Below, piece by piece: positions 1-42,561 of a stretch of 42,561 nt of DNA (the stretch's first letter is position 1; each line of letters opens with the position of its first letter). This DNA comes from Moraxellaceae bacterium (lineage in GTDB: Bacteria > Pseudomonadota > Gammaproteobacteria > Pseudomonadales > Moraxellaceae): the NCBI GenBank assembly GCA_947373945.1, contig CANBZV010000002.1, positions 1 through 42,561 on the forward strand. Reading direction: 5' to 3'. The translations under genes and the position numbers were made by a program. The notes under the pieces were generated by a model, which saw only the letters and a program-made list of their open reading frames with translations, made no database searches and was not told the DNA's origin.

Positions 1-702
1 GAAATTTGTTTGGATGAACGTGATGATGTCTGGGTGATGCTGCATTCGGGCAGTCGTGGCATTGGCAACTGCATTGGTCGTTACTTTATTGAGTTGGCTA
101 AAAAAGATATGCACCGCGAATATGGTCATTTACCCGATAAAGACTTGTCGTATCTGGTCGAAGGTACGCAACATTTTGCTGATTATGTCGAAGCGGTGTC
201 GTGGGCGCAGGATTACGCCATGCTCAATCGGCGCGAGATGATGCGCTTAGTTGTGGAGGCGTTAAAAACAGTATTGCCACCCTTTGAATTAACTAAAGAG
301 GCCATTAACTGTCATCACAATTATATCGACCAAGAAACGCATTTTGGTGAAAAGGTTTATATCACCCGTAAAGGCGCGATTAGTGCGAAAGATGGTGAGT
401 TAGGCATTATTCCTGGCAGTATGGGCGCAAAGTCCTACATTGTTCGCGGTAAAGGTAATAGTGAGTCTTTTTGCTCGTGCTCGCATGGCGCGGGACGGAA
501 AATGAGTCGCATGGAAGCGGAACGTAAGTTTGATAGCCATGATTTAGTTGAACAAACGCAAGGCATTGAATGTCGTAAAGATAAAGGCGTCGTTGATGAA
601 ATTCCTGCCGCCTACAAAGACATCGATAAAGTGATGGCGCACCAAAGTGATTTGATTGAAGTGGTGCATAGCTTAAGACAGATAGTGTGTATTAAGGGTT
701 GA
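1..702 (+). CDS. rtcB: RNA-splicing ligase RtcB family protein, 5'-truncated by the window edge
   Basis: Frame is open from base 1 (EICLDERDDVWVMLHSGSRGIGNCIGRYFIELAKK...). RtcB-like motifs include LHSGSRGIGN, NCHHNYI, GSMGAKSYIVRGKGN and SCSHGAGRKMSR. Confidence 0.95.
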   Translation, partial: EICLDERDDVWVMLHSGSRGIGNCIGRYFIELAKKDMHREYGHLPDKDLSYLVEGTQHFADYVEAVSWAQDYAMLNRREMMRLVVEALKTVLPPFELTKEAINCHHNYIDQETHFGEKVYITRKGAISAKDGELGIIPGSMGAKSYIVRGKGNSESFCSCSHGAGRKMSRMEAERKFDSHDLVEQTQGIECRKDKGVVDEIPAAYKDIDKVMAHQSDLIEVVHSLRQIVCIKG

Positions 703-713
703 TTTACACAGTG

Positions 714-729
714 CTGGTCAGCTGACCAG
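714..729. repeat. Perfect 16-bp palindrome ctggtcagctgaccag between rtcB and the next ORF
   Basis: Sequence equals its own reverse complement. It lies in the 48-bp gap just upstream of the RBS gaggagagg of the next ORF. Confidence 0.7.
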
Positions 730-750
730 TGAACACCGAGGAGAGGCATT

Positions 751-978
751 ATGGCCAAACGTAAAAGTGTAGTAAAAGTGCAAGAAAAACCACGTAATTT
801 GTTGGCATTGGCGCCGATTATGCAAAAAGGCGGTGCGCATGTAACCAGCTTGAAAGCATTACGGCGCGCCGACCATCAACGTACTCAAATGTCCGCACGG
901 GAGGAGTTTTCTTCCCGTGAGGATGGCGTATCACGGTTGAAGATCAATAGTAATCGCCTGTTCACGTATGGACGATAA
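751..978 (+). CDS. Small basic conserved-type hypothetical protein (KGGAH...KALRRA)
   Basis: ATG preceded by a strong RBS (gaggagaggcatt-ATG). The N-terminal 50 aa (PRNLLALAPIMQKGGAHVTSLKALRRADH) resemble small basic proteobacterial hypothetical proteins. Confidence 0.6.
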   Translation: MAKRKSVVKVQEKPRNLLALAPIMQKGGAHVTSLKALRRADHQRTQMSAREEFSSREDGVSRLKINSNRLFTYGR

Positions 979-1734
979 TTGGCTCTGCTCCGACAATCCG
1001 CTATGAGCGAATCCATGATTCTGCGCCGCTAATTCAATTTTCACTCGACAGTCCTGCAAGTTGGCTTCATGCCGCGGGTGTTCATGTAATATGTCGTCTT
1101 TTAATTCTCCAGTCTTCTGCTGCAACACAAGCGTCGCTGAGCGTGCCTCACGCTGATTAGTCTCTAGCATTATTTCGTCTGATTTGGTGTTTTCAACCGT
1201 GCTTTGTTCACCATTTAGCGCCGATGTCAGCGTCCAATAACAGTTATAGGTAGTACGCAATAGTAAGTCACTGCTGTGGACTTTGGTGTCCCAGTACATA
1301 TTAAGGAAAGGGTTACTGGCTAATGAAATGCTTTGCTGGTCAATAGGAAAGGTAATCGCAAAGCTTTCAGGAATGATCGGAAAAGTGCTGGCGTAAAGTT
1401 GATGCTGGCTGGCCCGATTCAGGGTGAGGGTATAACTCTTATCTGTGCTAAGCGGTAATGTTGCGCGATAATGTACGTCATTAATCAGATTGTCTCGATA
1501 TTCCATCACGTCATGGCTAACGCCATCGCTAACTTCCATATAGTCGCCGCCATTCAAAACTACGACTACCGTGGAGTTTTCCTTGCCCAATGACGCTTTA
1601 ATCACTGCCTGATCTTGGGCATAAAGTCGTGCGTGCAATACCAGTTTGTCGGCAGAAATGTCGTGTGAGTCCGACTGGTTGCAGGCGGCAAGCACTAGGC
1701 AACAGGCGAAAGCGAGTCGTCGATGGCTAGTCAT
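931..1734 (-). CDS. Putative lipoprotein of unknown function
   Basis: 267-aa ORF with signal peptide and lipobox (MTSHRRLAFACCLVLAAC-NQ). Confidence 0.7.
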   Translation of the reverse strand: MTSHRRLAFACCLVLAACNQSDSHDISADKLVLHARLYAQDQAVIKASLGKENSTVVVVLNGGDYMEVSDGVSHDVMEYRDNLINDVHYRATLPLSTDKSYTLTLNRASQHQLYASTFPIIPESFAITFPIDQQSISLASNPFLNMYWDTKVHSSDLLLRTTYNCYWTLTSALNGEQSTVENTKSDEIMLETNQREARSATLVLQQKTGELKDDILHEHPRHEANLQDCRVKIELAAQNHGFAHSGLSEQSQLSSIREQAITIDLQP

Positions 1735-1825
1735 GATTGCATCCGAGTAAAAGAAATATTTATTTACATTTTATAGCTCGTGAATGAGTATTTGTCTAAT
1801 CTCGCTCCGCTTTATAAGTCTCGTG

Positions 1826-1888
1826 TTAATCAGGTTGCTGCGTGAACTGCTTGCCATTGTCAGTACACAGGATGCGGTCTATAGTTGG
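1826..1888 (-). pseudogene. Remnant of a transposase/integrase (rve) catalytic core
   Basis: Minus-strand reading PTIDRILCTDNGKQFTQQPD-stop resembles the DDE motif of IS481/IS3-type transposases (LTDNGxxFT). No complete ORF surrounds it. Confidence 0.45.
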
Positions 1889-1916
1889 TGAATAAAAAAC
1901 CAAACTACGGATTGTT

Positions 1917-3986
1917 ATGGCGCATAAAAAGATTGAACAAGCTCTTCTCGAAAGTGAGCAACGTTATCGTGCGCTGTTTAATAACCGAACTCAAGCTTTG
2001 GTGGAATGTCGCATCATTACCGATGTTGAAGGCAAGCCTATTGATTACCTGCACCAAACTGCCAATGATGCCAGCTGTCGTATGCTAGGGCTACCGCGTG
2101 AGCAATTTGAAGGCAAACGCATTACTGAGTTATTTCCTGACGTTAATACCGTTGCTCCCGAACTCGTCGAGCAGTTGGGTAAAGTCGCTTTGCATGGCGA
2201 TGAAGTCACACTAGAGGTTTTCTTTACTCCAAGCGGCCAATGGTTTTCAGTCTATGCCTACAGTCCGGGTCAAGGTGAATTCACGGCTATGTTTACCGAT
2301 ATCACGGCGCAAAAAAAGGCGGATCAGGAGCGTGATGTATTAATGGAGCAACTACATCAGGCAGCGGTGCTGGCCAATCGTGAGCGGGCGCAGCTGGAGG
2401 CGGTATTTCAGTCATTAGCTGAAGGTATTTCAGTCTTTGATATGGCAGGTAATTTGCTTCTGAATAACGATGCGTTGGCGCGAATCTATGGGTTTGCCCA
2501 AGGCGAAGATATGCATCAAAACTTGGCTTATTTCGAGCGGATTTTTGAGCTAACTACGGCGGATGGAGAACTGATTCCAGTGTCTGCTTGGCCGGCTTCA
2601 CTCGTGTTGCAAGGAGAGTCGATCAAAGAGTGGGAGTTGCGGGGGCATCGGGTGGACACAGGCCAGTCCTGGTGTTTTAGTTATAACGGTACGCCTGTTT
2701 GTAATGAAGATGGTCAGCAAATATTAGCGGTTGTAGTGACGCGTGACATTACCGAACGCAAACGGCTGGAGCGCGAGCTGCATCAAGCGTATAACCGTCT
2801 CGCGAATAGCTTGGAAGCGGAGCAGGCGGCAAAAGAAGTTGCTGAGGCGGCTAATCGCGCCAAATCGGGCTTTTTAGCGACAATGAGTCATGAAATTCGC
2901 ACACCACTGAATGGCCTGATTGGTTTTACCGGCTTGTTGCTGGATAGCAAATTAACGGAAGAGCAGCACCGTTTTGCTGAGTTAGTACGTCAGTCGGGCG
3001 AATCTTTATTACATCTCATTAATGACTTTCTCGACTTTTCTAAGATTGAAGCGGGTTATTTGGAGCTGGAGCCGTTGGTGTTTGATCCTCTCCTAGTGGT
3101 GGAGCAGGCGCTTAATCTCGTTCAGGTAGCGGCTGAGCGTAAGGGGCTGGCACTACATCATCAGCTACAGACACCACATTTTGTTCGAGGCGATGCGGGG
3201 CGTTTGCGGCAAATATTACTTAATTTGTTAAGTAATGCTGTGAAGTTTACCGAGCACGGCGCTATCTCCCTGAACGGAGAAGTGTTGATGATGCAGGGTG
3301 GCGTGGTTTGGTTGCGCTTTATTGTGGTTGATACCGGTATTGGCATCAACGAAGAGGCGCAAGCGAGATTGTTCCAACCATTTATTCAGGCGGACGCGTC
3401 AACTACCCGCCGCTTTGGCGGTACCGGATTGGGGCTGGCTATTTGTCGCCGATTGGCGGAGGCGATGGGTGGTACGGTGAGTTTGGCTAGTAAACAAGGG
3501 CAGGGAAGTACGTTCACGTTAACACTGCCTTTCGATACCGTGCCTGAAGGTGTCGTAGCGGAGGCTGAGTCACTGTCAGGCGGTGAATTATATAGCGGCA
3601 GTGGTCACACCAATGGCCGAGTTCTGGTCGCGGAAGATAACCCCGTTAATCAGTTAATGGCTGTTGAGATGTTGAAAAGACTAGGTTTTCGCGTAGATGT
3701 CGTTGGTAATGGAGAGGAAGCCGTTCAAGCCGTGCAACACTTGCCTTACGATGTCGTATTAATGGATTGCGAGATGCCAGTAATGAGCGGACTGGAAGCG
3801 ACGCGCTTGATTCGCACGCAAGAGTCAGTAGATAGGCGAGTGCCAGTCATTGCCCTGACTGCCTCGGCATTAAAAGGTGATCGGGAGAAGTGCTTAGAAG
3901 CGGGTATGGATGATTTTTTGTCCAAACCCATGCGCCTGAGCGATTTGCGTAAAAAACTGGAAGTGTGGCTCGGCAAGGCAAGGTGA
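1917..3986 (+). CDS. PAS-domain hybrid sensor histidine kinase with C-terminal receiver
   Basis: PAS-like regions; HisKA (GFLATMSHEIRTPLNGLIGF); HATPase (LLNLLSNAVKFTEHG, DTGIGI, FGGTGLGLAI); receiver (VLVAEDNPVNQLM...VLMDCEMPVMSGLEATRLIR...ALTASALKGD). Confidence 0.95.
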   Translation: MAHKKIEQALLESEQRYRALFNNRTQALVECRIITDVEGKPIDYLHQTANDASCRMLGLPREQFEGKRITELFPDVNTVAPELVEQLGKVALHGDEVTLEVFFTPSGQWFSVYAYSPGQGEFTAMFTDITAQKKADQERDVLMEQLHQAAVLANRERAQLEAVFQSLAEGISVFDMAGNLLLNNDALARIYGFAQGEDMHQNLAYFERIFELTTADGELIPVSAWPASLVLQGESIKEWELRGHRVDTGQSWCFSYNGTPVCNEDGQQILAVVVTRDITERKRLERELHQAYNRLANSLEAEQAAKEVAEAANRAKSGFLATMSHEIRTPLNGLIGFTGLLLDSKLTEEQHRFAELVRQSGESLLHLINDFLDFSKIEAGYLELEPLVFDPLLVVEQALNLVQVAAERKGLALHHQLQTPHFVRGDAGRLRQILLNLLSNAVKFTEHGAISLNGEVLMMQGGVVWLRFIVVDTGIGINEEAQARLFQPFIQADASTTRRFGGTGLGLAICRRLAEAMGGTVSLASKQGQGSTFTLTLPFDTVPEGVVAEAESLSGGELYSGSGHTNGRVLVAEDNPVNQLMAVEMLKRLGFRVDVVGNGEEAVQAVQHLPYDVVLMDCEMPVMSGLEATRLIRTQESVDRRVPVIALTASALKGDREKCLEAGMDDFLSKPMRLSDLRKKLEVWLGKAR

Positions 3987-3989
3987 TTT

Positions 3990-4022
3990 GGTAACGGCAA
4001 ATATATTTGCCGCTACCGTTTA
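3990..4022. terminator. Putative bidirectional terminator between convergent kinase and purT
   Basis: Hairpin ggtaacggcaaatatatttgccgctacc containing the perfect palindrome cggcaaatatatttgccg between convergent genes. Confidence 0.5.
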
Positions 4023-4032
4023 TGACCTGAGG

Positions 4033-5229
4033 TTAGCCGATAACGGGTCTTACCTGTGCCGCTGCTGTGCGAGCATTGGCGCGGGCGCTATCAACATCCT
4101 GAGCACGGCATAACGCCACACCCATGCGCCGTTTGATAAAACTTTCGGGCTTGCCAAATAAACGCACATCACTATTAGGGACTTTTAAAGCGTCTGCAAC
4201 GCCTTCAAACGCAATGCCTTGCGCTTCCAAACCACCATAAATCACCGCGCTCGCGGCAATGCTGTGGGTGCTGGTATCGACGGGTAAGCCCAAAATGGCG
4301 CGGGCATGAATCTCGAACTCAGACTGATATTGACTCGCCAACGTGACTAAGCCGGTGTCATGCGGCCGTGGGCTGACTTCCGAAAACCACACCTCATCAC
4401 CTTTGACAAACAGCTCAACGCCAAAAATACCGCGCCCACCCAAATTGCTCGTTACTTTTTCCGCAATGTCTTTCGCGCGCTGTAGGGCCAATGCGCTCAT
4501 CGCTTGCGGTTGCCAGCTTTCAACATAATCACCCGCAACTTGTTTATGGCCAATCGCGTCGCAGAAGAAGGTTTCAACCTGGCCACTGGCACCAACAGCA
4601 CGCACCGTCAGCAAGGTGATTTCAAAGTCAAAATCAATCATCCCTTCTAAAATCACTTTGCCATGATTAACACGACCGCTGGCAATCGCGTAATCCCACG
4701 CTGCAGCCAATTCTTCAGCACCATCCAGCTTCGACTGACCTTTACCCGATGACGACATCACGGGTTTGATAAAACAAGGAAAACCAATGCGCTGGGCGGC
4801 GGCTTGTAATTGCTCCAAACTCTCGGCAAAGGCATAAGGCGAGGTTGCTAGACCCAATTCCTCGGCGGCCAAACGACGGATGCCTTCGCGATTCATTGTT
4901 AAGTTGACGGCGCGAGCGGTAGGAATGACTTCGGCAATGCCTTCTTGTTCAATCTCAACTAACACCTGCGTGGCAATGGCTTCAATTTCAGGGACAATAA
5001 AATGCGGCTTTTCGGCGATGATTAACGCCCGTAAAGCCTCAGCATCACTCATGTTAATGACAAGGGCGCGATGAGCAACCTGATGTGCAGGAGCGTTGGC
5101 GTAACGATCAACGGCGATCACTTCCACGCCTAACCGCTGTAAAGAAATTACTACTTCTTTGCCCAGTTCTCCTGAGCCTAATAACATCACTTTGATTGCG
5201 TTGGTGCTGAGCGGAGTGCCGAATTTCAT
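4033..5229 (-). CDS. purT: Formate-dependent phosphoribosylglycinamide formyltransferase (GAR transformylase 2)
   Basis: ATP-grasp protein [41 protein letters not shown]...[11 protein letters not shown]...[14 protein letters not shown], characteristic of PurT. Confidence 0.97.
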
Positions 5230-5344
5230 CTGCCAATACTCGAAGGAATATAATGGCCGCTATGATAACGGTTGCAGGGCAGTGAGGCTATGTGACTTTT
5301 CCCGGACAAGAAAAGTTGGTGCGAAAACACAAATGATAGGCAAT

Positions 5345-5381
5345 AAAAAAGCCGCAAACTTGGGAAAGTTGCAGCTTTTTT
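5345..5381 (-). terminator. Rho-independent terminator downstream of tRNA-Leu
   Basis: Minus strand reads AAAAAAGCTGCAACTTTCCCAAGTTTGCGGCTTTTTT: imperfect stem followed by a U-tract, just 3' of the tRNA. Confidence 0.6.
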
Positions 5382-5394
5382 AAGAATTACGTGC

Positions 5395-5481
5395 TGGTAC
5401 CGAGAGTCGGAATCGAACCGACACGCCCTCACAGGCAACAGATTTTGAGTCTGCCGCGTCTACCAGTTCCGCCATCCCGGC
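5395..5481 (-). tRNA. tRNA-Leu (anticodon CAA)
   Basis: Minus strand GCCGGGATGGCGGAACTGGTAGACGCGGCAGACTCAAAATCTGTTGCCTGTGAGGGCGTGTCGGTTCGATTCCGACTCTCGGTACCA. Class II with long variable arm, encoded CCA, and anticodon loop CT-CAA-AA. Confidence 0.95.
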
Positions 5482-5585
5482 ACGTAGAGTGGGATGCATT
5501 ATAGGCAGCAAAAAATGTACGTCAAGCATTTTTAATGAAAGTTGTTATAATGCCGACCCGTTTGAATATTTCTTATGCAAAACCT

Positions 5586-7798
<2,213 letters not shown>

Positions 7799-7825
7799 GT
7801 TCAACGTTATTTAGAGAGAGAAAGC

Positions 7826-8188
7826 ATGAGTTTTTTGATTGCCGATGCCTATGCCGCTGCGCCTGCCGCCGCTGATCCTTCTGCATTTGCCAACATTGCC
7901 ATGTTGGTGGTGTTTATGCTCGTGTTTTACTTTTTGTTATGGCGCCCGCAAGCCAAACGCCAAAAAGAACATAAAGGCTTGATGGATAATTTGCAAAAGG
8001 GTGATGAAGTCGTGTTTGCTGGCGGCTTATTAGGTCGCATTAAAAACGTCGATGATGATTATGCACTGGTTGAACTTGCTGATAATTTAACAGTAAAAGT
8101 GCAAAAAGCGGCTGTTTTAGCCACGCTGCCCACAGGTACTCTCAAAGGTATTGGTGTGTCGACAGCAACCAATTTAACTAAAGACTAG
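7826..8188 (+). CDS. yajC: Preprotein translocase subunit YajC
   Basis: Single TM followed by FLLWRPQAKRQKEHKGLMDNLQKGDEVVFAGGLLGRIKNVDDDYALVELADNLTVKVQKAAV; sits between tgt and secD. Confidence 0.95.
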   Translation: MSFLIADAYAAAPAAADPSAFANIAMLVVFMLVFYFLLWRPQAKRQKEHKGLMDNLQKGDEVVFAGGLLGRIKNVDDDYALVELADNLTVKVQKAAVLATLPTGTLKGIGVSTATNLTKD

Positions 8189-8204
8189 AAAAAACAGAAC
8201 TGCT

Positions 8205-10073
8205 ATGCGCTATCCTGCTTGGAAATATATATTAATTGTAGTGGTGTTTATCATCAGTACACTTTACTCCCTACCTAATCTGTATCCCGATGAGCCAGCG
8301 GTGCAAATCTCTGGCGCCAATGCGGGTATTAAGACTGACAAGACGATATTGGCGCAGGCTGATGCGGCGTTAAAACAAGCAGGATTGCCTTATCACGGTT
8401 CTGAAGTGCAAGAAAAAGGTGTCTTAGTGCGCCTCGAAAGCAATGATGCCCAGCTTAAAGCGCAAGATGTGATCAAAAGAGCCTTGGGTGATAACTATGT
8501 TGTTGCGTTAAATTTGGCTCCAACGACTCCGAGCTGGTTATTAGCCATTCATGCCAAACCGATGAAGTTGGGCTTGGACTTACGCGGCGGTGTCCATTTC
8601 TTGCTGGAAGTGGATATGTCGAAGATTCTTGAGCAGCGCCAAGAAACCTATACTACTGAAATTAAAGCCAAGTTACGCGAAGCCAAAATTGCGTATCGTG
8701 CAGTCAATGATGTGCCTAGTGGCTTAACCATCAAATTTGAAACGATTGCTGATCGTGAGCAGGCCAGTAAACTATTGGCAACAGAATATCGTGAGTTTGT
8801 CTTTGTCCCAGCAACGCGCGAAGATGCATTTTTTCTTGATTTAGGCTTCTCGCCTGCCAAGCTCAAAGAGTTTGCCGACTATGCAATTAGCCAGAACTTA
8901 ACAACGCTGCGTAATCGAGTCAACGAATTAGGTGTGGCAGAAGCCTTGGTTCAACGCCAAGGAGCTAGTCGTATCGTCGTTGAATTGCCTGGTGTACAAG
9001 ATACTGCCGAAGCCAAACGTGTTTTGGGGCGTACTGCTACACTGGAGTTTCGTTTTGTTGATTGGGAGCATAAAGGTGAAGCGCCTGATGGTATTGCTCC
9101 GCCGGGCACCGAAATTTTCCCGTTCCATAAAATGGGCGGCGAACCCGTTTTATTGCAAAAGAAAAAGATTGTCACCGGTGATCGTGTCGTCGGTGCGCAA
9201 GCTGGTTTTGACGAATACTCAAACTCTCAAGTCAACATTACTTTGGATAGTCGTGGCGGCAAAATGATGGCCGAAGCGACCCGCGATAATGTTGGTAAGC
9301 AAATGGCCGTATTGTTTGTCGAGCACAAACAACGTAGTCGCTTTACGACCGATGCCAACGGCAAACCGATTGAGCTTCGTGAGCCTTATGTGGAGAAAAC
9401 GGTAATTAACCGTGCAACCGTTCAGTCGATGCTAGGTTCACAATTTCGCATTACGGGTCTGGACTCTCCAGAAGAAGGCAAAGAGCTAGCACTGTTATTA
9501 CGTGCTGGCGCGTTAGCTGCCCCGATGTATTTTGTTGAAGAACGCACCGTTGGCCCAAGCCTGGGTCAAGAAAATATCGACAAGGGTTTAATGTCAACCT
9601 TGGTTGGTTTTATTCTGGTTGCTGTCTTCATGTTGGTGTTTTATAAAATGTTTGGCTTGGTGGCCAATATTGCCTTGTTTGTTAACGTGGCGATGATGAT
9701 AGCGGTAATGTCTGCCATAGATTCAGCGCTTACGCTGCCGGGTATTGCGGGTATCGTCTTGACCGTAGGTATGGCCGTTGATGCCAACGTCTTGATTTAT
9801 GAGCGTATTCGTGAAGAGCTAGCGGGTGGATCATCACCACAGCAGTCTATTCTTCATGGTTATGATCGCGCTTTTGCGACCATTATTGATGCCCACGTTA
9901 CAACGTTAATAGTATCTTTGATTCTCTTTGCTGTCGGCACTGGGCCGATCAAAGGCTTCGCAATTACGTTGTCGATTGGTATTGTCTGTTCGTTGTTCTC
10001 CGCGATTACCGTCACCCGTGCGGTGGTACAACTGATATACGGTGGCCGCCGTGTCACCAAACTAAGTATCTGA
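8205..10073 (+). CDS. secD: Protein translocase subunit SecD
   Basis: MRYPAWKYILIVVVFIISTLYSLPNLYPDEPAVQISG...LGLDLRGGVHFLLEVD...GMAVDANVLIYERIREE. Confidence 0.97.
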   Translation: MRYPAWKYILIVVVFIISTLYSLPNLYPDEPAVQISGANAGIKTDKTILAQADAALKQAGLPYHGSEVQEKGVLVRLESNDAQLKAQDVIKRALGDNYVVALNLAPTTPSWLLAIHAKPMKLGLDLRGGVHFLLEVDMSKILEQRQETYTTEIKAKLREAKIAYRAVNDVPSGLTIKFETIADREQASKLLATEYREFVFVPATREDAFFLDLGFSPAKLKEFADYAISQNLTTLRNRVNELGVAEALVQRQGASRIVVELPGVQDTAEAKRVLGRTATLEFRFVDWEHKGEAPDGIAPPGTEIFPFHKMGGEPVLLQKKKIVTGDRVVGAQAGFDEYSNSQVNITLDSRGGKMMAEATRDNVGKQMAVLFVEHKQRSRFTTDANGKPIELREPYVEKTVINRATVQSMLGSQFRITGLDSPEEGKELALLLRAGALAAPMYFVEERTVGPSLGQENIDKGLMSTLVGFILVAVFMLVFYKMFGLVANIALFVNVAMMIAVMSAIDSALTLPGIAGIVLTVGMAVDANVLIYERIREELAGGSSPQQSILHGYDRAFATIIDAHVTTLIVSLILFAVGTGPIKGFAITLSIGIVCSLFSAITVTRAVVQLIYGGRRVTKLSI

Positions 10074-10084
10074 GGTAAGCCGCT

Positions 10085-11035
10085 ATGATGTTTGAAGGTA
10101 GAACAATTGCGTTTATGCGCTTTCGTAAACCAATGGCGATTTTCTCGTTATTGGTTGTGTTGGCAGGTGTCATTTCTCTCTTTACCAGGGGCTTGAACCT
10201 AGGTCTGGATTTTACTGGTGGTACTGTTGTTGAGTTAAGTTTTGCCCATCCGGTCGAACAAACGCTTATTCAGGCGGAGCTAGAGAAAAACGGCTTCCAT
10301 GATGCGATCGTGCAGCATTTGGGCAAAGCGACGGATATTATTATTCGGATGCCGCCCCAAAAACAAACGGGTAATGTCAGTAACAGCAGTATTGGTGAGC
10401 ACGTATTAGCTGTCGTGCAAACGGATGCTAATAATCCGGCGACCTTACGCCAAGTTGATTCTGTTGGCTCACAGGTCGGCGCAGAGTTGTACACTAACTC
10501 CATGATTGCGATTGCGTTGTCATTGAGTTTAATGATGTTGTATGTGGCGATTCGCTTTCGTTTCAAGTTTTCGGTGGGTGCAGTTAGCTCGTTATTACAC
10601 GATACCTTGTTTACGGTTGGTGTATTTTCGTTGATGGGTTGGCCGTTTGACTTGTCAGTATTGGCAGCCGTGCTGGCATTGATTGGTTATTCTTTGAATG
10701 ACACGATCGTTGTATTTGACCGGATTCGTGAAAACTTTCGTCGTTTGCGTAAAGTGGATGTCATTGAAATCATTGATATTTCGCTCACTGAAACCCTGCG
10801 CCGTACCATAATGACCGTAGCGACGGTGGTATTAGTCGTCATGGCTCTGTTGTTGCTTGGTGGCCCAGCCTTAAAATGGTTCTCGGTGGCGATGTTGGTG
10901 GGTTTGTTTGCGGGTACGTATTCGTCGATTTATATTGCAACCAGTTATGCCTTGGCAATGGGTTTAAGCAAAGAAGACTTTATGGTTGTTGCTAAGTCAG
11001 AATTCGTCGAAGAGGGTGAGGAGATTCAGCCCTAA
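10085..11035 (+). CDS. secF: Protein translocase subunit SecF
   Basis: GLNLGLDFTGGTVVELSF...ALIGYSLNDTIVVFDRIRENFRR...TETLRRTIMTVATVVLVVMALLLLGGPALKWFSVAMLVGLFAGTYSSIYIA. Confidence 0.97.
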   Translation: MMFEGRTIAFMRFRKPMAIFSLLVVLAGVISLFTRGLNLGLDFTGGTVVELSFAHPVEQTLIQAELEKNGFHDAIVQHLGKATDIIIRMPPQKQTGNVSNSSIGEHVLAVVQTDANNPATLRQVDSVGSQVGAELYTNSMIAIALSLSLMMLYVAIRFRFKFSVGAVSSLLHDTLFTVGVFSLMGWPFDLSVLAAVLALIGYSLNDTIVVFDRIRENFRRLRKVDVIEIIDISLTETLRRTIMTVATVVLVVMALLLLGGPALKWFSVAMLVGLFAGTYSSIYIATSYALAMGLSKEDFMVVAKSEFVEEGEEIQP

Positions 11036-11049
11036 TGCTTGTGTGTTTT

Positions 11050-11080
11050 ATAAGGGCGCAATGTTTGCGCCCTTATTTCT
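11050..11080. terminator. Strong rho-independent (likely bidirectional) terminator after secF
   Basis: Perfect stem ataagggcgcaa-tgt-ttgcgcccttat, followed by tttctta. Confidence 0.85.
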
Positions 11081-11277
11081 TACCACAGATGTGCAATGGT
11101 GAGAAAAGCAAAAAAGAGGCTGACAAATCCAATCACAGCAACAAACTCTTCATTATGATGGGCTGTTATTGATGGGGGATAGCGACCTAGCGTTACTAGC
11201 CGTAAAACAACTTTACCAGGCCAGTACAAGACATACGTCAATACAAACTCAAGTATGGCATCCAGTAAAATATCCAT
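11080..11277 (-). CDS. Small membrane protein, hypothetical
   Basis: 65-aa ORF with two predicted hydrophobic segments, in a region with no competing ORF. Confidence 0.5.
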   Translation of the reverse strand: MDILLDAILEFVLTYVLYWPGKVVLRLVTLGRYPPSITAHHNEEFVAVIGFVSLFFAFLTIAHLW

Positions 11278-11297
11278 TTCAATGATTCCGCCATTAG

Positions 11298-11720
11298 TTA
11301 GCTACTAATGCCCACTTTCTTATACAACGCATCCATACACCATGCTGGGCCAATCAATAAAAACTGTAAGTCTTTGAAGAAGGATGGTTTTTTGCCTTCA
11401 ATATGATGGCCAATAAATTGACCTATCCACGCAACAACAAATAAACCAATCGCCCACCAGACCAAGTTAGGTAACATTGCTGCAATCGCCAGCATGATGG
11501 CTGACATAACAAACATGCCGACTGCCAACGTTACCGACAATTGGGCATAAAACCATATCGCTGCCACGGTAGCAGCTAAGGCAAGTCCCCAATGTAAACT
11601 ATAAGCCAAGGCCAAAACGGTAAAGCTGATAACAGGCACACACAGCCAATGTAATTGTTTGTTGGTGGGGTTGCGGTGGCTTTCGCTGTACTCATCAAGC
11701 CAAGATTGCAAAGTTCTCAT
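11298..11720 (-). CDS. Mpo1/DUF962-like membrane protein
   Basis: MRTLQSWLDEYSESHRNPTNKQLHWLCVPVI...GQFIGHHIEGKKPSFFKDLQFLLIGPAWCMDALYKK resembles the DUF962 family (SH..P.N...H; GH..EGK.P). Start at 11720 preferred over the 11786 ORF start. Confidence 0.8.
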   Translation of the reverse strand: MRTLQSWLDEYSESHRNPTNKQLHWLCVPVISFTVLALAYSLHWGLALAATVAAIWFYAQLSVTLAVGMFVMSAIMLAIAAMLPNLVWWAIGLFVVAWIGQFIGHHIEGKKPSFFKDLQFLLIGPAWCMDALYKKVGISS

Positions 11721-11850
11721 AATGACTCTCTTTAATCGCTGAAATAAATCCGGAGGGAATGGATAGACATCAGTATAGAACATCATTAAAGAGCGAACTG
11801 TATGAAATCAGACAATTGCTCTGGTAAAGAATAACGATTATTTCGAGCGA

Positions 11851-12756
11851 TTATTCGATGCTGGCGTGACTAGGTTTATAGGAAGTCAATACCACCCCAA
11901 AGAGCACCAAGCTAGCACCAAAAATTTGCCAATAAGTCAGAAACTCATCTAATAACCACGCACCTAATGCCAAGGTAATGACAGGACTTATGGCGCTAAT
12001 CAACGCCGATTGTGGTGCGCCAATACGGCGAATCCCTTGGGTTAATAAGGTGGCGGGAACAAAGGTGCAAAAAAAGCCCAAGATAGCGCTGAGTAACCAA
12101 ACACGTTTAGGAATAGTCGTTAATATTGTTAGCGAATGACTAAATAGAAAATGTAAAAAGCAGCATGTCGAGGCAATGGATAATGCGAGGGCGGTAAATC
12201 GTGCTGCACCAAACTGAGGAATTAATGCTCCGCTAGCAATCAAATAAGCGGCATAGGCTAAGGCGCCTAGAAACACCAGAATACTACCTAGAATCAGATG
12301 CGTGCTTTCTTGCTGCTGATTGCCAGCAAAAACCAGCATCATACCTGTGTAACTAATGGTAATAGCTATCCATGTCTTGCGGCTGATGGTCGTTTTGAAG
12401 CATAGAGCCGACAAAAAGACTGTCAGTGTGGGATACATAAATAAAATTAAACGCTCAAGACTCGCACTAATAAATTCCATCCCCCAAAAGTCTAAAATAC
12501 TGGCTCCGTAATAGCCTGCAACCCCTGCGATAATCAAGCCACTATAATCTTTGCGATTCAGGCATGGACTGGCTTCGTGAGCTGTATAAAGCATCACCAG
12601 AAAAAAAGGCAAGGCGAATGCCATGCGCAGGGCGAGAAGGGTGACAGCATCAACAGAGTATTGATATGCGAGTTTGACAAATACCGATTTAGCCGAAAAT
12701 AACGTGGCGGAAATGAGTACGCAGATTACACCCGTCATATAGCTTTTGGACTGCAT
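11851..12756 (-). CDS. EamA/DMT-family transporter (10-TM exporter)
   Basis: Two EamA-like repeats with multiple TM segments; C-terminal SALISAISPVITLALGAWLLDEFLTYWQIFGASLVLFGVVLTS. Confidence 0.85.
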   Translation of the reverse strand: MQSKSYMTGVICVLISATLFSAKSVFVKLAYQYSVDAVTLLALRMAFALPFFLVMLYTAHEASPCLNRKDYSGLIIAGVAGYYGASILDFWGMEFISASLERLILFMYPTLTVFLSALCFKTTISRKTWIAITISYTGMMLVFAGNQQQESTHLILGSILVFLGALAYAAYLIASGALIPQFGAARFTALALSIASTCCFLHFLFSHSLTILTTIPKRVWLLSAILGFFCTFVPATLLTQGIRRIGAPQSALISAISPVITLALGAWLLDEFLTYWQIFGASLVLFGVVLTSYKPSHASIE

Positions 12757-12971
12757 AAGGCGGTTTTTCTATGTGATGGCAGGCTGTGCAAAATAGCATT
12801 TATAGCCTTAAAAAACACGAGTAGAGTTTTTGGCTCGAAGAAAGTCATATTCAAGAAATTAGCGGTTGAGTAAAAGCGATACTTGGTCTAATAATTGCTG
12901 CCTAAAATCTGGGGTTTGTACAGAACAACACGGGAAGCAATGACTAAAACAACAAATTAATGAGGTTGACG

Positions 12972-14696
12972 ATGATAGAAAACGGCGATCTGATTTTGAC
13001 CTATTTGGAGCGGTTGGGTGTGGAATATGTGTTTGGTGTGCCAGGCGGCAGCATCGAACCGTTGTATAACGCCCTAGCACGGAGCGCAAGAAAAGGTGGC
13101 CCTCGAGCAATTGTTGCTCGTCATGAAGCAGGTGCGGCTTTTATGGCCGATGGTTATACGCGCGAAACAGGAAAAATAGGGGTCTGTTGCTCCACGGCAG
13201 GGCCTGGCGCAACCAATCTGATTACCGGAGTTGCTTCCGCTTATGCAGACGGTATTCCGATGCTGGTCATTACTGCACAAACGTCCATAGAAAAATTTGG
13301 CCGTGGCTCGTTTCAAGATAGCTCTTGTACAGGCATCAATACCGCCGAAATGTTCACGCACTGTACGCGTTTTAATACCCTCGTCTCCCATTCTGCCCAG
13401 CTTGAACCCAAGCTGCTGCAAGCAATCAGTTATGCCATTAGTAATCGTCCAGGCCCAGTGCATTTGAGCATCCCGCTCGATGTGATGCGCGATAAGGTCG
13501 AGCCTCATCGAATTAATGGCACCATGCGTGCGTTTATTAACCACGAAGTTGTACCTAGCCAAGAGGCGATGCAGTTGTTGTTAAAGGATTTAGCAGATAA
13601 AAATAAAGTCACTGTGGTGATTGGTGAGGGCGCAGAGGGCGCGATAGACGCCATTATCAATTTGATTGAGCTGCAAGGTTGGCTCTTTGTCACGACGCCA
13701 AGAGCCAAAGGTTTGGTCAATAACTTTCATCCCCTTTATCGGGGTGTTTTTGGTTTTGCGGGTCACGAAAGTGCGCGTGAAGCATTACTGCCCGAAAACG
13801 CCCAGCGTGTGATTGTTGTTGGTACGGCACTTGATGAAGTGTCAACCAGTGGTTGGGACACCTCAGCGATTATGTCTAAACGCTTAATCCACGTGTCGAG
13901 CAACTCAGAACATCTTAGTCGTTCGTATATGGCAAAGTTATGCATTCTGGGTTCTTTTGAACTCATGCTCAAGCCCTTTGCGGCACTGCTGGAGCGGCAG
14001 TCATTAAAAAAAGCGATGGCTCCATTACAAGATGATGAGGGTTTGCCGTGCATGGTGAGTTTGGCGAATCGAGAGCGCTGTTTTGATGCAGAAGGTCGGG
14101 TCAAGCCGCAAGCACTAATGACTAAGATGAGTGCGATTTGTCCTGATGATACCCGTGTATTAATGGATACCGGTAATAGCTTTCTATGGGGTATTCATTA
14201 CTGGAATTGTAAGCGGCCAAAAGATGTGGACAGCCGTAAAAGCCTTTTCCATATTGGTATTGGCTTTGCCTCAATGGGATGGGCGATTGGTGCAGCCGTT
14301 GGCATGGCGCTAGGCGCAAAAGGCCGCCCCGTCGTTTGTTTTACGGGTGATGGCAGCATGTTGATGAGTGGCCAGGAAATTACGGTAGCCTTGCAGGAAA
14401 GCCTCAATATTTTGTTTGTCGTGTTGAATGATTCATCACTAGGGATGATCAGACACGGTCAGCAATTGGGTGGAGCCGAGCAAATCGGCAATGAGTTACC
14501 CGCCGTTAATTTTGCCCAAATGGCGCAAGCCATGGGGGTCGAAGCGTATCGTATCGAAACCTTGGCCGACTTTGACCGCTTGGATATCCCCGCGCTACTC
14601 AGCAAGTCGGCCCCGTGTTTACTGGATGTGTTGATTGATGGTGATGAAGTGCCGCCTATGGGCGCACGGATGAAAGTTTTGACAGGAGCAGTGTGA
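12972..14696 (+). CDS. Thiamine-pyrophosphate-dependent enzyme, acetolactate-synthase-like
   Basis: MIENGDLILTYLERLGVEYVFGVPGGSIEPLYNAL...IVARHEAGAAFMADGYTRETGKIGVCCSTAGPGATNLITGVASAYADGIPMLVITAQ (activating Glu in RHEAGAA) and TPP motif GDGSM...VLNDSSLGMI. Start at 12972 has a better RBS (gagg) than 12960. Confidence 0.9.
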   Translation: MIENGDLILTYLERLGVEYVFGVPGGSIEPLYNALARSARKGGPRAIVARHEAGAAFMADGYTRETGKIGVCCSTAGPGATNLITGVASAYADGIPMLVITAQTSIEKFGRGSFQDSSCTGINTAEMFTHCTRFNTLVSHSAQLEPKLLQAISYAISNRPGPVHLSIPLDVMRDKVEPHRINGTMRAFINHEVVPSQEAMQLLLKDLADKNKVTVVIGEGAEGAIDAIINLIELQGWLFVTTPRAKGLVNNFHPLYRGVFGFAGHESAREALLPENAQRVIVVGTALDEVSTSGWDTSAIMSKRLIHVSSNSEHLSRSYMAKLCILGSFELMLKPFAALLERQSLKKAMAPLQDDEGLPCMVSLANRERCFDAEGRVKPQALMTKMSAICPDDTRVLMDTGNSFLWGIHYWNCKRPKDVDSRKSLFHIGIGFASMGWAIGAAVGMALGAKGRPVVCFTGDGSMLMSGQEITVALQESLNILFVVLNDSSLGMIRHGQQLGGAEQIGNELPAVNFAQMAQAMGVEAYRIETLADFDRLDIPALLSKSAPCLLDVLIDGDEVPPMGARMKVLTGAV

Positions 14697-15529
14697 TGAC
14701 TGACCAAAAGCAGGTTTTTCACAGTAACATCTGGTTTGAAGAACCAGAGGCCGACAATCCTTTTGCGGCAAAAGCATGTTATTGCCATGGTTATGATGTC
14801 TATGGCGAAGTGCTGGGTAAGGCAAGCTGGGCTGAGTATATCTATTTGATGTTTAAAGGTGAGCGTCCTTCCCCCGCCCAGGCGCAAATGCTGGAGTGGT
14901 TGGCTGTGGCACTAGCCAACCAGGGGCCACGCAACGCGGGTGTACGTGCAGGTATGAATGGTGGTGTTGGTGGCAGCGTCTCGGCGGGTTCGCTAATGGC
15001 GGCGCTGGCGGTAGGAGCAGGACAGTACGGTGGTGCGCATGAAGTATTTCATGTCGTTAACCTGTGGCAAAGCGCGGGGCAAAATTTGGCGGCCTGGCAG
15101 CTTGCGATACAGCAGTTGCTTAATAATAAAGACGTGGATATCTGGTTGCCGATGGAGCATTCCCCTGGTTTTGACCCCAATGGTAAAAGCTGCCCGACGC
15201 CGGTTCGGCAAACGTTACGCGCTTTAGCGTCCTGTAACCCTCACGGAGCCTTACATTGGCTGGGTGAAAACCAGTCGGCACTTGAGGCCATTGCCACCTG
15301 CCCGCTAGCAATGACAGGTGTAGCGGGTGCGGCTTTCTTTGATTTAGGTTTTAGCGCAGAACAGGCCGAAATGCTCTTTTTGATACTTGGTATGCCAGGT
15401 GCCGCTGTGCAGGCACTAGAGCAAAAAGAAATGGGTTGGAAAAAGTTTCCCTTTATAGCCTCCATGATTGAGCTGCAAGATGATCCAGGCTCTTTTGGTA
15501 TCCCAAGCATTGAGGAGTTCGGACTATGA
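14696..15529 (+). CDS. Citrate synthase / citryl-CoA lyase-like protein (paralogue A)
   Basis: ACYCHGYDVYGEVLGKASWAEYIYLMFKGERPSPAQAQML...GAGQYGGAHEVFHVV...EHSPGFDPNGKSC...FSAEQAEMLFLILGMPGAAVQALEQKEMGWKKFPF. Start overlaps the TPP gene stop (TGATG). Confidence 0.75.
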   Translation: MTDQKQVFHSNIWFEEPEADNPFAAKACYCHGYDVYGEVLGKASWAEYIYLMFKGERPSPAQAQMLEWLAVALANQGPRNAGVRAGMNGGVGGSVSAGSLMAALAVGAGQYGGAHEVFHVVNLWQSAGQNLAAWQLAIQQLLNNKDVDIWLPMEHSPGFDPNGKSCPTPVRQTLRALASCNPHGALHWLGENQSALEAIATCPLAMTGVAGAAFFDLGFSAEQAEMLFLILGMPGAAVQALEQKEMGWKKFPFIASMIELQDDPGSFGIPSIEEFGL

Positions 15530-16323
15530 GTAATAGCACGCTGCTGGCAAACGAAAATAAATGGCAAACCAGCATAGGCAAAGCCTTTTTATGTGATAGA
15601 GCGGTGTTAAGAGGTAAAGACTTACACCATCAATTGGGTGACTGGGATTGGTTTGCCGTTTATCTCTATGGCATTACTGGGCGCGAGTTCTCTGAGAGTC
15701 AGATAAAAATGTTAGCCTATTTCTGGATTGCAACCAGTTATGCCGACCCTAGCATTTGGCCAAATCATGTTGCTGCGCTGGGGGGCACAGTACGTAGTAC
15801 GGCATCTTTGTCCTGTATGGCTGGATTGGCGATTGGCGAGGCCTCTATTTATGGTCGCCGACCTGAAAAACGGGCATTGGATTTCTTTTACCGTACCAGC
15901 GCCGCTCTTGCCAAGGGTGAAGTGCTTGCAGAGATCATCGAACGAGAACTCATTGAGCGTAAAACGATCTATGGTTATGGCCGACCATTGGCAAAGCTTG
16001 ATGAGCGCGTTCCCCATACTCTCGTTATGGCTAAGAAATTAGGACTAGATGGTGGTAAGCACCTACAACTCGCCAAAGATATTTATCACTACCTCAAAAA
16101 TAACAAAGGCTTATCAATAAATATTTCTGCAATTAATACGGCGATTATTGCGGATATTGGTTTAAGCCCAGAGGAGTATCAGCTCTTTTTAACGCCGTGT
16201 TTTATTACTGGTATTGCCCCGTGTTACGTCGATACTCGTGATAAGCCAGAAGGCAGCTTTTTTCCTGTACGCTGTGCCAGCATCATCTATGGCGGTTTGG
16301 CTCGTAGGGCGTGGTCGGACTGA
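15526..16323 (+). CDS. Citrate synthase / citryl-CoA lyase-like protein (paralogue B)
   Basis: RGKDLHHQLGDWDWFAVYLYGITGREFSESQIKML...SCMAGLAIGEASIYGRRPEKRALDFF...YGYGRPLAKLDERVPHTLVMAKKLG...INISAINTAIIADIGLSPEEYQLFLTPCFITGIAPCYVD. ATGA overlap with the upstream gene. Confidence 0.75.
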   Translation: MSNSTLLANENKWQTSIGKAFLCDRAVLRGKDLHHQLGDWDWFAVYLYGITGREFSESQIKMLAYFWIATSYADPSIWPNHVAALGGTVRSTASLSCMAGLAIGEASIYGRRPEKRALDFFYRTSAALAKGEVLAEIIERELIERKTIYGYGRPLAKLDERVPHTLVMAKKLGLDGGKHLQLAKDIYHYLKNNKGLSINISAINTAIIADIGLSPEEYQLFLTPCFITGIAPCYVDTRDKPEGSFFPVRCASIIYGGLARRAWSD

Positions 16324-16422
16324 TCCATTTGATGGATGAGTGGTCTGGTGATTGAGCTTGAGTAGCGCCAAGGGAAACGCAAAAGCAATGACAACAATAC
16401 AGAGTGTAGAGCAGGGGCGAGT

Positions 16423-17178
16423 ATGAGATATAGCAATAAAGTCGTGATTGTGACCGGCGCAAGTTCGGGTATTGGCCGTCAGGCAGCAATTGAGTTTGCC
16501 CGTGAAGGGGCCAGAGTGGCTGTTGTCGCTCGGCGACAAGATCACGGTTTGGAGACTGTTGAGCTGATTAAATCAGCGGGTGGGCAAGCTATTTACTGCC
16601 AAGCCGATGTCACGGTAGCGAACCAAGTCAGTGCCATGGTCGATGATGTAATAAGACAGTTTGGACGCTTGGATTGCGCTTTTAATAATGCGGGAGCTGC
16701 TGAACCTATTTCCAATACTGTTGATTTGTCGGAAGAAGATTTTGACCGTGTGATCAGTACGAACCTCAAAGCGGCTTGGTTATGCATGAAGTACCAAATT
16801 CCCGCCATGCTCAACAGTGGCGGTGGAGCCATTGTTAATATGTCCTCAGTGTGGGGAGTTGTAGCCACCTCTATGGGGGTTCCGGCTTATGTTGCCAGTA
16901 AACATGGCGTCATTGGTCTGAGTAAAGCGGCGGCATTGGAGTTTGGCAGCAAGGGTATTCGAGTGAACTGCATCAGTCCGGCTTGGGTGCCAACTGAAGC
17001 TAATGCCCCTGTACTTGATAATGCAGACTTGTTAGGAATGATTTTAGCTCAGCACCCCATTGGTCGCTTGGGAACCACGCTGGATGTTGCCAATGCGGTT
17101 AAATGGATGTGTTCAGATGAAGCCTCATGGTACACCGCTCAGAATCTAGTCCTTGATGGAGGGTATTCTGCGCAATAA
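16423..17178 (+). CDS. Short-chain dehydrogenase/reductase (SDR) family oxidoreductase
   Basis: VTGASSGIGRQAA, NNAG, YVASK catalytic motif, ALEFGSKGIRVNCISPAWV, LVLDGGYSAQ. Confidence 0.93.
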   Translation: MRYSNKVVIVTGASSGIGRQAAIEFAREGARVAVVARRQDHGLETVELIKSAGGQAIYCQADVTVANQVSAMVDDVIRQFGRLDCAFNNAGAAEPISNTVDLSEEDFDRVISTNLKAAWLCMKYQIPAMLNSGGGAIVNMSSVWGVVATSMGVPAYVASKHGVIGLSKAAALEFGSKGIRVNCISPAWVPTEANAPVLDNADLLGMILAQHPIGRLGTTLDVANAVKWMCSDEASWYTAQNLVLDGGYSAQ

Positions 17179-17202
17179 GGCGTGATGAGTCTTTTGCGTA
17201 TA

Positions 17203-17233
17203 ATGATGTCGCCGGGTAAACGGCGGCATCATT
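17203..17233. terminator. Putative bidirectional terminator between SDR and TonB receptor genes
   Basis: atgatgtcgccg-ggtaaa-cggcggcatcat near-perfect 12-bp stem between convergent genes. Confidence 0.6.
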
Positions 17234-17242
17234 ACAATAGTC

Positions 17243-19378
17243 TTAAAAGTTATAAGTTAGTTCAGCATAAACACTGCGCCCAGCCATCGGAAAGTCTTTC
17301 GGCATATCGGCAACAGGGCCAGGGCTTGGTTCAGTGACATCGGTATCCAGCAAATTACGAACGGATAAAGCGACATCAAGACTTTTCCAAACTTCACTTT
17401 TACGCACTGTCATATCGACTGTTGTATAGGCATCGTTTGCGCTGCGGGGATCTCCGGCTACTCTCTTTTGTTTGCCTACCCAGGTAATTTGTGAGTCTAG
17501 GTGCCAGTCAGGAACAACGGTCCACTCGCTACGTGCATAGATTTGGTGATTAGGTGCATCACCAGCGTCCGTGTGCGTATTTTTGTCTTTTGATTGTTGG
17601 TAGGCGTAATTTGCTAAAAAGCGCAAGTTATATACCGGTGAGTAGTCCGCTTCTAATTCAAAGCCTTGTCCTTTGCGCTTACCAACGTTTTGTGCCTGAA
17701 TGACATTACCCGCAGAAGGCACAAAGGTTATGTAGTCCTGAATATTGTAGTAATAGATATTGGCCGTATAAAAAAGCTCAGAAGATAGTTGATGTGAAAA
17801 AGCAAGTTCGTAGGTATCAATGGTTTCTGGTTTAAGCTTTGGGTTACCTAACAGAACGGGATTGTTGACGATAAACAATTCGGAAAAGGCGGGTGCGCGA
17901 AATGCTTTACCATACAGAAATTTGGTCGTCATTTTGTCAGTTGTTGCCCACACTAACGCGAGTCGTGGATTGGTGGTGTTGCCAAAGTCCGAAAAGTGAT
18001 CATAACGAATACCAGTGGTTGCTTGCCAGTTGCGCGCGAACTTCCATTCGTCCTGGGCAAACAAATAGTAGCTAGTGCGTTGTTTTTCGGGGGCATAAAC
18101 TTCCGCAGTATCACTAACATCCTCTAAGCCATTTGCGCGCGGTGAAAAGTCTGCATTGAAGTTTTTAGTTTCGGTCACTTCAAACATGTCTCCCCAATAA
18201 CCACCCGTACCGACGCGCAGTAAGTGATTGTCCATGCCGCGATAAAGGGCGCTCAAGTCAACCCGCGCATTCTCTTCTTTAAAGCCAGGGTTACCAATAA
18301 AACCATCGGGATAGGCTCCGCCAAATGCCCCTGCAGGAAAGATCACGAGGTTTCTTTTAATTTCCTGAGTATTGCTGTAGTAGCTAACGCGGCTGTCAAC
18401 ATCCAGACTGGGAGCGAGCTCTTTGAGGATGTAGCTGTAATCGACATTATAGCGTTGGCTTTGAACACGGGAGGATGGGTCTAGTGCTTGCCCGACACCC
18501 ACACCCGAACCGACATGATAACGGCCTTGATAGCCTATTCTGAGTTGTGAGTTATCGTGAGCGATTTCAAGACGTGCATCCACCATGTCTTTCATTGTGT
18601 TAACACTGCCAGGTGCCAAGCTGGCATGGGTGTTGAATAGGGCATCAAAGGCTGTTTGATGATCTTGCTCCACGATGCCCTTCCAGCCATCAGTTGTTTC
18701 GGCCTCAAGGGTAAAACCAACATTCACATTATTATAAGAGCCGCCATGCGTTAACCAAGCGGCCTTTGTGTCGAAGCTGCCCACTCTCGCGCCTGTTTGA
18801 GTCCCGCGCATATCATCTGGCTTTTTGGTGATGATATTGATAACGCCCGAAAAGGCATCGGCACCGTAAAGAGCAGAACCAGGCCCACGAATGACTTCTA
18901 TGCGGGCAATGGATTTAACGGGCATGCCAATCCAGGCGTTACCCCGATTGCCGTGAAAAAGGCTGGTGACAGGAATACCATTAATAAGCATCAAAGTTTG
19001 CGGGTTATTGGTGGAGGTAATACCACGGATAATGTATTTGGGCGCATAGACCTGATCAGAACGCCCCACATGCAAGCCGGGCACAGTTTCCAATACTTGG
19101 TCAATGTCTGTCGCACCCATTGCCGTAATGTCATCTTCGGTAATGACAGTGGCAATAGCGGCGGCTTTATCAAGAGGTGTTTGTGTGCCTGAAGCAATAG
19201 ATGTCACTCGTATTTTGCCGAGTTCATCTAGAGACATATCCCACAAGTCACCACTGGCAGTTGCCTTGTTACTATAAATTAGAGCCTGCGACAGGCTCAT
19301 ACATAACACAAGTGCCGTGAGTGGTGTCTTAGGTTGTTTAGCGGTTGATATTGGTAAGTTGTTCATCATATACACCAT
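17243..19378 (-). CDS. TonB-dependent outer-membrane receptor (copy 1)
   Basis: Plug domain (SGTQTPLDKAAAIATVITEDDITAMGATDIDQVLETVPGLHV...YIIRGI...ARIEVIRGPGSALYGADAFSGVINIITKK) and C-terminal beta-barrel ending ...GRSVYAELTYNF. Confidence 0.95.
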   Translation of the reverse strand: MVYMMNNLPISTAKQPKTPLTALVLCMSLSQALIYSNKATASGDLWDMSLDELGKIRVTSIASGTQTPLDKAAAIATVITEDDITAMGATDIDQVLETVPGLHVGRSDQVYAPKYIIRGITSTNNPQTLMLINGIPVTSLFHGNRGNAWIGMPVKSIARIEVIRGPGSALYGADAFSGVINIITKKPDDMRGTQTGARVGSFDTKAAWLTHGGSYNNVNVGFTLEAETTDGWKGIVEQDHQTAFDALFNTHASLAPGSVNTMKDMVDARLEIAHDNSQLRIGYQGRYHVGSGVGVGQALDPSSRVQSQRYNVDYSYILKELAPSLDVDSRVSYYSNTQEIKRNLVIFPAGAFGGAYPDGFIGNPGFKEENARVDLSALYRGMDNHLLRVGTGGYWGDMFEVTETKNFNADFSPRANGLEDVSDTAEVYAPEKQRTSYYLFAQDEWKFARNWQATTGIRYDHFSDFGNTTNPRLALVWATTDKMTTKFLYGKAFRAPAFSELFIVNNPVLLGNPKLKPETIDTYELAFSHQLSSELFYTANIYYYNIQDYITFVPSAGNVIQAQNVGKRKGQGFELEADYSPVYNLRFLANYAYQQSKDKNTHTDAGDAPNHQIYARSEWTVVPDWHLDSQITWVGKQKRVAGDPRSANDAYTTVDMTVRKSEVWKSLDVALSVRNLLDTDVTEPSPGPVADMPKDFPMAGRSVYAELTYNF

Positions 19379-19464
19379 TTTTAATTTTACGAGTTTTTAC
19401 GTTTGTTTGGTTATTGGCAAATAGCCGCCGTGTAACACTATTGCTGTGGATGAAATCCATTTTT

Positions 19465-21618
19465 CTAGAACTGATACTGTGCCTCAGCGAATAGGCTGCG
19501 GCCTGCCATCGGAAAGTCATTAGGGATGGCACCTACAGGGCTAGGTTCGCGCACATCAGCATTAAACAAATTGCGTACCGATAGCGTTAAATCCAGACCG
19601 TTCAACACGTCTTGTTTGCGTAAGGTAACGTCAACTGTTGTATAAGCTGCCAATGCCGCTCGCGTATCGCCGATAACACGCTTTTGTTTCCCAACCCAGG
19701 TTATTTGACTATCAATATGCAAATTCGAAGGCGTACTCCATTCACTTCGGCCATATATTTTATGATTTGGGGCTTCTCCAACATCGCTTTTACTGTTTCG
19801 ATCTTCTGAATGCTGATAGGCGTAGTTGATCAAAAAGCGCATGTTATAGGCTGGGGCATAGTCGGCTTCCAGCTCTACACCTTGTCCTTGGCGTTTGCCA
19901 ATGTTTTGTGCCTTGGCAATGCTGCCTATGGGAACAAAGGTAATAAAATCCTGAATGTTATAGCGGTAGACATTTGCGGTATATGAAAATTGTGAGGAAA
20001 GTTGGTGTGAAAGCGCTAGCTCATAGGTGTCTATGGTTTCAGGCTCCAGTTCAGTATTGCCTAAGCTGATCGGGTTACTGGTGACAAATAACTCCGAGAA
20101 AGAGGGGGCACGAAAAGCGCGCCCATATAAGAGTTTCGTCGTGATTTGACTCGTGGTTGCCCATACTAATGCGAGACGTGGATTGGTCGTACTGCCAAAA
20201 TCCGAAAAGTGATCATAGCGTACGCCTGTTGTCGCGAGCCAATCGCGTGAAAACTTCCATTCATCTTGCATAAATAAATAATAACTTTGGCGCTGGTTTT
20301 CGGGCAAATAAACTTCGGCGGTATCGCTGACATCTTCTATCCCGTTGGGGCGAGGAGGAAAGATTGGTGTGCCATCAGGAAGAAAGGCGACAGAGAAGTT
20401 TTTAGTTTCAGTCACTTCATACATGTCATCCCATGCTCCGCCGATACCAAGGCGAATCAAATGACTATTTATGCCTTTATAAAGGCTGCTCAGATCAAGG
20501 CGGACATTTTCTTCGTGGTATCCCGGGTTACCAATGAAGCCATCAGGAAAAGCACCACCAAACGCACCTTTGGGGTACAAATAGATATTTTTCTCAATTT
20601 CCTGGGTGTTTTTATAATAACTAACCTGGCTATTGATGCCCCAGTTTGGCGTTAAGTCATTAAGCGTGTAGCTATAGTCTACATTGTAACGTTCGCTGGT
20701 CGTGCGGGAAGATGGGTCTAGTGCCTCGGCATAACCGACGCTCGAACCCACATGATAACGCCCTTGGTAGCCAGCTCTTAGCCGAGAGTGATCATAGGCA
20801 ACATCAAGTCTAGCTTCCATCATGTCTTTCATCGTGTTCACATTGCCAGGGGCGAGGCTTGCTTGAGTTTTAAATAGACCATCAAACGCGGTTTGCTGGT
20901 CTTGTTGAACTGTTTTTTTCCAGCCGTCCGTTGTTTCCGCTTCAAGGGTGAAACCAATATCCATATTGCTGTACGTACCACCCTGTTCGAAGGAAATGGC
21001 TTTTGAACCAAAGCTGCCTGTACGTATGGCTATTTTACTGCCGTTAATGTCATTGGCTGTTTTGGTAATAATATTAATAACGCCAGAGAAAGCATCTGCG
21101 CCATATAAAGCAGAGCCTGGCCCGCGAATCACTTCTATCCGTGCAATTGATTTCACGGGCATTCCAGTCCAGATATTGCCTCGGTTACCCGTAAATAGGC
21201 TGGTCACGGGAATGCCATTAATCAACACCAAAGCTTGTGGATTAAAGGTGGAGGTAATGCCGCGGATAATGTATTTAGCCGTGTAGCCTTGGCTTGAGCG
21301 TGCGACATGTAAACCTGGGACGGTTTCCAATACTTGATCAAGGTCTGTTGCTCCCATTGCAGTAATATCATTCTCTGTGATAACGGTCGCGATAGCAGCA
21401 GCTTTATCAAGCGGGGTTTTTGTCCCTGAAGCAATGGACGTTACGCGTATTTTGCCTAGATCGGCAAGCGACATGTCCCATAAATCACTATTAGCCGTTA
21501 CGACATCACTGCACGTTGAGAGGAATGAGAGCATTAGAGAGAAACGAATTATGGTAACTTTTTTATCTGGATACTTTGAGATAGATGTTTTTACTGTTTT
21601 TTTCATTATGGACACCAT
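19465..21618 (-). CDS. TonB-dependent outer-membrane receptor (copy 2, paralogue of copy 1)
   Basis: Same architecture with long stretches of near-identical protein sequence to copy 1 (e.g. SIARIEVIRGPGSALYGADAFSGVINIITK); C-terminus ...GRSLFAEAQYQF. Confidence 0.95.
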   Translation of the reverse strand: MVSIMKKTVKTSISKYPDKKVTIIRFSLMLSFLSTCSDVVTANSDLWDMSLADLGKIRVTSIASGTKTPLDKAAAIATVITENDITAMGATDLDQVLETVPGLHVARSSQGYTAKYIIRGITSTFNPQALVLINGIPVTSLFTGNRGNIWTGMPVKSIARIEVIRGPGSALYGADAFSGVINIITKTANDINGSKIAIRTGSFGSKAISFEQGGTYSNMDIGFTLEAETTDGWKKTVQQDQQTAFDGLFKTQASLAPGNVNTMKDMMEARLDVAYDHSRLRAGYQGRYHVGSSVGYAEALDPSSRTTSERYNVDYSYTLNDLTPNWGINSQVSYYKNTQEIEKNIYLYPKGAFGGAFPDGFIGNPGYHEENVRLDLSSLYKGINSHLIRLGIGGAWDDMYEVTETKNFSVAFLPDGTPIFPPRPNGIEDVSDTAEVYLPENQRQSYYLFMQDEWKFSRDWLATTGVRYDHFSDFGSTTNPRLALVWATTSQITTKLLYGRAFRAPSFSELFVTSNPISLGNTELEPETIDTYELALSHQLSSQFSYTANVYRYNIQDFITFVPIGSIAKAQNIGKRQGQGVELEADYAPAYNMRFLINYAYQHSEDRNSKSDVGEAPNHKIYGRSEWSTPSNLHIDSQITWVGKQKRVIGDTRAALAAYTTVDVTLRKQDVLNGLDLTLSVRNLFNADVREPSPVGAIPNDFPMAGRSLFAEAQYQF

Positions 21619-22005
21619 CTGGCTTTAAGTCTTAATTGTGATGACTTCCATTTTATTATTGCTGTTGTACCGTTACATGGTGAACGAGGCATAGAGTACA
21701 TCGCTTGAATTCGTTATTACATACTTTCTGTTGTTTTTTTTGTGGAAAATTACTTTTTTGCCGGTTGTTGACTTGACAGCTGGTTAGGAATGGTGTTTTT
21801 GCGAGCGCTATTGGCATAAAAAAATAGAAAATGTTGGTATTCACGCTAAAAATATCAGTCAAGGTAGAGTACAATCGCGCGCTTTTTGTTTTTTTAGCGG
21901 ACTAGCGCAAACGCTGCGCCTAAGTTTAGTTCTAAGTTTTCGGGGGTTAGTCGGCCACAAGTCAAGACTAGCCGTAGTTGTAAAAACTCAAGCTGAGGGT
22001 TGACC

Positions 22006-23136
22006 ATGCAAATCGGTATTCCAGCGGAAATCATCGCTGGCGAAACGCGTGTCGCTGCCACTCCAGAAACGGTAAAGAAATTTATCGCCGCTGGACATAG
22101 TGTAGTGGTACAAACGGGCGCTGGTATTCAGGCAAGTGTGCCAGATGCTGACTTTAGTGCAGCAGGTGCGACGATTGTAAATGATGCGGCATCGGCTTAC
22201 GCCAGTGATGTCATTCTCAAAGTACGTGCACCAGAAACGGACGAGATTGCTCTTATCAAAGAGGGCGCTGCCGTTGTGGCAATGTTTGATCCTTTCCGTA
22301 ACCCCAATTTAGAGGCTTTTGCAGCAAGAAATCTGCAATGTTTCGCCTTGGAGTTGTTACCTCGGACCTTGTCGCGTGCGCAAAATATGGACGTGTTGTC
22401 CTCGCAAGCGAACTTGGCAGGTTATAAAGCCGTGTTGTTGGCTGCGAATGCTTATCAACGCTTATTCCCGATGTTGATGACGGCTGCGGGTACTGTTAAA
22501 CCTGCGCGTATTGTTGTCTTGGGTGTAGGTGTGGCTGGTTTGCAAGCAATTGCCACCGCAAAACGCTTGGGTGCGATTGTTGAGGCGTCAGATATGCGTC
22601 CTACTGCTAAAGAGCAAGTTGAGTCTTTGGGCGGTAAATGGTTAGACGTGCCAATGTCTGATGAAGAAAAAGCTAAAGCGTTGGGTGCTGGTGGTTATGC
22701 GTGGGTTCCTTCCGCTGACTACGTGCGTGATCAAAAAGTGATTGTCGATAAAGCTGTTTCTGCGGCTGACATTATTATCACGACTGCATTAATTCCGGGT
22801 CGTGCAGCACCGAAACTGGTTTATGCCGATACCATCGCCAAAATGAAAGCCGGTTCTGTCATTCTCGACATGGCTGTCGAAAGCGGTGGCAATGTCGAAG
22901 GCTCCGTATGTGGCGAAACAGTCACGACCAGCAATGGTGTCAAAATCTTGGGTATTCCTAATATCCCAGGTACGGTTGCGGCTGAATCTTCCGCTTTATA
23001 TGCGCGTAATTTGCTCAATTTAATGTTGACCTTGTTCAATAAAGAAACAGGCGCGTTAGCAGTCAACATGAGCGACGACGTACATAAAGCCTTGCTCATT
23101 ACCCAAGCAGGCCAAGTCCTGTTCGCTAAGAAGTGA
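22006..23136 (+). CDS. pntAA: NAD(P) transhydrogenase alpha subunit, part 1
   Basis: MQIGIPAEIIAGETRVAATPETVKKFIAAGHSVVVQTGAG...VVLGVGVAGLQAIATAKRLGAIVEASDMRP...AVESGGNVEGSVCGE. ATG at 22006 preferred over TTG at 22000. Confidence 0.96.
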   Translation: MQIGIPAEIIAGETRVAATPETVKKFIAAGHSVVVQTGAGIQASVPDADFSAAGATIVNDAASAYASDVILKVRAPETDEIALIKEGAAVVAMFDPFRNPNLEAFAARNLQCFALELLPRTLSRAQNMDVLSSQANLAGYKAVLLAANAYQRLFPMLMTAAGTVKPARIVVLGVGVAGLQAIATAKRLGAIVEASDMRPTAKEQVESLGGKWLDVPMSDEEKAKALGAGGYAWVPSADYVRDQKVIVDKAVSAADIIITTALIPGRAAPKLVYADTIAKMKAGSVILDMAVESGGNVEGSVCGETVTTSNGVKILGIPNIPGTVAAESSALYARNLLNLMLTLFNKETGALAVNMSDDVHKALLITQAGQVLFAKK

Positions 23137-23147
23137 GGAGCTAAATC

Positions 23148-23495
23148 ATGAATGAAGTGATTACTCAAGCGGCTGAACACGCCGCCAGCGTGCCTTTTGT
23201 CAGCATCTTTACCGTGTTTGTCTTGGCAATTTTTGTTGGTTATTACGTCGTTTGGGGCGTAACACCGGCATTGCATACGCCATTGATGGCCGTTACTAAT
23301 GCACTTTCCGGCATTATTGTCGTTGGTGCAATGTTGCAGACTGTCGCTACGGGCGTTGACCCTAACGCGTTACAATCAATTAGCGCGACCAGTTTGCTGG
23401 GCGCATTTGCCGTCTTTTTGGCCAGTATCAACATCTTCGGTGGCTTTGCCGTTACCGAACGTATGCTTGATATGTTCAAAAAGAAAAAGAAATAA
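23148..23495 (+). CDS. pntAB: NAD(P) transhydrogenase alpha subunit, part 2 (membrane)
   Basis: [40 protein letters not shown]...[26 protein letters not shown]. Confidence 0.95.
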
Positions 23496-23507
23496 GGAGC
23501 GACCACG

Positions 23508-24896
23508 ATGCAAAGTTTTGCACAATATGCCGATTGGGCGTACCTGATTGGTGCCGTACTCTTTATTTTGACTCTGCGCGGTTTGTCTGGTCCTAAAACA
23601 GCCATTATGGGTAACCGTTACGGCATGACGGGCATGGCATTAGCCGTGTTGACGACCTTCTTTGTTGCCCCTAGCCCGGTGTTGGGTTTGATTGTTGGGG
23701 CGATGGTGGCCGGTGGTGCGATTGGTATTTATCGTGCCAAAACAGTTGCCATGACGCACATGCCCGAAACAGTGGCGATGATGCACTCAGCGGTCGGTTT
23801 GTCGGCGGTGTGTATTGCTGTAGCTGCCGTTTTACACACAGGCATTCATCACGATGGCGTCCACCGTTTTGAATTGTTTATTGGTTGTTTCGTTGGTGCG
23901 ATTACCTTTACGGCGTCTGTGTTTGCCTATGGCAAATTAGCGGCGAAAAAATGGGCTAAAACCATTAAAGGTGGCTGGGTCAAGCCAGTACAAGCGGGTT
24001 TGTTTTTAGCCATGCTGGGTTTTGGTGTTGGTTATTTCACGACCGAAAATTTGACCGATTTCTATCTGATGACCGCCTTTGCATTGGCCTTTGGTTATGT
24101 CTGGATTGCGCCTATTGGTGGCGGTGATATGCCCGTCGTGGTATCGCTGTTGAACTCATTTTCGGGTTGGGCTGCTGCAGGTATTGGCTTTACCTTAAAC
24201 AATCCGATGTTGATTATTGCCGGTTCGCTAGTGGGTTCTTCGGGTGCGATTCTATCCTACGTTATGTGCCGCGCCATGAATCGTTCATTGTTGAACGTAT
24301 TGTTTGGCGGATTTGGCGCAACAGCAGCGGTGGAAGAAGAAGGCGACAAGAAAGAAAAGAATTACCGTTCTGGTTCGGCGGAAGATGCGGCTTTCTTGAT
24401 GTCCAATGCTGACTCGGTAGTGATTGTTCCTGGTTATGGCTTGGCACAAGCGCGTGCGCAAAATGCCGTCAAAGAACTAGCAACGGTATTGAAAGAAAAA
24501 GGCGTTACTGTACGTTATGCAATTCACCCTGTAGCGGGTCGTATGCCTGGCCATATGAACGTGTTATTGGCTGAAGCGGATGTGCCTTATGATGATGTCA
24601 AAGAAATGGACGAAATCAATAGCGACTTCGCATCTACGGATGTGGTGTTGGTGATTGGTGCTAATGACGTGGTCAATCCTGCCGCTAAAGATAATCCTGC
24701 ATCGCCTATTTATGGCATGCCGATTATTGAAGCGCATCGTGCGCGTACTGTCATGGTTATCAAACGCTCGATGGCTACAGGTTATGCTGGTTTGGATAAC
24801 GACTTGTTCTACCTCGACAAAACGATGATGGTTTTTGGTGATGCCAAAAAAGTCCTCGAAGATATGGTCAAAGGTGTTACCGGTGGTGGTCACTAA
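23508..24896 (+). CDS. pntB: NAD(P) transhydrogenase beta subunit
   Basis: DWAYLIGAVLFILTLRGLSGPKTAIMGNRYGMTGMALAVL...VPGYGLAQARAQNAVKEL...HPVAGRMPGHMNVLLAEADVPYD...VIGANDVVNPAAKDNPASPIYGMPIIE. Confidence 0.97.
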   Translation: MQSFAQYADWAYLIGAVLFILTLRGLSGPKTAIMGNRYGMTGMALAVLTTFFVAPSPVLGLIVGAMVAGGAIGIYRAKTVAMTHMPETVAMMHSAVGLSAVCIAVAAVLHTGIHHDGVHRFELFIGCFVGAITFTASVFAYGKLAAKKWAKTIKGGWVKPVQAGLFLAMLGFGVGYFTTENLTDFYLMTAFALAFGYVWIAPIGGGDMPVVVSLLNSFSGWAAAGIGFTLNNPMLIIAGSLVGSSGAILSYVMCRAMNRSLLNVLFGGFGATAAVEEEGDKKEKNYRSGSAEDAAFLMSNADSVVIVPGYGLAQARAQNAVKELATVLKEKGVTVRYAIHPVAGRMPGHMNVLLAEADVPYDDVKEMDEINSDFASTDVVLVIGANDVVNPAAKDNPASPIYGMPIIEAHRARTVMVIKRSMATGYAGLDNDLFYLDKTMMVFGDAKKVLEDMVKGVTGGGH

Positions 24897-24916
24897 ACCG
24901 CGCAGTTGATACGCTT

Positions 24917-24944
24917 AAAACCCCGACGTGTTCGGGGTTTTTTG
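24917..24944 (+). terminator. Rho-independent terminator after pntB
   Basis: aaaaccccga-cgtgt-tcggggttttttg stem plus T-tract. Confidence 0.9.
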
Positions 24945-25046
24945 TTTGCTAAATAGCTGCATTCCTTAACACGAAATCTCCCCCAACTTCCAGTACTTAC
25001 GTTACAATTATTGCTTTCAGATATGGTTTAGGTTTAGGGCGGCACT

Positions 25047-25625
25047 ATGCTGTTAATGATAGATAACTACGACTCGTTTACCTATAACATCGTCCAATAT
25101 TTGGGTGAGTTAGGGCAAGATGTGCGGGTCTTTCGCAATGATGAAATTTCACTTGCTGATATTGAAGCGCTGCAACCAAATCATATTGTTATTTCACCAG
25201 GTCCTTGCTCGCCCAACGAGGCAGGTATTTCCTTGGCCGTTATTCAATATTTTGCGGGAAAAGTGCCGTTATTAGGTGTTTGTTTGGGGCATCAAAGTAT
25301 AGGCCAGGCGTTTGGTGGCGATGTCATTCGCGCGCGTCAGGTCATGCATGGCAAAACATCACCGATTTATCATAAAAATCAGGGCGTATTTCGCCAGCTT
25401 AATAATCCTTTAGTGGCTACGCGTTATCATTCATTGGTGGTAGACAACAATACTCTGCCTGACTGTCTTGAAGTCACGGCTTGGACTCAGTTGGAAGATG
25501 GTTCTCTAGATGAAATTATGGGCCTGCGTCATAAAACATTGGCAGTAGAAGGTGTGCAATTTCATCCAGAATCTATACTTACAGAGCAAGGACACGCCCT
25601 GTTACAAAATTTCCTTGAGGCTTAA
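25047..25625 (+). CDS. trpG: Anthranilate/aminodeoxychorismate synthase component II (glutamine amidotransferase)
   Basis: [23 protein letters not shown]...[12 protein letters not shown]...[17 protein letters not shown]...[14 protein letters not shown]; directly upstream of trpD-trpC. Confidence 0.95.
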
Positions 25626-25628
25626 CGC

Positions 25629-26675
25629 ATGGATATTAAAACAGCCTTGGCTCACGTTGCCTCGCGCCAAAATTTGACGCTTATTGATATGCAATCCGTC
25701 ATGCGTTCAATTATGACGGGTGAGTGTACATCTGCCCAGATCGCTGGCTTTTTAGTCGCTTTGCGCATGAAAGGCGAGACACTGGACGAAATTGAAGGCG
25801 CAGTGCGCGTGATGCGCGAGTTGTGTACTCCTGTCGTGCTGTCGACATTGGAACATACGGTTGATATTGTTGGCACGGGCGGCGATGGTGCAAATTTATT
25901 TAATGTCTCTACGGCATCATCGTTTGTTGTTGCAGCTGCGGGAGCAACGGTCGCCAAGCATGGTAATCGGGCTGTATCATCCAAGAGTGGTAGTGCCGAT
26001 GTTTTGGAAGCGGCTGGTATCAATTTGAATTTAACGGCAGAGCAAACGGCCCGTTGTATTGATAGTGTTGGCGTGGGCTTTATGTTTGCGGTAAATCATC
26101 ATGCCGCCATGCGTCACGCAATTGTGCCTCGACGCGAATTAGGGTTGCGAACATTGTTTAATGTCTTAGGGCCGCTCACTAATCCTGCGGCAGTCAAACG
26201 GCAGGTTCTAGGGGTTTATGCTCAAGAATGGTGTAGACCGTTAGCAGAGGTTTTAGGGCGTTTAGGTAGTGAGCATGTGATGGTCGTACATGCTCAAGAT
26301 GGCCTCGATGAAATCAGTTTGGCGACACCGACCTATGTAGCTGAATTGAAAAATGGCGAAGTTCGCGAGTATCTACTACAACCGGAAGATGTTGGCTTAA
26401 AATCGCAAGCATTAGATGGTCTGATTGTGGATAATGTCTCACAATCGCTGGCATTGCTGGAAGATGCCTTAGGCAAGCGTAAAGAGCCTGCAGCAGACAA
26501 GGCGGCCGATATGATTGCCCTTAATGCAGGCGCGGCACTCTATGTTGCAGGGGTTGCGGCGACCATTAAACAAGGCGTGGCGATGGCCGAAGATGCAATT
26601 CACAGCGGTTTGGCATTAGAAAAATTAGCAATTTTGCGCGACTTTAGTTGTGCTTTTATACCTGTTTCGGCCTAA
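25629..26675 (+). CDS. trpD: Anthranilate phosphoribosyltransferase
   Basis: [52 protein letters not shown]...[30 protein letters not shown]. Confidence 0.97.
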
Positions 26676-26692
26676 TTATCAGATTAACTATT

Positions 26693-27514
26693 ATGACATC
26701 ACATATTTTGGGGACGATTCTCCAGCGTAAAGCCGAAGAAGTTGAAGTCCGTCAACGGCAAATCTCGTATGCTACGCAGGATGCTCGTGCGCGAACTGCA
26801 ATGCCGGTACGGGGATTTTATAGCGCCCTTAAGCGTCGCGTAGACAAAGGCGAACCTGCAGTTATTGCTGAAATTAAAAAAGCCTCGCCATCAAAAGGGG
26901 TATTGCGTGAAGATTTTGTGCCTGCGCAAATTGCCCGTAGCTATGAAAAGGCTGGGGCAGCCTGTTTGTCGGTATTAACGGATATTGATTTTTTTCAAGG
27001 GGCGGATAGTTATTTACAGTCAGCGCGGTTTTCATGCATGTTGCCCGTTCTGCGTAAAGATTTTATCGTTGATCCTTATCAAATTGTTGAAGCACGGGCT
27101 ATTGGTGCCGATGCTGTCCTGCTGATTGTCAGTGCGTTATCCGATGGCCAGTTGGCAGAGTTTTATGCCTTAGCAACATCACTCGAATTGGATGTATTGG
27201 TTGAGGTTCATAGCCAAGCCGAACTTGATCGTGCATTAAAATTACCGTTGACTATGATCGGTATTAATAATCGAAATTTAAAAACGTTCCAAGTTAGTTT
27301 AAATACCACATTGGCCCTGTTGCGTGCCGTGCCTAAAGACAAAATGATTGTCACCGAAAGCGGTATTTTGCATCCCTCGGATGTGACATTGATGCAAGCG
27401 AATGGCATTAATGCCTTTTTGGTGGGTGAGGCCTTTATGCGCGCTGATGATCCAGGTGATGCGCTTAAAGACCTGTTTTTTTCGGGGCCAAAAATCAGCG
27501 GGTTCCGAAGATAA
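26693..27514 (+). CDS. trpC: Indole-3-glycerol phosphate synthase
   Basis: [17 protein letters not shown]...[41 protein letters not shown]...[26 protein letters not shown]...[10 protein letters not shown]...TESGI. Start at 26693 preferred. Confidence 0.97.
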
Positions 27515-28130
27515 CCATCGTTTTGCCTTTGACGTTAATCAGTCCTTGGTCTTCCAAGGACTTTAACACGCGACCAACCATCTCCCGCGAACAGCCAACA
27601 ATCCGTCCGATCTCCTGACGAGTTACCCGAATTTGCATGCCATCAGGGTGGGTCATCGCATCAGGCTGTTTGGATAAGTCGAGTAAGCAGCGTGCTACTC
27701 GTCCTGTAACATCTAAGAATGCCAAATCGCTGACTTTTCGTGTTGTTGCTCTTAAGCGGCCAGCCATTTGTGCTGATAATGCAAACATCAAGCCTGCATC
27801 TTGGCGCGCCATTTCCCTGAACTTCCGATAACCAATTTCTGCAATTTCACAGGCGGTTTTGGCGCGGATCCATGCACTACGGATTGGCTTTTCTTCAAAT
27901 AAGCCCATTTCACCAAAAAAGTCGCCGGCATTAAGGTAGGCGACGACCATCTCGCGACCTTCACTATCTTCGATAACCACTGAAACAGAGCCTTTGACAA
28001 TGAAGAATAGTGAGTCGGACGCATCTCCTGCATGAACAATGGCAGTACGGGCAGGATATTGACGCAGATGGCATTGCTCTAGGAATGGCTGTAAGTGCGG
28101 GATGCGGTCAAGAGCAGGGATAATGGCCAT
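27495..28130 (-). CDS. crp: Crp/Fnr-family transcriptional regulator, Crp/Vfr-like
   Basis: cNMP-binding domain ([40 protein letters not shown]...[16 protein letters not shown]) and HTH ([43 protein letters not shown]). Confidence 0.9.
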
Positions 28131-28410
28131 AAGTGTATCCTAATCAGTTCAATTTATTATTTATTGCTGTTTTTCGAGGGTTGCTGGGTAAGCCCTCACT
28201 ATAATAAGTCCAATGTAGTGCAAAGACAGGGCTTTTTATAGCAAAATTGCGAACTAATTGCCAATTCATGTCATATCCAAACGGGGCTTTTGGGCGACGG
28301 CCAGCAAATTTGACGCTTGTTGGCTTGCTTTCGGTATCCTGATTGAGCAAAGTGCGCAACATGAGCCACATTGGTTCCGTAAATATAGTTAAACGATAGG
28401 CGGATTTTTC

Positions 28411-28830
28411 ATGCAAGCAAGTGTGCAGTGGGTAAAAGATGTTTCTTTTGTCGTTGAGTCTGGCAGTGGTCATGCTGTTGTCATTGATGGCTCACCGGAG
28501 CATGGTGGCCGCAATATTGGTCCTCGACCAATGGAGTTGCTGTTGATGGGATTGGGGGGCTGTGCATCATTTGATGTGGTGACAATTTTGAAAAAATCGC
28601 GCCAGCAAATTACTGATGTGCGTGCAGAGTTAAGTGCTGAGCGTGCTGATGCCATTCCGGCGGTGTTTACTAAAATCCATCTGCATTTTGTCATTACTGG
28701 CAAAGAGTTAAAGGAAAATCAGGTCAAAAAAGCAGTGGAGTTATCAGCGGAGAAGTATTGCTCGGCTTCAGCGATGTTGAGTGCTGGCGGTGTAGTCATT
28801 ACTCATGATTATGAGATGATTGAAGGGTAG
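28411..28830 (+). CDS. OsmC/YhfA-like family protein
   Basis: GHAVVIDGSPEHGGRNIGPRPMELLLMGLGGCASFDVVTILKKSRQQITDVRAELSAERAD...KYCSASAMLSAGGVVITHDYEM, OsmC-family motifs. Confidence 0.9.
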   Translation: MQASVQWVKDVSFVVESGSGHAVVIDGSPEHGGRNIGPRPMELLLMGLGGCASFDVVTILKKSRQQITDVRAELSAERADAIPAVFTKIHLHFVITGKELKENQVKKAVELSAEKYCSASAMLSAGGVVITHDYEMIEG

Positions 28831-28857
28831 TAAGGGTCATCCTTTTAATCGGAAAAC

Positions 28858-28943
28858 GTTATTCCCAGCTCGACTGGGAATCCATCAACTGTTGCCACAG
28901 CAGTGTTTGACCGCTAATGGATTCCCACTTTCGCGGGAATAAC
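28858..28943. repeat. Intergenic inverted-repeat element with dRS3-like ends (ATTCCC-N8/9-GGGAAT)
   Basis: gttATTCCCagctcgactGGGAATccat ... atggATTCCCactttcgcGGGAATaac: two small palindromes that are also inverted copies of each other, separated by 31 bp. Confidence 0.85.
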
Positions 28944-29011
28944 GAAACAAAAAACAAGGGATCTAGACAACTCTGAAGGGTAGTACTTAAGTGTTGCCAT
29001 TGGAGTTCTAT

Positions 29012-29482
29012 TTACACCTTCGGTTTTTTCTTGCGTACGTACAAGGTCTTTTTCACTCGAGCGACAACCGTGCCATCTTCTGCAAGCACATCAATTGTGT
29101 ATTCGGGAAATACTGCTTTGCCGCTTGCTGCCGCGTTACGGACCTGCTCAATGTTTTTCTGTGTCAGACGGAACTGCGCCGTCACCGTGCCGCGCCCAGG
29201 CGCAACGAAGTCAATATTGGCCGCTTTATCCCAGACAATATAGTCATTGCCCAGATTCTCCATCAACATCACCATAAAAAATGGATCAGTCATTGCGTAG
29301 AGGCTGCCACCAAAATGGGTGCCGACATAATTTTTATTGCCACGATGCAAGGGCATACGAACATCAATCGCTAGATAATCTTTGCTGATGTAATCGACTT
29401 TAATGCCTGCGCCTAAAAAAGGCAGATAGGTGCTGAGGAAAAAACGTAATTTAAAGGTGTCGGATAAAAGCTGCTTAAACAT
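29012..29482 (-). CDS. DUF4442-type hotdog-fold (thioesterase-like) protein
   Basis: RMPLHRGNKNYVGTHFGGSLYAMTDPFFMVMLMENLGNDYIVWDKAANIDFVAPGRGTVTAQF, hotdog/DUF4442-like. Confidence 0.8.
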   Translation of the reverse strand: MFKQLLSDTFKLRFFLSTYLPFLGAGIKVDYISKDYLAIDVRMPLHRGNKNYVGTHFGGSLYAMTDPFFMVMLMENLGNDYIVWDKAANIDFVAPGRGTVTAQFRLTQKNIEQVRNAAASGKAVFPEYTIDVLAEDGTVVARVKKTLYVRKKKPKV

Positions 29483-30113
29483 AAAAACTCGTAGTCGTCA
29501 TAACTTTAGAAATCATTCCCATGACCTGTTTCACGGGCTGTGGTAAATCTGCGCCGCCCGCATTTAGTGCTTGTTGGCGATGATGGTCTTCATCTTCATG
29601 CATTTGCGTCAAAATAGCATGAGTGCGCTCATCTTGAGGGGGGATGCGTTGTAGATGGCTTTCTAGGTGGGTACAAACTTGTTTTTCGGTTTCGGCGACA
29701 AAGCCTAAGCTCCATTTGTCGCCGGCAATACCCGCTGCGGCACCTATACCAAACGACAAGCCATACCATAACGGATTTAAAAGGCTCGGCCGACTATGCA
29801 GTTCATGCAGACGTAGCTCGCACCATGCAAGGTGGTCTTGCTCCTCCAGTGCGGCGCGTTGCATTTCTGCACGTACTGTCGGTAGTTTGGCCGTCAGCGC
29901 CTGCCCGTGATATAGGGCTTGCGCACATACTTCTCCCGTATGATTGACGCGCATCAGTCCTGCGATTTCTGTTTGCTGTTCGCTGTTTAGTACGGGCGAC
30001 GCGTATGTTTGCGCAGGACTAGGGCGTAAAGCAGGCATAGAGTTAGGTGTCAAAGTGCGTAAAACTTGGTCAACATGACCAATTAGCATATCGGCAAGGG
30101 TGTAATGTCTCAT
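29475..30113 (-). CDS. coq7: 2-polyprenyl-3-methyl-6-methoxy-1,4-benzoquinone monooxygenase (demethoxyubiquinone hydroxylase)
   Basis: Diiron motifs RVNHTGEVCAQALYHGQAL...EEQDHLAWCELRLHEL...GLSFGIGAAAGIAGDKWSLGFVAETEKQVCTHLESHL...MHEDEDHHRQQAL. Confidence 0.93.
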   Translation of the reverse strand: MRHYTLADMLIGHVDQVLRTLTPNSMPALRPSPAQTYASPVLNSEQQTEIAGLMRVNHTGEVCAQALYHGQALTAKLPTVRAEMQRAALEEQDHLAWCELRLHELHSRPSLLNPLWYGLSFGIGAAAGIAGDKWSLGFVAETEKQVCTHLESHLQRIPPQDERTHAILTQMHEDEDHHRQQALNAGGADLPQPVKQVMGMISKVMTTTSFYV

Positions 30114-30129
30114 AATAACTCCGTCCGTT

Positions 30130-30474
30130 TTAGCCTGGAGGCCAGTTTAAACGTCGGCCTGCTAGCAAGTGTAAATGAATATGGTAGACGCTTTGTCCGC
30201 CATCCTGATTGCAGTTCATAACGACACGATAGCCCGAATCGGCAACACCAATTTCGTGGGCGATTTGGCTGGCTGTCGTCAGGAGTTCGCCTAATATCGC
30301 GGCTTCAGTTATTGGGACATCATTTAAGGTGGTGAAATGTGTTTTCGGAATAATTAATACGTGTGTTGGCGCTTGCGGGAACAAATCATGGAACGCAATT
30401 ACCCGTTCATTTTCAAAGGCAATTTTCGCATTAATTTGTTTCTGGGCGATTTTACAAAATAGACAATCCATCAT
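30130..30474 (-). CDS. HIT-family (histidine triad) nucleotide-binding protein
   Basis: DCLFCKIAQKQINAKIAFENERVIAFHDLFPQAPTHVLIIPKTH...GQSVYHIHLHLLAGRRLNWPPG (HxHxH). Confidence 0.95.
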   Translation of the reverse strand: MMDCLFCKIAQKQINAKIAFENERVIAFHDLFPQAPTHVLIIPKTHFTTLNDVPITEAAILGELLTTASQIAHEIGVADSGYRVVMNCNQDGGQSVYHIHLHLLAGRRLNWPPG

Positions 30475-30950
30475 TATCTTCCGACTGAAAAAGTATCTTG
30501 TTCTTGGCGCGTTGGCCCGTACGCCAAAAAGGCGAACGGCGAAGTGATAAAGGTACAGGGACTAAGTTCGTCGTTCAATGTTTCTTTGCGCTTAGTTTTG
30601 GTGCAATTTCGCGCATATTGCTCATTATTGGTGCGTAGTGGCTGTTCTGTGTCGAGTTTAGTAATTGTTTTTCGGGGCTAATGCGCCATTTTAAGACGTG
30701 GCATGTTATTTGCTTTCGTGTGGCTGGCACTATCTTCTGTAGTTGTGACTTGAGCAACGACGTTAATCTGCTAAACTGCGTGTGCTTTTAGTAGGGCATT
30801 AAAAATGTGGCCAACAGCAATAAGCCTGTTGTTATACACATGTTTCGATAAGTAAGTCGGAATTAGTGCGACTTAGGGCTTGCGTAACATTTTGTTTTTA
30901 ATGGTTTTATTGCGTATTTTTCTCTGTAAAGCAGGGCTGATGCACGCAAC

Positions 30951-30966
30951 TGGCCATTCTAGTGCA
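30951..30966 (+). promoter_or_regulatory. Candidate sigma-54 (-24/-12) promoter upstream of glnA
   Basis: TGGCcattctagTGCA keeps invariant GG and GC with 10-nt spacing and lies ~96 nt upstream of the glnA ATG. Several consensus positions are mismatched. Confidence 0.3.
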
Positions 30967-31061
30967 AGTTCTAAACTGTCAATGACAAGTTTTGAGTGGT
31001 TGAGCGGTAGTGAACCGTTTTGATGAATATTCGATGCTGGTAATTTTGGGAGCAGATGCAA

Positions 31062-32471
31062 ATGGCCAATAAAGCCTTAGAACTTATTAAACAAAATGAC
31101 GCCAAATGGGTCGATTTACGTTTTACCGATATCCGTGGTAAAGAACAGCATGTTTCTTTCCCTGCCTATACCGTGGATGAAAGCACATTTGAACAAGGTA
31201 AAATGTTTGACGGTTCTTCCATTGCTGGTTGGAAAGGTATTGAAGCCTCTGACATGATTTTGATGCCAGATCCAGAAAGCGCGTTCATGGACCCGTTTTT
31301 CGACGAACCAACAGTTGTTATCAGCTGTGACATTATTGAACCAAGCACGATGCAAGGTTACGAGCGTGATCCACGTTCGATCGCTCGTCGCGCTGAAGCC
31401 TATTTGAAAGCTACTGGCATCGCTGATACTGCTTACTTTGGTCCAGAGCCAGAGTTCTTCGTATTTGACGAAGTGAAATGGGATATCGACATGAGCGGTG
31501 CTCGTTGCACTATTTATGCTGAAGAAGCAGCTTGGTCAACTGGCAAAGACTACGAAGGTGGCAACACTGGCCATCGTCCACGCGTCAAAGGGGGTTACTT
31601 CCCAGTTCCTCCAATCGACTCTGCACAAGATTTACGTGTTGCTATGTGTAACGCTATCGAAGCAATGGTTGGCGAAGGCAAAATCGAAGTACAACATCAC
31701 GAAGTGGCTTCTTGCCAAAGCGAAATCGGTGTTGCTTTCAATACCCTAGTTCGCAAAGCTGACGAAGTACAAGTATTGAAATATGCCGTACACAATGTTG
31801 CCCATGCCTTTGGCAAAACCGCAACCTTTATGCCTAAGCCATTAGTTGGCGATAACGGTTCAGGTATGCACGTTCACCAATCGTTGAGCAAAGATGGCAA
31901 AAACTTGTTCTCGGGCGACCAATACGGTGGCCTGTCTGAAATGGCTTTGTTCTACATCGGCGGTATCATCAAGCATGCTCGTGCGTTGAACGCGATTACC
32001 AATCCGTTGACCAACTCCTACAAGCGTTTGGTTCCTCACTACGAAGCGCCAATCAAATTGGCTTACTCTGCACGTAACCGTTCTGCATCGATTCGTATTC
32101 CTTACGTTAGCAGCCCTAAAGCTGTGCGTATCGAAACTCGTTTCCCAGATCCAGGTGCAAACCCTTACCTGTGCTTCGCTGCGTTGATGATGGCTGGTTT
32201 GGACGGTATCCAAAACAAAATCCATCCGGGTGAAGCTGCAGACAAAAACCTGTATGACTTACCGCCAGAAGAAGATGCATTGATCCCAACCGTAGCTGAA
32301 AGCTTGGATCAAGCGTTGGAATCGTTGAAAGCTGATCATGACTTCTTGTTGAAAGGTGGTGTCTTCACCCAAGAATTCCTTGATGCTTACATCGAGCTGA
32401 AAATGGAAGAAGTTCGTCGCTTAAACACGACAGTTCATCCAGTTGAATTCGATATGTACTATAGCGTTTAA
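31062..32471 (+). CDS. glnA: Type I glutamine synthetase
   Basis: [35 protein letters not shown]...[22 protein letters not shown]...[10 protein letters not shown]...[11 protein letters not shown]...[23 protein letters not shown]...NLYDLPPEE. Confidence 0.98.
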
Positions 32472-32503
32472 TCCTTCTGCTATAGTCAATACACTTCGGT
32501 GGC

Positions 32504-32532
32504 AAAAAGGCTCATTACCCTGAGCCTTTTTT
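32504..32532 (+). terminator. Rho-independent terminator after glnA
   Basis: aaaaaggctca-ttaccc-tgagcctttttt stem-loop with T-tract. Confidence 0.9.
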
Positions 32533-32671
32533 GTTTTTATGGCGAAGAAATAATTTAAGGGCTTAACGATTACTTACTCAGCATTACATGTGATCAATAT
32601 GATCTGTGGCTGAAATAAGTAATGATGGTTGCAGTCTTATGAACGAATTGTATTGAGTGGAGATAATAAAG

Positions 32672-33202
32672 ATGCGCTATTTACTTGTTCTTTTATGGTG
32701 TATCAGTAGTTTTGCGCAGGCGGGAATTTATAAAAGTTATGACAAAAATGGTAATGTCGTTTTTACCGATACACCGAGTAATGATGCGCAAGAGGTTGCC
32801 GATAAGCCGATTGTCACTATTCCAGCCTTACCTAAAGCGCTAATTGATCAGCAAAAAGCGAAATCAGCGAATAAAAATAATGTCGCCCTCGAGCCGTCAG
32901 CTTATAAAGTTATCATCGAAAACCTGAAACCCAATGACTCATTCCGTCGCGAAGATAAATCAGTGACTGCGAATATTCAATTAGTACCACCGTTGTGGAA
33001 AGAGCATCATTTGCAATTAACGCTGGATGGTAAAGCATTGAGCCAAGATAATTTTAGTCCGCAAATTGATTTAACGACGGCAGAGCGTGGGCAGCATCGT
33101 CTAGAAGTTAAAGCGGTCAATTTAAAGGGGACAGTGCTCGGTAGTGAAGTGGTTGATTTCTTTGTGCAGGTTCCTACAGCAATCAAGCCTAAAACTAAAT
33201 AA
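32672..33202 (+). CDS. DUF4124-type periplasmic protein
   Basis: Signal peptide MRYLLVLLWCISSFAQA then GIYKSYDKNGNVVFTDTPSNDAQEV, typical DUF4124 N-terminus. Confidence 0.85.
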   Translation: MRYLLVLLWCISSFAQAGIYKSYDKNGNVVFTDTPSNDAQEVADKPIVTIPALPKALIDQQKAKSANKNNVALEPSAYKVIIENLKPNDSFRREDKSVTANIQLVPPLWKEHHLQLTLDGKALSQDNFSPQIDLTTAERGQHRLEVKAVNLKGTVLGSEVVDFFVQVPTAIKPKTK

Positions 33203-33317
33203 ATTGTTTAGAAACAGAAAGTTTTAATGTTGGCGGCTAGACAGTCAGTCGATACGGCTGCTTGAATATAATAAATGACGACAGGAATCGGCAGTCGTTC
33301 TGATTGTGCAGAGTAGT

Positions 33318-34397
33318 ATGATTAAACGTATTTTGGTCACGGGTGGTGCGGGCTTTATTGGGGCGAATTTTATTCTGGATTGGTTTATGGCAAATCCAGA
33401 TAGTGTGGTCGTTAATTTGGATAAATTGACGTATGCGGCGAATCCAAATAATTTAAAAAGCATCCACAATAATCCACGCTATCAGTTGGTTCGGGGTGAT
33501 ATTGGCGATCGTGTGCTGGTCGCTGAGCTGCTAAACAAATACCAACCGCAAATAATCGTCAATTTTGCGGCAGAAAGTCATGTTGATCGCTCTATTCATG
33601 GGCCTGAAGCCTTTATGCAAACCAATGTCATGGGTACTTTTTATTTGTTGGAATCGACACGCCAATACTGGCTGTCTTTATCTGCCTCTGAGCAAATTGC
33701 CTTTCGGTTTTTACATGTTTCCACTGATGAAGTTTATGGTTCCTTAACCCCGAACGACCCTGCATTTACTGAAACGACAGCGTATGCGCCTAATAGCCCC
33801 TATTCGGCTTCAAAAGCGGCTTCTGATCATTTAGTTCGCGCGTGGCATCATACCTATGGCTTGCCTGTAGTAACGACAAATTGCTCCAACAACTATGGCG
33901 CCTTACAGTTTCCTGAGAAATTAATCCCATTAATCATTCTGAATGCGTTGGATGGTAAGGCGTTGCCGGTTTATGGTGATGGTTTAAATGTCCGTGACTG
34001 GCTGTATGTTGCCGATCATTGTTCAGCGATCCGTCGGGTGTTGAGTCATGGCCAAATTGGACAAACATATAATATTGGCGGCGCCAATGAATTATCTAAT
34101 ATTGACGTCGTTAGACAAATTTGCCAGCTGTTAGATGAGTTGCGACCTCGTGGTGATGGGCTTTCGTATGCTCAACAAATTACTTTTGTTGCTGATCGCC
34201 TGGGTCATGATCGTCGCTATGCGATCAATGCCGAAAAAATGGTGGACGAATTGGGTTGGCGGCCCGAAGAAACGTTCAGTACGGGGTTGCGTAAGACCGT
34301 GCAATGGTATTTAGATAATCCCGTATGGGTAAATGAAGTTCGTAGTGGTGACTATCGCCAATGGCTAACGATGAATTATGGGGAGAAAAAAGAATGA
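33318..34397 (+). CDS. rfbB: dTDP-glucose 4,6-dehydratase
   Basis: [22 protein letters not shown]...[18 protein letters not shown]...[11 protein letters not shown]...[22 protein letters not shown]...[18 protein letters not shown]...[15 protein letters not shown]. Confidence 0.97.
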
Positions 34398-35260
34398 AAG
34401 GAATTATCTTGGCGGGTGGTTCAGGAACACGTCTTCATCCTTTGACACTGGCGATCTCTAAGCAGTTATTACCGATTTATGATAAGCCCATGGTCTATTA
34501 TCCGTTGTCAGTGTTAATGCTGGCGGGGATTCAAGATATTTTGCTGATTTCGACCCCGAGAGATTTACCGTTTTATCAGCAGTTGTTGGGTGATGGTGCG
34601 CAATTTGGGATTAATCTGTCTTATGCGGAGCAGCCATCGCCGGATGGTTTGGCGCAAGCGTTCATTATTGGTGAGTCATTTATTGGCGATGATAACGTCT
34701 GTTTGATTTTGGGTGACAATATTTTTCATGGTCAGCATTTTACTGAAAAACTGAAGCGCGCTGCTTCCTATAGTTCGGGCGCTACTGTATTTGGCTATTG
34801 GGTAAATGATCCTGAGCGCTTTGGTGTAATTGATTTTGATGCCGAAGGCAATGCCTTGTCGATTGAGGAAAAGCCCGCAAAACCTAAGTCAAATTATGCA
34901 GTAACGGGGCTGTATTTTTATGACAATGATGCGATTGCGATTGCTAAAGCGGTGACGCCATCCGCGCGGGGCGAACTCGAAATTACTGATGTGAATAATG
35001 CCTATTTGCAGCGCGGTGATCTAAGAGTCGAGCGTTTCGGTCGCGGTTTTGCCTGGTTGGATACGGGCACGCATGACAGTCTGCTGGATGCTTCGCAATA
35101 TGTACAAACGATAGAGCATCGTCAGGGTTTAAAAGTGGCGTGCTTAGAGGAAATTGGCTACAGCAATGGCTGGATTAACCGCGAGCAGCTGTTAAAGCAA
35201 GCACAACGTTTTGGTAAAACCGGTTATGGCCAATATCTGTTCAATTTGGTGGCGAATTAA
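34394..35260 (+). CDS. rfbA: Glucose-1-phosphate thymidylyltransferase
   Basis: [59 protein letters not shown]...[15 protein letters not shown] overlap with rfbB. Confidence 0.97.
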
Positions 35261-35805
35261 TGAACGTCATCCATACGGCTATTCCCGATGTGCTCATTCT
35301 TGAACCTAAAATCTTTGGAGATGAGCGCGGCTTTTTTATGGAAAGTTTCAATAGCAGGACATTTCAGCAGCTAACGGGTATCGATGCCGGCTTTGTTCAG
35401 GATAATCACTCGCGTTCACAACAGCATGTCTTGCGCGGTTTGCATTACCAGCTTCAACAGCCACAGGGCAAGCTGGTGCGTGTGGTTGCTGGTGAGGTCT
35501 TTGATGTCGCAGTCGATGTGCGTCGTAGTTCGCCTACCTTTGGCCAGTGGGTAGGTGCGCATTTATCTGCCACTAATAAACGCATGCTGTGGGTGCCTGT
35601 TGGTTTTGCGCATGGCTTTTTGGTGTTGTCGGAAGTGGCAGATTTTTTATATAAAACAACAGACTACTATGCGCCTGAGCACGAGCGCTGCTTGTTGTGG
35701 AATGACCCTGCACTCGATATTGCCTGGCCTTTGCAAGCCGCTCCCATTCTGTCGGCAAAAGATGTGCAGGGGCGAACCCTTGAGCAGGTCGAGGTTTTTG
35801 CATGA
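35260..35805 (+). CDS. rfbC: dTDP-4-dehydrorhamnose 3,5-epimerase
   Basis: DVLILEPKIFGDERGFFMESFNSRTF...QDNHSRSQQHVLRGLHYQLQQPQGKLVRVVAGEVFDVAVDVRRSSPTFGQWVG. Confidence 0.97.
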   Translation: MNVIHTAIPDVLILEPKIFGDERGFFMESFNSRTFQQLTGIDAGFVQDNHSRSQQHVLRGLHYQLQQPQGKLVRVVAGEVFDVAVDVRRSSPTFGQWVGAHLSATNKRMLWVPVGFAHGFLVLSEVADFLYKTTDYYAPEHERCLLWNDPALDIAWPLQAAPILSAKDVQGRTLEQVEVFA

Positions 35806-36647
35806 AAATTTTGCTCACCGGTAAAAGTGGTCAGGTCGGTTGGGAATTGCAGCGTAGCTTATGTGCTTTGGGGGACGTCGTTGCACTAGGTAGCCATGAA
35901 CTGAATTTGGCCGATGCCGATGCTATTGTCAGTTGTGTTCGCACTATTAAGCCCGATTTAATAGTTAATCCTGCGGCTTATACCGCTGTAGATAAGGCGG
36001 AAAGCGAGCCTGATCTAGCAATGGCTATTAATAGCATCGCCCCAGGTATTTTGGCAGAGGAGGCCAAGCGACTGGGCGCGCCATTAATACATTACTCCAC
36101 GGACTATGTTTTTGATGGGGGTAAAAACGCTCCTTATCACGAAGATGATGTACCCAACCCACTCAATGTTTATGGTTTAACTAAATTGGCAGGCGAGCAA
36201 GCAATTCAGGCGGTCGGTGGTCGGCACCTCATTCTACGCACTAGTTGGGTTTATGGTTTACGAGGTAAAAACTTCTTTTTGACGATGAAGCGGCTATTAC
36301 AGGAGCGCGATAAAATTCACGTCGTTAGTGATCAGTTTGGTGCACCTACGTGGTCGCGTTTGATTGCTGATGTGACCAGTCATATTGTGGCTAAATCGTC
36401 GCGTCAGTGGCAGGCGGACGGTATTTTTCATGTGACGGCAAGTGGTCATACTTCTTGGTATGAGTTTGCTCAGGCGATTGCTGAGTCCATGGGCAGCCAG
36501 ACCCTCATTTTACCTATTCAAACAAAAGATTATCCCACGGCGGCTCAACGGCCATTCAATTCGTGCTTATCAACGGCGAAGCTTCATTCTACGTTTGACT
36601 TAACGATGCCGACATGGCACGACGAGAGTCAATTCAAAGGCCTGTAG
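35802..36647 (+). CDS. rfbD: dTDP-4-dehydrorhamnose reductase
   Basis: MKILLTGKSGQVGWELQRSL...NPAAYTAVDKAESEPDLAMAINS...STDYVFDGGKNAPYHEDDVPNPLNVYGLTKLAGEQAI...LRTSWVYG. Confidence 0.96.
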   Translation: MKILLTGKSGQVGWELQRSLCALGDVVALGSHELNLADADAIVSCVRTIKPDLIVNPAAYTAVDKAESEPDLAMAINSIAPGILAEEAKRLGAPLIHYSTDYVFDGGKNAPYHEDDVPNPLNVYGLTKLAGEQAIQAVGGRHLILRTSWVYGLRGKNFFLTMKRLLQERDKIHVVSDQFGAPTWSRLIADVTSHIVAKSSRQWQADGIFHVTASGHTSWYEFAQAIAESMGSQTLILPIQTKDYPTAAQRPFNSCLSTAKLHSTFDLTMPTWHDESQFKGL

Positions 36648-36752
36648 TTTCTAAATCGCAACAAAATGTTGTAAACTACTGTAACAAAAATCCGTACAGC
36701 TAATGGTGGCTGTGTTTGGTGGAAATTCCTCATTCATTCTGAGAGGTAAGAG

Positions 36753-38240
36753 TTGCTAATACGCTCAGGATTGATACTTGCTGTCGGAATTTTATTAGGC
36801 AGACTGCTGGGTTTTTTCCGCGAGACGTTGATCGCATCACAGTTTGGTGTCAGTGGTTTAGCAGATGTTGCTATTTTAACCCTGACCTTGCCTGATTTAT
36901 TCATGAATGTATTGTTGGGCGGCGCGGTTTCCATTGTGTTGGTGCCCGAATTTGTTCGTTTAAAAGATGCGGGTTCAGCATGGCTGCATTTCCGTATCAG
37001 TATTATTTCTGCATTGGTGTGCCTAGTGCTGGCAGTGGTTGTGACGATATTGTCTCGGCCAATAGCACTAATGTTGGCTCCGGGGGTATCTGCCCAAACA
37101 CTGTCTCAAATTGCGTTAGGTATTTCATGGTCGGCATGGTTAATGCCACTAATTGCGTGTGCGACGGTGACAACAACGTGGTTGCAGGCGTTAGGGCGGT
37201 TTTCTGTCAGTGCATTCTCTACGCTGCTCTACAATATAGTCTTAGTCTTGGTTTTGGCGTTTGCATTGTCGCCGACACAGCCTATCGCTAGCTTGGCGAT
37301 AGGGATGTTAGTCGCCGGCGTACTGCGGTGCTTTTGGTTATGGTGGGATACGCGTCGATTCATTAATGCTGAGCGTGCCGAAAGTGTCGTTGTAGCATCA
37401 CTTCTTCGTCGTTACGGCATGGCGTTAGTGGCGAGTAGTTCCTTATTTCTGTTGCCCTTGATTGGTCGGGCGATGGCATCGCAAACAGGCGAAGGTGGAA
37501 TAGCGATCTTTAATTATGCGTCCAAGCTGGTAGAGCTACCACTTGCTGTGGCGATTACCTTAATTGCGAATGTCATGTTTGCAACATTGGCCCACACGAT
37601 TCAGCAACAGCCAAAAACATGGAGTGTTATGTTTGGTCAAGGTCAACGCTTAGTGATCCTGATAGCGTGGTTAATTACCCTACCTGCGTTTTGCTTTAGT
37701 TTGCCATTGGTAAAGATAGCATTTGGCTGGGGTAAAATAACCGAATTCCATTTGCAGCAAATAGCAACGGTGTGGCAGTGGGGATTGTTATCGCTGGTGT
37801 TTCAAGGCGTTGTTAGTTTGAATACGGTTGCGTTGGCTGCACATCGTAATACCCGAGCACTGGTTAGCTCGTCCTTGCTGGGATTGTGTAGCTATAGTGC
37901 AGGCTGCTATTTACTGCTGCCGCTGTACGGTTTGTCGGGTTTGATGGCAGCTTTGCTATTGGCTTATATCATTATGTTGATTGAGCAATGGCGAGTATTG
38001 GTAACACAGCATCAATTGCAGTTGTCACAAGTCATTAATAAGAGTTTTGTTTATGCCCTCATGCTAATGCTGCTCATCACGATTCCTATGTGGTTCCTAG
38101 GTTCTTTTTTTAGTTTGAATACTGTTGCTGCTGTCATGGCTGCCATTGTCCATACGTTGTTGTTACTGGGAGCGTTGTATATGGTTCAGCCTGAAGTGCG
38201 CGCAATGGCGAAGCCGTTATTGCGAATGAGAGAAGCATAA
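36753..38240 (+). CDS. MurJ/MviN-like lipid-linked oligosaccharide flippase (TTG start)
   Basis: Multi-TM protein GILLGRLLGFFRETLIASQFGVSGLADVAILTLTLPDLFMNVLLGGAVSIVLVPEF...SLFLLPLIGRAMASQTGEGGIAIFNYASKLVELPLAVAITLI. TTG preceded by gagaggtaaga. Confidence 0.88.
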   Translation: MLIRSGLILAVGILLGRLLGFFRETLIASQFGVSGLADVAILTLTLPDLFMNVLLGGAVSIVLVPEFVRLKDAGSAWLHFRISIISALVCLVLAVVVTILSRPIALMLAPGVSAQTLSQIALGISWSAWLMPLIACATVTTTWLQALGRFSVSAFSTLLYNIVLVLVLAFALSPTQPIASLAIGMLVAGVLRCFWLWWDTRRFINAERAESVVVASLLRRYGMALVASSSLFLLPLIGRAMASQTGEGGIAIFNYASKLVELPLAVAITLIANVMFATLAHTIQQQPKTWSVMFGQGQRLVILIAWLITLPAFCFSLPLVKIAFGWGKITEFHLQQIATVWQWGLLSLVFQGVVSLNTVALAAHRNTRALVSSSLLGLCSYSAGCYLLLPLYGLSGLMAALLLAYIIMLIEQWRVLVTQHQLQLSQVINKSFVYALMLMLLITIPMWFLGSFFSLNTVAAVMAAIVHTLLLLGALYMVQPEVRAMAKPLLRMREA

Positions 38241-39052
38241 TGAAACTGATGTTTATCACCAATCAGCCTGATTTGGCGCGTTATGCTGAACAGAAGGGCG
38301 TTGATCGAATCTTCGTTGATTTGGAAACGTTGGGTAAATACGAGCGTCAAGGCCATCGTGATACCTTGATCAGTCGTCATACGGTTGATGATGTGCAGGC
38401 TATTCGCTATGCCTTAACTACAAGCGAGTTATTGGTTCGTATTAATCCATGGAATATCAACTCGGCAGCCGAAATTGAAGAAGTGATTGCCTGTGGCGCT
38501 GATCTTATTATGCTGCCGATGATTAAGTCATTGGCAGAAGTGCAGATGGCCGGTCATTGTATTGGTGGCCGTGCTCGGTTTATGCCGTTGATTGAAACGG
38601 TTACTTCTGCCGAGCATATTGGCGAGATAGCCGCGTTGCCTTATGTTGATGAATTATATATTGGTTTAAATGACTTACATTTGGAGCTGAAGTGCCGCTT
38701 TATGTTTGAGCCGTTAGCCAATGGCATGATCGATAAAATGGTTGCTGCTATACAGCGCGCAGGCAAACCTTTTGGTTTTGGTGGTATTGCCCGTGTAGGT
38801 GAAGGTATTGTCCCCGCAGAGTTTATCTTGGGTGAGCATGTGCGTTTGGGGTCATCATCCGTTATTTTATCACGCACCTTCCATCGTCAAGCTGACACTG
38901 TAGATTTGTTAAAGAGTTTTATGGACTTTGAAATGGAAGTTAAAAAGTTACGGCAAAAAGAGCAGCTATTGCGTGGCAAAAACGCGCAGGAATTGGAAGA
39001 AAATCGCCAACAGTTAGTGGCGATCGTTAAGCAAATTGTGAAAGGCAAATAA
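38240..39052 (+). CDS. HpcH/HpaI aldolase / citrate lyase beta-like family protein
   Basis: DRIFVDLETLGK...LLVRINPWN...GADLIMLPMIKSLAEVQ...FMPLIETVTSAEHIGEIAALPYVDELYIGLNDLHLEL...FGFGGIARVGEG; candidate metal-ligand E (LIETV) and D (GLNDL). Confidence 0.85.
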   Translation: MKLMFITNQPDLARYAEQKGVDRIFVDLETLGKYERQGHRDTLISRHTVDDVQAIRYALTTSELLVRINPWNINSAAEIEEVIACGADLIMLPMIKSLAEVQMAGHCIGGRARFMPLIETVTSAEHIGEIAALPYVDELYIGLNDLHLELKCRFMFEPLANGMIDKMVAAIQRAGKPFGFGGIARVGEGIVPAEFILGEHVRLGSSSVILSRTFHRQADTVDLLKSFMDFEMEVKKLRQKEQLLRGKNAQELEENRQQLVAIVKQIVKGK

Positions 39053-39055
39053 TCC

Positions 39056-39610
39056 ATGAATCGGATATTGGATGGTTTGGTGGCTGGTGGAGCGCTATTG
39101 ATGGCGTCGCCATTGTTGTTAATAGTCGCAATAGCCATTAAATGTGACAGTCAAGGCCCAGTGGTCTTTAAGCAGCAACGAATTGGCTTAAATGCCCAGC
39201 CTTTTGAGATATTGAAGTTCAGGAGTATGGTTGTTGATGCGCCTAAATTAGGCTCTTTCTCAACTAGTGATAATGATCCGCGTATTACCAAGGTCGGTCG
39301 TTTTATTAGGCGTACTAGTATCGATGAGTTGCCTCAACTAATTAATGTGTTGAAGGGCGATATGAGTCTGATTGGGCCACGTCCTGATGTGCCAGCACAA
39401 CGTAAGCTTTATACCGATGAAGAATGGGTTGAACGACATTTGGTGCGTCCGGGTATTACGGGTCTCGCACAAGCAACCTTGCGCTCTTCTGGGACAGAAG
39501 AGCAGCGTAAAGCCCTGGATTTGCAGTATGTACGGACCGTGTCGTGGTTAGTTGATTTGCGTATTTTGTTGATGACGGTGCGTCAGGTGATACTGAAGGG
39601 AGGAAACTAG
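39056..39610 (+). CDS. Initiating sugar (phosphoglycosyl) transferase, PglC/WcaJ-type
   Basis: GPVVFKQQRIGLNAQPFEILKFRSMVVDA...DPRITKVGRFIRRTSIDELPQLINVLKGDMSLIGPRPDVP...RPGITGLAQ; short (184 aa), PglC-like. Confidence 0.93.
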   Translation: MNRILDGLVAGGALLMASPLLLIVAIAIKCDSQGPVVFKQQRIGLNAQPFEILKFRSMVVDAPKLGSFSTSDNDPRITKVGRFIRRTSIDELPQLINVLKGDMSLIGPRPDVPAQRKLYTDEEWVERHLVRPGITGLAQATLRSSGTEEQRKALDLQYVRTVSWLVDLRILLMTVRQVILKGGN

Positions 39611-39611
39611 A

Positions 39612-41381
39612 ATGTGTGGAATTTTTGGTTATTATGACCGTCATTCAGTATCAATGTCAGTCGAGCAGTTAGTGCAGATGGGACGCGTCATTGAACATCG
39701 TGGTCCGGACGATCAAGGGATTTATCAGCACGCAGGTCTGGCTTTAGGTAATCAACGGTTATCGATTATCGATATCGCCCAAGGTCATCAGCCTTTTGTC
39801 AGTGATGATGGGCAAATTGTCGTGGTGCAAAATGGTGAAATCTTTAACCATCTTGAGCTCGCCGCAGAGTTAAAAAATACGCCCTTTGCTTGCCGTACAC
39901 ATTCAGATACCGAAGTATTACTCCGTTTGTATGAGAAGGAAGGCGTAGGTTTTCTATCGCGCTTAAATGGCATGTTTGCGATTGCCATTTGGGATGCCCA
40001 CCAACAAAGTTTATATTTAATCCGTGATCGTTTGGGTGTGAAGCCGTTATTTGTTGCCGATGATGGGCAACGCTTATTATTTGCGTCGGAGATTAAATCT
40101 ATTCTCGCCGGTGGTTGGCCTGCGCGACCTGATTACGCCGCCTTAGATAGCTATTTCTCGTTGAATTATGTCGCGCCACCGCAAACGGCATTTATGGGGG
40201 TCCAGCATGTCATGGCTGGCCATTATTTGCAGATAACGCCGCATAAAACGGCGTCGGTTTGTTGGTGGGATTTAGCCCGTATTGAGCAGGAAGAGCGCTC
40301 AGAGTCAGCTTGGACTGAAGAGTTTTTGTCCTTGCTAGATGATGCGGTACGTTTACGTCTGCGTTCGGATGTTCCCGTCGGTGCGTTTCTATCTGGTGGT
40401 GTGGACTCTAGCACCATTGTTGGCTTGATGGCCAAACACATGGACTATCCGTTAAAAACTTTTTGTATTGGCTTTAATGATCCGCGTTTTGATGAGTCAG
40501 CGTTTGCTGCTCAGGCCGCCAGTCGTTTTGGTAGTACTCTCATTATGGAGCGCGTCGATGCCGACATGCTCTCGACTTGGCCAAAAACCATTTATCACTG
40601 TGATCAGCCTCATGGTGATGTCTCGTTCATGCCGACGTTACGCGTCGCTGAGTTGGCGGCCAAACATTTGAAAGTGGTGCTGACGGGCGATGGTGGTGAT
40701 GAGCTCTTCGCGGGCTATGAAAAATATCAATCTTTTTTTGCGAATCCGTCCGTCTTTGATTTAAGTGATAGCGAGTTTCAACATCGTTATATGACTTCGA
40801 TTAGTTTGTTGTCGCAATCACAGAAACAACAGTTGTATCGCGGTCAATTAGCACCATTTGCGACAGCACAAGGTAGTGATATTACTGCGCCTTGGTTTGA
40901 AAAAGTAAAACACTGGGATCGCATTAATCAGGCGTTATATATTGATACGATGTTGTTATTACCGGGCAATAATCTGGTTAAGCCTGATCGTATGGGCATG
41001 GCCGTCTCGTTGGAGGCTCGAACACCATTTTTAGATTATCGCATGGTGGAGTTCGCGTTTAAAATCCCCGGTCATTTAAAGTTAAAAGATGGCGAAACCA
41101 AATATATCTTCAAAAAAGCGGTGCGTGAACTGATTGGCGATGAATTGGCATATCGTAAAAAGCAAATGTTTACCGTGCCTGTCGGTGAGTGGATGAAAAA
41201 CCAACAGGACAATTCGCTCTCTCAGTTATTCCAGGACGTGCTTCCTTATATTGATGACTGTATAGAAAAAGCGACATTACAAGCATTGTGGCAGCAACAT
41301 GCCCATGGCTTGATTAATGCGACTCGTGAGATTCGTGCCTGTTTGGCTTTGGGGCTGTGGCGCAAGGCCTTTGCTGTGTAA
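39612..41381 (+). CDS. asnB: Asparagine synthase (glutamine-hydrolysing) family protein
   Basis: MCGIFGYYDRHS (Cys2), IEHRGPDDQGIY, VQNGEIFNHLEL, SGGVDSSTIVGLMAKHM, LTGDGGDELFAGYEKY, SLEARTPFLDYRMVEFAFKIP. Confidence 0.94.
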   Translation: MCGIFGYYDRHSVSMSVEQLVQMGRVIEHRGPDDQGIYQHAGLALGNQRLSIIDIAQGHQPFVSDDGQIVVVQNGEIFNHLELAAELKNTPFACRTHSDTEVLLRLYEKEGVGFLSRLNGMFAIAIWDAHQQSLYLIRDRLGVKPLFVADDGQRLLFASEIKSILAGGWPARPDYAALDSYFSLNYVAPPQTAFMGVQHVMAGHYLQITPHKTASVCWWDLARIEQEERSESAWTEEFLSLLDDAVRLRLRSDVPVGAFLSGGVDSSTIVGLMAKHMDYPLKTFCIGFNDPRFDESAFAAQAASRFGSTLIMERVDADMLSTWPKTIYHCDQPHGDVSFMPTLRVAELAAKHLKVVLTGDGGDELFAGYEKYQSFFANPSVFDLSDSEFQHRYMTSISLLSQSQKQQLYRGQLAPFATAQGSDITAPWFEKVKHWDRINQALYIDTMLLLPGNNLVKPDRMGMAVSLEARTPFLDYRMVEFAFKIPGHLKLKDGETKYIFKKAVRELIGDELAYRKKQMFTVPVGEWMKNQQDNSLSQLFQDVLPYIDDCIEKATLQALWQQHAHGLINATREIRACLALGLWRKAFAV

Positions 41382-41395
41382 GTCGATGGATTGTT

Positions 41396-42490
41396 ATGAT
41401 GATCAAAAGCTATTTTAACAAACAAGACCTAGGGATGGTATTTATAGCCGTGGCTATGGGCTGTTTGGCAGTATTGGCGGGCTATTGGAAGTTTTTTCTG
41501 TGGGATCAAGTAAATGATATTTATTTACAAGGATGGGATGTTTTAAGTTTATTTCACAAATGGCATCCGCATGCGCTACGCTATTTGATGGTTTATCCTA
41601 TCTATATGTCTGCTGATTTATTCGGTGTTGCTCCCAATAAAATTTTTTCGTGGATTGGCATGTTAATGATTGTTGCCATTCCTGTTTTCCTGTTCTATAC
41701 CGCTAGAGTCGTTGGTATTAGTCTGCGTTTTGCTCAAATGTTATGTGCGAGCGCCAGTATTATTTATTTTATTTTAGCAATGTTCATGAATGGTCGTATG
41801 ATATTTGCGCATTTAGGGGTGGTGATTTTATTATTTGCCATTATTACCTCCATAAACTTAGTTAGTCGCCCCCTCATTTTATTATTTGCTTTGTTTACAG
41901 TGATAGGTGCGTTGTTTTGCTCGGTGAGCACGGGCGTATTTTCCGTTGCTTACGGTTTACTTGGCGTGAGCATGTTGTATGAGTTGTTTTTAATGGTGAA
42001 GAAAAAAGGCCAATGGTTAAAGGTGTTGTTAATGGCGGCAACATTACTGATCATGACACCATGGATGTTAATGGGTGTTAACAAGAATATCAGTTTCTTT
42101 GGTGGTGGACAGGATGGTGCTATTGAAATGCTTGCACACGGCTCAGGCCAGGTTTTTTTAGAGAGTGTGCGTCCTGACTTGGTAAAAGATGCACATCGTA
42201 GAAGTCTAAGTAACGATGAGACTAATAATGAAATCCCCCCTGAAATTAAAAAATTGGTGGGTTATACCAGTCTAGTGTTATTGATTGTGATGGTGCTGAT
42301 TTCGCCCAAATGGCTGTGGGCGGAGCAGTATAAATTCATCACCGGCGTAGGTGTAATACTGGCACTAACATTAGGGCAGCTTGGTGTGTCAACACTAACG
42401 CTGATTTTGCCAATAGGATTATTATTTCTATCAATGATGTTATTTGAAAAATTAAAATCCATCGGCAAATTTGGCATGGGACAACAGTAA
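41396..42490 (+). CDS. Polytopic membrane protein of unknown function (polysaccharide locus)
   Basis: ~365-aa ORF with many hydrophobic segments; start at 41396/41399 just after asnB. Confidence 0.75.
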   Translation: MMIKSYFNKQDLGMVFIAVAMGCLAVLAGYWKFFLWDQVNDIYLQGWDVLSLFHKWHPHALRYLMVYPIYMSADLFGVAPNKIFSWIGMLMIVAIPVFLFYTARVVGISLRFAQMLCASASIIYFILAMFMNGRMIFAHLGVVILLFAIITSINLVSRPLILLFALFTVIGALFCSVSTGVFSVAYGLLGVSMLYELFLMVKKKGQWLKVLLMAATLLIMTPWMLMGVNKNISFFGGGQDGAIEMLAHGSGQVFLESVRPDLVKDAHRRSLSNDETNNEIPPEIKKLVGYTSLVLLIVMVLISPKWLWAEQYKFITGVGVILALTLGQLGVSTLTLILPIGLLFLSMMLFEKLKSIGKFGMGQQ

Positions 42491-42500
42491 GGTTTTATTT

Positions 42501-42561
42501 TTGAAAAAAATATTATTTGTTGCTTATGGCGGCGGCCATATTGCGATGTTGATTCCGATTA
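42501..42561 (+). CDS. Start of a further gene, possibly a glycosyltransferase (truncated at window edge)
   Basis: TTG start, frame open to the end: (M)KKILFVAYGGGHIAMLIPI; GGGH resembles a glycosyltransferase-B N-terminus. Confidence 0.45.
   Translation, partial: MKKILFVAYGGGHIAMLIPI

Follow-up and report, generated by a model that had tools for sequence, protein, structure and literature searches.

A conserved unit of a TPP-dependent enzyme, two citrate-synthase-like paralogues without the catalytic triad and a TonB-dependent receptor

A run of overlapping genes in a Moraxellaceae bacterium raises the question of what a TPP-dependent enzyme and two citrate-synthase-like proteins do together, and whether they act alone. 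The window, that is to say the whole 42,561-nucleotide stretch of contig CANBZV010000002.1 that we analyzed, contains the four genes of the original prediction as ORFs at 12960-14696 (TPP enzyme), 14693/14696-15529 (CSA), 15526-16323 (CSB) and 16423-17178 (SDR). For the TPP gene, a start at 12972 is likelier than one at 12960 because a GAGG precedes it at suitable spacing. The described gene junctions are confirmed: the TPP stop and CSA start overlap as TGATG, CSA and CSB overlap as ATGA, and the SDR gene begins 99 bp 3' of CSB on the same strand. The block is also bounded as described, by a divergent EamA gene and by a strong bidirectional hairpin after the SDR gene. The features of the locus are as follows:

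11851-12756, minus strand: EamA/DMT-family transporter (domain match), divergent, candidate exporter
12757-12971, no strand: intergenic/promoter region separating the divergent EamA and TPP genes, no Fur or Zur box found
12972-14696, plus strand: TPP-dependent carboligase/decarboxylase (BbmA/CsmA/ScyA-like), core gene 1
14696-15529, plus strand: CSA, citrate-synthase-fold paralogue lacking the catalytic triad, with citryl-CoA lyase-like matches, core gene 2
15526-16323, plus strand: CSB, second such paralogue, likewise lacking the triad, with invariant residues of its own, core gene 3
16423-17178, plus strand: SDR-family oxidoreductase, optional accessory
about 17201-17234, no strand: bidirectional hairpin terminator in the SDR-TBDR gap (-28 kcal/mol, z -5.4)
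17243-19378, minus strand: TonB-dependent receptor (TBDR) 1, Pfam Plug and TonB-dependent barrel domains both present, core gene 4
19465-21618, minus strand: TonB-dependent receptor 2, a paralogue in tandem with receptor 1 and 69% identical to it

Dozens of genomes carry the gene set, with identities of roughly 30-88%, which argues against a chance arrangement. The TPP enzyme, CSA, CSB and TBDR occur together from Moraxellaceae to Gallionellaceae, in Ca. Tenderia and in a single family from a further class of Proteobacteria. CSB is present in 44 of 369 gammaproteobacterial genomes (about 12% of sampled species), and no homologue of it was found on plasmids. Among 52 CSB loci, CSA accompanies it at 49, the TPP enzyme at 43, the TBDR at 42, a histidine kinase (HK) at 31 and a periplasmic binding protein (PBP) at 27; the TBDR subfamily itself was found in 52 genomes, which largely coincide with the CSB genomes. 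Remote CSA-like matches (L117-L120) lie outside any such module and were treated as ordinary relatives. The conserved unit is thus the TPP enzyme, CSA, CSB and TBDR, and the block does not end before the receptor, as had been supposed. All four originally grouped genes also stand together in L080, another genome of the window's genus. SDR-like genes, however, occur at only 8 of the 52 CSB loci, with a close relative (80%) at L080 alone and none at the same-genus locus L082, and we rejected the SDR as a core gene. The expectation of an undescribed, co-inherited enzymatic module otherwise held: it recurs across genomes, and searches of the open-access literature (BbmA/CsmA; TPP with citryl-CoA lyase and quorum sensing; TonB with PBP and kinase) returned no description of it.

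The TPP enzyme carries all three TPP Pfam domains (N, M and C), and its catalytic Glu56 and GDG...N motif are 100% conserved across 44 homologues. On these domains and motifs it is assigned to the ThDP-dependent 2-oxo acid carboligase superfamily, with carboligation as its predicted activity. The best PDB match is BbmA (1.5e-97), with CsmA also among the relatives. NCBIfam models related to ScyA and to acetolactate synthase (ALS) all score far under their cut-offs: 274.6 bits against 1000 for the ScyA-type model, and 291 bits against a curated 509 for the best ALS equivalog. No ilvN lies beside the TPP gene, and a genuine ilvB-ilvN-ilvC set sits on another contig of the same genome (C63), so the enzyme is not the organism's acetolactate synthase; its being the sole IlvB, which would have undercut the original prediction, is ruled out. 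Among its relatives, ScyA and NzsH act on aromatic 2-oxo acids, and NzsH converts 2-oxo acids to alpha-hydroxy-beta-keto acids (PMC7466098). The closest chemical precedent in the literature is the set of papers on NzsH and carbazoles.

CSA and CSB resemble citrate synthases in overall form. CSA has no Pfam match and CSB only a Citrate_synt match under threshold; both match NCBIfam citryl-CoA lyase models weakly, and citryl-CoA lyase 6HXP is the best PDB relative of each. AlphaFold models also place 6HXP first for both; built from alignments of 7 sequences each and reaching pLDDT 56, they are taken as supportive of a fold similarity with which the sequence profiles agree. Inspection of the catalytic triad positions (His264, His305 and Asp362 in E. 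coli GltA numbering) across 49 homologues of each protein reveals Tyr in 47 of 49 and Arg in 49 of 49 CSB sequences, with Asp absent. In CSA the first position is His in 17 of 49, the second holds no conserved His, and Asp is again absent. These alignments show that neither protein retains the catalytic triad of citrate synthase. CSB has instead its own invariant residues (W78, N80, R153, R161, N199, C233 and R261), and CSA-CSB distances correlate (r 0.90). The suggestion that the pair acts on acyl-CoA and oxo acids in the manner of citrate synthase, forming or cleaving the C-C bond that joins them, is not supported, since the His/His/Asp residues required are not conserved.

These genes are constantly accompanied by a receptor and, in most lineages, by sensor proteins, which argues against the stand-alone pathway first envisaged. 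In relatives across the Gammaproteobacteria, and in that one family of a further class, the usual companions of the four genes are a PBP (PF04392) and a hybrid histidine kinase with two transmembrane segments (two-TM) or a GGDEF/EAL protein, and TBDR, CSA, CSB, TPP, PBP and HK genes form one compact block at L112-L115. The PBP subfamily occurs in 40 of 44 CSB-positive genomes versus 11 of 325 CSB-negative genomes (Fisher p ~9e-39). CSB and PBP lie on different contigs in 12 of 40 pairs, and most PBP neighborhoods read there hold a kinase. Sensor proteins near the loci have HK, response regulator (RR), GGDEF or EAL architectures, including PAS/GAF kinases at L074/L075, and nearly all kinases have two hydrophobic segments around a loop of about 130-150 aa. 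At L109-L111, which represent a different family and lack a TBDR, a giant Ser/Thr kinase-AAA-GAF-HK protein and a LuxR-type RR stand beside the TPP-CSA-CSB trio in place of the PBP and hybrid kinase, together with MaoC-SDR, FkbH-like or methyltransferase genes. In some genomes the trio and TBDR occur without detected sensors (contig ends, incomplete MAGs). PDB relatives of the PBP are 3LFT, 3LKV and 6HNI, which bind aromatic amino acids. The PBP subfamily is absent from the window's genus, where only remote PF04392 proteins were found (E about 1e-11). That is to say, the quorum-sensing-like combination of a co-inherited synthase and a dedicated PBP/kinase receptor is found in relatives and not in the window's own genus.

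The reading that we favor, and to which we give about even credence, is that the unit makes an acyloin-type metabolite for secretion, which the TBDR binds again and which most relatives sense via the PBP and kinase. The product of the TPP enzyme would be an acyloin or alpha-hydroxy-beta-keto acid, formed by coupling a pair of 2-oxo acids of which one or both may be aromatic. It would be processed by CSA and CSB, probably acting as a heteromer, through chemistry other than that of the citrate synthase triad, and variable tailoring enzymes may decorate it (the SDR in the window; O-methyltransferase, MaoC-SDR, FkbH-like or AMP-ligase proteins elsewhere). Export may proceed via EamA in the window's genus; EamA occupies this position only in the window and at Agitococcus L002/L082, and no exporter conserved with the trio was found. 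The ABC-F ATPases of cluster c7, which lie close to several loci, were judged to be mixed-type housekeeping proteins and not exporters. The dedicated TBDR would capture the secreted product. In most relatives the periplasmic PF04392 PBP would then receive it and signal to a hybrid kinase of the two-TM kind or a GGDEF/EAL protein, a step that would parallel LuxP to LuxQ signaling, with a small molecule both made and sensed by the cells themselves. Since no member of the PBP subfamily occurs in the window's genus, we attribute sensing to the relatives rather than to the window organism, where the system may serve uptake alone or rely on a different sensor. More tentatively still, the system may represent a new class of cell-cell signal, acyloin-derived, made by a TPP enzyme and two citrate-synthase relatives turned to a new use, captured by a TBDR and relayed through PF04392 proteins to hybrid kinases or c-di-GMP enzymes, on which receptor-only genomes may eavesdrop.

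A metallophore locus would account for part of the same gene content: the trio would make a small hydroxy/oxo-carboxylate chelator, EamA would export it, the TBDR would recover the metal-loaded form, and the PBP-HK pair of relatives would report uptake. The nearest solved relatives of the TBDR are siderophore receptors of the CirA/FepA type, TBDRs stand in tandem here and at L006, L049, L066, L076 and L079, and the window's genus lacks the PBP-HK pair. In pseudopaline loci, EamA exporters adjoin TBDR-linked biosynthetic genes, an arrangement that this locus recalls. We nevertheless consider a metallophore unlikely: a consensus scan at up to 3 mismatches, an indirect test, detected no Fur or Zur box within the window, the surroundings of the loci show no recurrent FecIR or ABC/inner-membrane uptake genes, the constant companions in other genomes are kinases and GGDEF/EAL proteins, and L109-L111 have kinases and no TBDR.

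Import, sensing and degradation of a foreign compound could give the same co-occurrence. Here the TBDR would import an environmental compound, the PBP-HK pair would sense it, and the trio would degrade it, a common arrangement for which TPP decarboxylases and citryl-CoA lyase-like folds could supply catabolic roles. Such an island seems improbable to us, given that no inner-membrane permease (including any ABC permease family), CoA ligase or CoA transferase was found to recur across the loci, the C-C lyase triad is lost in both CSA and CSB, signaling often ends in c-di-GMP or a LuxR-type RR, and tailoring-type enzymes adjoin the trio at L108-L111 and L052. We give very little probability to a role in ordinary acetolactate/branched-chain or citramalate-type metabolism next to unrelated neighbors: the TPP enzyme does score on ALS models, but all fall far short, ilvB-ilvN-ilvC lies elsewhere, and co-inheritance with TBDR and PBP is strict.

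If the secreted-metabolite reading is correct, a widespread and apparently undescribed pathway, for signaling or for a metallophore, extends across environmental Gammaproteobacteria, Gallionellaceae included. It would involve a new type of synthase, in which two citrate-synthase-fold proteins necessarily work by another chemistry, and a chain of reception leading from a TonB receptor to a sensor kinase. With only three genes, the putative synthase is compact enough for direct expression and assay in a laboratory E. coli, so the question can already be addressed.

CSA and CSB share predicted fold, length and weak profile similarity with citryl-CoA lyase (PRK06224, 6HXP) and citrate synthase; in contrast to these, both have the His/His/Asp residues replaced and are nearly always paired, and CSB is marked by its own invariant set. 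The TPP enzyme shares the complete TPP domain set with the ScyA, NzsH (CqsB3), BbmA and CsmA carboligases, its best-scoring relatives, whereas it falls below the ScyA-type NCBIfam cut-offs; to our knowledge, the clusters of these enzymes have no CSA, CSB or TBDR partners. Pseudopaline- and staphylopine-type metallophore loci also combine a TonB receptor, an EamA/DMT exporter and biosynthetic genes; their biosynthetic enzymes differ, no Zur box was found in the window, and EamA is not kept in relatives. LuxP-LuxQ (AI-2) and other PBP-coupled hybrid kinases resemble the proposed sensing arm of the module in linking a secreted binding protein to a two-TM hybrid kinase and on to a phosphorelay or c-di-GMP. 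In contrast to LuxP-LuxQ, the module PBP belongs to PF04392 rather than the LuxP family, no PBP-kinase pair was found in the window's genus, a TonB receptor would gate the outer membrane, and the putative synthase is a TPP enzyme with CSA and CSB in place of LuxS.

The original prediction joined four genes, for a TPP enzyme, two citrate-synthase-fold paralogues (CSA and CSB) and an SDR, into one block ending in a terminator. An ORF check bears out all four reading frames with their overlaps, and a strong hairpin is found past the SDR.

12960/12972-14696, TPP enzyme, three TPP domains (Pfam)
14696-15529, CSA, overlapping the TPP end as TGATG, no Pfam match
15526-16323, CSB, overlapping CSA as ATGA, marginal citrate synthase match (Pfam)
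16423-17178, SDR, strong hairpin downstream
17243-19378 and 19465-21618, two tandem TonB-dependent receptor (TBDR) copies, 69% identical to each other

A PAS hybrid histidine kinase/response regulator (1917-3986) lies ~9 kb upstream of the module. A few kb past the TBDR pair are trpG-trpD-trpC-type genes (25047-27514), which do not adjoin the module in Agitococcus (L002).

Among named genomes, a scan locates the module in Agitococcus, three Gallionellaceae, Ca. Tenderia and another gammaproteobacterial MAG, with a TBDR like the window's adjoining CSA and CSB at 6/6 loci. Whole-genome searches place CSB in 44/369 gammaproteobacterial genomes spanning >25 families, in 6/149 genomes of the family, and in genomes from another proteobacterial class. 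Within ~20 kb around each of 52 CSB-bearing loci (L002 and L082 being one contig), we count CSA at 49, TPP at 43, TBDR at 42, a histidine kinase (HK) at 31, a periplasmic binding protein (PBP, PF04392) at 27, GGDEF/EAL at 13 and an SDR-like gene at 8. The trio of TPP, CSA and CSB is thus recurrent and extends to the TBDR, before which the block had been taken to end. The SDR is accessory rather than core, since few loci have it and, within the window's genus, L080 carries it (80% identical, same place) whereas L082 lacks it. Tandem TBDR copies recur at L006, L049, L066, L076 and L079, perhaps for variant ligands. An opposite-strand ORF splits the TBDR of L068 (G262), which is intact in L073, and the CSB and TPP matches of L078 (G034) lie in pieces in different frames.

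In the TPP protein, the catalytic Glu (E56) and the GDG...N motif are conserved across 44/44 homologues. Its closest relatives are BbmA and CsmA, and it scores under the cut-offs of ScyA-type models. That it is the organism's ilvB-type acetolactate synthase, one of the outcomes named as contrary to the original prediction, is ruled out.

CSA and CSB are paralogous (hhalign 99%); both match citryl-CoA lyase models weakly and share 6HXP as best solved relative. Aligned to GltA, CSA lacks the catalytic Asp and does not conserve the second His, and CSB replaces His, His and Asp with Tyr (47/49), Arg (49/49) and Ala/Asn/Gly/Ser. CSB nonetheless carries residues invariant across 49/49 sequences and is therefore selected for some other function, with Cys233 a speculative candidate nucleophile. 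Residue 240 of the window CSA is Gln, where 48/49 homologues have His (PGxxAHxxE motif). Pairwise-distance correlations are highest for CSA-CSB (r 0.90) and TPP-TBDR (0.86) versus 0.46-0.65 across these pairs, which fits a CSA-CSB heteromer inherited pairwise. Between L080 (G372) and the window, identity is 81% for TPP and 80% for SDR versus 45% for CSA and 50% for CSB, as if the CSA-CSB pair had been exchanged as a cassette.

In relatives, two further neighbours recur. One is the PBP, most copies of which carry a hydrophobic, signal-like segment at the N-terminus; the other is either a hybrid kinase or a GGDEF/EAL protein. Nearly all kinases have two hydrophobic segments with ~130-150 residues between them, and at L053 a two-TM GGDEF-EAL protein directly follows the PBP. 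The distant family f203 (L112-L115, roughly 31-38% identity) presents one compact block, TBDR-CSA-CSB-TPP-PBP-HK. After the trio, the f211 loci (L109-L111) encode a giant ~1,730-residue protein, whose architecture in L109 is Ser/Thr kinase-AAA-GAF-HK, as well as a LuxR-type response regulator; some of them also have a gene for a MaoC-SDR fusion, an FkbH-like protein or a methyltransferase close by. PAS/GAF kinases flank the trio in f103 (L074, L075), and an AMP-ligase lies close by at L108, from a genome outside the class. Two genomes show a further signalling link, in that a response regulator-SpoIIE phosphatase-HATPase protein is encoded immediately upstream of TPP (L058:14492-16228, L067:13112-14839).

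Defined by alignment A5 at E<=1e-20, the PBP subfamily occurs in 51 of the 369 genomes searched, namely 40/44 CSB-positive versus 11/325 CSB-negative genomes, where p 9e-39 is nominal because the genomes are phylogenetically non-independent. Strong matches alone give 37/44 versus 5/325. G204, G206, G213, G232 and G286, with strong PBP matches and no CSB detected, are possible receptor-only genomes, limited by contig ends and incompleteness. The association is not just adjacency, since PBP and CSB lie on separate contigs in 12/40 genomes having both; most of these 12 (those read) have a kinase in the PBP neighbourhood. At E<=1e-130, 52 genomes carry the TBDR subfamily, and they are mostly the same ones. 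The window's genus has the trio enzymes and receptors, with a divergent EamA in the window and Agitococcus L002. Its PBP matches are remote only (E ~1e-11), so this lineage lacks the standard sensor, and the signalling reading rests on relatives.

The gene set could be read as a metallophore system, with the TBDR as its receptor, or as a catabolic island. Most likely, the trio makes a putative acyloin-type metabolite that would be secreted and recaptured by the TBDR, and that the PBP-kinase pair of most relatives would then sense. We found no description of the module in the open-access library searched. The solved relatives of the PBP are 3LFT, 3LKV and 6HNI, which bind aromatic amino acids; by weak analogy with these, an aromatic acyloin would fit as its ligand.
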